A DNA stretch of 64,000 nt from Chelativorans intermedius (GTDB lineage: Bacteria > Pseudomonadota > Alphaproteobacteria > Rhizobiales > Rhizobiaceae). Below, in pieces: positions 1 to 64,000 of the stretch. The stretch spans positions 1 to 64,000 of the forward strand of contig NZ_JAODNW010000014.1 in NCBI RefSeq assembly GCF_025398255.1, written 5' to 3'. The translations under genes and the position numbers were made by a program. The notes below the pieces were generated by a model. It had not been told where the DNA came from and searched no databases. It worked only from the letters and a program-made list of their open reading frames with translations. How positions within the stretch are numbered: the first letter of the stretch is position 1; each line of letters opens with the position of its first letter.

Positions 1-118
1 GGCTGGTCCGGCTGAGGCTGCGCGAACATGACGAAGCTTCTGACGATACTGGAGAAATTCGCCTACACTCTCCGGCCGACCGATGCCGTCATGCAACTCC
101 AACTCACCGGAGAACCGC
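1..118 (+). other. 3' tail of an upstream gene cut by the window edge (uncertain)
   Basis: One frame stays open from base 3 to a TGA at 120-122 that overlaps the ATG of the next gene (ATGA), the same coupling used by the following genes. A second short frame ends at 29-31 and a further ATG lies at 28. I do not recognise the encoded residues and cannot tell which frame is real. A GGAG at 109-112 serves the next gene. Confidence 0.3.
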
Positions 119-571
119 ATGACGACCCACGATCCCATCCCCGCGCGCCTGGCTGCGCTGAAGACCGCTACGACGCTGGAACTGAAGGCGCAGTGGCGCG
201 ACTTGTTCGACAGCGAGCCGCCGCCGTTCAACCGACGCTACCTGGAGAGCCGGCTGGCCTATCGGATCCAGGAGCTGGCCTATGGTGGCCTGAAGCCCGA
301 GACAATCCGTCGGCTGGAGCGGCTGGGCGAGGAACTGGATGGTGGCGACCGCAAGAAGAGTCGCGTCCGCGCCGATGCCATGCCCATCGCCGGCACCCGG
401 CTGATCCGTGAGTGGCAGGGCGTCGAGCACGTCGTCACCGTCACCGCGGACGGCTTCGAATGGCAGGGCCGCCCGTACAAGTCGCTTTCGGCCATCGCGC
501 GGGCGATCACCGGGACGCGCTGGAACGGCTGGGTCTTCTTCGGGCTCAAGAACCGGAGGGCGCGGACATGA
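119..571 (+). CDS. DUF2924 domain protein, partner of a serine recombinase
   Basis: This 150-residue protein matches the DUF2924 family, which is found next to site-specific recombinases in alphaproteobacterial mobile elements; its biochemical role is not known. The helical N-terminal half carries the motif FNRRYLESRLAYRIQELAYGG, and the C-terminal half holds an aromatic-rich stretch (FEWQGRPYKSLSAIA, then NGWVFFGL) usual for the family. I chose the ATG at 119 because GGAG lies six bases upstream; an ATG at 83 is possible but has no ribosome site. The stop overlaps the recombinase start (ATGA at 568-571), so the two are translationally coupled. The acidic and basic composition suggests DNA or protein binding, which is inference. 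Confidence 0.8.
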   Translation: MTTHDPIPARLAALKTATTLELKAQWRDLFDSEPPPFNRRYLESRLAYRIQELAYGGLKPETIRRLERLGEELDGGDRKKSRVRADAMPIAGTRLIREWQGVEHVVTVTADGFEWQGRPYKSLSAIARAITGTRWNGWVFFGLKNRRART

Positions 572-1878
572 CCAAGCCGATCGTCCGCAAACAGCGCTGC
601 GCGATCTACACCCGGAAATCCTCTGAAGAAGGACTCGAGCAGGAGTTCAACAGCCTCCACGCCCAACGCGAGGCCTGCGAGGCATACATCGCCAGCCAGC
701 GCTCCGAGGGCTGGGTGCCCGTCCGCGATCAGTATGATGACGGCGGGATCTCGGGCGGCACGCTTGAACGCCCCGGGCTGCAGCGGCTGCTGGAGGATAT
801 CGAGGACGGGCTCGTCGACGTGGTGGTGGTCTACAAGATCGATCGACTCAGCCGGTCGCTCGCCGACTTCGCCAAGCTGGTCGAGGTGTTCGACCGGAAC
901 GGCGTGACCTTCGTCTCGGTGACGCAGTCGTTCAACACCACGACCTCGATGGGCCGCCTGACGCTGAACATCCTGCTGTCGTTCGCCCAGTTCGAGAGGG
1001 AGGTCACCGCCGAGCGCATCCGCGACAAGGTCGCTGCAAGCCGGAAGAAGGGGATGTGGATGGGCGGGGTGCCGCCCTACGGATATCGCGTTGAGAACCG
1101 GAAGCTGGTCGTCGACGACGAGAGCGCCGAGCACGTACGCTGGATCTTCGCTCGCTTCCTCGAGATCGGCTCGGGGACCGAACTGGCGCGGGAGGTCGCA
1201 AAACGCGGCATCCGCACGCCGCGCGGCAACCGGATCGACAAGAAGTATCTCTACCGGATGCTGAACAACCGCGCCTATATCGGCGAGGCGGTCCACAAGG
1301 GCAAAAGCTATCCGGGCGAGCATGACGCGATCATCGACCGCGAGACCTGGGACCGTGTGCACGCCATCTTGCAGGAAAGCCCGCGCAAGCGCGCTGCCCG
1401 CACGCGGGCGGAAACACCGGCGTTGCTGAAGGGGCTGTTGTTTGGCCCCGACGGCGCGGCCTTCTCCCCGACCCACACCCGAAAGGGCGACCGGCTCTAC
1501 CGCTACTATGTCAGCCAGACGGTGCTGAAGCATGGCGCCGGTGCCTGTCCGATCGGTCGCGTGCCCGCCGGCGAGATCGAGGCCGCCGTCATCGACCGGC
1601 TGCGCACGGTGTTCCGCCAGCCCGAGATCGTGGCCGGGACGTGGAAAGCGGCGAAGGCGCAGCAGGGCGGCATCACGGAGGCCGATGCCCGCGCGGCCCT
1701 GCAGCAGCTGGACCCGCTATGGGACGAGCTTTTCCCTGCCGAGCAGGCACGCATCGTGGCGCTGCTCGTGGAGCGGATCGACATCGGCGCCGAAGGGCTC
1801 GAGATCCGGCTGCGCGTCGATGGGCTGAGCGGCCTCGCGCGCGAGATGCTGGCCGGTGAAACGGGAGCGGCAGCATGA
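568..1878 (+). CDS. Serine recombinase (resolvase/invertase family, large type)
   Basis: This is a 436-residue site-specific recombinase. The N-terminal resolvase domain (about residues 10-160) has the catalytic serine in YTRKSSEEG (Ser18) and the arginine helix KIDRLSRSL; a long helix with FAQFEREVTAERIRDK follows. A recombinase domain begins near residue 165 (GVPPYGY) and contains ELAREVAKRGIRTPRG. In the region where a Cys4 zinc ribbon normally sits the protein reads LLFGPDGAAFSPTHTRKG, so the CxxC pair is replaced by non-cysteine residues; the C-terminal coiled coil is short. It is sandwiched between DUF2924 and HTH genes with ATGA overlaps on both sides. It may mobilise or invert the surrounding DNA; no attachment site can be identified from the sequence alone. 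Confidence 0.92.
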   Translation: MTKPIVRKQRCAIYTRKSSEEGLEQEFNSLHAQREACEAYIASQRSEGWVPVRDQYDDGGISGGTLERPGLQRLLEDIEDGLVDVVVVYKIDRLSRSLADFAKLVEVFDRNGVTFVSVTQSFNTTTSMGRLTLNILLSFAQFEREVTAERIRDKVAASRKKGMWMGGVPPYGYRVENRKLVVDDESAEHVRWIFARFLEIGSGTELAREVAKRGIRTPRGNRIDKKYLYRMLNNRAYIGEAVHKGKSYPGEHDAIIDRETWDRVHAILQESPRKRAARTRAETPALLKGLLFGPDGAAFSPTHTRKGDRLYRYYVSQTVLKHGAGACPIGRVPAGEIEAAVIDRLRTVFRQPEIVAGTWKAAKAQQGGITEADARAALQQLDPLWDELFPAEQARIVALLVERIDIGAEGLEIRLRVDGLSGLAREMLAGETGAAA

Positions 1879-2258
1879 AACCCGCGCCCGAGACCATCAC
1901 CCTGCACGTCCCTTTCCGCATCGCAAAGCGCGGCGGGCGCAAGGAGGTGCAGTTGCCCGACGGCGCGCCGGTGCAACGCCGAACCGACAACACCCTGGTC
2001 AAGGCGCTGGCCCGCGCCTTCCGCTGGAAGCGGCTGCTGGAATCCGGCGAGTTCAACACCATCAATGAGTTGGCCGAGCGCGAGGGCATTGCGCCGTCCT
2101 ACATGACCCGCGTCCTGCGCCTCACCCTTCTCGCCCCCGTCATCGTCGAGGCGATCCTGGATGGCCGACAGGGACCGGAAGTGACGCTGGGGCGGCTGCT
2201 GAAGGGGTTTCCGGTGGAGTGGGAGGCACAGCAACCATCTTTTCACAAGGTCGAATAG
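1875..2258 (+). CDS. Small helix-turn-helix protein of the recombinase operon
   Basis: This 127-residue protein starts inside the recombinase stop codon (ATGA) and ends the three-gene unit. Residues about 60-98 ([21 protein letters not shown]) look like a ParB/KorB-style helix-turn-helix, followed by a segment resembling the end of phage-associated proteins that commonly accompany DUF2924 and the recombinase. The N-terminal 45 residues are basic. It is likely a DNA-binding accessory factor or regulator of the recombinase; this is inference. No enzymatic motif is visible. Confidence 0.7.
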
Positions 2259-2408
2259 CAGGCCTTTTGCAAACAGCTTCGCACGCGTCCATCCATAAAC
2301 GCCATCCTGCTTGCCCGCTCTCCTGGACGTCCGACAGCGCGGCAACTTTCAATTTCCGATTGATTCCAATGGCCATTTCGGCCACTTCTTGGGCCGGGAG
2401 GACCACCC

Positions 2409-2590
2409 ATGACCGCACTTTCCGCCCGCGACGCCAAGTACAACTTCGGCCGTCTGATCGACCTCGCCCGCGCCGAGCCGGTGGTGGTCGAGAAACACGG
2501 GCGCCCGGTCGTGGTGGTCCTGTCCGTCGAAGAATACGAAAGGCTGACCGGCAACAAGGTCGCCCCATCCCGACTGGAAGGCGAGGAGTG

Positions 2591-2591
<1 letters not shown>
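2409..2591 (+). CDS. Phd/YefM-family antitoxin, without an adjacent toxin
   Basis: This 60-residue protein has the full N-terminal Phd/YefM fold signature: [20 protein letters not shown], then a strand with [14 protein letters not shown] and SVEEYERL. Such antitoxins bind DNA as dimers and neutralise RelE/ParE or Doc toxins through a C-terminal tail. Here the tail is only about 13 residues and the next gene is hsdM, not a toxin. The stop codon shares a base with the hsdM start (TGATG at 2589-2593), so the two are translated as a unit. A strong GGGAGGA at 2395-2401 precedes the start. It could be an autoregulator of the restriction-modification operon; that is inference. Confidence 0.85.
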
Positions 2592-4124
<1,533 letters not shown>

Positions 4125-4132
<8 letters not shown>

Positions 4133-5330
4133 GTGGCGACAATCGACGTGGGGCGACGAGATATCCCTTGAATACGGCAAGGCAATCAGGGGCTATCAGG
4201 AGGCATCCGGTCCCTACCGGGTTTTTGGCACGAACGGGCCTGTTGGATGGACAGACGAACCGCTCGCATCGGGACCCGGGGTTATTCTCGGGCGCAAGGG
4301 CGCATACCGAGGCATTCATTATTCGAAGCATCCATTTTTCGTTATCGACACAGCGTATTACGTTAAGCTGAAGTCTGGCGATCTCGACATGCGATGGGTC
4401 TACTACGCAATGATCCATTATCGCTTGGGTGAAATCGACGACGGATCACCAATTCCATCTACAACCCGAGCTGCCGTTTACCCCTGCAAACTTTCCATTC
4501 CACCCCTCCCTGAACAGCGCGCCATTGCCGGTGTACTCTCCGCCCTCGACGACAAGATCGAGCTGAACCGGAAGATGAACGCCACGCTCGAGGCCATGGC
4601 GCGGGCGCTGTTTCGCGACTGGTTCGTGGATTTCGGCCCGACCCGCGCCAAAATGCAAGGCCGCCCCCCCTACCTCGCCCCCGAAATCTGGTCCCTCTTC
4701 CCCGACCGGCTCGACAATGAAGGGAAGCCCGAGGGGTGGGAGATGGGCACGCTGGGGGATGTGGCAGAGTCGCCCCGTCGTGGCGTCAAGCCGAGCGAAA
4801 TACCAGAAGACACACCATACATCGGGCTGGAGCACATGCCCCGCCGCTCCATCGCCCTTTCGGAGTGGGAAGGCGCCGGAAAGGTGACGAGCAACAAGTC
4901 GGCCTTCCGCAAAGGCGAGTTCCTGTTCGGCAAGCTCCGTCCGTATTTTCACAAGGTCGGCGTAGCCCCAGTCGATGGCATATGCTCCACCGACATTGTG
5001 GTAGTTCGCCCAAAGCGGAAGGAGTGGTTGGCTTACACGCTCGCCTGCATCTCCTCCGACGATTTCGTCGAGTTCACGAATGCCGCCTCAACAGGCACGA
5101 AGATGCCGCGCACGAGCTGGAACGCGATGTCCACCTACGAAACCTGCCTTGGCACAGAGGAGGTTGCCGCCGCGTTCAATCACCTCGTCGCGCCGATGAT
5201 CGAAAGTATCATCGCCAACATCCATGAATCCCGCACTCTCGCCCAGACCCGCGATCTGCTTCTGCCCAGGCTTATGTCCGGCGAAATCCGCGTGGCCGAG
5301 GCCGAGAAGATTGTGGAGGAGGCGCTGTGA
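4125..5330 (+). CDS. hsdS: Type I restriction-modification system, specificity subunit HsdS
   Basis: The 401-residue subunit determines the bipartite DNA target. It has two target-recognition domains (about residues 1-120 and 200-345) separated by the conserved central helix [20 protein letters not shown]...[17 protein letters not shown] (about 125-165) and a second conserved helix near the end ([20 protein letters not shown]). The recognition sequence cannot be read from the protein. The 5' half (about 4140-4500) is visibly more AT-rich than its surroundings, consistent with exchange of recognition domains between strains. The start overlaps the end of hsdM. Confidence 0.94.
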
Positions 5331-5378
5331 TGACAAACACACGAGGCAGCGTTCGTCGCAGTCTACACACCATGACAC

Positions 5379-5407
5379 TTGACAGGATCGTCAAATCGAC
5401 CACATAT
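5379..5407 (+). promoter_or_regulatory. Putative promoter for the NYN gene inside the R-M locus
   Basis: A perfect -35 hexamer TTGACA (5379-5384) is followed after 17 bases by ACATAT (5402-5407). It lies in the 157-base gap between hsdS and the NYN gene. Downstream, 5447-5467 can form a GC-rich hairpin (one mismatch, loop ccagt) followed by TTTTT at 5472-5476, just before the NYN start, which could act as an attenuator. Reading is by eye only. Confidence 0.5.
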
Positions 5408-5487
5408 GAGGAGATATCACCCTCGGCGCTTCGGTGCCGGGGCGCGCGGCGGCCCCAGTGGCCGCTGCTGCTTTTTCGGGGGTTCGC

Positions 5488-6114
5488 ATGAGAACCCATG
5501 TCTATATCGACGGCTACAACCTCTATTATGGCTGCCTCAAGCGCACGCCCTACAAGTGGTTGAATATCCATGCGCTTTGCTGCGCGCTCCTGCCGCAGAA
5601 CGACATCCGGGCGATCCGCTACTTCACTGCGCAGGTCAGCGGCACGCCGCATGACCCCGATCAGCCCACCCGCCAGCAGACGTATTTCCGCGCCCTGCGA
5701 ACGCTTCCGCAGGTCAGCATCCATCTTGGCCATTTCCTGACCCATGAAGTGACCATGCCCGACGCCGCCGACTGGAAAAACGGGCGCTACACCGGGCGTC
5801 AGGTCATGAAGACCGAGGAAAAGGGCTCTGACGTCAACCTCGCAACTTACCTGCTGGTCGACGCGTTTGACGATGCCTTCGACGTGGCGGTGATCGTCAG
5901 CAACGACAGCGACCTGAAGGAGCCGATCTCGGTTGTTCGGAACCGGTTCGGAAAGACAATCGGGATCCTCAACCCCCAGAAGCGTGTGAGCCGGGCGTTG
6001 AAGCCATACGCGCATTTCATCAAGCAGATCAGACCCGGCGTCCTCAAGAACTCACAGTTCCCCAACACGATGCAGGATGCGAAGGGACAGTTCCACAAGC
6101 CGACGCGCTGGTAG
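5488..6114 (+). CDS. NYN-domain (PIN-like) ribonuclease candidate between hsdS and hsdR
   Basis: This 208-residue protein belongs to the NYN/LabA-like (DUF88) group of PIN-fold proteins, which usually are metal-dependent RNases. The acidic cluster is present: Asp in VYIDGYNLYYG near the N terminus, KGSDVNLA in the middle, and SNDSDL followed by the strand of GKTIGILNP. The ATG at 5488 was chosen because the family signature begins three residues later; an upstream in-frame start at 5434 would add a low-complexity leader. Its position inside a type I R-M locus suggests an accessory defence or control role, but a passenger gene is also possible. A promoter of its own appears upstream. Confidence 0.85.
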   Translation: MRTHVYIDGYNLYYGCLKRTPYKWLNIHALCCALLPQNDIRAIRYFTAQVSGTPHDPDQPTRQQTYFRALRTLPQVSIHLGHFLTHEVTMPDAADWKNGRYTGRQVMKTEEKGSDVNLATYLLVDAFDDAFDVAVIVSNDSDLKEPISVVRNRFGKTIGILNPQKRVSRALKPYAHFIKQIRPGVLKNSQFPNTMQDAKGQFHKPTRW

Positions 6115-6178
6115 GAGGCCGTCCCAGATACGGAGGCGCTGAAAAGTAGAAGTTTAAGATTTGAGGCCGGAAATATTC

Positions 6179-9298
<3,120 letters not shown>

Positions 9299-9609
9299 GT
9301 GCCGTTGGTTCGAGAAAACAATGTTGATTTGAACCCACCGCGAGGCGCGGCACCGCTGGCAGCGCGCTCCACACCCGTCGGGACGCTGGCGAACGTCCGA
9401 TCCCGGTCATTTCTGCGAGAATGCCACCCACATCAAAGTGTTCAGGTTTCGTTACAAAATAATGACGTGTTTCCAGAGCCTTGCGAAAAATTCACCAAAT
9501 CTGCGCAGTCAACAGGTTCAGAGAGTATCGGCCCTGAGAGAGCGCTTTCTGACCTCTTGGCCCAGAGGCCAGTGCTCAGCCTCTCCCGCATAACCCTCGA
9601 AAACAACGG
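9299..9609. other. Non-coding stretch between hsdR and the tRNA gene
   Basis: No convincing gene lies in these about 310 bases. The part at 9430-9500 is AT-richer than its surroundings. It is the likely junction between the accessory island and the conserved chromosome. I saw no copy of the tRNA 3' end to the left of the tRNA gene inside this window. Confidence 0.4.
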
Positions 9610-9631
9610 AAAAATCCGGCCGCAGCCGGAT
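9610..9631 (-). terminator. Rho-independent terminator of tRNA-Ser
   Basis: Read on the minus strand this is a 7-bp perfect stem (ATCCGGC / GCCGGAT, loop of four) followed by a run of five T. It lies 27 bases beyond the tRNA 3' end. Confidence 0.75.
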
Positions 9632-9657
9632 GGGGAGAACGCTTTCGCGGGGGCAAG

Positions 9658-9748
9658 TGGCGGAGAGGATGGGATTCGAACCCACGAGGCCCTTTTGGGG
9701 CCTACTCCCTTAGCAGGGGAGCGCCTTCGACCACTCGGCCACCTCTCC
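9658..9748 (-). tRNA. tRNA-Ser (anticodon GCU)
   Basis: The 91-base gene encodes a class II tRNA. The acceptor stem is GGAGAGG / CCTCTCC with discriminator G and an encoded CCA (9658-9660). The anticodon loop is CTGCTAA inside the stem CTCCC / GGGAG, giving anticodon GCT, which reads AGC/AGU serine codons. A long variable arm (GTAGGCCCC AAAA GGGCC) and a T loop GTTCGAATC are present. Its 3' end faces the accessory island at lower coordinates, the orientation expected for an integration site. Confidence 0.95.
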
Positions 9749-10231
9749 TTCAAGGCTGGGTGCTGGATAAAGAAAAGCAGCGGCACAATCAACAACGAGT
9801 TGCACGCTTCTCACATTCGCCTGGCGCGGCGTCACCCGGATGCCGCGGCGCGCCGCGAGTCGCTGCTTGCCATGCAGGTATCCACAGGCAGCTGGAGGGC
9901 GGCGATTCGCGCCGTCTGGCGGGTGCCGGCGCGGGAAACCCGCCTTCTCCGGCGTTTTCCACTCGCGACGCACGCCCCAATCGTTGACGTTTCCTTTCCG
10001 CAGCCTGCGCAAACGTGGCTTTTGTGCAACAGGTTGTGCCGATAGAGCTTGCCGCGACCCGTGAGAGGGGCAATCGTGGTTGATCACCGGCGCGGCGTGA
10101 GTAATGTCGGCTGCGGAAGAAGGAGCGCCGGGGGCGCAACTTTTTCATACCTGTGGGGATGGGCAGGGAACGCTGTCCTTCAGCAAATATACCCAGACCC
10201 ATATTTAGAACTTTTGACTGGAGGTCAGAAA
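9749..10231. other. Non-coding region between tRNA-Ser and the porin gene
   Basis: These 483 bases hold no supported gene; the open frames here have proline- and arginine-rich shadow composition. They should contain the tRNA promoter (minus strand) and the porin promoter (plus strand). The last 60 bases before the porin are AT-rich (AAATATACCC, CATATTTAG) and end in a strong GGAGG at 10220-10224. One near-match to a DnaA box (TATCCACA) lies near 9882 and is isolated. Confidence 0.4.
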
Positions 10232-11380
10232 ATGAACATCAAGAGCCTTCTCATCGGCTCGGCGGCGGCAACCGTCGCTGCGACGGGCGCCCAGGCGGCC
10301 GACCCCATCTTCGTTCCGGAACCGGAGCCGATGGAATATGTCCGCGTCTGCGACGTCTATGGCGCCGGCTTCTTCTACATCCCGGGCACCGAAACCTGCC
10401 TCAAGATCGGCGGCTATGTCCGCTACGAGATCGGTGCGCGCGGCGATTTCGACGGCCTGCTCGACGATGGCGGCTGGGCCAAGCTGGCTCGCGCCACGCT
10501 GACGGTCGACGCCCGCTCGGAGACCGAGTACGGCACGCTCGGCGGCTTCATCGAGATCCGCGCCGATTCCACGGGTGGTACCGTAACGAAGTTCCCGAAT
10601 ACCGACTTCCCCTACAATGTGAACGAGGGCAACGCCCTTTCGCAGGGGATCGATTCCGGCGCGCGCGTGCAGCAGGCGATCATCTCGCTGGGCGGCCTTT
10701 CCATGGGTCTCAGCGACACGCTGTATGACGCCGGCCTGTCGGGCGAGTTCGACCAGGGCGGCGGCGACCGCGTCCACTTCATCCGCTACACATACGATGC
10801 GGCCAACGGCTTCTTCGTCTCTCTTGCGCTCGAAGAGGCGGACGAAGACTACGACTACGCGCCGAACGTGGTCGGCAACATCGGTGTGGTTCAGGGCTGG
10901 GGCAGCATCAACGTGTGGGGTGCCTACGACGCCACGGCCGAGGAATGGGCCGCCAAGGCGATCGCGAAGGTCAACGCCACCGAGCAGCTCTGGTTCGAGG
11001 CGATCGGTACCTACGAAAGCGGCATCAACTTCTACTCGGTCGACCCGTTTGGCGGCCTGGGCACTGGTCTGGCCTCGCTCGACCCGGTTGATCCGCGCGT
11101 CGGTGCCGAGTGGAGTGCCGGTGGTCTTGTCGGCTATCAGGTCAACCCGCGCTTCAAGGCGTCGATCGGCGCTCAGTACTTCAGCAAGGTTGGCCACGAT
11201 GTCGGCACCACCCTCTTCGGTGGCGATGTGAACGCCATCCGCGCCGGTGCGACCTTCGACTACGAGATCGTCGAGAACTTCAACACGAAGCTTGCGGTCA
11301 ACTACACCAAGTTCGACACGCCGGACGGCCGCGACCCGGATCAGTGGCACGGCTTCCTGCGCTTCGACCGCAACTTCTAA
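10232..11380 (+). CDS. Alpha-proteobacterial outer-membrane porin
   Basis: The 382-residue protein belongs to the Omp2/Rop-type porins of Rhizobiales, which form trimeric 16-strand beta-barrels for diffusion of small solutes. A signal peptide (MNIKSLLIGSAAATVAA, cleavage after TGAQA) precedes the mature start ADPIF. The conserved early motif RVCDVYGAGFFYIPGTETCLKIGGYVRYE has the two cysteines typical of the family. The protein alternates amphipathic strands with acidic loops and ends in a phenylalanine (FDRNF), needed for barrel assembly. The start is fixed by GGAGG seven bases upstream. Monocistronic, with its own terminator. Confidence 0.95.
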   Translation: MNIKSLLIGSAAATVAATGAQAADPIFVPEPEPMEYVRVCDVYGAGFFYIPGTETCLKIGGYVRYEIGARGDFDGLLDDGGWAKLARATLTVDARSETEYGTLGGFIEIRADSTGGTVTKFPNTDFPYNVNEGNALSQGIDSGARVQQAIISLGGLSMGLSDTLYDAGLSGEFDQGGGDRVHFIRYTYDAANGFFVSLALEEADEDYDYAPNVVGNIGVVQGWGSINVWGAYDATAEEWAAKAIAKVNATEQLWFEAIGTYESGINFYSVDPFGGLGTGLASLDPVDPRVGAEWSAGGLVGYQVNPRFKASIGAQYFSKVGHDVGTTLFGGDVNAIRAGATFDYEIVENFNTKLAVNYTKFDTPDGRDPDQWHGFLRFDRNF

Positions 11381-11407
11381 AAAGAGAAGACGGTCCGAAG
11401 AACTTGG

Positions 11408-11438
11408 AAACCCGGCGGGCGACCCCCGCCGGGTTTTC
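11408..11438 (+). terminator. Rho-independent terminator of the porin gene
   Basis: A 9-bp perfect GC-rich stem (CCCGGCGGG / CCCGCCGGG, loop cgacc), extended by A-T pairs and followed by TTTT, lies 28 bases after the porin stop. Confidence 0.9.
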
Positions 11439-11492
11439 CTTGCTCGTCCTTGGCAGGTTGGGTGATGCGAACGGCGCCTTCCCGAACGGCTA

Positions 11493-12380
11493 TCACAGCG
11501 TCCGCCGCTCGGCGCGGGTGAAGAAGGCATCGATGCGCCGGGGCAGGTCGCCGGTCTCCAGAAGCGGCGCATGGCCCTGGCCCTCTACGGTGAGGGTCTC
11601 CATCTCCGGGTGCCGCCGGGCCATTTCCGAGAGTGTGTCCACGGACAGCAGGGTGGAGTTGGCGCCGCGGATCGCCAGCACGGGGATTGCCTTCAGCCCC
11701 TCGAATTGCGGCCACAGCGCCGGCAGCGGCCGGCTCAGATCGACCCCTCTCAGCGTCTTGAGAAGCCGGCGGTCGAAATCGGCCACGGGGCGCCCGTCCT
11801 CGAAGCGGTAAAGCGCCCGTGTCTGTCGCTCCCAGTCGGCATCGGCAAGCGCGCTGAAAGCCTCGCCGTGCACCGCCTTCAGCACCCGGATGGCATCGGC
11901 CAAGTCCTGCGGTTTCGGTGCATTTTCCAGATAGCTGCGGATGTGCGCCAGCCCGGCGCCCTCGATCACCGGACCGATGTCGTTGAGCACGACCGCCTTC
12001 AGCGCCGCCGGCCGCAGCGCCGTCAGCGCCATGATGACGAGCCCGCCGCGCGAGGTGCCGATGAAGGCGGCATGGGGAATTCCGAGCACGGTGAGCCCAT
12101 CGCGGATGTCGGCGGCCTCTCTCGCCACCGTATAGTTGCGCCACTGCGGGTCGGGATCGCTGCCGCCACGCCCGCGATAGTCGAAGGCGATCACCTGGCG
12201 CGGGCGTTTCTCGTTGCCCGCAAGGGCCAGGGCGAGAGCATGGAAATCGCGCACATTGCGGGTCAGCCCCGGCAGGCAGACCACCGGCAGCCGACCCTCC
12301 ACGCGCCTGCCATAGAGGCGTGCGTGCAGCCTCAACCCGTCGCTCGATGTGTAGAAGAAATCGTTGAACCCTTCCCCCAA
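11493..12380 (-). CDS. Alpha/beta hydrolase
   Basis: The 295-residue protein has the alpha/beta-hydrolase fold: oxyanion region VVCLPGLTRN, FDYRGRGGSD, nucleophile elbow GTSRGG with Ser110, and a C-terminal catalytic histidine in GQGHAPLLE. The place where close relatives often carry the acid (SDLLS) reads STLLS here; Asp two to four residues later (SVDTL) may replace it. The substrate is unknown. I chose the TTG at 12380 because AGGGAG lies at the right distance upstream and family similarity begins there; no ATG fits. It follows the lytic transglycosylase gene by 26 bases on the same strand. Confidence 0.85.
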   Translation of the reverse strand: MGEGFNDFFYTSSDGLRLHARLYGRRVEGRLPVVCLPGLTRNVRDFHALALALAGNEKRPRQVIAFDYRGRGGSDPDPQWRNYTVAREAADIRDGLTVLGIPHAAFIGTSRGGLVIMALTALRPAALKAVVLNDIGPVIEGAGLAHIRSYLENAPKPQDLADAIRVLKAVHGEAFSALADADWERQTRALYRFEDGRPVADFDRRLLKTLRGVDLSRPLPALWPQFEGLKAIPVLAIRGANSTLLSVDTLSEMARRHPEMETLTVEGQGHAPLLETGDLPRRIDAFFTRAERRTL

Positions 12381-12406
12381 ACCCGCTCCCTTGCTTTCGA
12401 CCGTCC

Positions 12407-14473
12407 TCAGCGCCCCATCACCAGGTCGTGTTCGATGTCGAAGGGGGCGCCGAGCTGCGCCTTGTAGACCTGATAGCTCTCCATCACGCGCTGCACATAG
12501 TTGCGGGTCTCGGTAAAGGGGATGCGTTCGATCCAGTCCACCACCTCCTCCACCGGCCTGCCGCGCGGGTCGCCATAGCGGGCGATCCACGCCTCGGCGC
12601 GGCGCGGACCGGCATTGTAGCCGACGAAGGTGAGAATGTAAGAGCCGTCAAAACGGTCGAGCTGCTCGCCGAGATAGGCCGCGCCGAGCGTCGCGTTGTA
12701 GCCGGCGTCTGCCGTCAGCCGTGGCGGCGCATAGGCAAGGCCGGTCTTTGCCGCCATGGCCCTGGCGGTCGCCGGCATGAGCTGCAGAAGCCCGCGGGCA
12801 CCGGCGCCGGAGACTGCGCCGGCATTGAACTCGCTTTCCTGGCGGGCGATGGCGTAGGCCAGAGCCTCGCCGCTGCCCGAAAGCACGGCGCTTTCCGGTA
12901 TCGCGCCCAGGGGATGGGTCAGCATTCCCGTCTCAAGTCCGCGCGCGCTGGCCGTCTTGGCGATGCGCAGCGCCAGATGGTGGTCGCCGCGTGCCTCGGC
13001 CATGCCCGCCAGAAGCGCCAGTTCCCCGGCGCTCGGCAGCGCCTGCGCCAGATCCCGGTAGAGGAGGGCGGCAAGGCGGTTTTCGCCGATGGCCTCCAGC
13101 TTTCCGATCGCCTGCACGGCCTTGCGCGCGCCGAAGCGCCGGCGTTCCTCCTCCGAGGGTTGCGGCCTGGACGTATCGAGGGAGGACAGGCCGAGCCGCG
13201 CGGCGGCGAGCTGGCCGTAGAAGGTTGTGCCATGGACGGCGGCCTTGCGGTAATAGGCGTCCGCCTTGCCGGGCCCATCCGCTTCCACCGCCCGCCCCAG
13301 CCAGTAGAAGGCGCGGGCACGCGAGATCGGCCCTTCGGCAATCTGCGCGATACGGGAAAAGTGGTGCGCCGCGGCGTTCGCATCACCGAGGCTGCGCAGC
13401 GCATACCACCCGGCGTGAAAGGCCGCATCCGCCTGGCTGGCGGGGCTGCCGCCCGCATGCGCGGCGGCGACGCGATAGGCCATCCTCGCCTCCCCGATGT
13501 CCAGAAGCTCGCGCGAAAGCACCCGCCGCTCGAACCACCACGCGTCCGGGTCGATGAGCGCGTCCGGCTCCACGGGAGCGGAGAGCATCGCCTCCGCGGC
13601 CTCGAGAAACTGCCCGCTGCGGCGCAGTTGGCGCACCTTCGCGAAGAGGTAGCCGGTCGAGCGTTCGCTTTCCGGCACCGCTTCGAGGAGTGCGCCCGCC
13701 TCCGGTCGGTTGCGGATCACCGCCGCCCAGGCGCGCACGAGCGCCTGACCGCCGACCAGACCGGCCATCCGCTCGGCCGAGCGCACGCGTTCCTCGTAGA
13801 GCATACGCTCCATGCGGTATCGATGGTCCGCCGCCGGAATCAGGTCGCCGAATTCCGCGACGATGGCGAGTTCCTGCCGCGCATTCAGCGTCTTCTCGCG
13901 CCAGAAGGGAGAAAGAACGGCACGCGCGGCCTCTCGGTCGCCCAGCGCCAGATGCGCGCGCGCCAGCGCGACCGTGGCCTCGAAGGTGACGGGCTGCCGG
14001 CCGGCGAACGCATCGGCAAGCGCCTCTGCCGGCGGGTTCTCGCGGGCAAGCGCCCGCTCGCGCTGAAGGGCAAGCCGCGCCATGCCGGGCCAACCTGCAA
14101 GCGTGCGCGCGATCTGCGCGATTTCCTCGCTGCCGACCCCGGCGTGGCCGGAAAGGGCGATCGCCCAGCCCAGGATATCTCGCTCGACGGATCCCCGCTT
14201 GAGGGCCGCGCGCACCCCCCTTGCGCCTGCCAAATCCCCCCGCGAAAGGGCCGAAAGTCCCTCCTGAAGCACCGCAAGGCGCCCCTTCGAACGCAGCATT
14301 TCCGGCGCGAAGGGGGGTATTGTCCCCGCCCGCTGCGGCGGTGCATAGGGCAGTGGAGGGTTCTGCGGAAGCTCCACGCCTTGCGCTGAGGCAGCCGCGG
14401 CGGCAACCCCCAGCATGAGTGCCGCAAGCCCGGTTCTGCCCATCGCCGCAGCCGCAATTCGCACGGCCTTCAT
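12407..14473 (-). CDS. Soluble lytic murein transglycosylase (SLT70-like)
   Basis: The 688-residue periplasmic enzyme cleaves peptidoglycan glycan strands with formation of 1,6-anhydromuramic ends. A signal peptide (about residues 1-30, [17 protein letters not shown]) is followed by a long alpha-superhelical region and a C-terminal SLT domain. The catalytic glutamate is Glu546 in [22 protein letters not shown] and [13 protein letters not shown] are the other conserved blocks. The ATG at 14473 gives the normal signal peptide; an ATG at 14552-14554 would add 27 residues. An inverted repeat (AAGAACCT / AGGTTCTT) lies just upstream at 14490-14513. Divergent from dapA. Confidence 0.9.
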
Positions 14474-14626
14474 TGCCCGCAATCCTGTGCCAAGAACCTT
14501 CCTTTCGAGGTTCTTGCGGGCGCAGCATGGCAACACTATGGTGCCGCGCTTCATGATCGGGTAGAAGCGCCCGTCAGCGGTCCGAAAGGGTTCGGGCCGG
14601 GCAAGTCATGCGAGGAGTTTCGGGAA

Positions 14627-15508
14627 ATGTTCAGGGGTTCCATCACAGCGCTCGTGACGCCGTTTCGCAAGGATGGAAGCCTGGACAAAGACGCTTTCCG
14701 CGCGCTTGTGGACTGGCAGATCGAAGAGGGCTCCAACGGCCTGGTCCCCGTTGGCACGACCGGCGAATCCCCGACCCTGACCCATGAGGAGCACCGCGAG
14801 GTGGTGCGGCTGTGCGTGGAAGCGGCGGCCGGGCGCGTGCCCGTCATCGCGGGGGCCGGCTCGAATTCGACGCGCGAGGCGATCGGCTTTGTCGAGCATG
14901 CGGAAAAGGTGGGTGCCGATGCGGTTCTCGTGGTCACGCCATACTACAACAAGCCTAATCAGCAGGGACTCTACGAGCATTTCGCGGCCGTGGCGCGCGC
15001 CACCAGCCTGCCGATCATCATCTACAACATTCCGCCCCGCTCGGTGATCGACATGACGCCGGAGACGATGGGCCGCCTGGTGCGCGATTTCAAGAACATC
15101 GTCGGCGTCAAGGACGCCACCGCCAAGGTCGACAGGGTGTCGGAGCAGCGCATGACCTGCGGGAAGGACTTCATCCAGCTTTCCGGGGAAGACGCCTCGG
15201 CGCTGGGCTTCAATGCCCACGGCGGCGTGGGTTGCATCTCGGTGACCGCGAATGTGGCGCCGCGCCTGTGCGCCGCCTTCCAGGCGGCCACACTCTCGGG
15301 CGACAGGGAAAAGGCGCTGGAGCTGCAGGACCGTTTGATGCCGCTGCACAAGGCGCTGTTCATCGAGCCGGGCCTTTGCGGCACCAAATACGCTCTGTCG
15401 CGTCTCGGCAAGGTCGAGAATGTCGTTCGCCTGCCGCTCGTGCCGGTGGAAGCGGCGACGGCGGAGAAGATCGACGCGGCAATGAAGCACGCCGGGCTGC
15501 TGAACTGA
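14627..15508 (+). CDS. dapA: 4-hydroxy-tetrahydrodipicolinate synthase
   Basis: The 293-residue enzyme condenses pyruvate with aspartate semialdehyde in the lysine and diaminopimelate pathway. Conserved features: the GTTGES loop with the catalytic Thr pair, the Tyr in YNIPPRS, and the Schiff-base lysine in GVKDAT. The motif [14 protein letters not shown] is the family signature. The length is typical. It is followed by smpB after 20 bases, an order common in Rhizobiales. Confidence 0.97.
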
Positions 15509-15528
15509 AGGTCGCGAACGCCTGATCC

Positions 15529-16002
15529 ATGGCCAAGCAGAAAAACCCGAACATCCGCACGGTTGCCGAGAACCGCAAGGCGCGCTTTGCCTATGAGGTT
15601 CAGGACACGCTGGAGGCCGGCCTTGCGCTGACGGGCACGGAGGTGAAATCGCTGCGCGAGGGTCAGGCCAACATCCAGGAATCCTACGCCTCCGTCGAGG
15701 GCGGCGAGCTGTGGCTCATCAACTCCTATGTCCCCGAATATTCTGCCGGCAACCGCTTCAACCACGAGCCGCGCCGCCGCCGCAAGCTGCTCGTCTCGCG
15801 CAGGGAGCTTGCCCGTCTGGCCCAGGCGGTGGAGCGCGAGGGCATGACCATCGTGCCCTTGCGGCTCTATTTCAACGAGCGTGGCATTGCCAAGCTTCAG
15901 ATTGCGCTTGCCCGCGGCAAGAAGCTGCACGACAAGCGCGAAACCGTGAAGAAGCGGGACTGGAGCCGCGAGAAGGCGCGGCTGCTGAAGGAGAGAGGCT
16001 GA
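15529..16002 (+). CDS. smpB: SsrA-binding protein SmpB
   Basis: The 157-residue protein binds tmRNA and takes it to stalled ribosomes for trans-translation. The family pattern is complete: [11 protein letters not shown] near the start, [54 protein letters not shown], and the basic C-terminal tail [17 protein letters not shown] that enters the ribosome. It is likely transcribed with dapA. The tmRNA gene itself is not in the window. Confidence 0.97.
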
Positions 16003-16019
16003 GCGCAAAATAGCACGAG

Positions 16020-16061
16020 TAGGGAGGTGCAAAGGCCCTCGGAGCCAGCTTTCCCTCCCTA
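16020..16061. repeat. Inverted repeat between convergent smpB and UDG genes
   Basis: TAGGGAGG (16020-16028) and CCTCCCTA (16054-16061) form a perfect 8-bp stem with a 25-base loop between two converging genes. There is no T run, so a terminator role is only possible. Confidence 0.35.
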
Positions 16062-16065
16062 TTCG

Positions 16066-16722
16066 CTATTCGCTTCCCAAAAACTCTCTCGCCCGGCGGA
16101 ACACTTCTGCGAACATCGTTTCCGTCAGCCGGCCCGTATTCGTGTTGTATCGCGAGCAGTGATAGCTGGAGAAGATTCGCAAGGAGCCTGCGGTCTGGGC
16201 TGCGCCGTGGGAGAAGGGAAGTTCGCGCGCGCGGCAATCGAGGGCGCGCACCGTCGCCTGGTGGGCGATGGTGCCCAGTGTCACCACCGCCTTGAGATTG
16301 GGGAAGCGCGCCAGGGTGGGCGTGAGGTAGTGCCTGCGGCAGGTGGCCACCTCGCTTCCCGTGGGCCTGTTCTCCGGCGGTACGCAGCGCACCGCGTTGG
16401 TGATGGCCGCATCGACAAGCTGCAGCCCGTCGTCAGGCCGCGCGTCGAAGGCGCCGCGCGCAAAGCCGAAGCGAATCAGGGTGTTGTAGAGCAGTGTGCC
16501 GGCGAAATCCCCGGTAAACGGACGGCCCGTGCGGTTGGCGCCGCGCAGGCCCGGCGCCAGGCCAACAACGAGCAGCCGAACCGCCGCGTCTCCCTGTGGC
16601 GGCACGAAGGTGGGCACCGGCGCGTTGAACCATTCCGGCTCGCGCGCCCGCCAGCCGGCAATGAAGGCGGCGAGGCGCGGGCAATGCGGACAGTCCCGAG
16701 GCGGTTCCGCCGGCAGGTTCAT
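16066..16722 (-). CDS. Uracil-DNA glycosylase, family 5 (UDGb)
   Basis: The 218-residue enzyme removes uracil and other deaminated bases from DNA. It shows the family 4/5 motif A GLAPGLRGANRTGRPFTGD; GLAPGxxGANxTG is characteristic of family 5, which lacks the catalytic polar residue of classical Ung. The other signature is ITNAVRCVPPENRPT. Four cysteines (CPHC pair near residue 12, Cys in AVRCVPP, Cys in EVATCRRHY) can hold a 4Fe-4S cluster. The start overlaps the stop of the upstream NYN gene (ATGA), so the two are coupled. The C-terminal motif HCSRYNTNTGRLT is family-like. Confidence 0.9.
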   Translation of the reverse strand: MNLPAEPPRDCPHCPRLAAFIAGWRAREPEWFNAPVPTFVPPQGDAAVRLLVVGLAPGLRGANRTGRPFTGDFAGTLLYNTLIRFGFARGAFDARPDDGLQLVDAAITNAVRCVPPENRPTGSEVATCRRHYLTPTLARFPNLKAVVTLGTIAHQATVRALDCRARELPFSHGAAQTAGSLRIFSSYHCSRYNTNTGRLTETMFAEVFRRAREFLGSE

Positions 16723-17303
16723 CCTGCCTCGTTGGATTCGAAGTCGTCGTGATCGTGACGGCGCATCGTGCGCTCGGAGGGATCGCGGCCGATCTCCTGC
16801 TGCAGGGAGGCAAGGTCGATGAAGCTGTCCGCCTGCCGGCGCAGCTCGTCGGAGATCATCGGCGGCTGCGATTGGATGGTGGAAACGATGCTTACCTTGC
16901 GCCCCTTGCGCTGCAGCGCCTCGACCAGCGTGCGGAAGTCCCCGTCGCCGGAGAACAGCACGTAGTGGTCGACCACATCCACCAGCTCAAGGGCGTCGAT
17001 GGTCAGCTCGATGTCCATGTTGCCCTTGATCTTGCGCCGTCCGCTGGAGTCGGTGAACTCCTTGGCGGGCTTTGTGACCACCTTGTAGCCGTTATAGTCG
17101 AGCCAGTCGATGAGCGGCCGGATGGAGGAATATTCCTGATCTTCCACCAGCGCCGTGTAATAATAGGCGCGCAGCAGATAGGCTCTCTTCTGGAAGCTGG
17201 CGAGCAGTTTGCGGTAGTCGATGTCGAATCCGAGCGCGCGGGATGTGGCGTAAAGATTCGCGCCATCGATGAACATCGCGATCTTTTCGCGGGGGTCGAA
17301 CAT
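16719..17303 (-). CDS. NYN-domain protein (LabA-like, PIN fold)
   Basis: The 194-residue protein belongs to the NYN group of predicted metal-dependent RNases. Acidic residues of the active site are in IAMFIDGANLY, KGNMDIELTIDALEL and LFSGDGDFRTLVEAL. The C terminus is charged (HDHDDFES) and low in complexity. The ATG at 17303 was chosen since the family begins there; further upstream there is no start with a ribosome site. Its stop codon overlaps the start of the UDG gene. This type of gene is conserved in Rhizobiales, divergently from rpoZ; its substrate is not known. It is only remotely similar to the island NYN protein at 5488. Confidence 0.9.
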   Translation of the reverse strand: MFDPREKIAMFIDGANLYATSRALGFDIDYRKLLASFQKRAYLLRAYYYTALVEDQEYSSIRPLIDWLDYNGYKVVTKPAKEFTDSSGRRKIKGNMDIELTIDALELVDVVDHYVLFSGDGDFRTLVEALQRKGRKVSIVSTIQSQPPMISDELRRQADSFIDLASLQQEIGRDPSERTMRRHDHDDFESNEAG

Positions 17304-17606
17304 GGTGCAAATATCCTTCGTGGCAATCGGCTGCGCGGAATAGCTTGTGGCGCCATCTACACAGCCGGCGCCTAACCGTCCAACATACCAACTGACATAG
17401 TGCGGTCTTGTATTAATGCCAATGCAAATTAATTTAAGGGAAATGGAAAATCCATCGGGTGCTGCGCGGAGCGATGGTCGCCCTTTCGTGCGGAAGGGGG
17501 GCGGCGGCGCGGCGCATGATTGCGGCGAACCCTTGTCTTTTTTCTCTGGAATGGATAAGGACCGCGCAGGTTTTCCCACAAGTTTTGTGCATGAAAGGGG
17601 CAGACA
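17304..17606. other. Divergent regulatory region between NYN gene and rpoZ
   Basis: These 303 bases contain no supported gene. The portion near 17405-17450 is AT-rich (ATTAATGCC, AATTAATTTAAG). A possible plus-strand promoter is TTGTCT, 17 bases, TAAGGA near 17534-17562. The rpoZ ribosome site AAAGGGG lies just before 17607. Confidence 0.35.
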
Positions 17607-18002
17607 ATGGCCCGCGTCACCGTTGAAGACTGCATCGACAAGGTCGAGAATCGCTTCGAGCTCGTGCTCCTGGCCGGTCATCGGGCGCGTCAGATTTCTC
17701 AAGGCGAGCCCATCACCGTCGACCGCGACAACGACAAGAATCCCGTCGTGGCTCTGCGTGAGATCGCCGATGAGACGCTGTCGCCCGGCGACCTGAAGGA
17801 AGCGCTCATCCACTCGCTTCAGAAGCATGTGGAAGTGGACGAACCGGAGCCCGACCTGCCCGTCATCGCCGACCAGTCGGGCGATTCCCCGGAAGCCGAT
17901 GCGCCGGACGAGGCTTCGGTCTCCTTCGACCGCATGAGCGAGGAGGAGCTGCTTGCCGGCATCGAGGGGCTGGTTCCGCCGGAGAAGAGCGACGATTTCT
18001 GA
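17607..18002 (+). CDS. rpoZ: DNA-directed RNA polymerase omega subunit
   Basis: The 131-residue subunit helps assemble RNA polymerase and is part of a ppGpp-binding site. The N-terminal core (residues 1-75) has the family features [24 protein letters not shown] and [13 protein letters not shown]. The C-terminal acidic tail of about 50 residues is longer than in gammaproteobacteria, as is usual for Rhizobiales. It precedes the ppGpp synthetase gene rsh, but a strong terminator separates them. Confidence 0.96.
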
Positions 18003-18071
18003 TCGCACACGGCGCGCCGCGCACCCTTTTGCGTCGGCTCGCGAGGGCCTATCCTGCCGGTCCCTGTCAAC

Positions 18072-18103
18072 ATGCGCCGTGTGGCCCACACGGCGCATCT
18101 TTT
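18072..18103 (+). terminator. Terminator or attenuator between rpoZ and rsh
   Basis: A 12-bp perfect stem (ATGCGCCGTGTG / CACACGGCGCAT, loop gcc) is followed by CTTTT. It lies only 20 bases before the rsh start codon, so it either ends rpoZ transcripts or modulates read-through into rsh. Confidence 0.85.
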
Positions 18104-18123
18104 GCGTGTGAGGAGAAGCCCCG

Positions 18124-20367
18124 ATGATGCGTCAGTACGAGCTTGTGGAGCGCGTGCAGCGCTACAAGCCTGACGTCAACGAGGCGCTTCTGAACAAGGC
18201 CTATGTCTATGCCATGCAGAAGCATGGCCACCAGAAGCGTGCCTCGGGCGACCCGTACTTCTCGCATCCGCTGGAGGTGGCGGCCATCCTCACCGACATG
18301 CATCTCGACGAGTCGACCATCGTGGTCGCTCTCCTCCACGACACGATCGAGGACACCACGGCCACGCGCGCCGAGATCGACGAGCTGTTCGGCCCGGACA
18401 TTGGCCGGCTGGTCGAAGGGCTGACCAAGCTCAAGAAGCTCGATCTGGTCTCCACAAAGGCCGCCCAGGCGGAAAATCTGCGCAAGCTGCTGCTGGCCAT
18501 CTCGGAGGATGTGCGCGTCCTGCTGGTCAAGCTGGCCGACCGGCTGCACAACATGCGCACGCTCGACCACGTGCCGCCGCACAAGCGGCTGCGGATCGCC
18601 GAAGAGACGATGGAAATCTATGCGCCGCTGGCCGGGCGCATGGGCATGCAGGACATGCGCGAGGAGTTGGAGGAACTCGCCTTCCGCTATATCAACCCGG
18701 AAGCCTTCCACACCGTCACGGAGCGGCTTGCCGACCTTCTGGAACGCAACCGCGGCGTCATCTCGGAGATCGAGGAGGCGCTGGCGCATCTGTTCGAGAA
18801 ATACGAGATCAGGGCCACGGTGAAGAGCCGGCAGAAGAAACCCTGGTCCGTCTTCCGCAAGATGGAGACGAAGGGGGTCTCCTTCGAGCAGCTTTCCGAC
18901 ATTTTCGGCTTTCGCGTCATCGTGGACACGGTGGAGGACTGCTACCGGGCCCTGGGCGCCATCCACACCACGTGGTCGATGGTGCCCGGCCGCTTCAAGG
19001 ACTATATCTCGACCCCAAAGCAGAACGACTACCGTTCCATCCACACCACCATCGTCGGGCCGTCGCGCCAGCGCGTCGAACTGCAGATCCGCACCAATGA
19101 GATGGACCGCGTGGCCGAGTATGGCGTGGCCGCCCATTCCCTCTACAAGGACTTCGGCTCCAAGCCCAACGGTCCCGCCCACCGCATCTCCAAGGACACG
19201 AAAGCCTATGCGTGGCTGCGCCACACAATCGAGGCGTTGTCGGAGGGCGACAATCCCGAGGACTTCCTCGAGAACACCAAGCTGGAGCTGTTTCAGGACC
19301 AGGTCTTCTGTTTCACGCCCAAGGGGCGGCTGATCGCGCTGCCGCGCGGCGCAACGCCGATCGACTTCGCCTATGCCGTCCATACCGATGTGGGCGATAC
19401 CTGCGTGGGTGCGAAGATCAATGGTCGCATCATGCCCCTCATGACCGAGCTCAAGAATGGCGACGAGGTGGAGATCATCCGCTCCAAGGCGCAGGTGCCG
19501 CCGGCCGCCTGGGAATCGGTGGTGGTGACGGGCAAGGCGCGCTCGGCCATCCGCCGCGCCACCCGAAATGCCATCCGCAAGCAATATTCTGGGCTTGGCA
19601 GCCGCATACTGGAGCGCGCCTTCGAGAGGGCAGGCAAGACCTTCAGCCGTGACATGCTCAAGCCCGTCCTGCACAGGCTGGCACGCAAGGACGTGGAAGA
19701 CGTGCTGGCAGCCGTCGGCCGCGGCGAGCTTTCCAGCCAGGATGTCGTCCACGCCGTCTTCCCCGATTACAAGGACGAGCGCGTGACCCAGAACCCGCCG
19801 GCGCGGGAGGAGGGCTGGTTCAACCTGCGCAACGCCGCGGGCATGCTGTTTCAGATCCCGGGGCGTGCCGGGCGCAGGGGGCGCAAGGACAAGGGCAAGG
19901 AGCAGGCCGGCGACAATGCGGCGCTTCCCATCCGCGGCGTTTCCGGCGATCTGCCGGTGCGCTTCGCCCCGGAGGGCGCGGTGCCCGGAGACCGCATCGT
20001 CGGCATCCTGCAGCCCGGTTCTGGCATCACGATCTATCCCATCCAGTCACCGTCGCTGACGGCCTTCGACGATCAGCCCGAGCGCTGGATCGACGTGCGC
20101 TGGGACATCGACGAGAACATGAAGGAGCGCTTCCCCGCCCGCCTTTCCGTCACCGCCATCAACGAGCCCGGCTCGCTGGCCGAGATCGCCCAGGTGATCG
20201 CCTCCAACGATGCCAACATTCATATGCTTTCCATGGCGCGCACGGCACCCGACTTCACCGAGATGATCTTCGATCTCGAAGTGTGGGACCTGAAGCATCT
20301 CAACCGCCTCATCTCCCAGCTCAAGGAGATGGCCTGCGTGAGCGATGTGCACCGTGTCAACGGATAG
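18124..20367 (+). CDS. rsh: Bifunctional (p)ppGpp synthetase/hydrolase
   Basis: The 747-residue protein makes and degrades the stringent-response alarmone. The hydrolase HD domain (about residues 25-180) is intact with HPLEVA, LLHDTIEDT and the metal residues of LADRLHNMRTL, so it should hydrolyse ppGpp. The synthetase domain (about 240-360) has RFKDYISTPKQNDYRSIHTT. TGS domain (about 390-450: VFCFTPKGRLIALPRGATPIDFAY) and a C-terminal ACT domain (about 665-745) complete the long RelA/SpoT architecture. The start ATG at 18124 has GAGGAG eight bases upstream. As in other Rhizobiales it is probably the only long RSH in the cell. Confidence 0.97.
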   Translation: MMRQYELVERVQRYKPDVNEALLNKAYVYAMQKHGHQKRASGDPYFSHPLEVAAILTDMHLDESTIVVALLHDTIEDTTATRAEIDELFGPDIGRLVEGLTKLKKLDLVSTKAAQAENLRKLLLAISEDVRVLLVKLADRLHNMRTLDHVPPHKRLRIAEETMEIYAPLAGRMGMQDMREELEELAFRYINPEAFHTVTERLADLLERNRGVISEIEEALAHLFEKYEIRATVKSRQKKPWSVFRKMETKGVSFEQLSDIFGFRVIVDTVEDCYRALGAIHTTWSMVPGRFKDYISTPKQNDYRSIHTTIVGPSRQRVELQIRTNEMDRVAEYGVAAHSLYKDFGSKPNGPAHRISKDTKAYAWLRHTIEALSEGDNPEDFLENTKLELFQDQVFCFTPKGRLIALPRGATPIDFAYAVHTDVGDTCVGAKINGRIMPLMTELKNGDEVEIIRSKAQVPPAAWESVVVTGKARSAIRRATRNAIRKQYSGLGSRILERAFERAGKTFSRDMLKPVLHRLARKDVEDVLAAVGRGELSSQDVVHAVFPDYKDERVTQNPPAREEGWFNLRNAAGMLFQIPGRAGRRGRKDKGKEQAGDNAALPIRGVSGDLPVRFAPEGAVPGDRIVGILQPGSGITIYPIQSPSLTAFDDQPERWIDVRWDIDENMKERFPARLSVTAINEPGSLAEIAQVIASNDANIHMLSMARTAPDFTEMIFDLEVWDLKHLNRLISQLKEMACVSDVHRVNG

Positions 20368-20524
20368 GGATAGGCATCAAGGGCGACACGTCGTCTGTTG
20401 CCCTGCCGCGCGCGATATTACATAGAACCCGAGATGGTTGCCGGCTCGCGGAAGCGCCCGTTAACGCGAAGCAGCTATGCTCGCGTCCGGGTGGCATGGC
20501 GTTTGGGCCCGATGGTATTGGGAA

Positions 20525-21115
20525 ATGCTGTTCAGACGAAGAAAGAACGCCGATTTCTGGGAGCGCGTGAGGACACTGGTGTGGCCGCGGCGCTCCTTTT
20601 GGCGCTCGGCACGCTATTTCGCGAAGCGGGCACTGCGGCTGCGCGCCACGCCGCACGCCATCGCGGCGGGCATTGCCGCCGGCGCCTTCGCCTCCTTCAC
20701 GCCCTTTCTGGGCTTTCACTTCGTGATCGCGGCGGCGGTCGCCTGGGTGATCGGCGGCAATCTGGTGGCCTCTGCCATCGGCACCGCGGTGGGCAATCCG
20801 CTCACCTTTCCCTTCATCTGGGGCGCCACCCTTGAGCTTGGCAAGCTCATCCTCTATGGCCGCCATCCAAGCAGCATCGGGCCGATGGACATCGGCCATC
20901 TGCTCTGGAAGCTCGAGTTCTCGAAGCTGTGGGAACCCTTCATCAAGCCCATGGTCGTCGGGTCCCTGCCGCTCGGCATTGCCGCCGGGCTCATCTTCTA
21001 CGTTCTCACGCGCTGGACGGTGGCAGCCTTTCAGGAACAGCGGCGCAGGCGCCTTGCGGAGCGGGCGCGCCGGCGGGCGCTGGCGCAGTCCGGCGCCAAG
21101 GCCATGGCAGGATAG
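20525..21115 (+). CDS. DUF2062 membrane protein
   Basis: The 196-residue protein has the DUF2062 signature: TPHAIAAGIAAGAFASFTPFLGFHF, then AAAVAWVIGGNLVASAIGT and GNPLTFPFIWGATLELG. Three to four hydrophobic segments and a basic C terminus place it in the inner membrane. The function is unknown. The ATG at 20525 was chosen because family similarity starts there; an in-frame ATG at 20477 would add 16 residues. It precedes acpS by 6 bases, so they are co-transcribed. Confidence 0.85.
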   Translation: MLFRRRKNADFWERVRTLVWPRRSFWRSARYFAKRALRLRATPHAIAAGIAAGAFASFTPFLGFHFVIAAAVAWVIGGNLVASAIGTAVGNPLTFPFIWGATLELGKLILYGRHPSSIGPMDIGHLLWKLEFSKLWEPFIKPMVVGSLPLGIAAGLIFYVLTRWTVAAFQEQRRRRLAERARRRALAQSGAKAMAG

Positions 21116-21121
21116 GGCAGC

Positions 21122-21523
21122 ATGATTATCGGGCTCGGCAGTGACCTCATCGACATCCGCCGCATCGAAAGGACTCTGGAGCGGCACGGCGAGCGCTTCA
21201 CGCGCCGCGTCTTCACCGAGGTGGAACGCGCCAAGTCCGACCGCAGGCGCGAACGCGCGGCTTCCTATGCCAAGCGATTCGCCGCCAAGGAGGCGTGCGC
21301 CAAGGCGCTCGGCACCGGCCTTTCGCGCGGTGTCTTCTGGCGCGACATGGGGGTGGTGAACCTGCCGGGCGGCAAACCGACCATGGAGCTGACCGGCGGC
21401 GCGGCGGCGCGGCTGCGGGCCATGGTGCCGGCCGGCCACCGGGCGCTCGTCCACCTCACCATCACCGACGACTTTCCCCTGGCCCAGGCTTTCGTCATCA
21501 TCGAGGCCGTGCCGGATGTGTGA
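21122..21523 (+). CDS. acpS: Holo-[acyl-carrier-protein] synthase
   Basis: The 133-residue enzyme transfers phosphopantetheine from CoA to acyl carrier protein. The metal residues are Asp in [15 protein letters not shown] and Glu in [15 protein letters not shown]. The family trimeric core length fits. Its target, AcpP, is encoded at 61675 in this same window. It lies in the acpS-lepB-rnc-era-recO unit. Confidence 0.96.
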
Positions 21524-21640
21524 CAACGGGCAACATGAAACTGAAGCGCAAGCGCATTGCCGTGAGCGCCGCCAGCCGATAAGACGAGGCGCCGACAAGG
21601 GCCGGGCACGAGCCTCGGCCCGGCGCAAACCGAGGACGAC

Positions 21641-22390
21641 ATGAGCGTGGCCGACAGATCCAGGAAAAAATCAGGCGGGCTTGGAGAGACCGTCAGCGTC
21701 ATCGTGCAGGCGCTGCTGCTTGCCCTCGTCATCCGCACCTTCTTTTTCCAGCCTTTCTCGATTCCTTCCGGTTCAATGCGCCCGACGCTTCTGGAGGGCG
21801 ACTATCTGTTCGTCACCAAATGGGCCTACGGCTATTCGCGCTACTCCTTCCCCCTCTCGCCGCCGCTGTTTTCGGGGCGCATCTGGGCCGGACAGCCCGA
21901 GCGCGGCGATGTGGTGGTCTTCAAGTTTCCGCCCAATCCGTCTCTTGACTACATCAAGCGGGTGGTGGGGTTGCCGGGCGACCGCATCCAGATGCGCGAC
22001 GGCGTTCTCCACATCAATGGCGCGCCTGTTCGGCGCGAGCTGATCGGCCAGATCGACGATCCTGACATCACGGAGATGTCGCGGCCCGTCGACGTCTATC
22101 GCGAGACGCTGCCCAACGGGGTTTCCTACGAGACGCTGGACCTGTCGTCCAACTCGGTGGGGGACAACACGCGCGAGTTCGTCGTGCCGGAGGGGCACTA
22201 TTTCATGATGGGCGACAACCGCGACAACTCCACCGACAGCCGCTTCACCGTGGGCTTCGTGCCGGAGGAAAACCTCGTCGGCCGGGCCAACATCATCTTC
22301 TTCTCCATAGCTGGCGGGCACAGTCCGCTGGAAATCTGGCAGTGGCCCAGCGAGATTCGTCTTTCGCGACTCTTCACCTGGGTGGACTGA
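21641..22390 (+). CDS. lepB: Signal peptidase I
   Basis: The 249-residue inner-membrane protease removes signal peptides. One transmembrane segment (about residues 17-35) precedes box B with the catalytic serine (SIPSGSMRPTL) and box D with the catalytic lysine (DYIKRVVGLPGD). Box E is GDNRDNSTDSR. The catalytic domain faces the periplasm. A 117-base gap separates it from acpS; it precedes rnc by 9 bases. Confidence 0.97.
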   Translation: MSVADRSRKKSGGLGETVSVIVQALLLALVIRTFFFQPFSIPSGSMRPTLLEGDYLFVTKWAYGYSRYSFPLSPPLFSGRIWAGQPERGDVVVFKFPPNPSLDYIKRVVGLPGDRIQMRDGVLHINGAPVRRELIGQIDDPDITEMSRPVDVYRETLPNGVSYETLDLSSNSVGDNTREFVVPEGHYFMMGDNRDNSTDSRFTVGFVPEENLVGRANIIFFSIAGGHSPLEIWQWPSEIRLSRLFTWVD

Positions 22391-22399
22391 AGAGGCGCC

Positions 22400-23113
22400 A
22401 TGGCTCCGAAACGCCCCACGGGAGAGCGGCTGGCCGAGGCGGTGGAAGGCAAGATCGGCATCGCCCTGCGCGATGCCGCACTTCTGGATGAGGCGTTCAC
22501 CCATTCGAGCGCGCGCACCGGCGCCGACTATCAACGGCTGGAATTTCTGGGTGACCGGGTGCTGGGGCTGGCGGTTGCGGAGATGCTCTACGAGACCTTT
22601 CCCGATGCGCCGGAGGGCGAACTTTCCGTGCGTCTCAACGGGCTGGTGAATGCCGAGACGCTGGCCGCAATCACCGAGGAGCTGGGTCTGGCGGAGCTTA
22701 TCCGCACCGGCAGCGACCAGCGCGCGCGTGCCGCGCGCAAGCAGGTCAACATGCGCGCCGATGTCTTGGAGGCACTGATCGCCGTCCTCTATCTCGAAGG
22801 CGGCTTGCCGACCGTCCGCCGCTTCGTGCGCGCCCATTGGGGCGAGCGCGCCAGGGCGGCGGAGGCGGCGCGCAGCGACCCCAAAACGGCGCTTCAGGAA
22901 TGGGCGCATCGGGTCTGCGGCGCCACCCCGGCCTACCGGATCGAAGGGCGTGAAGGCCCCGACCATGCCCCCGTCTTTACCGTGACGGTTCACATTCCAG
23001 GCTTTGCGGAAGGCCGCGGCTCGGGCCGCTCCAAGCGCGAGGCCGAGCAGGCCGCCGCCACGCAGGTGCTGGTGCGCGAGGGCCAATGGGAAGCGTTGGA
23101 GAATGCCCCATGA
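22400..23113 (+). CDS. rnc: Ribonuclease III
   Basis: The 237-residue endonuclease cuts double-stranded RNA and matures rRNA. The signature RLEFLGDRVLGLAVAEML and the second acidic cluster (ADVLEALIAVLYLEGG) carry the metal ligands. The C-terminal dsRNA-binding domain (about 160-230) contains DPKTALQEWAH and GSGRSKREAEQAAA. The stop overlaps the era start (ATGA at 23110-23113). Confidence 0.97.
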   Translation: MAPKRPTGERLAEAVEGKIGIALRDAALLDEAFTHSSARTGADYQRLEFLGDRVLGLAVAEMLYETFPDAPEGELSVRLNGLVNAETLAAITEELGLAELIRTGSDQRARAARKQVNMRADVLEALIAVLYLEGGLPTVRRFVRAHWGERARAAEAARSDPKTALQEWAHRVCGATPAYRIEGREGPDHAPVFTVTVHIPGFAEGRGSGRSKREAEQAAATQVLVREGQWEALENAP

Positions 23114-24030
23114 ACACGTCTGCCCCGCCCCCCGAAGAGCCCACCCGCTCTGGCTTCGTGGCCCTGATCGGCGCCACCAATGCAGGCAAGTCGACCCTGG
23201 TCAACCAGCTCGTCGGCGCCAAGGTCTCGATCGTCACCCACAAGGTGCAGACGACGCGCAGCCTGGTGCGCGGCATCGCCATGCATGGCCGCACGCAGAT
23301 CGTCTTCATCGACACGCCGGGCATCTTCCGCCCGCGCCGCCGCCTCGACCGGGCGATGGTGACGAGCGCCTGGGGCGGAGCACGCGATGCCGATATCGTT
23401 GCCCTCATCGTCGATGCCGAGCGCGGCTTCAGCGGCGAGCCGGAGGCGATCCTCGACAAGCTGGCCGAGGTGCGCCAGCCGCGGATTCTGATTCTCAACA
23501 AGATCGACCGCGTGAAGCGGGAAGCGCTTCTCGTGCTGGCGGACGAGGCCAACAGGCGCGCCGATTTCGAGCGCATCTTCATGGTCTCCGCCCTCAATGG
23601 CGATGGCTGCGCGGACATTCTGGATTATCTGGCCGCGCGCCTGCCCGAGGGGCCGTGGTACTACCCGGAGGATCAGATCTCGGATCTGCCCATGCGCCAG
23701 CTCGCTGCCGAGATCACCCGCGAGAAGCTCTATCTGCGTCTGCATCAGGAACTGCCCTATGCCGCCCATGTGGAGACGGAGAAATGGGAGGAGCGCAAGG
23801 ACGGCTCGGTGCGCATCGAACAGGTCATCTTTGTCGAGCGCGACAGCCAGAAGAAGATCGTGCTCGGCCACAAGGGTGCCGCCATCCGCGCCATCGGCCA
23901 GGCTGCGCGCGAGGAGCTAGCAGCCATCCTGGAGAAGAAGGTGCACCTGTTCCTTTTCGTGAAGGTGCGCGAGAAATGGGGGGACGACCCCGAGCGCTAT
24001 CGGGAAATGGGGCTGGAATTTCCCGGCTAA
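23110..24030 (+). CDS. era: GTPase Era
   Basis: The 306-residue GTPase assists 30S ribosome maturation by binding the 16S rRNA 3' end. G-motifs: GATNAGKST (G1), DTPG (G3), NKID (G4) and SAL near residue 160 (G5). The C-terminal KH domain holds VILGHKGAAIRAIGQAAREEL-like residues (IVLGHKGAAIRAIG). The ATG at 23110 overlaps the rnc stop. The end of the gene is directly followed by a dispersed repeat. Confidence 0.97.
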   Translation: MNTSAPPPEEPTRSGFVALIGATNAGKSTLVNQLVGAKVSIVTHKVQTTRSLVRGIAMHGRTQIVFIDTPGIFRPRRRLDRAMVTSAWGGARDADIVALIVDAERGFSGEPEAILDKLAEVRQPRILILNKIDRVKREALLVLADEANRRADFERIFMVSALNGDGCADILDYLAARLPEGPWYYPEDQISDLPMRQLAAEITREKLYLRLHQELPYAAHVETEKWEERKDGSVRIEQVIFVERDSQKKIVLGHKGAAIRAIGQAAREELAAILEKKVHLFLFVKVREKWGDDPERYREMGLEFPG

Positions 24031-24130
24031 GGCATTTTGCAGCCAGATGGAGTCATCTGGCGTCGCACAAATGCGGCAAAACAAATAGATAGACCGGATC
24101 AGCGTTTCATTGAAACGATGAACCGGTCTA
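24031..24130 (+). repeat. Dispersed hairpin repeat, copy 1
   Basis: This intergenic element between era and recO starts with GCATTTTGCAGCC, then a perfect palindrome CCAGATG / CATCTGG (24043-24060), then a core TCGCACAAATGCGGCAAAAC (24063-24082), then an almost loopless hairpin at 24091-24129 with 19-base arms and two mismatches. A second copy, inverted, lies at 33045-33171. The layout resembles intergenic hairpin repeats common in Rhizobiales genomes. Confidence 0.8.
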
Positions 24131-24146
24131 GGGAGAAAAGCCGCCC

Positions 24147-24887
24147 ATGGAATGGCATGACGAAGGGATCATCCTGGGCAGCCGCCGCCACGGCGAGACC
24201 AGCGTCATACTGGAAGCGATGACGGCCGCCCACGGGCGGCATCTGGGGCTGGTGCGCGGCGGGCGTTCGCGGCGCCTGCAACCCGTGCTTCAGGCGGGAA
24301 ACAGGGTGGCGCTCGTCTGGCGCGCACGGCTCGACGAGCACCTCGGCACCTTTCAGGTGGAGCCGCTGGAGCTCAATGCCGCGCGTCTGCTCGGTTCCGC
24401 GCTTGCCGTCTATGGCATCCAGACGCTGGCTGCCCACCTGCGGCTTCTGCCCGAGCGCGACCCGCATCCGGGTCTCTTCGAGACGCTGGGCGTCGTGTCT
24501 GCCCATCTCGAAGAGCCCGAGGTCGCAGGGCGCCTGATGGTCCGTTTCGAGCTCGCCATCCTGGAAGAGCTGGGCTTCGGCCTCGACCTTTCGCATTGCG
24601 CGCTGACGGGAAGGCGCGAAGGGCTTGCCTATGTCTCGCCCAAGACGGGCCGGGCCGTGACCCGCGATGCAGGAGACGCCTGGCAGGACAGGCTTCTGCC
24701 GCTGCCTTCCTTCCTGACCGCACCCTCCGAAGCGCTGTGCGATGCCGCAGCGCTTAAGCAGGCTTTCGCGCTTACGGGCTTCTTCCTGCACCGCCACGTC
24801 TACGAGCCGCGCGGACTCGCCGAACCCGAGGCGCGATCGGGCTTCATCGCGGCGCTGAGCCGCGGCCTGGGGGAGGCTGCGCCGTAG
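24147..24887 (+). CDS. recO: DNA repair protein RecO
   Basis: The 246-residue protein loads RecA on gapped DNA together with RecR. The N-terminal OB fold is visible as [30 protein letters not shown], followed by the helical domain with [15 protein letters not shown] and a C-terminal segment ending [19 protein letters not shown]. The zinc cysteines of some RecO proteins are absent apart from one. It ends a unit with era and faces the MFS gene tail to tail (5-base gap). Confidence 0.93.
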
Positions 24888-24892
24888 GCTTT

Positions 24893-26131
24893 CTACTCCG
24901 CCGCCGCAATGGCCGGCCTGTCGACCGGCTTTTCCTCAATCGGCCAATGCACGATGGCGGCGAAGATGCCGAGCGCCACACCCAGCCACCACACCGGATC
25001 GTAGGAGCCGAACTGGTCGTAGAGATAGCCGCCGAGCCACACGCCCAGGAAGGAGCCCACCTGGTGGGAGAAGAAGACGATGCCGCCCAGCATCCCCAGA
25101 TAGCGCGTCCCGAACATGACGGCGACCAGCGCATTGGTGGGCGGCACCGTCGACAGCCACAACAGGCCCATCACGATGGCGAAGACGACAACGCTGGTTG
25201 GCGTCTGCGGCAGCAGCAGAAAGGCCGTCACGGCAACGGAGCGCCCGATATAGATCAGCGCCAGAAAGATCTGCTTGGGATAGCGCTGGCCGATGAAGCC
25301 GGAAGCCAGCGAGCCGATGATGTTGCAGAAGCCGATCAGCGCCAGCGCGATCACCGCATAGCGCGCGTCGATGCCGATATCGCCGATATAGGCTGGGAAA
25401 TGCGCGGTGATGAAGGCCACCTGAAAGCCGCAGACGAAAAAGCCGGAGACGAGCAGCACGAAGCTGCGATGGCCGAACGCCTCGCGCAGGGCGGCTGCGA
25501 ACGACTGCTCGAACTCGACCTGCCTTATCCTCGCGCTGCTGGCATTGCCGGTCAGCGGAATGGCGAGAACCGGAATGATGAGCATGGCGGCGCTCATGTA
25601 GATCAGCGTGTCCGACCAGCCGAAAGCGTCGATCAGTCCCTGGCTGATGGGCGCGAAGAGGAACATGCCGGCCGAACCGGCCGCCGTGCCGATGCCGAAA
25701 ACGAGGCTGCGATTCTCTGCGGGCACGTTGCGGGCGAACGCCGCCAGCACGATGGAGAAGGAGCCCGCCGCCACGCCGAGCCCCACCAGCACACCGCCGC
25801 CGACATGGAGCATGAAGGGCGTGTCGGCCGTGGCCATGAGGAGGAGGCCCGCCGCATAGAGCAGCCCCGACAGCGCCAGCACGCGCCATGTGCCGAAACG
25901 GTCCGCTATGGCCCCGAACACCGGCTGGCCCACACCCCACAGAAGGTTTTGAATGGCCATGGCCAGCCCGAAGGTGGTGCGGTCCCAGCCCTTCTCCTCG
26001 AGCATCGGAAGCTGGAAGAAGCCCATGGCCGATCGTGGGCCGAAGGTCATCGCCGCGATGATGCAGCCGCAAATGATGATGAGCCAGGGAAAGGCGGGGG
26101 AGGCGGAGCGGGAAGGGGTGGTTTCGGCCAT
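24893..26131 (-). CDS. MFS transporter
   Basis: The 412-residue inner-membrane permease has about 12 transmembrane segments and the MFS loop motif in QPVFGAIADRFGTWRVLAL. The N terminus is short and cytoplasmic. The substrate is not evident; it resembles the oxalate/formate or monocarboxylate type MFS members (GFFQLPMLEEKGWDRTTFGLA). The ATG at 26131 was chosen because it precedes a short cytosolic tail; the longer open frame upstream has shadow composition. A possible minus-strand promoter (TTGTTG, 17 bases, TATTTG) is near 26245-26275. Confidence 0.88.
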   Translation of the reverse strand: MAETTPSRSASPAFPWLIIICGCIIAAMTFGPRSAMGFFQLPMLEEKGWDRTTFGLAMAIQNLLWGVGQPVFGAIADRFGTWRVLALSGLLYAAGLLLMATADTPFMLHVGGGVLVGLGVAAGSFSIVLAAFARNVPAENRSLVFGIGTAAGSAGMFLFAPISQGLIDAFGWSDTLIYMSAAMLIIPVLAIPLTGNASSARIRQVEFEQSFAAALREAFGHRSFVLLVSGFFVCGFQVAFITAHFPAYIGDIGIDARYAVIALALIGFCNIIGSLASGFIGQRYPKQIFLALIYIGRSVAVTAFLLLPQTPTSVVVFAIVMGLLWLSTVPPTNALVAVMFGTRYLGMLGGIVFFSHQVGSFLGVWLGGYLYDQFGSYDPVWWLGVALGIFAAIVHWPIEEKPVDRPAIAAAE

Positions 26132-26284
26132 GGTGAACACTCGCTGTGGCGAAGAAACAGCAGGGCTGCACGGTGCCGGAACGTGCCAGGAATGGCGACG
26201 ATCCGTCGCACGAAGGATGACTCCGCTATCGGGATAATTCAAACAAATAGATCGGGGTACTTTGTTCAACAATCTTGATGTAAT

Positions 26285-26313
26285 GACGGGCGGGTGCATG
26301 ACATCCGCCCGTC
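26285..26313 (-). terminator. Hairpin after the MscS gene
   Basis: GACGGGCGG / CCGCCCGTC forms a perfect 9-bp stem 15 bases beyond the MscS stop. On the minus strand only a weak T-rich tail (ATTACAT) follows. Confidence 0.5.
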
Positions 26314-26327
26314 AATGGTGCCGCGTG

Positions 26328-27188
26328 TCAGGCCGCGCGACGGCGCGAGGCTTTCGCCGGCGTCTTCGGCGCTTCCTGGGGAACGAAGTGGACGTCGCGC
26401 TGCGGGAAGGGGATGGAGATGCCCTTCTCGTCGAAGGCGCGCTTGGCGGCCTCGGTCAAGTCGAAGCGCGTCTGCCAGAAATCGTTGGTGGCCGACCAGT
26501 AGCGCAGCGTCACAACCACCGCGCTGTCGCCGAGCTGGTCGACGAAGGTGACGGGCTCCGGGACGGAGACCACACGCGCGTCGGCCTGTGCCAGATCCAG
26601 GAGGGTCTTGCGCGCCATTGCGATGTCGTCACTGTAGCCGATGCCGATGGCCAGGTCGTTGCGCCGCAGCGCATTGCGCGAATAGTTGGTGATCGCACGA
26701 TTCCACAATTCGCTGTTGGGAGCCAGAATGTAGACGCCATCGGCGGTCTTCAGCTCGGTTGCGAAAAGGCCGACCTCCTCGATGGTGCCGGCAATGCCGC
26801 CGGCATCGATATATTCGCCGACGCGGAAGGGCCTGAGCGCCAGGAGCATGATGCCCGCGGCGATGTTCTGCAGCGTTCCCTGGAGCGCCAGGCCGATGGC
26901 GAGGCCCACCGCGCCCAATGCCGCGACGATGCTGGCCGTCTGCACCCCGAACTGGGCAAGCACCGCCACCAGCACGACGGCGAGCACGGCATAGCGGACA
27001 GAGCCGGACAGAAAGCGCACCAGCGTCTCGTCGAAATTGGGCAGGCGGCGCAGCGCATTGCCCACCCATCGCTGCAGCAGGCCGGCGGCGAAAAGGCCAA
27101 CCAGAATGAGAACGATCGCGCCCGCTACCGACAGCGTGTAGTCGATGGCAAGCTCGCTCAAATGGACGAGCGTGGTTTCCTGAGGCAT
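26328..27188 (-). CDS. MscS-family mechanosensitive ion channel
   Basis: The 286-residue channel opens under membrane tension and releases solutes on hypo-osmotic shock. Three transmembrane segments (about residues 18-40, 65-85, 88-115) end in the pore helix TM3 with the glycine-alanine pattern ALGAVGLAIGLALQGTLQNIAAG, followed by the beta domain (PFRVGEYIDAGGIAGTIEEVGLF). The small form with three segments is like E. coli MscS. The C terminus is basic (KTPAKASRRRAA). Divergent from the GNAT gene. Confidence 0.93.
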   Translation of the reverse strand: MPQETTLVHLSELAIDYTLSVAGAIVLILVGLFAAGLLQRWVGNALRRLPNFDETLVRFLSGSVRYAVLAVVLVAVLAQFGVQTASIVAALGAVGLAIGLALQGTLQNIAAGIMLLALRPFRVGEYIDAGGIAGTIEEVGLFATELKTADGVYILAPNSELWNRAITNYSRNALRRNDLAIGIGYSDDIAMARKTLLDLAQADARVVSVPEPVTFVDQLGDSAVVVTLRYWSATNDFWQTRFDLTEAAKRAFDEKGISIPFPQRDVHFVPQEAPKTPAKASRRRAA

Positions 27189-27471
27189 GTGAGAAATCTC
27201 CGTTCAACCATGGCACACAAGTCGATCATGGCCGCACATGTCCGGTCGAGCAAACCGGGCGAACGTGGTTTCCGATGCCTTCCCGGGGCCTGCGCGGCAT
27301 CGGTTCGCGGTGTCGATCCCCTGTGCGGTCGCATTTCGGCCTGTGGCCGGGCTAGGCGAAACTGGTGAACAAAAGATTGCGCGCACGGCCGGTCATGCTT
27401 TTCCCCCTGGCGGGTGGCGGCACCCATGCTATGAGTGGGCAAACTGTCTTAGGGGATATACCGAAACGCCC

Positions 27472-27939
27472 ATGCCTGCCGACATTCGTCCGGCGCACCC
27501 GCGCGACATCGACGCGCTGCTTCTCATCGAGAACACGGTTTTCGAGACCGATCGCATTTCCCGCCGCTCCTTCCGTCGCTTTCTCGACGGATCCCGGGCA
27601 AGTCTGCTCGTGGCAGCGGGAGAGGACGGGGCGGTGTGGGGCTATGCCCTCACGCTGTTCCGCAGGGGCAGCGGGGTGGCGCGGCTTTATTCCATCGCCA
27701 TTGCGCCCGGCCGGGCCGGCAAGGGCCTGGGCCGACACCTTCTCGCAGCGGCCGAAGCCACGGCCGAGGCACGCGGATGCCGCGTTCTGCGCCTTGAAGT
27801 GCGGGAGGAGAACGCCCGTGCCGTCGCGCTTTACGAACGCTGCGGTTTCCGGCCCATCGGTCGCAGGAACGGCTACTATGCGGATGGTGCGGCAGCGCTG
27901 CGCTTCGAGAAACATCTGAAAACGCGGAAGGAATCATGA
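27472..27939 (+). CDS. GNAT-family N-acetyltransferase (RimI-like)
   Basis: The 155-residue enzyme transfers an acetyl group from acetyl-CoA to an amine. The acetyl-CoA motif is IAPGRAGKGLGRHLL (residues 77-91), and motif B is VREENARAVALYERCGFRPIGRRNGYY, the RimI-type ending. The ATG at 27472 was taken as start because the GNAT fold starts there. The stop overlaps the next gene (ATGA at 27936-27939), which encodes a RimK-type ligase, so the two proteins probably act on one product. The substrate is unknown. Confidence 0.9.
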   Translation: MPADIRPAHPRDIDALLLIENTVFETDRISRRSFRRFLDGSRASLLVAAGEDGAVWGYALTLFRRGSGVARLYSIAIAPGRAGKGLGRHLLAAAEATAEARGCRVLRLEVREENARAVALYERCGFRPIGRRNGYYADGAAALRFEKHLKTRKES

Positions 27940-29396
27940 CCTGGGTCATTCTCACGGGCAGACAGAACGACCTTGACCAGACGGCAACGCCGCACAAGAT
28001 CATCACCAGCCGCGATTACCTCGCCCATCCAGCGCTGTTTCGCGGGCAACGGCCGAAGATCATCAACCTGTCCAACAGCTATGCCTATCAGAGCCGCGGT
28101 TACTATGCCTCGCTGCTCGCCAGTTCGCGCGGACACCGCGTCATCCCCAGCGTGGAGACCATGATCGACCTTTCGGGCCGCAAGCTCTACGAAAACGCGC
28201 TGCCGGAGCTCGAACAGGCGCTTAATCGGTGCCGCAGGACGCTGGGCGGCGCGCTGCCGGCCTCCGTGTCGGTCTTTTTCGGCATCGGCCCCTCGCAGGC
28301 GTGGGACCGTTTCGCCCGGCTGCTGTTCGACTGGTTCCGCGCCCCGGCGCTGGAGGTGGCGATCAAGGATGGGGAATGGGCGCAGATTCGCCGCATCGGC
28401 TTCCTGCCGCTTGCCCGCATGAAGGCGGAGCAGAAGGCCCGTTTCGTGGCCTGCCTCGACACCTATACCAGCCGCCAATGGCGCGACACAAAGGCGCGTG
28501 CGCCGGCGCGCTACAGCTTTGCCACGCTCATCGACCCGCAAGAGGAGCTGCCGCCCTCGACCGTCGGCTCGTTGCGGCATTGGGCACGGGTTGCCGGCAG
28601 GATGGGGGTGGAGGTGGAGCCGATCACCCGCCGGGACCTGGCCAAGCTGGCAAACTACGATGCGCTTTTCATTCGCGAGACGACGGCGATCTCCAACCAT
28701 ACCTACCGCTTCGCCCGCCGCGCCCAGCAGGAGGGCATGCCGGTGATCGACGATCCGTTGTCGATGATCCGCTGCACCAACAAGGTCTATCTCAACGAGT
28801 TGATGCTGCACAACGGCGTGCCCGTGCCCCCGACGGTGATGATTACCGGCCCCGGGGATCTCGAGGCGGCCGCCGACAGGCTGGGCTTTCCCGTGGTCCT
28901 GAAAATCCCGGACAGCGCCTTTTCGCGCGGCGTGAAGAAGGCAGAAAACATGGCGGAGCTGAAGGCGCTGGCCACGCGCTGGCTGGAGGAATCCGATCTT
29001 CTCATCGCCCAGAAGTTCCTTCCCACAGCCTTCGACTGGCGGATCGGCGTGCTCGGCGGCGAGCCGCTCTTCTCCGTTCAGTATCTGATGGCCAAGAAGC
29101 ACTGGCAGATCGTCAATCACGAGCGCCGCGGCAGGCCGGACGAAGGCGGCTTCCGCTCCTTCACATTGAAGCAGACACCGGCGGAGGTGGTGGACATTGC
29201 CGTGCGCGCCGCCCGCTGTATCGGAAACGGCCTTTATGGCGTGGACATAAAGGAGGCCCCCGACGGCATTCACGTCATCGAGGTCAACGACAACCCCAAT
29301 CTCGACCATGGCTGCGAGGATGCGGGCGAGAAGGATGAGGTGTGGGTGCGCCTGACCCAATGGTTCATCGACCGGCTGGAGCGTCAGGGGCGGTAG
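27936..29396 (+). CDS. RimK-family ATP-grasp ligase with RLAN N-terminal domain
   Basis: The 486-residue protein combines an N-terminal RLAN domain (about residues 10-170; KIINLSNSYAYQSRGYYASLLASSRGHRVIP) with a C-terminal RimK-type ATP-grasp domain (about 200-480). The ATP-grasp part has FPVVLKIPDSAFSRGVKKA (ATP lysine), LLIAQKFLPTAFDWRIGVL and the metal residues of HVIEVNDNPNLDHGCED. ATP-grasp ligases form amide bonds between a carboxylate and an amine; RLAN proteins are predicted amidoligases with unknown substrate. The gene overlaps an upstream GNAT gene. Ribosomal protein S6 modification, as for E. coli RimK, is not implied by the RLAN architecture. Confidence 0.9.
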   Translation: MTWVILTGRQNDLDQTATPHKIITSRDYLAHPALFRGQRPKIINLSNSYAYQSRGYYASLLASSRGHRVIPSVETMIDLSGRKLYENALPELEQALNRCRRTLGGALPASVSVFFGIGPSQAWDRFARLLFDWFRAPALEVAIKDGEWAQIRRIGFLPLARMKAEQKARFVACLDTYTSRQWRDTKARAPARYSFATLIDPQEELPPSTVGSLRHWARVAGRMGVEVEPITRRDLAKLANYDALFIRETTAISNHTYRFARRAQQEGMPVIDDPLSMIRCTNKVYLNELMLHNGVPVPPTVMITGPGDLEAAADRLGFPVVLKIPDSAFSRGVKKAENMAELKALATRWLEESDLLIAQKFLPTAFDWRIGVLGGEPLFSVQYLMAKKHWQIVNHERRGRPDEGGFRSFTLKQTPAEVVDIAVRAARCIGNGLYGVDIKEAPDGIHVIEVNDNPNLDHGCEDAGEKDEVWVRLTQWFIDRLERQGR

Positions 29397-29405
29397 TGGC
29401 GCCTT

Positions 29406-30017
29406 TCAGCCGCCGCCGGCTCGCATCGCCTCGATGGCGCGATACCGGGCGAGAAAGGCTTCCTGCGCCCGGCGCGCAGGAAGCGGGGCGAGATCCAGCG
29501 CCTCGGCGTTGAAGCCGCGCGGTCGGCCGAAGAAGCGCGCCGCCTCCGTCTCGGCGAAGCCCGCAAGCCGTGTCGCCTCGAAGAAGGCGGCGATGCGGTC
29601 GGCGCGCTTGATCTGCCTGACAAGGGCGGCCGGCGCTTCCGGCGGCAGGGCAAAGCGCAGGTGGATGGCGCGCTGCAGGCGCTTCTCCACGGACTTGTAG
29701 CCATCGCCGAGCGCCGCCTTGAAGGGAGAGATCATGTCGCCGATCACATATTCCGGCGCATCGTGCAGAAGGGCCGTCATCGCCTGGTCGGGCGACACCC
29801 GGCCGCCGAGCCGGCCGAAGATCTCCTCCACCAGAAGCGAGTGCTGGGCTACGGAGAAGGCGTGGTCCCCGGCCGTCTGCCCGTTCCAGCGTGCCACGCG
29901 GGCCAGCCCGTGGGCGATGTCCGTGATCTCGATGTCGAGGGGGGAGGGGTCCAGCAGGTCGAGGCGTCGGCCCGAAAGCATGCGCTGCCAGGCGCGCGGC
30001 GCCGTGGCTTTCGCCAT
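29406..30017 (-). CDS. HD-domain phosphohydrolase (YfbR-like)
   Basis: The 203-residue protein has an HD metal site: QHSLLVEEI, LLHDAPEYVIGDM and KRADRIAAFFEA. It resembles the YfbR-type 5'-deoxynucleotidases, which dephosphorylate deoxynucleoside monophosphates. The ATG at 30017 overlaps the stop of the YgfZ-like gene by one base (TGATG), indicating a coupled pair. The longer open frame upstream is the shadow of that gene. Confidence 0.87.
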   Translation of the reverse strand: MAKATAPRAWQRMLSGRRLDLLDPSPLDIEITDIAHGLARVARWNGQTAGDHAFSVAQHSLLVEEIFGRLGGRVSPDQAMTALLHDAPEYVIGDMISPFKAALGDGYKSVEKRLQRAIHLRFALPPEAPAALVRQIKRADRIAAFFEATRLAGFAETEAARFFGRPRGFNAEALDLAPLPARRAQEAFLARYRAIEAMRAGGG

Positions 30018-30880
30018 CAGGCCGTCTCCGCCGCGCCGCCGCCTTGCAGCGTGAAGCCGGCATAGGCGGGCACGGAAAGCATTACCGGCACCGTACCGGC
30101 GAGCACCGGCTCTCCCGCCGCCAATGCCTCGCCCGCCCGGTCGACGCGCACGATGGCAAGGCCCGCCGTGCCGCACACGGTGCCGAGCGTGCCGAGGGGC
30201 CGCCCGCCCGCGGAAAGCGGTGTGCCGGAGGCCGGCAGCGCAGCCTCGCCACGCACGATCAGGAGCCGCCGCCGCGCGGTGCCGCGATGGTGCATGCGCG
30301 AGACCACCTCCTGGCCCACGAAGCACCCCTTTCTCAGACCCACACCGCCATTCTGGTCAAACAGGATGTCGTGGGGGAAGGCATCGCCCGGCGCATAGTC
30401 GTCGCCGCTCTCGGCCACGCCGTGCTCCACCCGCAGGCAATGCCATTGCCGGACTTCGGCATCGGCGCGCAGCGCAGCGCCGTAATGGCGCCGCACGTCG
30501 AGCGCGGCAGGGAAACGGCGATCGGCGAAGCCACTTGAATCAGTTTGTGAACCCGATGAATCGCTTTGCCATGAAGCATGGACAACACATTGTTCTTCAA
30601 GAGAAATATCCACTTTCGCCCGCAGCCGGTAGAGCATCATCCGCTTGTGGAAGTCCCGGGCTTCACCGGCACGGCAATCGAGGCGGAAGCCGCCCTCTCC
30701 CGTGCGCATGAGAAGGAAATCGAAAAGGATCTTGCCTTGCGGAGAAAGCAGCGCTCCCGGTCGCGCCTCCCCCTCGCCGAGGGCGGAGAGATCGGGGGTG
30801 ATCACGTTTTGCAGCAGCGATTCCGCGTCCGGCCCGCTCAGCAGCAGGGCGGCGCGGTCGTCGATCTGAACGGTCGGCAT
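30017..30880 (-). CDS. ygfZ: YgfZ/GcvT-like folate-binding Fe-S maturation protein
   Basis: The 287-residue protein is a GcvT-like tetrahydrofolate-binding factor for repair or assembly of some 4Fe-4S enzymes. The diagnostic motif KGCFVGQEVVSRMHHRG contains the conserved cysteine. N-terminal LLSGPDAESLLQNVITPDL and a C-terminal beta domain are present. A Ser/Asp-rich insertion (SDSSGSQTDSSGF) in the middle is unusual. It is coupled to the downstream HD gene. Confidence 0.92.
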   Translation of the reverse strand: MPTVQIDDRAALLLSGPDAESLLQNVITPDLSALGEGEARPGALLSPQGKILFDFLLMRTGEGGFRLDCRAGEARDFHKRMMLYRLRAKVDISLEEQCVVHASWQSDSSGSQTDSSGFADRRFPAALDVRRHYGAALRADAEVRQWHCLRVEHGVAESGDDYAPGDAFPHDILFDQNGGVGLRKGCFVGQEVVSRMHHRGTARRRLLIVRGEAALPASGTPLSAGGRPLGTLGTVCGTAGLAIVRVDRAGEALAAGEPVLAGTVPVMLSVPAYAGFTLQGGGAAETA

Positions 30881-30941
30881 GAACGATGCGGTCCCAAATC
30901 CGGTGAGGTTCGGCTTTCCGTCTAGTTAGGCGGCGCCGCGG

Positions 30942-31379
30942 CTATGGGCAAGGCCGCCCCCGCCGTGCCCGCAACTGCCGCGCGAGGGCCAAGATGGTCT
31001 GTGCGCTCCTGGCGCTCATCCCGCCATTGGCATAGTCGCGCCGGATGGCGGCCTCGATATCCTCGGCGACCTTGTCGAGCGTCGGCTGTTGCCTGGCTTC
31101 CTCGGTCCCGTAGATGTCGAAGAGGTTGATCCAGCGGTCCGTCTGCCGGCCGAACAGCATCAGCCGCTCGAAGGCGCCCTCTGGGTTGCGGCTGGCAAAA
31201 AGACCGAGCACACCGGCCACCAGGGAGAGCGGGCTCATTACCACGTCGCGTATCCCGTCGGCGAAGAGCTTTACCTGGAAGAGGACGACACGGCGCAGAA
31301 GCCGCGCCCGCCCGCCCTGACGCGCCTCGGAATGTTCGCGCATGCCTGCTGGACGGGCGAGGATGGTTGCATCGCGCAT
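30942..31379 (-). CDS. Conserved hypothetical protein
   Basis: The 145-residue protein is not recognised. It has a basic N terminus, a moderately hydrophobic stretch (RDVVMSPLSLVAGVLGLFAS, about residues 44-63) that may be a single membrane segment or an amphipathic helix, and a helical C terminus ending QTILALARQLRARRG. A second in-frame ATG 12 residues later is also possible. It follows the secreted-protein gene at 31394 by 14 bases on the same strand, so they may form an operon. Confidence 0.7.
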   Translation of the reverse strand: MRDATILARPAGMREHSEARQGGRARLLRRVVLFQVKLFADGIRDVVMSPLSLVAGVLGLFASRNPEGAFERLMLFGRQTDRWINLFDIYGTEEARQQPTLDKVAEDIEAAIRRDYANGGMSARSAQTILALARQLRARRGRPCP

Positions 31380-31393
31380 GTTGCCTCTCCTTC

Positions 31394-32074
31394 CTAGTCG
31401 CCGGCAAGAAAGAACAGCCAGTGCCCCTCCGGCGTGATTGCCGCACGATAGAAGATATAGGCACCGAAGTCTCTCATGTCTTCATAGTCGCCGGCGGTGA
31501 TGAGCGTGAAAAGCTCGACCCGCTGGCTCGGCGTGAGCGCCTCCAGCGGCAGCGCGAAGAAATAGGGCCAGACATAGCGCTCCCGCGATGTGTCGGGATC
31601 GAGGCGCACGAAGCCCGCCTCCATGACCTCGAGCAGGATGGCCAGGATTTCGTGCCCCTCCGCATCGCCGGAGATCTCGCGCAGAAAGTCGATCGGGTCG
31701 CCCTGCAGCGCGCCGAGAGTGATCTGTGTCGCCTGCTGCCCGGTGCCCAGAAGCGGCCTCAGCCGTTCCAGGTCGCCGCTGCGCGCCGCTTCGAGGATGA
31801 GCCCGTGCATGCGCCGCACGGGTTCGGGCAGGCGGTCGAGGTCGTAGATCACTTCGGGCAGCGGCTGGTCGAGGCGGGTCTCGGGCCTTGCGGCATCTCC
31901 CGCCGGCGTGCCCTCGGGTGCTGGTGCCGGGGCGGCATCGACCTCTGCCTCCATGGGAAGAGGCGATGCGGGGCGCGCATCGCTCAGGGCCAGCGCCTGT
32001 GTCGCCAGGCCGCCAAGGGCCAGCGCCGCGACGGCTGCCGCCATATGGCGAGTGGATCGCAATAACATCCGCAT
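31394..32074 (-). CDS. Secreted hypothetical protein
   Basis: This 226-residue protein has a signal peptide (MAAAVAALALGGLATQALA near residues 11-29) and a proline/alanine-rich linker (about 35-65) before a folded C-terminal domain with LLGTGQQATQITLGALQGDPIDFL and GAYIFYRAAITPEGHWLFFLAGD. It belongs to a family seen in Rhizobiales without known function. The ATG at 32074 has AAGGTGG upstream. It lies in a minus-strand run with 30942 and 32166. Confidence 0.75.
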   Translation of the reverse strand: MRMLLRSTRHMAAAVAALALGGLATQALALSDARPASPLPMEAEVDAAPAPAPEGTPAGDAARPETRLDQPLPEVIYDLDRLPEPVRRMHGLILEAARSGDLERLRPLLGTGQQATQITLGALQGDPIDFLREISGDAEGHEILAILLEVMEAGFVRLDPDTSRERYVWPYFFALPLEALTPSQRVELFTLITAGDYEDMRDFGAYIFYRAAITPEGHWLFFLAGD

Positions 32075-32165
32075 CGGGCCACCTTCGCGCGTCTGTCCCG
32101 TCGGAGAGGATGAGCGGCCGTTGAAACCCGGCTCACTGAAGGGATACCCAAAGACAGGCTCGATC

Positions 32166-32423
32166 TCAATGGCGCGTGCGGTCGGGAAGGAATTCTCCCG
32201 CCAGCACGCGGGCGTGCATCTCTTCCAGAAGCGCCAGAAGCGTCGTCTCGTCCTCCTTCTTGCCGAGTTCGCGCAGGGCCGTGGCGAGCGCCGCCTCGGC
32301 GATGATCTGCGGCTCGATGCCGACCCACAGGCCCTCGGCCCAGGCCGCGCTGTGGCATTCCGCGCTGGTTGAGCGCTTCTCTTCCTCGATCTGTGCCTCG
32401 ATATCGGCAACACTCATATGCAT
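32166..32423 (-). CDS. Small conserved hypothetical protein
   Basis: The 85-residue acidic protein starts MHMSVADIEAQIEEEKRS and is predicted to be helical. It contains WAEGLWVGIEPQIIAEAALATALRELGKKEDE; no enzymatic motif is visible. An ATG six bases further in is also a possible start. The function is unknown. Confidence 0.6.
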   Translation of the reverse strand: MHMSVADIEAQIEEEKRSTSAECHSAAWAEGLWVGIEPQIIAEAALATALRELGKKEDETTLLALLEEMHARVLAGEFLPDRTRH

Positions 32424-32611
32424 GGCAACCTCATACCCCTTGCGCCGGCACGGCCGTGCGCATTGTCCCTGGCACAGCAATAGCATGGCGAATGTGGCGG
32501 GGCGGGGACACCGTCGATCGAGGTTAACACCCGGTAAACAAAGGCGGTTTTGCATCCTTCGTGTTCTCCGTGTTAGGCATCTGCAGGCCCGTTCGGATCT
32601 GGAAGGACGAC

Positions 32612-33040
32612 ATGAGCGACGAAAAGGCCATCGAGACCCTTTTGAGAACGCAATTGAAAGCCTTTGCCATGCGTGACGCGCAGGCGATGCGCGACGTCTA
32701 CACGCGGGATGCGGACTGGACCAATGCCTTCGGCCGCATGCTGAAGGGCAGGGACAGCATCGTCGCGTATCTGGAGGAGCTGTTCGCGGACCGGAATTTC
32801 TCCGATGGCGAGCTGGTCGGCGAGCCGCAGGTCGCGGTGCGGCCCGTGGCAGAGAATGTGGTGACGGCAAAGATACACACGCGGATCGAAGGTCAGCGCA
32901 CGGTTGACGGCGGCACGCTTCCGGTACGCCACAACCACTCTCTCAAGGTGATCGTGCGCCAGGACGACGGAAGCTGGAAGATCGCCTCCGAAATCTACAT
33001 GGATGCCCGCCGCGAGACCACCCACATCCACCCGCAATGA
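32612..33040 (+). CDS. SnoaL/NTF2-like domain protein
   Basis: The 142-residue protein has an NTF2-like cone fold: ATG at 32612 with GGAAGGA upstream; AIETLLRTQLKAFAMRDAQAM, VYTRDADWTNAFGRMLKGRDSIVAYLEELF, and a C-terminal strand KVIVRQDDGSWKIASEIYMDAR. Such proteins act as small enzymes or ligand-binding domains (SgcJ/EcaC-type). No catalytic pair can be assigned. Confidence 0.78.
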   Translation: MSDEKAIETLLRTQLKAFAMRDAQAMRDVYTRDADWTNAFGRMLKGRDSIVAYLEELFADRNFSDGELVGEPQVAVRPVAENVVTAKIHTRIEGQRTVDGGTLPVRHNHSLKVIVRQDDGSWKIASEIYMDARRETTHIHPQ

Positions 33041-33044
33041 CGGG

Positions 33045-33171
33045 GCTGGTGGTGCGATACCGGCAGATGGGTACCATCTGTTTCGGTCGGACCACCAGAC
33101 CGGTTCATCTCTTTGTTGTTTTGCCGCATTTGTACGACGCCAGATGATTCCAACTGGCTGCAAAATGCGCT
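33045..33171 (-). repeat. Dispersed hairpin repeat, copy 2 (inverted)
   Basis: On the minus strand, GCATTTTGCAGCC, then CCAGTTG-GAAT-CATCTGG (33138-33155) and a core TCGTACAAATGCGGCAAAAC match copy 1 at 24031-24082 closely. The far end differs: here 33045-33098 can form a long hairpin (CTGGTGGT / ACCACCAG, inner CAGATGG / CCATCTG). It borders the TIGR02301 gene at its stop codon. Confidence 0.8.
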
Positions 33172-33541
33172 AGCCGCCGTAGCGCAGAACGATATCGCGC
33201 GTCAGCGCTTCGCCTTCCCTCATGTAGCGCTCGATGGATTGCCGCGCCGAGTCGGTGCAGTCCTCATAAACGGCGGCGAACGAGCGATAGCCGCGGTTGA
33301 AGCTTGCCACCAGCTTCTCCCGTCGCTCCTCGGAGGGCGTTTCCGCTTCCAGCAGGGCTTCCATCTGTGCGCGCCAGCCACCGTCCTCCTCCCCGCACAG
33401 GTGGCGCAGATAGTGGAGCGAGCCCAGAATTTCCGCCAGCCGCATGAGCTGCGCGTCATAGGGTGCATCGACGGCCCGCCCCGTGGTGCTGGCGGCCAGC
33501 AGGAGGGTGGCAGCGACAAGCAGGCGGAACAAGGGCCTCAT
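33170..33541 (-). CDS. TIGR02301-family secreted protein
   Basis: The 123-residue protein matches the TIGR02301 family of unknown function restricted to Rhizobiales. It has a signal peptide (LLVAATLLLAASTTGRA, cleavage near residue 23) and the conserved HYLRHLCGEEDGGWRAQMEALL with a cysteine, followed by NRGYRSFAAVYEDCTDSARQSIERY with the second cysteine; these could form a disulfide. Its stop codon is at the edge of the dispersed repeat. Confidence 0.85.
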   Translation of the reverse strand: MRPLFRLLVAATLLLAASTTGRAVDAPYDAQLMRLAEILGSLHYLRHLCGEEDGGWRAQMEALLEAETPSEERREKLVASFNRGYRSFAAVYEDCTDSARQSIERYMREGEALTRDIVLRYGG

Positions 33542-33587
33542 GCCTCATTTCTCGCCGCGAAACGGCGCCGATGCAAGTCGGGAATTG

Positions 33588-33992
33588 CTATTTGCGGAGG
33601 CGGGCTGCCATTTTCTCGGCAACCGCGAGGGTGCTTGCGGTGACGGGCAGGGCGCGCATCTCCTCGATCGTGTACCAGCCGGCATGGTCGGCGTCGTCGG
33701 CGGCCACCGCCCGGCCGTGAACGCGATGCGCCCGATAGACCTTCAAGCGGTAGCAGCGCCCGTTGTCCCCCTCGACGGTCATCTCGCAGAGGGGGATGAT
33801 CTCCTCGGCGGCAAGGCCCGTCTCCTCGCGCAGCTCGCGCAGGGCGGCCGCCTCGTCGCTTTCGCCCCTCTCCACCCGCCCGCCGGGGAAGGCGAACTGC
33901 CCGCGCGCCGGCGCCCGCGCGCGCCGGATCAGCAGAAAGCGCTCCTCCTGCATGGCCGCCACGGAAACAGCGTGGATAGGCTGCTCGTCCAT
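33588..33992 (-). CDS. Nudix hydrolase
   Basis: The 134-residue protein has the Nudix box GGRVERGESDEAAALRELREETGL (about residues 37-60), which binds metal and hydrolyses nucleoside diphosphates linked to another moiety. The family length fits the ADP-ribose/dNTP pyrophosphatase type, but the substrate is unknown. It stands divergently from the SRAP gene. Confidence 0.92.
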   Translation of the reverse strand: MDEQPIHAVSVAAMQEERFLLIRRARAPARGQFAFPGGRVERGESDEAAALRELREETGLAAEEIIPLCEMTVEGDNGRCYRLKVYRAHRVHGRAVAADDADHAGWYTIEEMRALPVTASTLAVAEKMAARLRK

Positions 33993-34075
33993 CGTTGCAT
34001 CCCCTGCGTGTCCCTTTACCTTAGCCGTGGTTCGCGGCGTGGCAACGTCGCCGCTGCATGGGGGAAGACGAAGGA

Positions 34076-34810
34076 ATGTGTGGACGTTTCGCGCTGACGG
34101 CCGGCCCCGCCGATGTGGCAGCGGAACTGGGTCTTGCGGAGATCGAGGATTTTCCGCCGCGCTACAATATCGCGCCCACCCAGCCCATCCTGATGGTCGT
34201 GGGCGACGTGCCCCGCTCGCCTGGCTCCAACCGGCCCGCGGCCCGGGCGACGCTGGTGCGCTGGGGCTTCATTCCCTCCTGGGCGAAGGATCCCAGGGAT
34301 ATGCCGCTGCTGATCAACGCCAGGTCGGAGACCGCGGCACAGAAGGCCACCTTCCGCGCGGCGATGCGCCACCGCCGCACCCTCGTGCCGGCCAGCGGTT
34401 TCTATGAGTGGCGGCGCGGCAGCGCCGGCCGCTCCCAGCCTTTCTGGGTGCGCCCGCGCCAAGGCGGACCGATCGCCTTTGCCGGCCTCATGGAAACCTA
34501 TTCGCAGCCCGAGGGCAGCGAGATCGATACGGGCGCTATCCTCACCACCGCCGCCAGCCCCGACCTTGCCGACATCCACCACCGCATGCCGGTGGTGATT
34601 CGCAGCGAGCATTATTCCCGCTGGCTCGATTGCGTGCGCTTCGAACCGCGCGATGTGGCCGATCTGCTCGCGCCGGTGGAAGAGGGATTTTTCGAGGCCG
34701 TTCCGGTCTCCGACAGGGTCAACAAGGTGGCCAATGCCGGGCCCGAACTGCAGGAGCCTGCCACTCAGGCCCCGAGGGAGAACGCAACAGGGCAGCTCCG
34801 GCTCCTGTGA
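34076..34810 (+). CDS. SRAP (HMCES/YedK-like) DNA-protein crosslink repair protein
   Basis: The 244-residue protein belongs to the SOS response-associated peptidase family. The invariant MCGRF gives Cys2, which, after removal of Met1, forms a thiazolidine with an abasic site in single-stranded DNA. Other conserved residues are in PRYNIAPTQP (Asn), WGFIPSWAKD, NARSET and ASGFYEWRR (Glu), and HHRMPVVI (His). The start is fixed by the requirement for Cys at position 2: the ATG at 34076, with AAGGA upstream. Confidence 0.93.
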   Translation: MCGRFALTAGPADVAAELGLAEIEDFPPRYNIAPTQPILMVVGDVPRSPGSNRPAARATLVRWGFIPSWAKDPRDMPLLINARSETAAQKATFRAAMRHRRTLVPASGFYEWRRGSAGRSQPFWVRPRQGGPIAFAGLMETYSQPEGSEIDTGAILTTAASPDLADIHHRMPVVIRSEHYSRWLDCVRFEPRDVADLLAPVEEGFFEAVPVSDRVNKVANAGPELQEPATQAPRENATGQLRLL

Positions 34811-34910
34811 CGGGCCTTCGTTGCCGGCATGCCTTCTGCTCCACGGGCACCAGCCACGGGTCGCGAGTGCAAAGTCACCTCCGCGGCTCCGGGTCCGGGC
34901 CGTCCCGAGG

Positions 34911-35096
34911 CTAGATCTCTTCGCGCACCTGATACGGGCGCTTGGGCTCGTCCTTGCGCTTTGCCTTGCCCTTGCACAGCAGCGCGGCGTTGATCGCAGC
35001 GGGGCCGACCTTGCGGTATTCGTCGACGAGCTGCGCCTTCTTGCCGGGCTGTTGCCGGGGCTGGGCCTTGTCTTGCCTGGCGTCGTGTAGGGCCAT
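34911..35096 (-). CDS. Small conserved hypothetical protein
   Basis: The 61-residue basic protein (MALHDARQDKAQPRQQPGKK) has no known motif. The C-terminal half reads YRKVGPAAINAALLCKGKAKRKDEPKRPYQ. An AGG upstream is weak. Its coding status is uncertain. Confidence 0.45.
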   Translation of the reverse strand: MALHDARQDKAQPRQQPGKKAQLVDEYRKVGPAAINAALLCKGKAKRKDEPKRPYQVREEI

Positions 35097-35476
35097 GGTT
35101 CTTGCCTGGATTATGCTGTTCCTTCCCGGTCGAGCATCTGGGTGCCGATTCCGACAAATTCATGTCCTGGTTTCCCCGGACACCCTAACGCATGTGGCCG
35201 CTCCATAAAATTGCACCATCAGGCTTAACGCTTCCTTCACGTCTCGCGGCCGGTCGATTCTGGGTGCTTGACGCGGGCGCGCGTCGGGGCGATAAGGACG
35301 CCCATGAAAACGCGGTTCGCCATTATCGGCATTTGCATTATCGGCTAGCGCCTCTCGCTGGTCCGGTCGTTTTCGCCCTCTCTTCTTCCAACGAAAAACG
35401 CCCTGGCCAGCCGGCCGAGGCGACCGGCGTGCCACAGCGGCAGGCCTGTTTGTGTGTTCGGGAGACGGGACGAAGG
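35097..35476. other. Non-coding region upstream of cysS
   Basis: These 380 bases hold no supported gene. A 14-codon plus-strand frame at 35304-35348 ([14 protein letters not shown]) is followed by a stop; it is too short to judge. AT-rich parts near 35205-35230 could hold a promoter for cysS. Confidence 0.4.
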
Positions 35477-36970
35477 ATGTCTGACGGGTTCAAGGGACTG
35501 CGGGTCTACAACACGCTGACGCGGAAGAAGGAGGACTTCGTTCCCATCGACGCGACGAATGTGCGCGTCTATGTGTGCGGCCCCACCGTCTACGATTTCG
35601 CCCATATCGGCAACGCGCGACCGGTGATCGTCTTCGACGTGTTGTTCCGTCTGCTGCGCCATCTCTATGGCGAGGATCACGTCACCTATGTGCGCAACAT
35701 CACCGACGTCGACGACAAGATCAACGCCCGCGCCCTGCGCGACTTCGGTGCGCAGATCGAGGCCGGCGCGCTCACCTTGAACGAGGCGATCCGCCGCGTC
35801 ACGGAGAGGACGGCCCGCCAGTTCCACGCCGACGTGGCCGCGCTCGGCTGCCTTCCGCCCACGGTGGAGCCGCGGGCGACGGAGTTCGTGCTGCCGAGGC
35901 CCGACGGGCGTACCGATATGGTGAAGCTGATTCAGCGCCTCATCGATCGCGGCCATGCCTATGCGGCAAAAGGCGAAATCCTGTTCGACACCGCCTCCAT
36001 GTCCGATTATGGCAGCCTTTCGCGCCGTCGCCCGGAGGATCTGAAGGCCGGCGCCCGCGTGGCCGTCGAGGCCCACAAGAAGAACCCGGCGGACTTCGTC
36101 CTGTGGAAGGAGTCGTCTGATCGGGAGCCCGGCTGGCAGGCGACCTTCACCATCGACGGCCGGCCGATGACGATCCGCGGCCGTCCCGGCTGGCATATCG
36201 AATGCTCGGCCATGTCGGCGGCCTTTCTGGGAGAGACCTTCGACATTCACGGCGGCGGGCTCGACCTCATCTTTCCGCATCACGAGAACGAGATTGCCCA
36301 GTCGCGCTGTGCCCATGGCACGCAGGCCATGGCCAATTACTGGATGCACAACGGCTTCCTGCAGGTGGAAGGCCGCAAGATGGCGAAGTCGGAGGGCAAT
36401 TTCGTCACGATTCACGACCTCCTGCACACCGACACCTTCGGCGGCCGCCAATGGCCGGGCGAGGTTTTGCGGCTTGCCATGCTGATGACCCATTATCGCG
36501 AACCCATCGACTTCTCCCAGCGCAAGCTGGAGGAGGCGGAGGCCGTGCTCGACGGCTGGTATCGCGCGGTGGGCGATGTCTCCGAAGCGGGCATGATCTG
36601 CGCCGACACAAGGGGCGCGCTTCTCGACGACCTCAACACCACCGGCGCCATTGCCGCCCTGCACGAGCTGCGCGCCCAGGCCGCGAAGGGCAGCGAGGGG
36701 GCGAGGGCGAGCCTCAAGGCAAGCGCCGCCCTCATGGGGCTTCTGGGGCGGACGGCCGGGGAATGGTTTTCCGCCAAGGCGGCACGTGCCGATGTCGATG
36801 CCGCGGCGGTGGAAGAAAAGATCGCCGCGCGCCTTGCCTTTATCCGCGAGAAGAATTTCGCGCAGGCCGATCGCATCCGCGCCGAGCTTCTCGACAAGGG
36901 CATCCAGCTCATGGACTACAAGGACCCGGAGACGGGAGAGCGCAGGACACGGTGGGAGACGAGGCCGTGA
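35477..36970 (+). CDS. cysS: Cysteinyl-tRNA synthetase
   Basis: The 497-residue class I synthetase charges tRNA-Cys. Zinc ligand Cys34 lies in [14 protein letters not shown] is at 43-46; the KMSKS motif appears as KMAKS at 301-305; [14 protein letters not shown] carries zinc and cysteine-binding residues. The ATG at 35477 was chosen since family similarity starts there; upstream in-frame ATG codons give shadow composition. It is followed by cimA after 34 bases. Confidence 0.97.
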
Positions 36971-37004
36971 CCGGGGGAAGGGCGCAGGCTTTGGCGGTGC
37001 TGGC

Positions 37005-38618
37005 ATGAAAAGGGAACGCATCTATCTGTTCGACACCACGCTGCGCGACGGGCAGCAGACGCCGGGCATCGACTTCTCGCTTGAGGACAAGATCGCCATC
37101 GCGTCCATGCTGGATGCGTTCGGCATGGACTACGTGGAGGGTGGCTATCCGGGCGCCAATCCCACCGATACGGCCTTCTTCGCCGAGAAGCGCACGCGGC
37201 AATCCGCCTTCGTCGCTTTCGGCATGACCAAGCGGGCGGGCGTGTCCGTGTCCAACGATCCCGGCCTTGCCGCACTTCTGCAGGCCGCGGGCGACGCCGT
37301 CTGCTTTGTCGCCAAGAGCTGGGATTTCCACGTGCGCCTGGCGCTGGGTTGCTCCAACGAAGAGAACCTGGAGTCGATCCGTGCCTCGGTCGAGGCGGCC
37401 CGCGCTGCCGGCAAGGAGGCCATGGTCGATTGCGAGCATTTCTTCGACGGTTACAAGGCCAATCCGGCCTATGCGCTGGCGTGCGCCAGAACCGCGTTCG
37501 AGGCGGGAAGCCGCTGGGTCGTGCTGTGCGACACGAATGGCGGCTCGCAGCCCGACGAGGTCCGCAGGATCGTCTCCGAGGTGATCGACGCCGGCATTCC
37601 CGGCGACCGCCTGGGCATTCACGCCCATGACGACACCGGCCAGGCAGTGGCCAACACGCTGGCGGCGGTGGAGGCCGGCGCGCGTCAGGTGCAGGGCACG
37701 CTGAACGGCATCGGTGAGCGCTGCGGCAACGCCAATCTCGTCACGCTCATTCCTACCCTGATGCTCAAGCCCTTCTACGCCCGGCGCTTCGAGACCGGCA
37801 TCTCGCGCCAGGCGCTGCAGGACATCACCCGCCTCTCCCACGCCTTCGACGAGCTCCTGAACCGCGCTCCCGATCCTCAGGCGCCCTATGTCGGCGCCTC
37901 TGCCTTCGCCACCAAGGCGGGCATTCACGCATCGGCCATCCTGAAGGCACCGGAGACCTATGAGCATGTGCCGCCGGAGGCCGTCGGCAATGCGCGCCGC
38001 GTCATGGTGTCGGACCAGGGCGGCAGGTCGAACTTCATTGCCGAGCTGAGGCGGCGCGGTATCGCGGTGGACAAGGCCGATCCGCGCCTCGACACGCTCA
38101 TTGCGCTGGTGAAGGAGCGCGAGGCACAGGGCTATGCCTATGAAGGCGCGGACGCGAGCTTCGAGCTGTTGGCGCGCCGCACCCTTGGCCGCGTGCCCGA
38201 GTTCTTCAAGGTAGACAGCTTCCGCTGCATGGTCGAGCGCCGCTTCGATGCCAGGGGAAGGCTGAAGACCGTTTCGGAGGCCGTCGTGCGCGTGACCATC
38301 GACGGCGAGACCCGCCTGTCGGTGGCCGAAGGGCACGGTCCTGTGAACGCCCTCGACATCGCCTTGAGAAAGGATCTAGGCAAGTACCAGGAAGAGATTG
38401 CCGACCTGTCGCTCGCCGACTACAAGGTGCGCATTCTGAACGGCGGCACGGAGGCGGTGACGCGCGTGCTCATCGAATCGCAGGATTCGACGGGCCAGCG
38501 CTGGTGGACGGTCGGCGTTTCGGACAATATCATAGATGCCTCCTTCCAGGCGCTGATGGATTCCATTGTCTTCAAGCTGGTGAGAAACCGCGAGGGGGCT
38601 GGCCTGGCGGCCGAGTAG
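37005..38618 (+). CDS. cimA: (R)-citramalate synthase
   Basis: The 537-residue enzyme condenses acetyl-CoA with pyruvate to (R)-citramalate, giving isoleucine precursors without threonine. It has the DRE-TIM metallolyase fold: LFDTTLRDGQQTPG, and the second metal motif HAHDDTGQAVANTLAAVEAGA with QGTLNGIGERCGNANLVTL. The C-terminal third is the LeuA-type regulatory domain. Length and the C-terminal domain support CimA rather than isopropylmalate synthase. It is followed by a RarD-type transporter after 9 bases. Confidence 0.93.
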   Translation: MKRERIYLFDTTLRDGQQTPGIDFSLEDKIAIASMLDAFGMDYVEGGYPGANPTDTAFFAEKRTRQSAFVAFGMTKRAGVSVSNDPGLAALLQAAGDAVCFVAKSWDFHVRLALGCSNEENLESIRASVEAARAAGKEAMVDCEHFFDGYKANPAYALACARTAFEAGSRWVVLCDTNGGSQPDEVRRIVSEVIDAGIPGDRLGIHAHDDTGQAVANTLAAVEAGARQVQGTLNGIGERCGNANLVTLIPTLMLKPFYARRFETGISRQALQDITRLSHAFDELLNRAPDPQAPYVGASAFATKAGIHASAILKAPETYEHVPPEAVGNARRVMVSDQGGRSNFIAELRRRGIAVDKADPRLDTLIALVKEREAQGYAYEGADASFELLARRTLGRVPEFFKVDSFRCMVERRFDARGRLKTVSEAVVRVTIDGETRLSVAEGHGPVNALDIALRKDLGKYQEEIADLSLADYKVRILNGGTEAVTRVLIESQDSTGQRWWTVGVSDNIIDASFQALMDSIVFKLVRNREGAGLAAE

Positions 38619-38627
38619 GATACTCCC

Positions 38628-39575
38628 ATGGCAGACCCTGTCACGCAGACGCCGGCAGCAGGCGACGACGAGTCGACGCGCGGCTTCCTCTTTGCCCTGA
38701 CCGCCTATCTTCTGTGGGGCCTGTTGCCCATTTTCATGAAGGCGGTGGCGCACATCCCTTCCGCGGAGGTGGTGGCGCATCGTGTCGTCTGGTCGGTGCC
38801 GATCGCCGGTGCGGTTCTGCTCGTGCTGCGCCGCACCGCCGACTTCCGGCTGGCGCTGCGCACGCCGCGCATGCTGGCCATGGCCGCGTTGACGGCGGCC
38901 TGCATCACGGTCAACTGGGGCGTCTATGTGTGGGCCATCGCGGCGGGCCGCGCCGTGGAGACGGCGCTCGGCTACTACATCAATCCTCTGGTCTCCATCG
39001 CCATGGCCGCGGTTCTCTTGCGCGAGAAGCTGGGGGTGTTGCAGGTGGTGGCGGTGGGGCTTGCCGCTCTCGCCGTCGTCATCCTCACGGTCAATGCGGG
39101 CGGGCTGCCCTGGGTGTCGCTGGTGCTTGCGTTCTCCTTCGCCACCTACGGCTTCCTGCGCAAGACGCTGCCCATCGGCCCCAGCCAGGGCTTTTTCCTG
39201 GAGGTGCTGATCCTCAGCATTCCCGCCGCCCTCTATATCGCCTGGCTGCAGTGGACCGGGCAGGGCCATTTCCTGCCGTCCCGCCCGGCGGATCTGTGGC
39301 TGCTTCTGGCCTGCGGGCCGGTCACGGCGGTGCCGCTGCTGTTTTATGCCTTCGGTGCCAAGCTCCTGCGCTATTCCACCATTGGCATCATGCAGTATAT
39401 CGCGCCGACCATGATCTTTCTCATTGCGGTCTTTGCCTTCAAGGAGCCCTTCGGCGGCGTGCGCGCCCTTGCCTTCGTGCTCATCTGGACCGCGCTCGTC
39501 ATATACACCTGGCCGATGATCAGGGGGCAGTTGCGCCAGAGGCGCGGGGCGCCGGCCGCTTCTCCGGGCGAATAG
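38628..39575 (+). CDS. rarD: EamA-family transporter, RarD-like
   Basis: The 315-residue inner-membrane protein has ten predicted transmembrane segments with the EamA repeat. RarD features are seen: AYLLWGLLPIFMKAVAHIPSAEVVAHR near the start and NWGVYVWAIAAGRAVETALGYYINPL. The substrate is unknown; RarD members relate to small-molecule export. The gene may be co-transcribed with cimA. Confidence 0.9.
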   Translation: MADPVTQTPAAGDDESTRGFLFALTAYLLWGLLPIFMKAVAHIPSAEVVAHRVVWSVPIAGAVLLVLRRTADFRLALRTPRMLAMAALTAACITVNWGVYVWAIAAGRAVETALGYYINPLVSIAMAAVLLREKLGVLQVVAVGLAALAVVILTVNAGGLPWVSLVLAFSFATYGFLRKTLPIGPSQGFFLEVLILSIPAALYIAWLQWTGQGHFLPSRPADLWLLLACGPVTAVPLLFYAFGAKLLRYSTIGIMQYIAPTMIFLIAVFAFKEPFGGVRALAFVLIWTALVIYTWPMIRGQLRQRRGAPAASPGE

Positions 39576-39738
39576 GGGATACTTTTCGCGCGCTGCGGCC
39601 CCATATTGGAAGGAAACGGACGCCAGCCCGCAAAAAGGCTGCCGAAGGCTTTCGCGCGGTTGATGACGATGGGCTTTTTCTTGTCGCCCCCGTGAAAACA
39701 GGATAGACCGCATTAACTGGGCTTAGGGATCTGAATTG

Positions 39739-41520
39739 ATGGCGAATACTGCCCGTAAGATATTGCTCTTCCTCGCCGGAATGGTGATTTTCGGCCTCGG
39801 GGCGGCATATTTTGCCGGCGTATTCGATCCGGCGGTCGAGCGGCAGCCTGAAGAGGCGGCAGCACGGCATGAAGCCGCGCCGGCAGCCCCGGCGGAAAGC
39901 ACGGCAAAGACCGCCAGGCCGCTGGCCGAATCCGGCGATGCGCAGCCCGCGGGAGAGGAAGCGGAGACCGCTTCGAGCGAAGCGCAGGAAACCGTGGAGG
40001 AAGCGCAAGGTGCCGGGACGCAGCCCGAAGTGGTTGTGCCCGCCTTCGATCTTCTGCGTGTCGAGCCGGACGGTTCCATGGTCGTCGCCGGCAGGGCCGC
40101 ACCGGGCGCGCAGGTGGAAATCCTGCGCGGTTCGTCGGTTCTTGCCACCACCCAGGCAGGGCCGCATGGCGATTTTGCCGCCGTGCTCGACCGCGCGTTG
40201 AAGCCTGGCGAGCACAACATCGTGTTGCGCTCCACCAATCAGGAAAATCTGGCTGCCACCTCGGTAGAGACGGCGATCGTGTCGATCCCCTCCGGTAAGA
40301 GCGGCGACGTCGTGGCGCTCGTTCAGCAGCCGGGCGAGCCGAGCCGCCTCATCACCGTGCCGCCCGCCCGGCAGCCGCAGGGCGGCGACGCCAGCCGCAA
40401 GCCGCCGGCGGCGGATGCAGGCCAAGGGGCGCGCGGTACGCAAGAGGCTCTCCCGCAAGGCGAATCGGACACAATGGCCGGTGAGGATGCCGGCCGCGGC
40501 CATGCCGACGGTTCCGGGAAACAGGCGGCCGGGGAAAGTGCGCCCGCCGCTCCCCGGCAGCAGGCCGGTGCCGGCGGGACCGGCGAAGAAAACGCGCAGG
40601 ACGATGCATCGCCCACGAGCGATGCGTCTGGCACGGCAGGCGCCATGGCCGAAGCACGGGACGAGCCGGCCGCCGCCCGGTCCGAGGGTGCCGGCGCAGC
40701 CGGCGGGCAGCCGCCATCCGTGGCTTCCGAGGAGCGGCGGACCCGCGATGCCGGCCGAGTACCCGGAAACGCTGCTTCGCCCTTCATCGAGGCGGTTGAG
40801 ATCGACGGGCGCGAGGTGTTCGTGGCGGGCAGGGCAGAGCCCGGCCGGCGCGTGCGCGTCTACGCCAACGACATCCTGCTTGGCCAGGCCACGGTAAGTT
40901 CGCAGGGCCGCTTTCTGGTCGAAACCGAGCGCGATCTGCCGGTGGGCGACTACATCATCCGCGCCGATGTTCTGGACCGCTCCGGCAAGGTGATCGCTCG
41001 CGCCGCCGTCCCCTTCCAGCGTCCGGCCGGCGAGCAGGTGGCTGCCGTGGCGCCCGATCAGCGCGGCGAAGCGTCATCCGTGGACAATGCCCGTGCGCAG
41101 TCCGTGCCCACCGATGCACGACAGGAAGACGGCGAGCGCCAGCCCTCGGGGGAAGACGGCGGTGTGGCGGAAGGTACCGCCGCGGCGCGTGAGGACGGGA
41201 ATGCGGCGGCGTCTGGCGACATCACCCTGCCGGATCTGGGCGACACGGCGCTTGCGCCGGCCCTCGAAACAGCGCAGGGCGCGGTCATCATCCGCCGCGG
41301 CGATACGCTTTGGCACATTTCCCGCCGTGTCTATGGGCGCGGCATCCGCTACACCACCATCTATCTCGCGAATCAGGATCAGATCCGCGATCCCGATCTC
41401 ATCTGGCCCGGCCAGATCTTCACGCTGCCGGGCGAGACCCGGGAAGGAGAGAGAGCCGATTTCGGCGCGCTTGGAGAAAGGGTCGTGCCGCCGGAAGCCG
41501 TGACGCGCGGCGCAGAGTAA
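39739..41520 (+). CDS. LysM peptidoglycan-binding protein with disordered linker
   Basis: The 593-residue protein has an N-terminal transmembrane anchor (KILLFLAGMVIFGLGAAYFAG), two related beta-sandwich segments (about 101-185 and 349-430), each with VAGRAxPGxxVxV, and a C-terminal LysM domain (about 515-566; VIIRRGDTLWHISRRVYGRGIRYTTIYLANQDQIRDPDLIWPGQIFTLPG). Between them are long Ala/Gly/Glu/Pro-rich linkers. It is likely a membrane-anchored periplasmic protein that binds cell wall. A TTG three bases upstream is also possible as start. Confidence 0.87.
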   Translation: MANTARKILLFLAGMVIFGLGAAYFAGVFDPAVERQPEEAAARHEAAPAAPAESTAKTARPLAESGDAQPAGEEAETASSEAQETVEEAQGAGTQPEVVVPAFDLLRVEPDGSMVVAGRAAPGAQVEILRGSSVLATTQAGPHGDFAAVLDRALKPGEHNIVLRSTNQENLAATSVETAIVSIPSGKSGDVVALVQQPGEPSRLITVPPARQPQGGDASRKPPAADAGQGARGTQEALPQGESDTMAGEDAGRGHADGSGKQAAGESAPAAPRQQAGAGGTGEENAQDDASPTSDASGTAGAMAEARDEPAAARSEGAGAAGGQPPSVASEERRTRDAGRVPGNAASPFIEAVEIDGREVFVAGRAEPGRRVRVYANDILLGQATVSSQGRFLVETERDLPVGDYIIRADVLDRSGKVIARAAVPFQRPAGEQVAAVAPDQRGEASSVDNARAQSVPTDARQEDGERQPSGEDGGVAEGTAAAREDGNAAASGDITLPDLGDTALAPALETAQGAVIIRRGDTLWHISRRVYGRGIRYTTIYLANQDQIRDPDLIWPGQIFTLPGETREGERADFGALGERVVPPEAVTRGAE

Positions 41521-41584
41521 TCCCGCCGGAGGAGAGAAGGCCGGTCGTCGGCCCTTGAGGAGTATCTGCCGGAAGGTTTTTCCA

Positions 41585-41630
41585 TTTGCAATTTCATCGT
41601 TCATCGTCTATCGGCGATGAACGATGAAAT
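41585..41630 (+). promoter_or_regulatory. ArsR operator and probable promoter, overlapping the start codon
   Basis: A perfect 16-bp inverted repeat (ATTTCATCGTTCATCG at 41591-41606, loop of 8, CGATGAACGATGAAAT at 41615-41630) spans the ArsR start codon at 41624. The half site TTCATCG is doubled within each arm. A -35 TTTGCA (41585-41590) and -10 TCTATC (41607-41612), 16 bases apart, would lie across it, so the bound regulator would block initiation. Confidence 0.7.
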
Positions 41631-42001
41631 CCCTGTCCGCCAGCGCCGCTCCACATGCTTCCGCACCGTCCTGTGGTGCCCCGGATGCGTTTTCCCGTGG
41701 TCTTGCCGCCTTGGCGCATCCCGCCCGCGTGGAGATCCTGCGTTATCTGGCCGGCGTCGACTATTGCTGCTGCAAGGATGTCGTCCAGCGGCTCAATCTT
41801 GCCCAGTCCACCGTCTCGCAGCATCTGAAGGTCCTTCTGGACGCTGGCCTTGTGCGCATGAGTCCGCAAGGCCAGCGCTCCCGCTATGCGGTGGACGTCG
41901 CCGCCCTGCGTACGCTCTGCGAGGCCGTCGGCGCCCTGGCCACCGAGTGCGCCGTCCGCGCGGATGAGCAGGGGCGTGAAATGTGCCGAGGCGACCATTG
42001 A
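41624..42001 (+). CDS. ArsR/SmtB-family metal-responsive repressor
   Basis: The 125-residue winged-helix repressor has the recognition helix region LAQSTVSQHLKVLLDAGLV (about 59-77) and a triple cysteine CCC at 48-50 in VDYCCCKDVV, at the place where ArsR proteins use cysteines to sense soft metals (usually CxC). Further cysteines are at 17 and near the C terminus. No ribosome site precedes the ATG, and the predicted promoter would give a nearly leaderless mRNA. The gene overlaps the downstream ABC exporter, so it probably controls it. Confidence 0.88.
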   Translation: MKSLSASAAPHASAPSCGAPDAFSRGLAALAHPARVEILRYLAGVDYCCCKDVVQRLNLAQSTVSQHLKVLLDAGLVRMSPQGQRSRYAVDVAALRTLCEAVGALATECAVRADEQGREMCRGDH

Positions 42002-43878
42002 CCCGCAAGACCGTTTCCACCGAGTCCGGCGCCACGCTGCGCACGCTCGTCAATCTGTGGCCCTATATGTGGCCCTCCGCGCGGCCGGACCTGAAACTGC
42101 GTGTGGCCATGGCCACGGCCTTTCTGGTGGCGGCGAAGATCGTTCTCGTCCTCGTGCCCTACTTCTACAAATGGGCGACGGATGTGCTTTCGGGCGAGGG
42201 CGCGCCTCCTGCCTATGTTCCGGCCATTCTCGCCGGCCCCCTGATGCTGGTGGTGGCCTACAATCTGGTGCGCATCGTCCAACTCGGCTTCAACCAGCTT
42301 CGCGACGCGCTGTTTGCCAGTGTCGGCCAGCACGCGGTGCGCGAGCTCGCCCGCCGCACCTTCGTGCACATGCATTCCCTTTCCCTGCGGTTCCATCTGG
42401 AGCGGCGCACCGGCGGGCTGTCGCGCATCATCGAGCGCGGCACCAAGGGCATCGACACCATCGTGCGTTTCACCATCCTGAACACGGTGCCCACCCTCCT
42501 GGAATTTGCGCTTTCCGCGGTCATCTTCGCCGTCGCCTATGGCTGGGCATATGTGGCCATCCTCGCCGTCACCGTCTGGCTCTACACCTGGTTCACGGTC
42601 AAGGCGAGCGACTGGCGCATCGCCATCCGCCGGCAGATGAACGACTCGGACACCGACGCCAACACCAAGGCCATCGATTCGCTGCTCAATTTCGAGACGG
42701 TGAAATATTTCAACAACGAGGCGATGGAGGCCGCCCGCTTCGACCGTTCGATGGCCCGCTACGAGGACGCCGCCACCCGCACCTGGACCTCGCTGGGCTG
42801 GCTCAATTTCGGTCAGGGGGTCATCTTCGGTCTCGGCATGACGGCGGCCATGGGGCTTTCTGCATGGGAGGTGATGCGCGGCACCCAGACGGTGGGCGAT
42901 TTCGTTTTCATCAACGCCATGCTGATGCAGCTCTCGATCCCGCTCAACTTCATCGGCTTCGTCTATCGCGAGATCCGCCAGGCCATCACCGACATCGAGC
43001 AGATGTTCGATCTGCTCGATGTGGCGCCGGAGGTAACGGATCGGCCGGGAGCGAAGCCCCTGAAGGTGACCCAGGGTCATGTGCGCTTCGACAACGTGGT
43101 CTTTGCCTATGAGACGGACCGCCCGATCCTCAAGGGCGTCACCTTCGACATCCCTGCCGGCCGGACGGTAGCCGTGGTCGGCCCTTCGGGCGCGGGGAAA
43201 TCCACCATCTCGCGCCTTCTGTTCCGCTTTTATGATGTGCGGGAGGGCGCCATTCTGATTGATGGTCAGGATGTGCGCGACGTGACGCAGGAGAGCCTGC
43301 GCGCGGCGATCGGCATGGTGCCGCAGGATACGGTGCTGTTCAACGACACCATCGCCTACAACATCCGCTATGGCCGCCCCGATGCCTCGCAGGAGGACGT
43401 GCGCCGTGCCGCCGAACTCGCGCAGATTGCCGATTTCATCGAAAGCCTGCCGCAGGGCTACGACACGGTGGTGGGAGAGCGCGGCCTGAAACTTTCCGGC
43501 GGCGAGAAGCAGCGAGTGGCGATCGCCCGCACCATTCTGAAAGCGCCGCCCATCCTCATCCTCGACGAGGCAACCTCCGCGCTCGACACGCACACCGAGC
43601 AGGAAATCCAGGCCGCGCTCGACCAGGTGAGCCGCGGGCGCACGACCCTGGTCATCGCCCACCGGCTTTCCACCGTGATCGGTGCCGACGAAATCATCGT
43701 TCTGCGCGACGGTCGCATCGCAGAGCGCGGCACGCATGGCGCGCTTCTCGCCGCTGGTGGCCTTTATGCCGACATGTGGAACCGCCAGCGCGAGGCGACC
43801 GAGGCGGAAGAACGGCTGCGCCGCGCCCGCGAGCAGGACGAGATGGGCGTGGTGGTGCGCAAGGTGCCGAGCTATTAG
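41983..43878 (+). CDS. ATM1/HMT1-like heavy-metal/glutathione ABC exporter
   Basis: The 631-residue half-transporter has six transmembrane helices (about residues 35-330) and an ATPase domain with Walker A GPSGAGKST (near 400-408), signature LSGGEKQRVAIART and Walker B ILILDEATSALD. Features FNNEAMEAARFDRSMARYEDAA and LNFGQGVIFGLGMTAAM are typical of the Atm1-type family, which exports glutathione-bound metals or persulfides. The start is GTG at 41983 or TTG at 41998; both overlap the ArsR end. Position behind an ArsR repressor suggests metal efflux. Confidence 0.92.
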   Translation: MPRRPLTRKTVSTESGATLRTLVNLWPYMWPSARPDLKLRVAMATAFLVAAKIVLVLVPYFYKWATDVLSGEGAPPAYVPAILAGPLMLVVAYNLVRIVQLGFNQLRDALFASVGQHAVRELARRTFVHMHSLSLRFHLERRTGGLSRIIERGTKGIDTIVRFTILNTVPTLLEFALSAVIFAVAYGWAYVAILAVTVWLYTWFTVKASDWRIAIRRQMNDSDTDANTKAIDSLLNFETVKYFNNEAMEAARFDRSMARYEDAATRTWTSLGWLNFGQGVIFGLGMTAAMGLSAWEVMRGTQTVGDFVFINAMLMQLSIPLNFIGFVYREIRQAITDIEQMFDLLDVAPEVTDRPGAKPLKVTQGHVRFDNVVFAYETDRPILKGVTFDIPAGRTVAVVGPSGAGKSTISRLLFRFYDVREGAILIDGQDVRDVTQESLRAAIGMVPQDTVLFNDTIAYNIRYGRPDASQEDVRRAAELAQIADFIESLPQGYDTVVGERGLKLSGGEKQRVAIARTILKAPPILILDEATSALDTHTEQEIQAALDQVSRGRTTLVIAHRLSTVIGADEIIVLRDGRIAERGTHGALLAAGGLYADMWNRQREATEAEERLRRAREQDEMGVVVRKVPSY

Positions 43879-43896
43879 AAGCCCTCGATCTTCCAC

Positions 43897-43926
43897 GCCC
43901 GTTTCGGCCCGGAGGCAGAAACGGGC
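43897..43926 (+). terminator. Hairpin after the ABC exporter
   Basis: GCCCGTTTC and GAAACGGGC form a perfect 9-bp stem (loop of 12) 20 bases after the exporter stop; no T run follows, so termination is uncertain. Confidence 0.4.
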
Positions 43927-44001
43927 AGGCCATCTCATTGCAGCCCGAGCGCCTTTCCGATAGGACATCGGCAGCCGAATCTGCCGCGCCGTGGAGGAGC
44001 A

Positions 44002-44700
44002 ATGAGCCTGGCCGACACCATCCGAAGCACGCTCGTGCCCATTCATCGCGAGGGTTATCCCTTCATCGCCGGCTTTGCCGTCGCCTCGCTGGTCCTTGGC
44101 TTGATCTGGGAGCCGCTGTTCTGGATCGGCCTTCTGCTGACAGCCTGGTGCGCCTATTTCTTCCGCGACCCGCCGCGCGTCACCCCGGTTGACGACCGGC
44201 TGGTGATCGCGCCGGCCGATGGTGTGGTCTCCTCCGTCGGCCCCGCCGCCCCGCCGGCGGAGCTGGGCCTCGGCGGCGAGGAGATGACGCGCATCTCCAT
44301 CTTCATGAACGTGTTCTCCTGCCACATCAATCGGGCACCGGTGCGCGGGCGCATCTCGCTGATCGAGCATCGTGCGGGCCGGTTCCTCAATGCCGATCTC
44401 GACAAGGCGAGTCAGGAGAACGAGCGCAACAGCCTCGTCATCGAAAGCCCGCATGGGCCGGTGCCGGTGGTGCAGATCGCCGGCCTGGTGGCACGCCGCA
44501 TCGTCTGCTGGGCGGAGGCACCGGGCGAGATCGCCGTGGGCGAGCGCATCGGTCTCATCCGCTTCGGTTCGCGCGTCGATGTCTACCTGCCCGCAGGTGC
44601 GCGTCCGCGCGTGGCCGTGGGGCAGACGGCGGTGGGCGGCGAGACGGTGATCGCCGAGTTCGGCAACCAGGATCCGCCGCCGCTGGTGCGCGTGTCGTAA
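44002..44700 (+). CDS. psd: Phosphatidylserine decarboxylase (short form)
   Basis: The 232-residue proenzyme makes phosphatidylethanolamine from phosphatidylserine. Autocleavage gives a pyruvoyl group from Ser190 in RFGSRVDVY. Conserved segments are ADGVVSSVG and [15 protein letters not shown]. Two N-terminal hydrophobic segments anchor it in the inner membrane. Length is that of the short alphaproteobacterial form. The stop overlaps the pssA start by one base. Confidence 0.96.
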
Positions 44701-45509
44701 TGACAGGGCCTTTCCCCCCCTTCGAGCCCCACGGCGGAGGCGGACCCCGCATCCGCGAGATTCCACTGCGCCTGATGGTGCCCAATCTGATCACCGTGCT
44801 TGCCATCTGCGCCGGCCTTTCGGGCATTCGCCTGGCCTTCGAGGGGCGCATGGAGACGGCGGTGCTCATGGTGCTTCTCGCCGCCTTTCTCGATGCTGTG
44901 GACGGGCGCGTGGCGCGCATGCTGAAGGCTTCATCGAAGTTCGGCGCGCAGATGGATTCGCTGGCCGACATTGTCAATTTCGGTGTCGCGCCGGCGCTCG
45001 TGCTCTATGCCTATCTGCTCGACAGGGCAGGGGCCATCGGCTGGATCGCGGCACTTCTCTTCGCCATTGCCTGCGGTCTTCGTCTCGCGCGCTTCAACGT
45101 GATGCTGGAGGATGCGGAAAGGCCGGCCTGGCAGGCGGATTATTTCGTCGGCGTGCCGGCGCCGGCCGGTGCCGCGCTTGTCATGCTGCCGGTTTATCTG
45201 GGCTTTCTGGGATTGACGCCCGATCGCACGGTGGCCCTTGCGGCTTGCGCCTATACGCTGGTCGTGGCGGTGCTTCTCATCAGCCGTCTGCCCGTCTACT
45301 CGGGCAAGAGTTCCGGCAGCCGCGTGCGGCGCGAATTGGTGATGCCCCTGATGCTCGTGGTGGTCTTGTATGCGCTGCTGTTGGCAAGCTACACGTGGCA
45401 GACCCTGGCTGTCTCGGCGATTGCCTATCTGATCTTCCTGATCTTCAGTGTGCGAGCCTACTCGCGCCGCGCCGCGCGCGAGGCGGCAGAGACGGAAGAG
45501 AAGGCATAG
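44700..45509 (+). CDS. pssA: CDP-diacylglycerol-serine O-phosphatidyltransferase
   Basis: The 269-residue enzyme makes phosphatidylserine from CDP-diacylglycerol and serine. The CDP-alcohol phosphatidyltransferase motif is complete: D68-G69, A72-R73, G82, D86, D90 in DGRVARMLKASSKFGAQMD. Several transmembrane helices follow. It starts inside the psd stop and supplies the psd substrate. It ends 11 bases before a convergent gene. Confidence 0.96.
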   Translation: MTGPFPPFEPHGGGGPRIREIPLRLMVPNLITVLAICAGLSGIRLAFEGRMETAVLMVLLAAFLDAVDGRVARMLKASSKFGAQMDSLADIVNFGVAPALVLYAYLLDRAGAIGWIAALLFAIACGLRLARFNVMLEDAERPAWQADYFVGVPAPAGAALVMLPVYLGFLGLTPDRTVALAACAYTLVVAVLLISRLPVYSGKSSGSRVRRELVMPLMLVVVLYALLLASYTWQTLAVSAIAYLIFLIFSVRAYSRRAAREAAETEEKA

Positions 45510-45520
45510 GGCGCCGAGCC

Positions 45521-46243
45521 CTATGCGGCCAGCCGGTCTTCCTGCATTTCCCCGCCCTCGGGCCGGCGCACGGCGATCATACGTTCAAACAGCGCATCGG
45601 CAGCCATCGGCCTTTCCTCGCCGTCTGCAAGCGCCACCATCTGCGCGATGGTCAGGGGCTCCAGCGTGGTCACCCTGAAATTCGGCGCGAGGGCGCGTCC
45701 ACCCTGCGGCCGGAGCGAGAACAGGCTGCGCACCGTGCCTTCCACGTGGATGGGCACCACCCGCGCCTCCGCCTTGGACGCGATGCGCGCAATGGCGCGG
45801 AACAGGCGAAAGGTCTTCTGGTCGGGCGATTCGTCGTCCGGCAGGTAGACCGCCAGCCGGCCCTTTCCCCTCAGCCGGCGCACCAGCCGCCGGCTGACGA
45901 AGATGTGCCGGGCATTGAAGACGATGGTGCGGGCGAGAGCCCGGTACGGGTCGAGCCACCAGGCGCCGGCCGAGCCTTCGTCCAGGATGTGGAGCGTATC
46001 CGCAGGCAGAAGCGCCAGCATCAGGGCAGGCTCCAGCCGCGAGCGGTGCCACACCGCATAGATGACCGGCGGCTCCGCCCCATGCGCCTCGGCAATGGCG
46101 TTGTCGCGGATGCGGAAGAGAACCTTGAGCGGCGCATAGAGAACCGCCTGGTGAAGGTTCAGCCCGCGCCGCAGGCACAGATAGGCCGCCGCGGCAAGCC
46201 ACAAAGCCAGGATGGCGCCCGCGAGCGCGATGGCCGTTATCAT
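45521..46243 (-). CDS. Lysophospholipid acyltransferase-like protein
   Basis: The 240-residue protein has one N-terminal transmembrane segment (ITAIALAGAILALWLAAAAYL) and a PlsC/Aas-like acyltransferase fold. At the catalytic NHx4D position the sequence reads WHRSRLE, i.e. H-x4-E. Downstream are the family-like GRLAVYLPDDESPDQ and VVPIHVEGT. It may be an acyltransferase of membrane lipids, but the changed motif makes activity uncertain. The ATG at 46243 has GGAGGTG upstream. Confidence 0.7.
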   Translation of the reverse strand: MITAIALAGAILALWLAAAAYLCLRRGLNLHQAVLYAPLKVLFRIRDNAIAEAHGAEPPVIYAVWHRSRLEPALMLALLPADTLHILDEGSAGAWWLDPYRALARTIVFNARHIFVSRRLVRRLRGKGRLAVYLPDDESPDQKTFRLFRAIARIASKAEARVVPIHVEGTVRSLFSLRPQGGRALAPNFRVTTLEPLTIAQMVALADGEERPMAADALFERMIAVRRPEGGEMQEDRLAA

Positions 46244-46449
46244 GTTCCGCACCTCCGAGCCACGGTCCGGCGTTGCTTGGCGGCCAAATTCCTGAATAGA
46301 CAAGGCATTGGCGCCGAAGGTCGATGTGCCGCAAGAAACCGCGGCGAGCTCTGCCGCGTCACGGCTTCTACCGGCCGCTGCGCGTGGCAGGGTAGCCGAA
46401 GGGCGGGCAAGGTCAATCACGATCTGGTGCGCAGGGTCGCGGGCCGCCG

Positions 46450-47196
46450 CTACTCGGGCATCCGGTATTGCATGAAGCGGTTCTCTCGCACGTCGAAGAT
46501 GAGCCCGGTCTCCTTGAGCGCCGGGCTTGCCAGCGGCACGATCCTTGCCGCCACCTCGGAAGGGTGGGGCAGCGTCTCGGGGTCTTCTCCCGGCATGGCC
46601 TGGGCGCGCATGGCGGTGCGTGTGGCCCCCGGATTGACGGCGTTGACCCTGAGCGCCATGTTCTTGGTCTCGTCCGCCCAGGAGCGGGCCAATGCCTCGA
46701 CCGCTGCCTTGGAGGCGGCATAAGGGCCCCAGAAGGCGCGCGCCGAGTGTGCCGCGCCCGACGACATGATGATGGCGCGCCCGGCATCGGAGGCCCTCAG
46801 CAGCGGATCGACGGAACGGATGAGCCGCCAGGTGGCCGTCACGTTGATAGCCATGACCTTCTCGAAGGTTTTCGCCTCCACATGGCCGATGGGCGAGATG
46901 ACGCCCAGAATGCCGGCATTGGCCACCAGAATGTCGAGCTTGCCCCAGCGCTCGTGTATGGCCCCGCCCATGCGGTCGATCCCGGCCATGTCCGTGAGGT
47001 CGAGCGGCACCAGGGTCGCCTCGCCTCCCAGCGCCTTGATCTCGTCGTCCAGTTCCTCAAGCCCGCCCACGGTCCGCGCCACGGCGATCACATGGGCGCC
47101 GGCGGCGGCCAGCTCCTTGGCAAGGAAATAGCCAATTCCGCGCGAAGCGCCGGTGACAAGGGCGAGACGGCCCGCAAGATCGGTCGAACTGGGCAT
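46450..47196 (-). CDS. Short-chain dehydrogenase/reductase
   Basis: The 248-residue oxidoreductase has TGASRGIG for cofactor binding, NAG in VANAGIL, and the Ser-Tyr-Lys triad in IIMSSGAAHSARAFWGPYAASKAAVE. The cofactor and substrate are unknown; it is not in the fatty-acid cluster. It diverges from the sugE gene, with which it shares a 180-base upstream region. Confidence 0.9.
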   Translation of the reverse strand: MPSSTDLAGRLALVTGASRGIGYFLAKELAAAGAHVIAVARTVGGLEELDDEIKALGGEATLVPLDLTDMAGIDRMGGAIHERWGKLDILVANAGILGVISPIGHVEAKTFEKVMAINVTATWRLIRSVDPLLRASDAGRAIIMSSGAAHSARAFWGPYAASKAAVEALARSWADETKNMALRVNAVNPGATRTAMRAQAMPGEDPETLPHPSEVAARIVPLASPALKETGLIFDVRENRFMQYRMPE

Positions 47197-47270
47197 TCGG
47201 ATGTTCCCGTTGCGTGGATTTGCGGGGGTGATAGTACGAATCTTGCGCCGGAGAAACCCCGTTCGCCATA

Positions 47271-47299
47271 TTGCCGCACTCGTTCGCCCGGCCTATATC
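47271..47299 (+). promoter_or_regulatory. Putative promoter of the guanidine riboswitch-sugE unit
   Basis: TTGCCG (47271-47276), 17 bases, TATATC (47294-47299). Transcription would start near 47305-47307, precisely at the beginning of the first riboswitch hairpin. Confidence 0.55.
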
Positions 47300-47306
47300 C
47301 ATCCAA

Positions 47307-47371
47307 GCGGGGACGACCCCGCCATTGCCCGAAAACCGGATGGGGACGGCCTCATCGCCATGTGATGAGGA
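47307..47371 (+). ncRNA. Guanidine-II (mini-ykkC) riboswitch
   Basis: Two hairpins with ACGR tetraloops stand in tandem: P1 GCGGGG-ACGA-CCCCGC (47307-47322, 6 bp) and P2 GATGGGG-ACGG-CCTCATC (47339-47356, 7 bp with one G-U), joined by a 16-base linker. This is the defining architecture of the mini-ykkC class that binds guanidinium in the ACGR loops. The P2 3' arm CCTCATC (47350-47356) can alternatively pair with GATGAGG (47364-47370), which contains the sugE ribosome site GAGGA. Without ligand the site is hidden; with guanidine P2 forms and frees it. The downstream gene is a guanidinium exporter, which fits. Confidence 0.93.
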
Positions 47372-47376
47372 ATGCA

Positions 47377-47694
47377 ATGGCTTGGCTCTTGTTGTTTGGA
47401 GCGGGCGTGTTCGAGATCGGCTGGGCCCTCGGGCTGCGCTATTCGGAAGGGTTCACGAGGTTTTGGCCGACGGCGGCAACCCTTGCGTGCATGATCGTCA
47501 GTTTCGGCCTTCTCGGCGCCGCGCTGCGCACCTTGCCGCTCGGCACGGCCTATGCCGTTTGGACAGGCATCGGCACGATCGGTACGGCCCTGCTCGGCAT
47601 CGCCCTGTTCGGTGAACCGGCCGATGCGGTGCGGCTGGCATGCATCGGGCTGATCGTAGCCGGAATCGTCGGCCTGAAGCTCGTCACGCCCTGA
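47377..47694 (+). CDS. sugE: SMR-family guanidinium exporter (SugE/Gdx)
   Basis: The 105-residue protein is a four-helix small multidrug resistance transporter that works as a dimer in antiparallel orientation. Glu13, the proton/substrate glutamate, sits in GVFEIGWALGLRYSEGFTR; the WALxLxxSxGFTR pattern is that of SugE/Gdx guanidinium exporters rather than EmrE drug pumps. GTAYAVWTGIGTIGTALLGI is the third conserved block. The ATG at 47377 has GAGGA at 47367-47371; an ATG five bases earlier is out of frame. It is controlled by the guanidine-II riboswitch. Confidence 0.95.
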   Translation: MAWLLLFGAGVFEIGWALGLRYSEGFTRFWPTAATLACMIVSFGLLGAALRTLPLGTAYAVWTGIGTIGTALLGIALFGEPADAVRLACIGLIVAGIVGLKLVTP

Positions 47695-47702
47695 TCGAAC
47701 GT

Positions 47703-49175
47703 CTATTGCCCGCCGGCCGCCAGCAGCGATAGCTGGCGCACATTGTCGGCGTGTTCATGGTCCGTCAGCGCGGTCGGATATTCGGTGGTGAAGCAGGCAT
47801 CGCAGAACTGCGGCTGGGCATTGTTGCGCGCCGCCTCCCCGACGGCGCGATAAAGCCCGTCTATGGACAGGAAGCCGAGGGAATCGACACGGATGAACGC
47901 CGCCATCTCCTGCACCGTCATGCGCGAGGCAAGCAGCTTGGCCGTGTGCGGCGTGTCCACGCCATAGAAGCAGGAGGCGCGCGTGGGCGGTGAGGCGATG
48001 CGCATGTGCACCTCCGTCGCGCCCGCATCGCGCACCATCTGCACGATCTTCTGGCTGGTGGTGCCGCGCACGATGGAATCATCCACCAGCACGACCCGCT
48101 TGCCCTCGATCAGCCGGCGGTTGGCATTGTGCTTCAGCTTCACGCCCATGTGGCGGATGGCATCGGTTGGCTGGATGAAGGTGCGTCCCACATAGTGATT
48201 GCGGATGATGCCGAGCTCGAAAGGCAGCCCGGCTTCCTGGGCGAAACCGATGGCCGCCGGTGTGCCCGAATCGGGAACCGGCACCACGATGTCGGCCTCC
48301 ACCGGGTTCTCGCGCGCAAGCTGTGCACCGATCTGCTTGCGCACGTCGTAGACGTTGCGCCCCTCGACAGAGGAATCGGGCCGGGCAAAATAGACATATT
48401 CGAAGATGCAGAAGCGCTGCGGCTGCCGCGCGAAGGGGAAAAAGCTCTCGACTCCCTCCTCGGTGACGACGATCATTTCGCCAGCTTCCACGTCCCGCAC
48501 GAAGCGCGCGCCGATGATGTCGAGAGCGCAGGTCTCCGAGGCCAGGATCGTGGCGCCGTCGAGCTCCCCGAGCACCAGCGGGCGGATGCCCAGCGGATCG
48601 CGGCAGCCGATCATCTTCTTCGAGGTCAGCGCCACCACCGAGAAGGCGCCTTCGAGCTGACGCACCGCGTCGATGAAACGCGCGTTGGTGTTGTGCTCCT
48701 TGCTGATGGCCACCAGGTGCATGATGGTTTCGGTGTCGGAGGTGGAGGAGAAGATGGCGCCCTGCTTCTGCAGCCGCCGTTGCACCGTCATCGCATTGGT
48801 GATGTTGCCGTTATGCGCGACCGCCAGGCCACCCTCGGCAAGCTCGGCGAAGAAGGGCTGCACGTTGCGCAGGCCCGAGCCGCCGGTGGTCGAGTAGCGC
48901 GTGTGGCCGATGGCGCGCGCGCCCTTCAAGCGCTCGATCACGGCAGGCTTGGTGAAGGTGTCGCCGATCAGGCCGATATGGCGTTCGACATGGAACTGGC
49001 TGCCGTCGAAGGAGACGATTCCGGCCGCCTCTTGGCCGCGGTGCTGCAGCGCATGCAGGCCCAGCGTGACGATGGCAGCGGCATCCTGCCGCCCGAAAAT
49101 GCCGAACACGCCGCATTCATCGTGGAAATGATCGTCGGCTTCGCCCATCAAAGGCAAATTGCTGTCTCCCGCCAT
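47703..49175 (-). CDS. purF: Amidophosphoribosyltransferase
   Basis: The 490-residue enzyme makes phosphoribosylamine from PRPP and glutamine, the first step of purine synthesis. An N-terminal propeptide of about 20 residues precedes the nucleophilic Cys21 (DECGVFGIFG). The PRPP motif is VVLVDDSIVRGTTS. Cysteines for a 4Fe-4S cluster are seen in RFCIFEY and CDACFTTEYP. The ATG at 49175 was chosen because it gives the normal propeptide. It ends the dnaB-alr-radA-cvpA-purF run. Confidence 0.96.
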   Translation of the reverse strand: MAGDSNLPLMGEADDHFHDECGVFGIFGRQDAAAIVTLGLHALQHRGQEAAGIVSFDGSQFHVERHIGLIGDTFTKPAVIERLKGARAIGHTRYSTTGGSGLRNVQPFFAELAEGGLAVAHNGNITNAMTVQRRLQKQGAIFSSTSDTETIMHLVAISKEHNTNARFIDAVRQLEGAFSVVALTSKKMIGCRDPLGIRPLVLGELDGATILASETCALDIIGARFVRDVEAGEMIVVTEEGVESFFPFARQPQRFCIFEYVYFARPDSSVEGRNVYDVRKQIGAQLARENPVEADIVVPVPDSGTPAAIGFAQEAGLPFELGIIRNHYVGRTFIQPTDAIRHMGVKLKHNANRRLIEGKRVVLVDDSIVRGTTSQKIVQMVRDAGATEVHMRIASPPTRASCFYGVDTPHTAKLLASRMTVQEMAAFIRVDSLGFLSIDGLYRAVGEAARNNAQPQFCDACFTTEYPTALTDHEHADNVRQLSLLAAGGQ

Positions 49176-49227
49176 TGCTGGCCGCCTCGTGCCCTGTTGC
49201 TTGCGTTTCTGGCGGCCCCTGCGGCCG

Positions 49228-49773
49228 TCAGTTGTTGATCTCCGCTTCCTCGGCCGTGTCCGCGCCGGGCGAGAGACGGTCGAGTATCGACGTCTCCGGA
49301 TCCTCCGGCAAGAGATCCTGCAGCCACGTGCCCACCCCTTCCAGAAGTGGCCGCGACTTGGCCTCCGCGACCCATCGCGGCGGATTTGCCCCCAACAGCC
49401 AGTTGAGGAACAGAAGCGCCACCGCCACCACCAATATGCCGCGAACCGCACCGTACAGGAAGCCCAGCGTGCGGTCGAGCGCGCCGATCCTCGAATCGAT
49501 GATGAAGTCGGCGATCTTCATGGTGATGATCGTCACGATGATCAGCGTGACGAAAAACACCGCGGCCGCTGCCACCGCCAGCGCCACCATCGCACTGCTG
49601 ATATAGGGCGTCACATAGGGCAGGACCAAGGGATACAGAAGATAGGCCGCAACGGCAGCAATCGCCCAGGAGGCGATGGAGAGAATCTCCCGCGAAAAGC
49701 CGCGCACCATGGCCAGCATCGCCGAGACCAGCGTAAAGCCGACGAGAATGCCGTCAAGCAGCGTGATTGGCAT
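49228..49773 (-). CDS. cvpA: CvpA-family membrane protein
   Basis: The 181-residue inner-membrane protein has four transmembrane helices and the family motif MVRGFSREILSIASW and RIGALDRTLGFLYGAVRG. CvpA relates to envelope stress and colicin V production; its adjacency to purF is conserved across proteobacteria. The C terminus is acidic. Confidence 0.92.
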   Translation of the reverse strand: MPITLLDGILVGFTLVSAMLAMVRGFSREILSIASWAIAAVAAYLLYPLVLPYVTPYISSAMVALAVAAAAVFFVTLIIVTIITMKIADFIIDSRIGALDRTLGFLYGAVRGILVVAVALLFLNWLLGANPPRWVAEAKSRPLLEGVGTWLQDLLPEDPETSILDRLSPGADTAEEAEINN

Positions 49774-49863
49774 CGTTACTCAACTCCGTTTCGGGCGGCA
49801 CGCCCCGCACCGTCATTTCCGACGTTGTTCCGTCCAACGTTCCCGTCAGCCAACCCGCGAATG

Positions 49864-51255
49864 TCACGTTTCCATACCTCGCGACCCGGCGATGCGGGCA
49901 ACGAGATCCGCCAGCCCTTCGGGCCGCCACGTCTGTGCCGCGGCTGTGCCCGTCAGCTCCTCATTGCCTGGTGGCATGACGGCACGCGAGAAGCCGAGCT
50001 TTTCGGCTTCCTTGAGCCGGCTTGCCGCATGCGCGACGGGGCGGATGGCGCCCGAAAGGCTGATTTCGCCGAAATAGACGCAATCGGCGGGCAGGGCAAG
50101 CCCGGTGAGCGAGGAGACCAGGGCAGCCGCCACCGCAAGATCTGCCGCCGGTTCCGAGATCCGGTAACCGCCTGCGACATTCAGATAGACGTCGTGCGTG
50201 GAAAGGCGCACGCCGCAATGCGCCTCCAGCACGGCCAGCACCATGGACAGCCTGGCCGAATCCCACCCCACCACGGCGCGCCGCGGCGTGCCGAGGGGGG
50301 AGGGGGCGACGAGCGCCTGAATCTCCACCAGAACCGGCCGCGTGCCCTCCATGCCGGCAAAGACCGCGGCCCCGGGCGCCTTGGCGCTGCGCTCCCCGAG
50401 GAATAGCTCCGAGGGGTTGGGTACTTCGCGCAGGCCCTTGTCTCCCATCTCGAAGACGCCGATCTCGTCGGTCGGGCCGAAACGGTTCTTCACCGTGCGC
50501 AGAATGCGATAGTGATGGCCGCCTTCGCCCTCGAAATAGAGCACCCCGTCCACCATGTGCTCGACGACGCGCGGGCCGGCGATCTGGCCCTCCTTGGTAA
50601 CGTGGCCCACCAGCACCACCGCCGCTCCCGTCGACTTGGCATAGCGGATCATCGCCTGCGCGGCGGCGCGCACCTGTGTCACCGTGCCGGGAGCCGATTC
50701 GGCAAGGTCCGTCCAAAGGGTCTGGATGGAATCCAGAATCACAAGGTCGGGCCGCCGGCCATCGCCGATGGTCGCCAGAATGTCCTCGACATTGGTCTCT
50801 GCGGCAAGCTCCACCGTCGTATCGGCCACGCCCAGCCGCTGTGCGCGCAGGCGTATCTGCGCCACGGCTTCCTCGCCGGAGACATAGACGATGCGGTGCC
50901 CCTGGGCGGCCAGGGCGGCCGCTGCCTGGGTGAGCAGCGTCGATTTGCCGATGCCCGGATCGCCGCCGATGAGCAGCGCCGAGCCGCGCACGAATCCGCC
51001 GCCCGTCGCGCGATCGAGCTCGCCGATGCCGGACGCGATGCGCGGCGCATCCTCGATGTCGCCGGCAAGCGTCGTCAGTGCCACGGCGCGCCCCGGCCGT
51101 GCCTTGCGCGCCGATTGCGGCCCGCTGCCGATGCCGCCGACCGTGCCTTCCTCGACGAGCGTGTTCCAGGCGCCGCAGCCGTCGCACTTGCCCGCCCAGC
51201 GGGCATGCACGGTGCCGCAGTTCTGGCAGACAAACTGGACGCGCGACCTGGCCAT
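49864..51255 (-). CDS. radA: DNA repair protein RadA
   Basis: The 463-residue RecA-like helicase helps branch migration in recombination. The zinc finger is CQNCGTVHARWAGKCDGCG at the N terminus. Walker A is GGDPGIGKSTLL; the RadA-specific KNRFG motif is present (VKNRFGPTDEIGVFEM). The C-terminal Lon-like domain lacks a protease residue. It lies between alr and cvpA. Confidence 0.96.
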   Translation of the reverse strand: MARSRVQFVCQNCGTVHARWAGKCDGCGAWNTLVEEGTVGGIGSGPQSARKARPGRAVALTTLAGDIEDAPRIASGIGELDRATGGGFVRGSALLIGGDPGIGKSTLLTQAAAALAAQGHRIVYVSGEEAVAQIRLRAQRLGVADTTVELAAETNVEDILATIGDGRRPDLVILDSIQTLWTDLAESAPGTVTQVRAAAQAMIRYAKSTGAAVVLVGHVTKEGQIAGPRVVEHMVDGVLYFEGEGGHHYRILRTVKNRFGPTDEIGVFEMGDKGLREVPNPSELFLGERSAKAPGAAVFAGMEGTRPVLVEIQALVAPSPLGTPRRAVVGWDSARLSMVLAVLEAHCGVRLSTHDVYLNVAGGYRISEPAADLAVAAALVSSLTGLALPADCVYFGEISLSGAIRPVAHAASRLKEAEKLGFSRAVMPPGNEELTGTAAAQTWRPEGLADLVARIAGSRGMET

Positions 51256-51308
51256 CAGCGATCACCCCGCCGCATGGACAGCATCTCGGCGCCGATGCCG
51301 GTCTACGC

Positions 51309-52478
51309 TCACAGCCCGTCTCCCAGATATTCCCGGTGATACCGATGGCCGATTGCGGTGAGCAGCTCGTAGGCGATGGTGCCGGTGGCCTCGGCCACGC
51401 GCTCGATGGGCATGTTGGGGCCGAACAGCTCGATGTGGTCGCCCACCGCCACCGCATCGGGGCCCAGGGCCGTCACGTCGAACAGGGTAAGGTCCATCGT
51501 CACCCGGCCGATCACCGGAGCCTCCTTCCCGTGAATGAAGCCGGCAGCGCCCGGCACCACCTTGCGCAGCGGCACGCCGCTTCCCGAGGCAGCGCGCAGA
51601 TAGCCGTCGGCATAGCCAACGGCAGCGACGGCGACGATCGTGTCGCGGGCAAGCGGTGCGGCGCCATAGCTCGCCGTCTCGCCGGCGCGCAGCCGCTTGA
51701 TCTGGGAAATGCGGGCTTCCGCCGTCACCACCGGGCGCAGCGGGTTTTCCATGCCGCCGACCGGCATTGCGCCGAAAAGCGCAATGCCCGGCCGCGTCAG
51801 ATCGCACAGGAAGTCGCCGCCCAGGAAAATCCCGGCGGAGTTGGCAAGACTTGATTCAATTTCCGGGAAAACCGCCCGAAGCGCTTGAAAGGATTCACAT
51901 TGCCGGCGGTTCATCGGGTGGTCCGGCGTGTCGGCACAGGCAAGATGGCTGAGGATCAGCAGGGGGCTCAGCGCCTGCGTCAGGGCATTTTCCGTGGCGA
52001 GCGCGCGCAGCTCCTCTCCTGTCATCCCCAGCCGGTTCATTCCCGTTTCCACATGCAGCGCGCATGGGCGTGGCCTGTCCGGGGCATCCCAGCCGTGGGC
52101 TTCCCAGACGGAGAGATCGCTTTGCCCGTTGAGCACCGGGATCAGGCGCCCCCGGCGATAGGCCGCCGCCGCTTCCGCGCCGAAAAGCCCGTTGAACACG
52201 AAGATTTCCGCCTCCGGCAGCACTGCCCGCAGCGCCAGCCCCTCATGCGGAAGCGCCACGAAGAAGCGTCGGCATCCCGCCTGCCACAGCGTGCGCGCCG
52301 CCGGCGCAAGCCCCAGCCCATAGGCGTCGGCCTTCACCACGGCGGCGGCCTGCGCGGGGGCCGAGCGCTGCGCGAGAAAGCGATAGTTCCAGGCCAGCGC
52401 GGCGAGGTCGATGGTCAATCGTCCCCCGGCCAGGTGCGGCCCGGGCCCGCCGGCGGCCATGTCGGGCGTCGCGGTCAC
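51309..52478 (-). CDS. alr: Alanine racemase
   Basis: The 389-residue PLP enzyme makes D-alanine for peptidoglycan. The PLP lysine lies in AAVVKADAYGLG, and the second catalytic tyrosine in ETASYGAAPLARDTIVA; VGYADGYLR is conserved. It starts 2 bases after the dnaB stop. Confidence 0.95.
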   Translation of the reverse strand: MTATPDMAAGGPGPHLAGGRLTIDLAALAWNYRFLAQRSAPAQAAAVVKADAYGLGLAPAARTLWQAGCRRFFVALPHEGLALRAVLPEAEIFVFNGLFGAEAAAAYRRGRLIPVLNGQSDLSVWEAHGWDAPDRPRPCALHVETGMNRLGMTGEELRALATENALTQALSPLLILSHLACADTPDHPMNRRQCESFQALRAVFPEIESSLANSAGIFLGGDFLCDLTRPGIALFGAMPVGGMENPLRPVVTAEARISQIKRLRAGETASYGAAPLARDTIVAVAAVGYADGYLRAASGSGVPLRKVVPGAAGFIHGKEAPVIGRVTMDLTLFDVTALGPDAVAVGDHIELFGPNMPIERVAEATGTIAYELLTAIGHRYHREYLGDGL

Positions 52479-52480
52479 GG

Positions 52481-53971
52481 CTAGTCGAACCGCTCCGGCA
52501 GGTGGGATTCATCGGCCAGATCGAAGAAGCGCGTGAACTCGCCCTGAAAGCCGAGACTGACGGTTCCGGTGGGGCCGTGCCTTTGCTTGGCGATGATGAC
52601 TTCCGCCTTGCCGCGCGCTTCGTTCATCTCCGCCTCCCATTTGATGTGTTCTTCCGTGCCGGGCTTCGGCTCGCGATTGGCCAGATAGTACTCCTCGCGA
52701 TAGACGAAGAGAACCACGTCGGCATCCTGCTCGATGGAGCCCGACTCGCGCAGGTCGGCAAGCTGCGGACGCTTGTCGTCGCGGTTTTCCACCTGACGCG
52801 AGAGCTGGGAGAGGGCGATGATGGGAATGCCGAGCTCCTTGGCCAGCGCCTTCAGCCCCGTCGTGATCTCCGTGATCTCCTGCACACGGTTCTGCTGGGC
52901 GCGCGCCGTGGTGCCCTGCATGAGCTGCACATAGTCGATGACCAGAACGTCGAGGCCGCGCTGTCGCTTGAGCCGGCGCGCGCGCGCCGCAAGCTGAGCG
53001 ATGGAAATGCCGCCCGTCTGGTCGATGAAGAGCGGAATCTTCTGCATCATCTGCGCGCAGCCCACCAGCTTCTCGAAGTCGGCCTCGGTGATCTCGCCGC
53101 GCCGGATCTTGGAGGAGGGAATCTCCGTCTGTTCGGAGATGATGCGGGTGGCAAGCTGCTCCGACGACATTTCCAGCGAGAAGAAGCCGACGACACCGCC
53201 ATTGGCCGCGGAAAACGTCCCGTCGGCCTGCTGCACAGGCTCGTAGGCCGCGGCGATGTTGAAGGCGATGTTGGTGGCAAGCGAGGTCTTGCCCATGCCG
53301 GGGCGGCCGGCCAGGATGATGAGGTCGGAAGGCTGAAGCCCGCCCATGCGCCTGTCGAGGTCGCGCAGTCCCGTGGCGATGCCCGACAGGTGGCCATCGC
53401 GCATGAAGGCGGCATTCGCCATGTCGATGGCGGTCTTGGTGGCATCGCCGAAGCTCTCGAAACCGCCGTCGTAGCGCCCGGTTTCCGCCAGCTCGAACAG
53501 CCGCCGCTCCGCATCCTCGATCTGCGCGGCGGGCGACATGTCCACAGGCGCATCATAGGCGAGATTGACCATGTCCTCGCCGACCGTGATCAGCGCGCGC
53601 CGGATCGCCAGATCGTAGATGGCGCGGCCATAGTCGGCCGCGTTGATGATGGTGACTGCTTCTGCCGCCAGCCTGGCGGTATATTGCTGAACCGTCATCT
53701 CGCCCACCTTCTCTTCGGCGGGCAGGAAGGTCTTGATGGTCACCGGATTGGCGGTCTTGCCCATGCGGATAAGCTCGCCCGCCACCTCGTAGATCTTGCG
53801 ATGCAGCGGGTCGAAGAAATGGCTGGGCTTGAGGAAATCGGAAACCCGGTAGAAGGCGTCGTTGTTGACGAGAATGGCGCCCAGCAGGGCCTGCTCGGCC
53901 TCGATGTTGTTGGGCGCCTCGCGATAAAGAGGCGTTTGCGCCGTTTCAAGCTTGCGGGCTGCGTCGGCCAT
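52481..53971 (-). CDS. dnaB: Replicative DNA helicase DnaB
   Basis: The 496-residue hexameric helicase unwinds DNA at the replication fork. The N-terminal helical domain begins PNNIEAEQALLGAILVNNDAF; Walker A is AGRPGMGKTSLA and Walker B is VLVIDYVQLM; the arginine finger region contains EIGIPIIALSQLSRQVE (here ELGIPIIALSQLSR). No intein is present. The gene heads the run dnaB-alr-radA-cvpA-purF. Confidence 0.97.
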   Translation of the reverse strand: MADAARKLETAQTPLYREAPNNIEAEQALLGAILVNNDAFYRVSDFLKPSHFFDPLHRKIYEVAGELIRMGKTANPVTIKTFLPAEEKVGEMTVQQYTARLAAEAVTIINAADYGRAIYDLAIRRALITVGEDMVNLAYDAPVDMSPAAQIEDAERRLFELAETGRYDGGFESFGDATKTAIDMANAAFMRDGHLSGIATGLRDLDRRMGGLQPSDLIILAGRPGMGKTSLATNIAFNIAAAYEPVQQADGTFSAANGGVVGFFSLEMSSEQLATRIISEQTEIPSSKIRRGEITEADFEKLVGCAQMMQKIPLFIDQTGGISIAQLAARARRLKRQRGLDVLVIDYVQLMQGTTARAQQNRVQEITEITTGLKALAKELGIPIIALSQLSRQVENRDDKRPQLADLRESGSIEQDADVVLFVYREEYYLANREPKPGTEEHIKWEAEMNEARGKAEVIIAKQRHGPTGTVSLGFQGEFTRFFDLADESHLPERFD

Positions 53972-54119
53972 GATGTTCCGTTGTCGCTATGGCTGCCGGA
54001 AACAGCGGGCATATCCGGCGCCTCAGAATTGTTTTCCTCCTAGACCTTTGCGCGCCGTCATGTAAGCCGGCCCCGGCCGAAGAGCCCGCTATCCACACGC
54101 CAAAACACCGGGCGCAACG

Positions 54120-54140
54120 AAAAACGCCTTTCGGCGCGTT
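54120..54140 (-). terminator. Possible terminator after cfa
   Basis: On the minus strand AAC-GC-GCC-GAAA-GGC-GTT followed by TTT forms a short bulged hairpin 43 bases after the cfa stop. Confidence 0.4.
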
Positions 54141-54182
54141 CCGCGCTTGACAGCGAATCAGCAAGGTTTTTGGATTATATTC

Positions 54183-55436
54183 CTATTCCGCCGCGTCGGT
54201 AAACGCCTTCTGCCCCTCCGCGGCGGCAAGCCGCTTCTCCGTCTCGGCGATATAGTCGCGGGTCAAGGGTAATGTTTCGCGCTTCTTGGCAAGCTGGATC
54301 TGGAAAACCACCAGATCCTGCCAGCGGAAGGAGGCTTCCGAGCCGGCGAGATAGAACTCCCACATGCGCGCAAAGCGCTCGTCGTAGATTTCGAGCACCT
54401 TGTCGCGGTTGGCCATGAAGCGTTCGCGCCAGTTCCTCAGCGTCTCCGCATAGTGAAGCCGCAGGATCTCGATATCCGTGACGAGAAGGCCAGACCTCTC
54501 GATCGCCGGCATCACCTCCGACAGCGAGGGGATGTATCCGCCCGGGAAGATGTACTTGCGGATGAAGGCATTGGTCACCGTCGGCCCGGAGGTGCGGCCG
54601 ATGGTGTGCAGCAGCATCACCCCGTCATCCTTGAGAAGCTGCGCGCACTTGTCGAAGAAGGTGCGGTAATGATTGACGCCTACATGCTCGAACATGCCGA
54701 CCGAGACGATACGGTCGAACGGTCCCGAAAGCGCCCTGTAGTCGGCAATCTCGAAGCGCGCCTTGTCCGCCAGTTTCTCCTTCTGCGCGCGCTGGCACGA
54801 CACCGCGTGCTGCTCCTGCGAAAGGGTGACGCCCAGAACCTCGGCGCCGAACTGGCGGGCGATATAAAGCCCGAGCCCACCCCAACCCGAACCGATGTCG
54901 AGCACCTTGTGGCCTGGCGCCAGGGCCAGCTTGGCGGCGATGTGGCGTTTCTTGGCGCGCTGCGCCTCCTCAAGGGAGATGTCGGGCTGCGGGAAATAGG
55001 CGCAGGAATATTGCATATCCTCGTCGAGGAAGAGCCGGTAGAGATCTCCCGACAGGTCGTAGTGGCGCTGCACGTTGCGCCTTGATCGGCCGGCGGGATT
55101 GAACTGGTGCAGCCGGCGGAAGAGATAGCGCAGCCCTTCTCCCAGCTTGATGACCAGTGCCTCGGCGCCCGCATCCTCCAGATTCTGGTAGGTCAACTTC
55201 AGAAGCGCGAGCACGTCTCCCTGCCTGAAGTCGAGCTCGCCGTCCATATAGGCTTCCGGCACCGCCAGCATGGGGTCGAGTGCGATGGCCCGCTCGGCGC
55301 GCCGTGAGTGAATGACCACGTGCACCGGCTCGCCGGAACCGTCGCCGAAGCGGTGCTCCCTGCCGTCTGCGTCCGTGATCGTCAGAGAGCCGGTCCGCAC
55401 GAGACGGGAAGCAAGTTTTGCAAGCAAACGATTCAT
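54183..55436 (-). CDS. cfa: Cyclopropane-fatty-acyl-phospholipid synthase
   Basis: The 417-residue enzyme methylates double bonds in phospholipid acyl chains with S-adenosylmethionine. The SAM motif is VLDIGSGWGGLGLYIARQFG; the family pieces QHYDLSGDLYRLFLDEDMQYSCAYF and FEHVGVNHYRTFF are present. The N-terminal lipid-binding domain (about 1-110) is included. It separates rplI from dnaB here. Confidence 0.95.
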   Translation of the reverse strand: MNRLLAKLASRLVRTGSLTITDADGREHRFGDGSGEPVHVVIHSRRAERAIALDPMLAVPEAYMDGELDFRQGDVLALLKLTYQNLEDAGAEALVIKLGEGLRYLFRRLHQFNPAGRSRRNVQRHYDLSGDLYRLFLDEDMQYSCAYFPQPDISLEEAQRAKKRHIAAKLALAPGHKVLDIGSGWGGLGLYIARQFGAEVLGVTLSQEQHAVSCQRAQKEKLADKARFEIADYRALSGPFDRIVSVGMFEHVGVNHYRTFFDKCAQLLKDDGVMLLHTIGRTSGPTVTNAFIRKYIFPGGYIPSLSEVMPAIERSGLLVTDIEILRLHYAETLRNWRERFMANRDKVLEIYDERFARMWEFYLAGSEASFRWQDLVVFQIQLAKKRETLPLTRDYIAETEKRLAAAEGQKAFTDAAE

Positions 55437-55624
55437 CGCTCACCCCGCTGGCCTTGAAACGGGATTATGTATCAAATGCCTCGCACTTGAAAAGGGGCGC
55501 CCCGTCTGGCTGCTGCCAGCCGCGGCGTTGCGGAAAATCGCCGTATTCCAGCCGTCGCGGAGGGAAGGGCGCTCGGGCCGCGCATTGGGACACCTGCGGC
55601 GAAATATTAGCGCACAGAACAAGT

Positions 55625-55652
55625 GAAGGCCGGGCATCGCTGCCCGGCCTTC
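55625..55652 (-). terminator. Rho-independent terminator of the rpsF-rpsR-rplI operon
   Basis: A perfect 12-bp stem (GAAGGCCGGGCA / TGCCCGGCCTTC, loop of four) lies 38 bases after the rplI stop, with a T-containing tail (ACTTGTT) on the minus strand. Confidence 0.85.
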
Positions 55653-55689
55653 GCCATGAAGGTTGCAGATGTCAGGTTGGCGGAAGACT

Positions 55690-56313
55690 TCAGGCCTTCT
55701 CCTCGCCCTCCGCGGCCTCGGCAGGGCTTTCCTCGCTCTCCTCGGCGGTCTCGTACTCGGCCTCCGGGTCGAAGAAGTCCTCCGGGCGGGCGCTCTCGTG
55801 GACGTCCTCGCCGTAGATGGCCTCGGCGGAGTCGAGGGTTTCGCCGCGCGCCTGGCGCTCGGCCTCATCGGCCGAACGGGCCACATTGAGCGTGACGGTG
55901 ACGATGACCTCGGGATGCAGCGCGATGGCCACATTGACCAGGCCAATGGTCTTGATGGGCTGGTTGAGGTCGACCTGGTTGCGGCTGATCTTGAAGCCGT
56001 TCTCTTCCAGAACCTCGACGATGTCGCGCGGCGAGACGGAGCCGTAGAGCTGGCCGGTTTCGGCGGCCGAGCGGATGACGATGAAGGTCTGGCCGTCGAG
56101 CTTCTCGGCCACCGCCTCCGCTTCCTTCCGGCGCTCCAGGTTGCGCGCCTCAAGCTCGGCGCGCTGCGCCTCGAACTTCTTCTTGTTGGCCTCGTTGGCG
56201 CGCAGCGCCTTGCCCTGCGGCAGCAGGAAGTTGCGCGCAAAGCCGTCCTTCACCTTCACGACATCGCCCATCTGGCCCAGTCGTGGAATGCGTTCCAGGA
56301 GAATGATTTCCAT
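55690..56313 (-). CDS. rplI: 50S ribosomal protein L9
   Basis: The 207-residue protein binds 23S rRNA. The N-terminal domain ([36 protein letters not shown]) and the linker helix ([24 protein letters not shown]) are standard. The C-terminal domain is followed by an acidic tail of about 50 residues not found in E. coli L9 (149 residues). The ATG at 56313 fits the ribosomal N terminus. A 204-base gap separates it from rpsR. Confidence 0.96.
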
Positions 56314-56517
56314 CGTTCCGTTTCCTTGGTCTGGCGGCAATCTGCCGGCTTGCGTGTCGAAGACAGGTCAGGAAACGGTGCCGTTCGGCTTTGGGTTCGC
56401 TGTCCTGCCTTCGCGGCAGTTAGAGGCGTTCTCCGCCCCAACTCGGGTTTCATGTCCTCTTGTCCCGCGTCCCGCCGCGGGGAGGGGGTGCGGGCGCCCA
56501 TGCGCCCGCCGCCCTTG

Positions 56518-56766
56518 CTACTTCACCACGTAGGGCAGGAGGCCCAGAAAGCGGGCGCGCTTGATGGCCCGGGCGAGCTCGCGCTGCTTCTTCTGGCTCA
56601 CCGCCGTGATGCGCGACGGCACGATCTTGCCGCGCTCGGAGATGTAGCGCTGCAGAAGCTTGACGTCCTTGTAGTCGATCTTCGGCGCGTTGGCGCCGGA
56701 GAACGGACAGGTCTTGCGGCGACGGTGAAAGGGGCGCCGCGTCGGAATCTGGTTGATGTCGACCAT
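56518..56766 (-). CDS. rpsR: 30S ribosomal protein S18
   Basis: The 82-residue protein has the S18 signature [29 protein letters not shown]. It starts within the rpsF stop (one-base overlap) and pairs with S6 on the ribosome. Confidence 0.98.
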
Positions 56767-57164
56767 TATTGGCCTCCCTCGCTTGCGTCGCGCTGCCGGC
56801 GCGGGCGATCGTCACGGTCGCGGCGTCCACCGCCGCGCTCGTCGCGCCGCTGCATCATCGCGGAGGGACCGTCCTCGTGCGCCTCGACGCGAATGGTCAT
56901 GAAGCGCAGAATGTCCTCGTTGATGCCCATCTGGCGCTCCATCTCCTTCACGGCGTCGGAGGGCGCGTCGATGTCCATCAGCGCGAAATAGGCTTTGCGA
57001 TTCTTCTTGATGCGGTAGGCGAGGGACTTCAACCCCCAGTTCTCCACCCGACCGACCTTGCCGCCGCCGCTCTCGATCACGCCCTTGTACTGTTCCACAA
57101 GGGCCTCGACCTGCTGCGGTGAGAGATCCTGCCGGGCAAGAAACACGTGCTCGTAAAGTGCCAT
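56766..57164 (-). CDS. rpsF: 30S ribosomal protein S6
   Basis: The 132-residue protein starts [22 protein letters not shown] and contains [24 protein letters not shown], as usual. The basic, Arg/Asp-rich C-terminal tail is longer than in E. coli, as in other alphaproteobacteria. The ATG at 57164 was chosen over an in-frame ATG 75 bases upstream. Confidence 0.97.
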
Positions 57165-57369
57165 GGTCTTGCCTTTCTTCCGTTTCCGTCCGTCCGGCCC
57201 AGCGGCTAAAGCCTCAGCGACCCTCTTTGCCGGCGGCATGGCCGGAGAAGAAAGGCGCGTTCGAGACGGTCGAGAGCGGAGACACGGGAGGCGGAAGACT
57301 TCTGCCTTCGCAACGGGCTAGCGGCCCGGCCCTCCGTTCAGCCCCCGGCTGAGACCGGCAGACCGCGCG

Positions 57370-57397
57370 CTTATAACGCTTTTCGGCCGGGATGCAA
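57370..57397 (-). promoter_or_regulatory. Promoter of the rpsF operon
   Basis: On the minus strand TTGCAT (57397-57392), 16 bases, TATAAG (57375-57370). A leader of about 200 bases follows before rpsF. Confidence 0.6.
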
Positions 57398-57405
57398 GGC
57401 CGTCT

Positions 57406-58167
57406 TCACGTCTTCAGCTTGTAGCCGGTCCTGAAGATCCACCACACGAGCCCGATGCACAGCACGAGGAAGAGAATGATCATGGCGATGCTCACTTCCA
57501 CGCTCACATCCGCCGTCTCGTAGAAGCTCCAGCGAAAGCCGCTGATGAGGTAGAGCACGGGGTTTGCGAGCGTCACCTTCTGCCAGAACTCAGGCAGCAT
57601 CTGGATGGAATAGAAAGAGCCGCCCAGAAAAACCAGCGGTGTGACCACCAGCAGCGGGATGAGCTGCAATTTCTCGAAGTTGTCCGCCCAGATGCCGATG
57701 ATGAAGCCGAACAGGCTGAACGTGACGGCGGTGGCCACAAGAAAGAAGACCATCCAGAAGGGATGACGGATCTCGATGGGCACGAAGAGATGCGCCGTCG
57801 CCAGGATGATGGCGCCGAGGATGAGCGACTTCGTCGCCGCCGCCCCCACATAGCCGAGCACGATCTCCACGAAGGAGATGGGGGCCGACAGCACTTCGTA
57901 GATGGTGCCCACGAACTTCGGAAAATAGATGCCGAAGGAGGCGTTGGAGATGGAGTTCTGCAACAAGGTGAGCATCATCAGCCCCGGCACGATGAAGGAG
58001 CCGTAGCCCACCCCGTCGATCTCCTCGATGCGCGAGCCGATGGCCGCCCCGAAGACGATGAAATAGAGGGAGGTGGAAAGCACGGGCGAGACCACGCTTT
58101 GCAGGAGCGTGCGCCGCATGCGCGCCATCTCGAAGAAGTAGATTGCTTTGATGGCCTCGAAATTCAC
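57406..58167 (-). CDS. ABC-2 type transporter permease
   Basis: The 253-residue protein has six transmembrane segments and the ABC-2 signature [29 protein letters not shown]. With the adjacent ATPase, whose stop overlaps its start, it forms an exporter of the YadG/YadH or NodIJ type. The substrate is unknown. Confidence 0.92.
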
Positions 58168-59090
58168 CGCGTTTCCTCCACGAGGGTGACGAAGATGTCT
58201 TCGAGCGAGCTTTGCTCTGTGGCGAGATCCTTGATGGAGATGCCCGCCCGGTTCAGATCGGCCAGAAGCGAGCCGATTCCCGTGCGCTCGGCCTGGGTGT
58301 CGTAGCGGTAGACGATGCGCTCCCCGCCCTGCTCGAGGTCGAGATCGTAGCGGGCGAGCGCTTCGGGAAGGCTGTCCAGCGCCGCGTTGAGCTCAAGGGT
58401 GAGCTGCTTCTTGCCGAGCTTGCGCATCAGCTCTTCCTTCTCTTCCACCAGGATGAGCCGCCCCTTGTTGATGACGCCCACGCGATCGGCGATCTCCTCC
58501 GCCTCCTCGATGTAGTGCGTGGTCAGGATGATGGTGACGCCGCCTTCGCGCAGGCCGCGCACGAGCTGCCACATGTCCTTGCGCAGCTCCACGTCCACCC
58601 CAGCGGTCGGCTCGTCGAGGAACAGGATCCGCGGCTCGTGGGCCAGGGCCTTGGCAATCATCACGCGCCGCTTCATGCCGCCGGAAAGCTCCAGGATCCT
58701 GCTGTCCTTCTTCTCCCACAAAGAGAGGTCCTTCAGGATCCGTTCGATGAGCGGCGGGTTCGGCTTCTTGCCGAACAGCCCCCGGCTGTAGCTCACCGTG
58801 TCCCACACCGTCTCGAAGGTTTCGACGTGCAGCTCCTGCGGCACGAGGCCGATGAGCTGGCGGGCGGCGCGGAAATCCGTGACGATGTCGTGGCCCTGCA
58901 CGCGCACCGTGCCGCCCGTTGGGTTCACGATGCCGCAGATGATGGAGATCAGGGTCGTCTTGCCCGCCCCGTTGGGGCCGAGCAGGGCGAGAATCTCGCC
59001 GTTCATGATGTCGAGGTCGACCGCGTGCAGGGCCTGAAACCCCGAATCATAGACCTTCGAGAGCTGTGAGACCGAGATGGCTGGCTGCAT
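58164..59090 (-). CDS. ABC transporter ATP-binding protein (NodI/YadG-like)
   Basis: The 308-residue ATPase has Walker [12 protein letters not shown], signature [15 protein letters not shown] and Walker [15 protein letters not shown]-terminal extension of about 85 residues follows the nucleotide-binding domain, as in NodI-like proteins. It overlaps the permease gene (58164-58167) and energises it. Confidence 0.94.
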
Positions 59091-59267
59091 GGAAGACCGT
59101 CGCTGCTATGGGAACGGAACAGACACTTGCTTCGCCATGGTGCGGCGCACGAGAAGGGCGCCGGCCGCCAGAGCCGGTCTCATATAGGCCAGTTGCCCTG
59201 CCGTTGCCATAGCGCAGGCAGGAGAGCGTGACATCTCCTGACAGGCCGGGAACGGTCTCCCGCGGGG

Positions 59268-59582
59268 TCAGTCGTTCGCCGGGTCCGTCTCGGCAATGAG
59301 CGCGAACTGGGCGCATTTGAAGATGACGTAGAGCGCCGGCACGCCGAACAGCGCGGCCAGCACCTCCGTCCCCGTCAGGCCGAGGCCCAGCAGGCCGGAA
59401 AGGGCCCACACCCCGGCGCCGGTGGCCGCCACCACCTCCGAGGCGACGAACAGCGTGACCGAGACGAAGCCGAGCAACCGCATGGCCGTCCATCTGCGCT
59501 GGGCGGCAGCCGGGCCCTCCTGGGCGTTGGTCTTGCTGGCGGAAGTCAGAGAGTTGGTTGCAGAAGCGGAAGGAAGAGACAT
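59268..59582 (-). CDS. Small membrane protein of unknown function
   Basis: The 104-residue protein has a hydrophilic N-terminal 35 residues and two hydrophobic segments (LLGFVSVTLFVASEVVAATGAGVWALS and VLAALFGVPALYVIFKCAQFALI). No family is recognised. It is divergent from fabD. Confidence 0.65.
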   Translation of the reverse strand: MSLPSASATNSLTSASKTNAQEGPAAAQRRWTAMRLLGFVSVTLFVASEVVAATGAGVWALSGLLGLGLTGTEVLAALFGVPALYVIFKCAQFALIAETDPAND

Positions 59583-59757
59583 CGACGGACACCCCGAACG
59601 TCACCGCATCGAAGCGGAGGAGCGGCGCCAGCTAGTGGAGCTGATTGTGGGATTTTCATGGCGGGCCATGCCCGCCGGCGGCAAAAGGCTTGACGCGGGC
59701 TGGCAGTTGCGCCACCACCTGCGCCCCAAACGGATTAAGATGCGGGAGTTGCCGGCG

Positions 59758-60699
59758 ATGAGCATCGCTTTCACCTTTCCGGGCCAGGGCAGTCAGGCTG
59801 TCGGCATGGGGCGCGATCTGGCCTCGGCTTTTGCCGAGGCGCGCGAGGTTTTCGAGGAGGTGGACGATGCCCTCGGCCAGAAGCTCTCGGCGATCATGTG
59901 GGAGGGCCCCGAGGACGAGCTGACGCTCACGGCCAATGCCCAGCCCGCATTGATGGCCGTCTCGCTGGCCGTCATGCGCGTCATGGAGAAGGGTGGATTG
60001 TCTCTTCCTGAAAAGGTGGCCTATGTCGCCGGCCATTCGCTGGGCGAATATTCCGCGCTCGCCGCGGCGGGAACCTTCACCCTGGCCGATACCGCCCGGC
60101 TTCTGCGCATCCGCGGCAATGCCATGCAGGAGGCCGCGCCGGTGGGCGAGGGCGCGATGGCCGCGATCATCGGCCTGGAGGCGGACATGGTGGAGGCGAT
60201 CTGTGCCGAGGCGGGCAGGGATGCCGTCTGTCAGATTGCCAATGACAATGGCGGCGGCCAGCTCGTCATCTCCGGTGCCCGCAAGGCGGTCGAGGAGGCG
60301 GCCAGCCTGGCCAGCGCGAAGGGTGCCCGACGCGCCATCATGCTGCCGGTCTCGGCGCCGTTCCATTCCGCGCTGATGGCGCCGGCGGCCGAGCGCATGC
60401 GCGAGGCGCTGGCCGGCGTGACGATGAAGGCCCCGGCCGTTCCGGTCGTCGCCAATGTGACGGTCAGCCCGCTGACGGAACCGCAGGAGATTGCCGCTCG
60501 CCTGGTCGAGCAGGTCACCGGCCGTGTGCGCTGGCGCGAGACGGTGGCCTGGTTCGGCGAAAATGGCGTCCGCACGCTCTATGAGATCGGTGCCGGCAAG
60601 GTGCTGACAGGCCTTGCCCGCCGCATCGACCGCGACATGGAGGCGGTTGCCGTCAGTACACCCGCCGATATCGAGGCGGCAATGAAGGCACTCCTGTAG
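59758..60699 (+). CDS. fabD: Malonyl-CoA:ACP transacylase
   Basis: The 313-residue enzyme loads malonate on ACP. The catalytic serine is in AGHSLGEYSALAA, and the histidine in SAPFHSALM; N-terminal FTFPGQGSQAVGMG is diagnostic. The ATG at 59758 was chosen for that N terminus; upstream in-frame codons give shadow composition. It heads fabD-fabG-acpP-fabF. Confidence 0.97.
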   Translation: MSIAFTFPGQGSQAVGMGRDLASAFAEAREVFEEVDDALGQKLSAIMWEGPEDELTLTANAQPALMAVSLAVMRVMEKGGLSLPEKVAYVAGHSLGEYSALAAAGTFTLADTARLLRIRGNAMQEAAPVGEGAMAAIIGLEADMVEAICAEAGRDAVCQIANDNGGGQLVISGARKAVEEAASLASAKGARRAIMLPVSAPFHSALMAPAAERMREALAGVTMKAPAVPVVANVTVSPLTEPQEIAARLVEQVTGRVRWRETVAWFGENGVRTLYEIGAGKVLTGLARRIDRDMEAVAVSTPADIEAAMKALL

Positions 60700-60747
60700 G
60701 AATTGTGGTAGCCAGTTTCCCCACCCGAATCGCAGAAGGATCAGCCC

Positions 60748-61485
60748 ATGTTCGATCTCAGCGGCCGCAAGGCACTCGTCACCGGAGCCTCGGGTGGCAT
60801 CGGCGAGGCCGTTGCCCGCGCGCTCCACAAGCAGGGGGCCACGGTGGGCCTTCACGGCACCCGGGCCGATCGGCTGGAGAGCCTCGCGGGCGAGCTTGGC
60901 GAGCGCGCCAGGACATTCGTTGCCAACCTGTCCGATCGCAATGAAGTCAAGGCCCTGGCCGAGAAAGCGGAATCGGAGCTTGAGGGAATCGACATCCTCG
61001 TCAACAACGCGGGGATCACGCGCGACGGGCTGTTCGTGCGGATGCGGGACGAGGACTGGGATGCGGTGCTGGAGGTCAATCTCACCGCCGCCTTCCGCCT
61101 CACGAGGGAGCTTGCCCATCCGATGATGCGCCGCCGCTTCGGCCGCATCGTCAACATCTCCTCCGTCGTCGGTGTCACCGGAAACCCCGGTCAGGCCAAC
61201 TACTGCGCCTCCAAGGCGGGGCTCATCGGCTTCTCCAAGTCGCTGGCCCAGGAAATCGCGACGCGCAACGTCACGGTCAACTGCGTGGCGCCGGGGTTCA
61301 TCGAAACGGCCATGACCGAAAAGCTGAACGAAAAGCAGCGCGATGCGATCATGAGCGTCATCCCCATGAAACGCATGGGGTCGGGTGGCGACATCGCCGC
61401 TGCCGTCGTCTATCTGGCCTCGGAGGAAGCGGGCTACGTGACCGGCCAGACGATCCATGTCAACGGCGGGATGGTGATGATCTGA
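60748..61485 (+). CDS. fabG: 3-oxoacyl-ACP reductase
   Basis: The 245-residue SDR reduces beta-ketoacyl-ACP with NADPH. Motifs: TGASGGIGEAVA, NNAGITRDGLFVRM and the triad S-x12-Y-x3-K in NISSVVGVTGNPGQANYCASKAG. The FabG-like C terminus GQTIHVNGGMVM is complete. It lies between fabD and acpP. Confidence 0.97.
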   Translation: MFDLSGRKALVTGASGGIGEAVARALHKQGATVGLHGTRADRLESLAGELGERARTFVANLSDRNEVKALAEKAESELEGIDILVNNAGITRDGLFVRMRDEDWDAVLEVNLTAAFRLTRELAHPMMRRRFGRIVNISSVVGVTGNPGQANYCASKAGLIGFSKSLAQEIATRNVTVNCVAPGFIETAMTEKLNEKQRDAIMSVIPMKRMGSGGDIAAAVVYLASEEAGYVTGQTIHVNGGMVMI

Positions 61486-61590
61486 CGGGCCGAGCTTGGC
61501 GGGCCGGCGATATTCGTGGTATGCGCGCCCGGCGCGGCCGGGCAGCCTGCAGGAGAGGGCGAAAGCGGCCGGTCAGGGGCGAGAAAGCCG

Positions 61591-61619
61591 TTGATGCGGT
61601 CATCTTTTCAGCTTGATTA
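61591..61619 (+). promoter_or_regulatory. Putative acpP promoter
   Basis: TTGATG (61591-61596), 17 bases, TGATTA (61614-61619), in the 189-base gap before acpP. It would allow higher expression of acpP than of fabDG. Confidence 0.5.
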
Positions 61620-61674
61620 GCGGTAAGCCTGCCGCTAACGAAGACCGGAAATTCATGAAGTCGAGGGTTCTCAC

Positions 61675-61911
61675 ATGAGCGATACTGCAGAACGCGTCAA
61701 GAAAATCGTGGTCGAGCATCTTGGCGTCGACGCCGACAAGGTCACCGAACAGGCCAGCTTCATCGACGATCTTGGCGCCGACAGCCTCGACACCGTCGAG
61801 CTCGTGATGGCCTTCGAGGAGGAGTTCGGCGTGGAAATCCCGGATGACGCGGCCGAAACCATCCTCACGGTCGGCGATGCCATAAAGTACATCGAGAAGG
61901 CCACTGCCTGA
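61675..61911 (+). CDS. acpP: Acyl carrier protein
   Basis: The 78-residue acidic protein carries acyl chains on phosphopantetheine attached to the Ser of [19 protein letters not shown]. It is the substrate of AcpS (21122). It lies between fabG and fabF. Confidence 0.98.
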
Positions 61912-61968
61912 CATTCGGCAGCGCTGCGGCCCGGTCGGGCTGCAAAGCAAGGGTGGACATTCCGCAAG

Positions 61969-63225
61969 ATGAGACGCGTTGTCGTCACCGGTCTGGGGCT
62001 CCTCTCGCCGCTCGGCCTCGGCGCCGAGCATAGCTGGAAGAGCCTGCTTTCCGGCAGGAGTGCTGCACGGCGCATCGACCGTTTCGAGGTCGATGACCTG
62101 CCGTGCAAGATCGCCAACATCATCCCCCGTGAGGGCGAGGGCGCGTTCGATCCCGATGCCTTCATGGAGCCGCGCGAGCAGCGCAAGGTGGGCGAGTTCA
62201 TCGTCTACGGAATCGCCGCTGCCGACCAGGCGCTGGCCGATTCGGGATGGAAGCCGGCGACGGATGAGGAGCGCAACACCACCGGCGTTCTCATCGGCTC
62301 CGGCATCGGCGGAATCGAGGGCATTGCCGAGAACGCCCTCATCCTGCATGAGCGGGGGCCGCGGCGCATAAGCCCGTTCTTCATTCCCGGCAACATCATC
62401 AACCTGGTCTCCGGCCAGGTGTCGATCCGCCATGGGCTCAGAGGGCCGAATCACGCCGTCGTGACGGCCTGTTCCACCGGGGCCCATGCGATCGGCGATG
62501 CCGCAAGGCTGATCGCGCTGGGCGATGCGGATGTCATGGTGGCCGGCGGTGCGGAAGCGCCGGTGACGCGCCTTTCCATCGCCGGTTTCTCCGCCTGCAA
62601 GGCGCTGTCCACCAGCTTCAACGACACGCCGGAACGCGCCTCGCGCCCCTATGACCGGGACCGTGACGGCTTCGTCATGGGCGAGGGTGCGGGTGTCGTG
62701 GTGCTCGAAGAACTCGAACACGCCAAGGCACGCGGCGCCAAGATCTATGCGGAGCTGGTGGGTTACGGGCTCTCGGGCGATGCCTATCACATCACCGCGC
62801 CCGCCGAGGATGGCGACGGGGCGTATCGCTGCATGAAGGCGGCGCTCAAGAGGGCCGGCCTGGAGCCATCCGACGTCGACTATATCAACGCCCATGGCAC
62901 CTCCACCATGGCTGATACCATCGAGTTGAAGGCGGTGGAGCGTCTGGTGGGCGAGGCGGCTGCCAAGGTGTCGATGTCGTCCACCAAGTCCTCCATTGGC
63001 CATCTTCTGGGGGCTGCGGGTGCGGCGGAGGCGATTTTCTCGATCCTCGCCATACGCGACAATGTGGCGCCTCCCACAATCAACCTCGACAACCCGGAAG
63101 TCGAAACGCCCATCGACCTCGTGCCGCACAAGCCGCGCCAACGCCGGATCGATGTTGCGCTGTCCAACTCCTTCGGTTTCGGCGGCACCAACGCATCGCT
63201 CGTCTTCCGGCGCTTCGAGGGCTGA
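61969..63225 (+). CDS. fabF: 3-oxoacyl-ACP synthase II
   Basis: The 418-residue condensing enzyme elongates acyl-ACP. The Cys-His-His triad is in TACSTGAHAIGDA, NAHGTSTMADTIE and SSIGHLLGAAGA. Length is typical for FabF. Confidence 0.97.
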   Translation: MRRVVVTGLGLLSPLGLGAEHSWKSLLSGRSAARRIDRFEVDDLPCKIANIIPREGEGAFDPDAFMEPREQRKVGEFIVYGIAAADQALADSGWKPATDEERNTTGVLIGSGIGGIEGIAENALILHERGPRRISPFFIPGNIINLVSGQVSIRHGLRGPNHAVVTACSTGAHAIGDAARLIALGDADVMVAGGAEAPVTRLSIAGFSACKALSTSFNDTPERASRPYDRDRDGFVMGEGAGVVVLEELEHAKARGAKIYAELVGYGLSGDAYHITAPAEDGDGAYRCMKAALKRAGLEPSDVDYINAHGTSTMADTIELKAVERLVGEAAAKVSMSSTKSSIGHLLGAAGAAEAIFSILAIRDNVAPPTINLDNPEVETPIDLVPHKPRQRRIDVALSNSFGFGGTNASLVFRRFEG

Positions 63226-63323
63226 GCGGGCCGCGCCTTCCGCCTTCCACGCCGGAGATTTGTCGCTATTGTGCCGCACTTTCCGGCAATTATCCGCTGA
63301 TTCCCGGGCGGAGAGGAGACTGC

Positions 63324-64000
63324 TTGAACGCGATGACGGAAGAACCGGATCAACTCGACAGAAAGACCGAGCCGCGCACGCGGCCCATCGCCGCCAAGTC
63401 CCCGCGCGAGGCGCTGCGTCCCGAAGCCGGCACGCCGCCGCCGCCGCGCCGTTCGCGCCACTCGCGCAACCAGTTTGTCGTGTTCCTGAACTTCGTGCTC
63501 TCGTCCATCGTTTTTCTGGTGATTCTCGCCGGCGTGGCGTTCTATCTGGGCAAACACGAGTTCGACGGCCCCGGCCCCTCGCAGACGGCCGAAACCGTCC
63601 TCATTCGCCCCAATACCGGCGTGCGCGAGATTGCCGAGATGCTGGAACGCCGGGGCCTCATCAGCGATCAGCGGATCTTTCTTCTCGGCCTGCGCATGCA
63701 TGACGCCGATTCCAGGCTGAAGGCCGGCGAGTACGAGATCAAGGCCGGCGCTTCCATGTACGAGATCATGCGGCTTCTGGAGAGCGGCAAGTCTGTCCTC
63801 TATTCGCTCACCATCCCCGAGGGCTGGACGGTTGCGCGGGTTTTCGAGGAGATTGCGGCCACCGACGAGCTTTCCGGCGAGATGCCGGAGGAGCTGCCCC
63901 CCGAGGGAAGCCTCGCGGCAGACACGCTGCGCTTCACCCGCGGCACGCCGCGCAAGGAGATCATCGCCAAGCTCAGGGCCCAGCAGGAGGAGCTCGTGCA
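63324..64000 (+). CDS. mltG: Endolytic murein transglycosylase MltG, 5' part (cut by window end)
   Basis: The open frame reaches the window edge (225 codons). A cytoplasmic N terminus of about 55 residues, rich in Pro and Arg, leads to one transmembrane segment (FVLSSIVFLVILAGVAFYLG), then the LysM-like part of the MltG/YceG domain (RPNTGVREIAEMLERRGLISDQ, KAGEYEIKAGASMYEIMRLLESGK, SLTIPEGWTVARVFEEI). The catalytic glutamate lies beyond the window. A TTG at 63324 has GGAG five bases upstream; an in-frame ATG at 63333 is the alternative. It follows fabF, as in other Rhizobiales. Confidence 0.93.
   Translation, partial: MNAMTEEPDQLDRKTEPRTRPIAAKSPREALRPEAGTPPPPRRSRHSRNQFVVFLNFVLSSIVFLVILAGVAFYLGKHEFDGPGPSQTAETVLIRPNTGVREIAEMLERRGLISDQRIFLLGLRMHDADSRLKAGEYEIKAGASMYEIMRLLESGKSVLYSLTIPEGWTVARVFEEIAATDELSGEMPEELPPEGSLAADTLRFTRGTPRKEIIAKLRAQQEELV

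Follow-up and report, generated by a model that had tools for sequence, protein, structure and literature searches.

A compact Guanidine-II riboswitch ahead of a gdx gene in Chelativorans intermedius, and ribosome-site pairings and downstream genes among its relatives

Guanidine-II (mini-ykkC) riboswitches form a class in which three platforms have been drawn for covering the ribosome site. In Escherichia coli, the anti-Shine-Dalgarno (anti-SD) platform is drawn in the linker (PMC9300104, PMC9094411). For Pseudomonas aeruginosa, where ligand-dependent ribosome loading has been measured, a P0 helix built from the flanks has been modelled (PMC9561414), and for Gloeobacter violaceus, a 2017 paper proposed a stem that overlaps P2 and the ribosome site and cannot coexist with the folded aptamer (PMC5486947). 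Among the exporters, the clostridial Gdx-Clo (6wk5, 6wk8, 6wk9) has a hydrogen-bond stack of E13, W16, S42, and W62, a Y59 switch, and a GXG motif in TM3, several of these functional residues being common to other SMR subtypes (PMC9574504).

We analysed a 64,000-nucleotide stretch of Chelativorans intermedius (contig NZ_JAODNW010000014.1, positions 1 to 64,000; the window), in which a riboswitch precedes a gdx gene. The E. coli gdx riboswitch (50.4 bits against RF01068) has the same layout, an ACGA and then an ACGG hairpin just before gdx, but its anti-SD is drawn in the linker, whereas that of the window would be the 3′ arm of P2. The P. aeruginosa element shares the Guanidine-II aptamer but is modelled with a P0 helix, while in the window hardly any 5′ flank would be transcribed if the promoter described below is right. 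The mechanism proposed for G. violaceus, to judge by its published description only, is the same as the one we favor here, which is therefore not new; the P2-arm pairing may also have been drawn already in Sherlock 2017 or Reiss and Strobel 2017. The class, the ligand, the controlled gene, and the type of mechanism are thus all already known, and the interest of the locus lies in its compactness, as the whole ON/OFF logic fits within about 65 nt and is easily tested.

The aptamer and the gdx gene

A cmscan search of the whole window against Rfam gave two matches, Guanidine-II and one tRNA. The former (RF01068, positions 47305-47354) scored 42.1 bits against a gathering threshold of 32 (E = 5.3e-5), so the mini-ykkC assignment made in a preliminary description of this DNA passed the covariance-model check, and the two ACGR hairpins were present at the coordinates it had proposed. 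The tRNA gene has a long variable arm and lies at 9661-9748 on the minus strand (RF00005, 59.8 bits). Across the genome (101 contigs, 4.18 Mb), we found a single RF01068 match, with 150 of the 842 first-look candidates scored, and no match to Guanidine-I; the second SMR gene of the genome (G000:C48) has no guanidine-II match. The features of the locus are as follows.

47271 to 47299, plus strand: putative promoter, −35 TTGCCG (47271-47276), 17-nt spacer, −10 TATATC (47294-47299) (sequence, comparison)
47305 to 47354, plus strand: Guanidine-II (mini-ykkC) aptamer (RF01068 match)
47307 to 47322, plus strand: hairpin P1, 6 bp, loop ACGA, GCGGGG-ACGA-CCCCGC (sequence, RF01068 match, folding)
47323 to 47338, plus strand: linker, 16 nt (sequence)
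47339 to 47356, plus strand: hairpin P2, 7 bp with one G-U, loop ACGG, GATGGGG-ACGG-CCTCATC (sequence, RF01068 match, folding)
47350 to 47358, plus strand: putative anti-ribosome-site strand, P2 3′ arm plus 2 nt, CCUCAUCGC (9-bp helix in the predicted minimum, coadaptation in relatives)
47362 to 47370, plus strand: ribosome-site strand GUGAUGAGG, containing the Shine-Dalgarno GAGG 6 nt before the ATG (sequence, folding)
47377 to 47694, plus strand: gdx (sugE), 105 amino acids, SMR-family putative guanidinium exporter (PF00893, Gdx-Clo match, Gdx residues)

The element has the two GC-rich ACGR-loop hairpins of its class (ACGA and ACGG), separated by a linker of 16 nt, within the reported range of 7-40 nt (PMC7544219), and lies shortly before the ribosome site of a guanidine exporter gene: the gdx ATG starts 22 nt after the aptamer match, and P2 ends only 20 nt short of the start codon. 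It belongs to an established riboswitch class, of which it is a well-formed member, and does not define a new one.

The gdx product belongs to the SMR family (PF00893, 102.2 bits), and its best match in the PDB is Gdx-Clo (6wk5, 108.3 bits), with which residues 1-103 align. Against the NCBIfam SugE equivalog NF008512, it scored 124 bits with a cut-off of 126, the best of 21 models. Beyond the Glu13 that had been pointed out before, W16, S42, Y59, W62, and GIG 64-66 are also present, and from its sequence the product is a Gdx-type SMR protein, with transport as its predicted role. A divergent SDR gene lies upstream (46450-47196, minus strand) and a converging purF gene lies downstream (47703-49451, minus strand), so gdx appears to stand alone.

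Competing pairings at the ribosome site

The locus is very probably a Guanidine-II ON switch acting on translation, in which the P2 3′ strand covers the gdx ribosome site when guanidinium is absent. Transcription would start at P1 or within a few bases of it. Without guanidinium, the P2 3′ strand would leave its hairpin and form 9 bp with the ribosome site, resulting in low translation. With guanidinium bound in both ACGR loops, P1 and P2 would be joined by a kissing contact, and the P2 3′ strand would stay in P2, leaving the ribosome site free and allowing the exporter to be made. We infer that guanidinium binds this RNA, that the kissing contact forms in it, and that the gene is regulated in the cell; the support comes from the aptamer match, the two exclusive pairings, a closed form as the predicted ground state, the conserved place of the promoter, and, in relatives, an arm and site that are on average coadapted.

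The preliminary description had paired the P2 3′ arm CCTCATC with GATGAGG at 47364-47370. The pairing stands, but not its extent of 7 bp, as the competing helix joins 47350-47358 to 47362-47370 over 9 bp, including one G-U, closed by a CAU triloop. This helix is part of the predicted free minimum, and the two pairings do exclude each other as proposed, with folding in the absence of ligand predicted to favor the closed state. The leader (47306-47390) folds better than expected from its composition (z = −2.33; 2/200 shuffles as good). For 47305-47390, the free minimum is −36.9 kcal/mol with the ribosome site 0.2% unpaired, compared to −31.5 kcal/mol and 85% when P1 and P2 are forced. The same order was obtained for 47305-47420 (−48.0 versus −43.7 kcal/mol) and 47305-47450 (−61.6 versus −59.9 kcal/mol; 9% versus 86% unpaired), the gap between closed and open forms decreasing from 5.4 to 1.7 kcal/mol as the folded coding sequence lengthens. 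These predicted folds fit a ligand that raises gdx translation. The start codon is predicted to stay mostly paired with P1 and P2 forced (11-14% unpaired), which we regard as a limit of the model, yet it is unfavorable to the simple picture.

To calculate how often such pairing arises by chance, we held the arm fixed and dinucleotide-shuffled the downstream 22 nt 20,000 times. Pairing as good as that observed was seen in 177 shuffles with the 7-nt arm and in 60 with the 9-nt arm. As a control that allows for the complementarity that a Shine-Dalgarno sequence and a CCUC arm have anyway, we held GAGG and permuted the preceding 8 nt, which gave 688/20,000 (3.4%) and 106/20,000 (0.5%), respectively. 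The pairing between the arm and the ribosome site is thus more than chance.

Pairing among relatives and alternative readings

The aptamer search covered 101 near genomes, of which 31 had a match, and 397 genomes of the host's order, of which 111 did; from these we collected 147 distinct copies. By downstream gene, 78 precede SMR genes, 30 PACE-type genes, 23 urea-carboxylase-associated (UCA) genes, and 3 directly atpB, with 13 before other genes or none; these classes were assigned by short motifs, and some of the "other" copies resemble UCA or atpB leaders. Pfam and NCBIfam were each searched with five of the proteins (one PACE, one UCA, one atpB, and two SMR). For the pairing counts, 17 of the 131 SMR, PACE, and UCA leaders were dropped because the start lay outside 8-35 nt or the two loops were not found, leaving 68, 27, and 19, respectively. 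The permutation test used 83 non-redundant leaders out of 117.

Among SMR leaders (41 non-redundant), pairing of the P2 3′ arm is on average better with its own ribosome site than with permuted sites (mean, −6.93 versus −5.80; 0/5,000 permutations as low), and so does the arm together with the loop (−10.77 versus −9.55; 0/5,000). With one SMR leader per genus (n = 29), the difference persisted for the arm (−7.31 versus −6.15; median P < 1/300, worst of 100 draws 0.013) and for arm plus loop (median P = 0.003, worst draw 0.053). When each family contributed a single SMR leader (n = 13), the median P values were 0.003 (worst draw 0.48) and 0.038 (worst draw 0.50), respectively. Against dinucleotide-shuffled sites, the mean gain of the arm was small (−6.93 versus −5.97), and 27/41 SMR leaders beat the median of their own shuffles. 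Coadaptation of arm and site was weak in PACE leaders (116/5,000 permutations as low) and absent from UCA leaders (3,401/5,000).

In ensemble folding of the 68 SMR leaders, the site was predicted to pair mainly with the P2 loop or 3′ arm in 12 of 29 genera; in the others, the site was mostly unpaired (7 genera) or paired chiefly with the sequence just after P2 (4), the linker (4), or P1 (2). Within the window's own genus, the P2 loop or 3′ arm was the main partner in two of eight SMR leaders (L001 and L006) and had a zero share of the site's predicted pairing in the other six, so that close relatives are predicted to use other ribosome-site pairings. P1 was the main predicted partner in 9/14 genera for PACE leaders and the linker in 7/10 genera for UCA leaders, the latter without significant coadaptation. 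Judged from these sequences, the P2-arm platform looks selected in the exporter-linked set but not fixed, a result that bears on the identity of the anti-SD strand in a class with three drawn platforms.

Two further arrangements were observed among the copies. In L011, L009, L223, and others, the sequence from the ribosome site onward is complementary to both the loop and the 3′ arm of P2 (−16 to −19 kcal/mol); in L011, for example, GACGACCCU can pair with AGGGUCGUC, which covers the ligand-binding loop too. A closed state of this type would bury the ligand-binding loop itself, and if it forms, the ligand and the ribosome site would be rivals for the same bases. In L139 (G002:C9:11134-11477), a single SMR gene is preceded by two guanidine-II copies spaced about 250 nt apart, of which the first has no clear gene to itself; the genome carries a third copy as well.

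The linker could instead act as the platform in the window, as in the E. coli model (PMC9300104, PMC9094411), with CCAUUGC at its edge (47322-47328) hiding the AUG by pairing with GCAAUGG in the start-codon stretch (47374-47380), either alone or alongside the P2-arm pairing. This 7-bp helix is present in the predicted closed minimum of the two shorter of the three folded transcripts but is lost from that of 47305-47450, and shuffled linkers match it in 357/5,000 cases, which leaves start-codon pairing by the linker weak. Nor do SMR leaders show any coadaptation of linker and site (4,989/5,000 permutations at or below their own; median P = 0.99 with one leader per genus), and the linker as a general anti-SD in SMR leaders is not supported by the permutation tests. 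We consider this reading unlikely. Loss of the 20 bp from −30 to −11 accompanies constitutive gdx expression in E. coli (PMC13064478). By our own mapping on the MG1655 sequence, this deletion removes P2 and spares the linker, and therefore points to the P2 region, not the linker alone, as the repressing element.

The copy might instead be degenerate or retuned and unresponsive to physiological guanidinium, for example, through the ACGG loop of P2. The ACGA of P1 is reported to be the stronger binding site in E. coli, with ACGG as a tuning variant (PMC9300104), but the E. coli gdx riboswitch has the same two loops in the same order and is reported to be guanidinium induced (PMC13064478), while the window aptamer scores above gathering and keeps all stem pairs. 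A nonresponsive copy is accordingly very improbable in our view. Guanidine-I riboswitches act on a transcription terminator (PMC5486947), and control by transcription ending, intrinsic or by Rho, would be an alternative to ribosome access, but in a search for intrinsic terminators, we found no terminator-like site in 47100-47900, and only 20 nt separate P2 from the start codon; we give this option scant credence.

The promoter bears on where the transcript begins. At an E. coli-type threshold (at least 9/12 matches), no promoter-like site was found, TTGCCG-17-TATATC having 8/12 by our own count; no shuffle of the window's upstream stretch scored as high (0/20). Among the relatives, taking all classes together, 104 of 146 copies (one of the 147 was too short) have their best promoter-like site 3-12 nt ahead of P1, compared to 20% of shuffles. 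By class, this position was found in 67/77 SMR-linked, 27/30 PACE-linked, and 4/23 UCA-linked copies. The promoter that had been proposed to place the start at P1 thus recurs in position, although it falls below the E. coli-type threshold, and this recurrence makes it very likely that the transcript begins at about P1. A P0 platform like that of the P. aeruginosa model (PMC9561414), with the ribosome site paired to sequence 5′ of P1, was rejected as highly unlikely here, since the promoter, conserved in position, ends just before P1 and, if correct, would leave at most 1-2 nt of transcribed 5′ flank.

PACE-type genes and second atpB genes downstream of guanidine-II riboswitches

By motif, the 30 of 147 copies before PACE-type efflux genes include L014, L017, L018, L022, L024, and L030. 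The L014 protein matched PF05232 (156 bits) and NF033664 (134.9 bits). From this association, guanidinium or a relative may be a substrate that some PACE transporters export; a search of titles found no literature on a guanidine riboswitch with the PACE family.

We examined atpB copy number in ten genomes, nine picked for riboswitch-atpB hits or for comparison plus the window's own. Five had two copies (G261, G452, G380, G353, and G266, from three families and three genera) and five, including the window genome, had one. The riboswitch-linked copies are as follows.

L116/L230, G261:C1:609817: atpB 17 nt after the guanidine-II match, SMR gene follows
L200/L229, G452:C1:1434646: atpB 18 nt after the guanidine-II match, SMR gene follows
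L201/L246, G380:C10:12904: atpB 20 nt after the guanidine-II match, SMR gene follows
L133/L247, G353:C21:142661-142703: atpB 225 nt after the guanidine-II match
L148/L245, G266:C1:4510365: atpB 240 nt after the guanidine-II match

The second atpB of G452 scored 345 bits in NCBIfam as an Fo a subunit. In G353 and G266, a 68- or 73-codon frame lies between riboswitch and atpB, no SMR gene was seen in the stretches of these loci examined, and riboswitch control of atpB is less certain. A c subunit motif follows the window genome's own atpB but is absent from 9-10 kb around three of the second copies and from the smaller regions examined at the remaining two; within these limits, the second copies lie outside an ordinary Fo operon.

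Aligning the five riboswitch-linked AtpB proteins with nine housekeeping copies (that of G261 was left out) separated the groups by 15 columns, some of which would be expected from shared ancestry alone. These include an Asn-to-Val change four residues after the RLFAN Arg and a cluster immediately before QAY. A search for RLF[AG]VMLAGH, independent of riboswitches, recovered exactly these five loci in the 397 order genomes, which the riboswitch search had covered as well, and none in 385 class genomes. Counting from the essential Arg, we map the Asn to aN214 of E. coli, which lies in the inlet half-channel. Val and other substitutions at aN214 reduce ATP-coupled proton conductance, yet cells still grow on succinate (PMC11121307).

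We suggest that the second AtpB may be a guanidinium-tolerant a subunit induced by guanidinium. If so, ATP synthase would be a physiological target of guanidinium in which a tolerant stator subunit is swapped in, with export by Gdx as a common first line beside it; should the observation be borne out, it would identify a target of the ion in the cell. By title or abstract, we found no literature that connects ATP synthase, its a subunit, or atpB with guanidine or mini-ykkC, and the riboswitch-atpB observation is more novel than the window riboswitch. The linked proposition, that the P2 3′ strand serves as the anti-SD in many exporter-linked switches of the order, with the ribosome site imitating the P2 5′ strand, and that ATP synthase is a guanidinium target, is tentative, and we hold it to be possible rather than probable.

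Short atpB-like starts were also seen between a guanidine-II riboswitch and an SMR gene at two other loci. One, in the window's family (G033:C4, L019/L232), is a truncated start reading VAGPVEQF..TSAFYMVLTV, and the other (G031:C4:126299, L021) reads MTKPIEQ. Both look like decayed relics, in the window's family, of the riboswitch-atpB-SMR arrangement.
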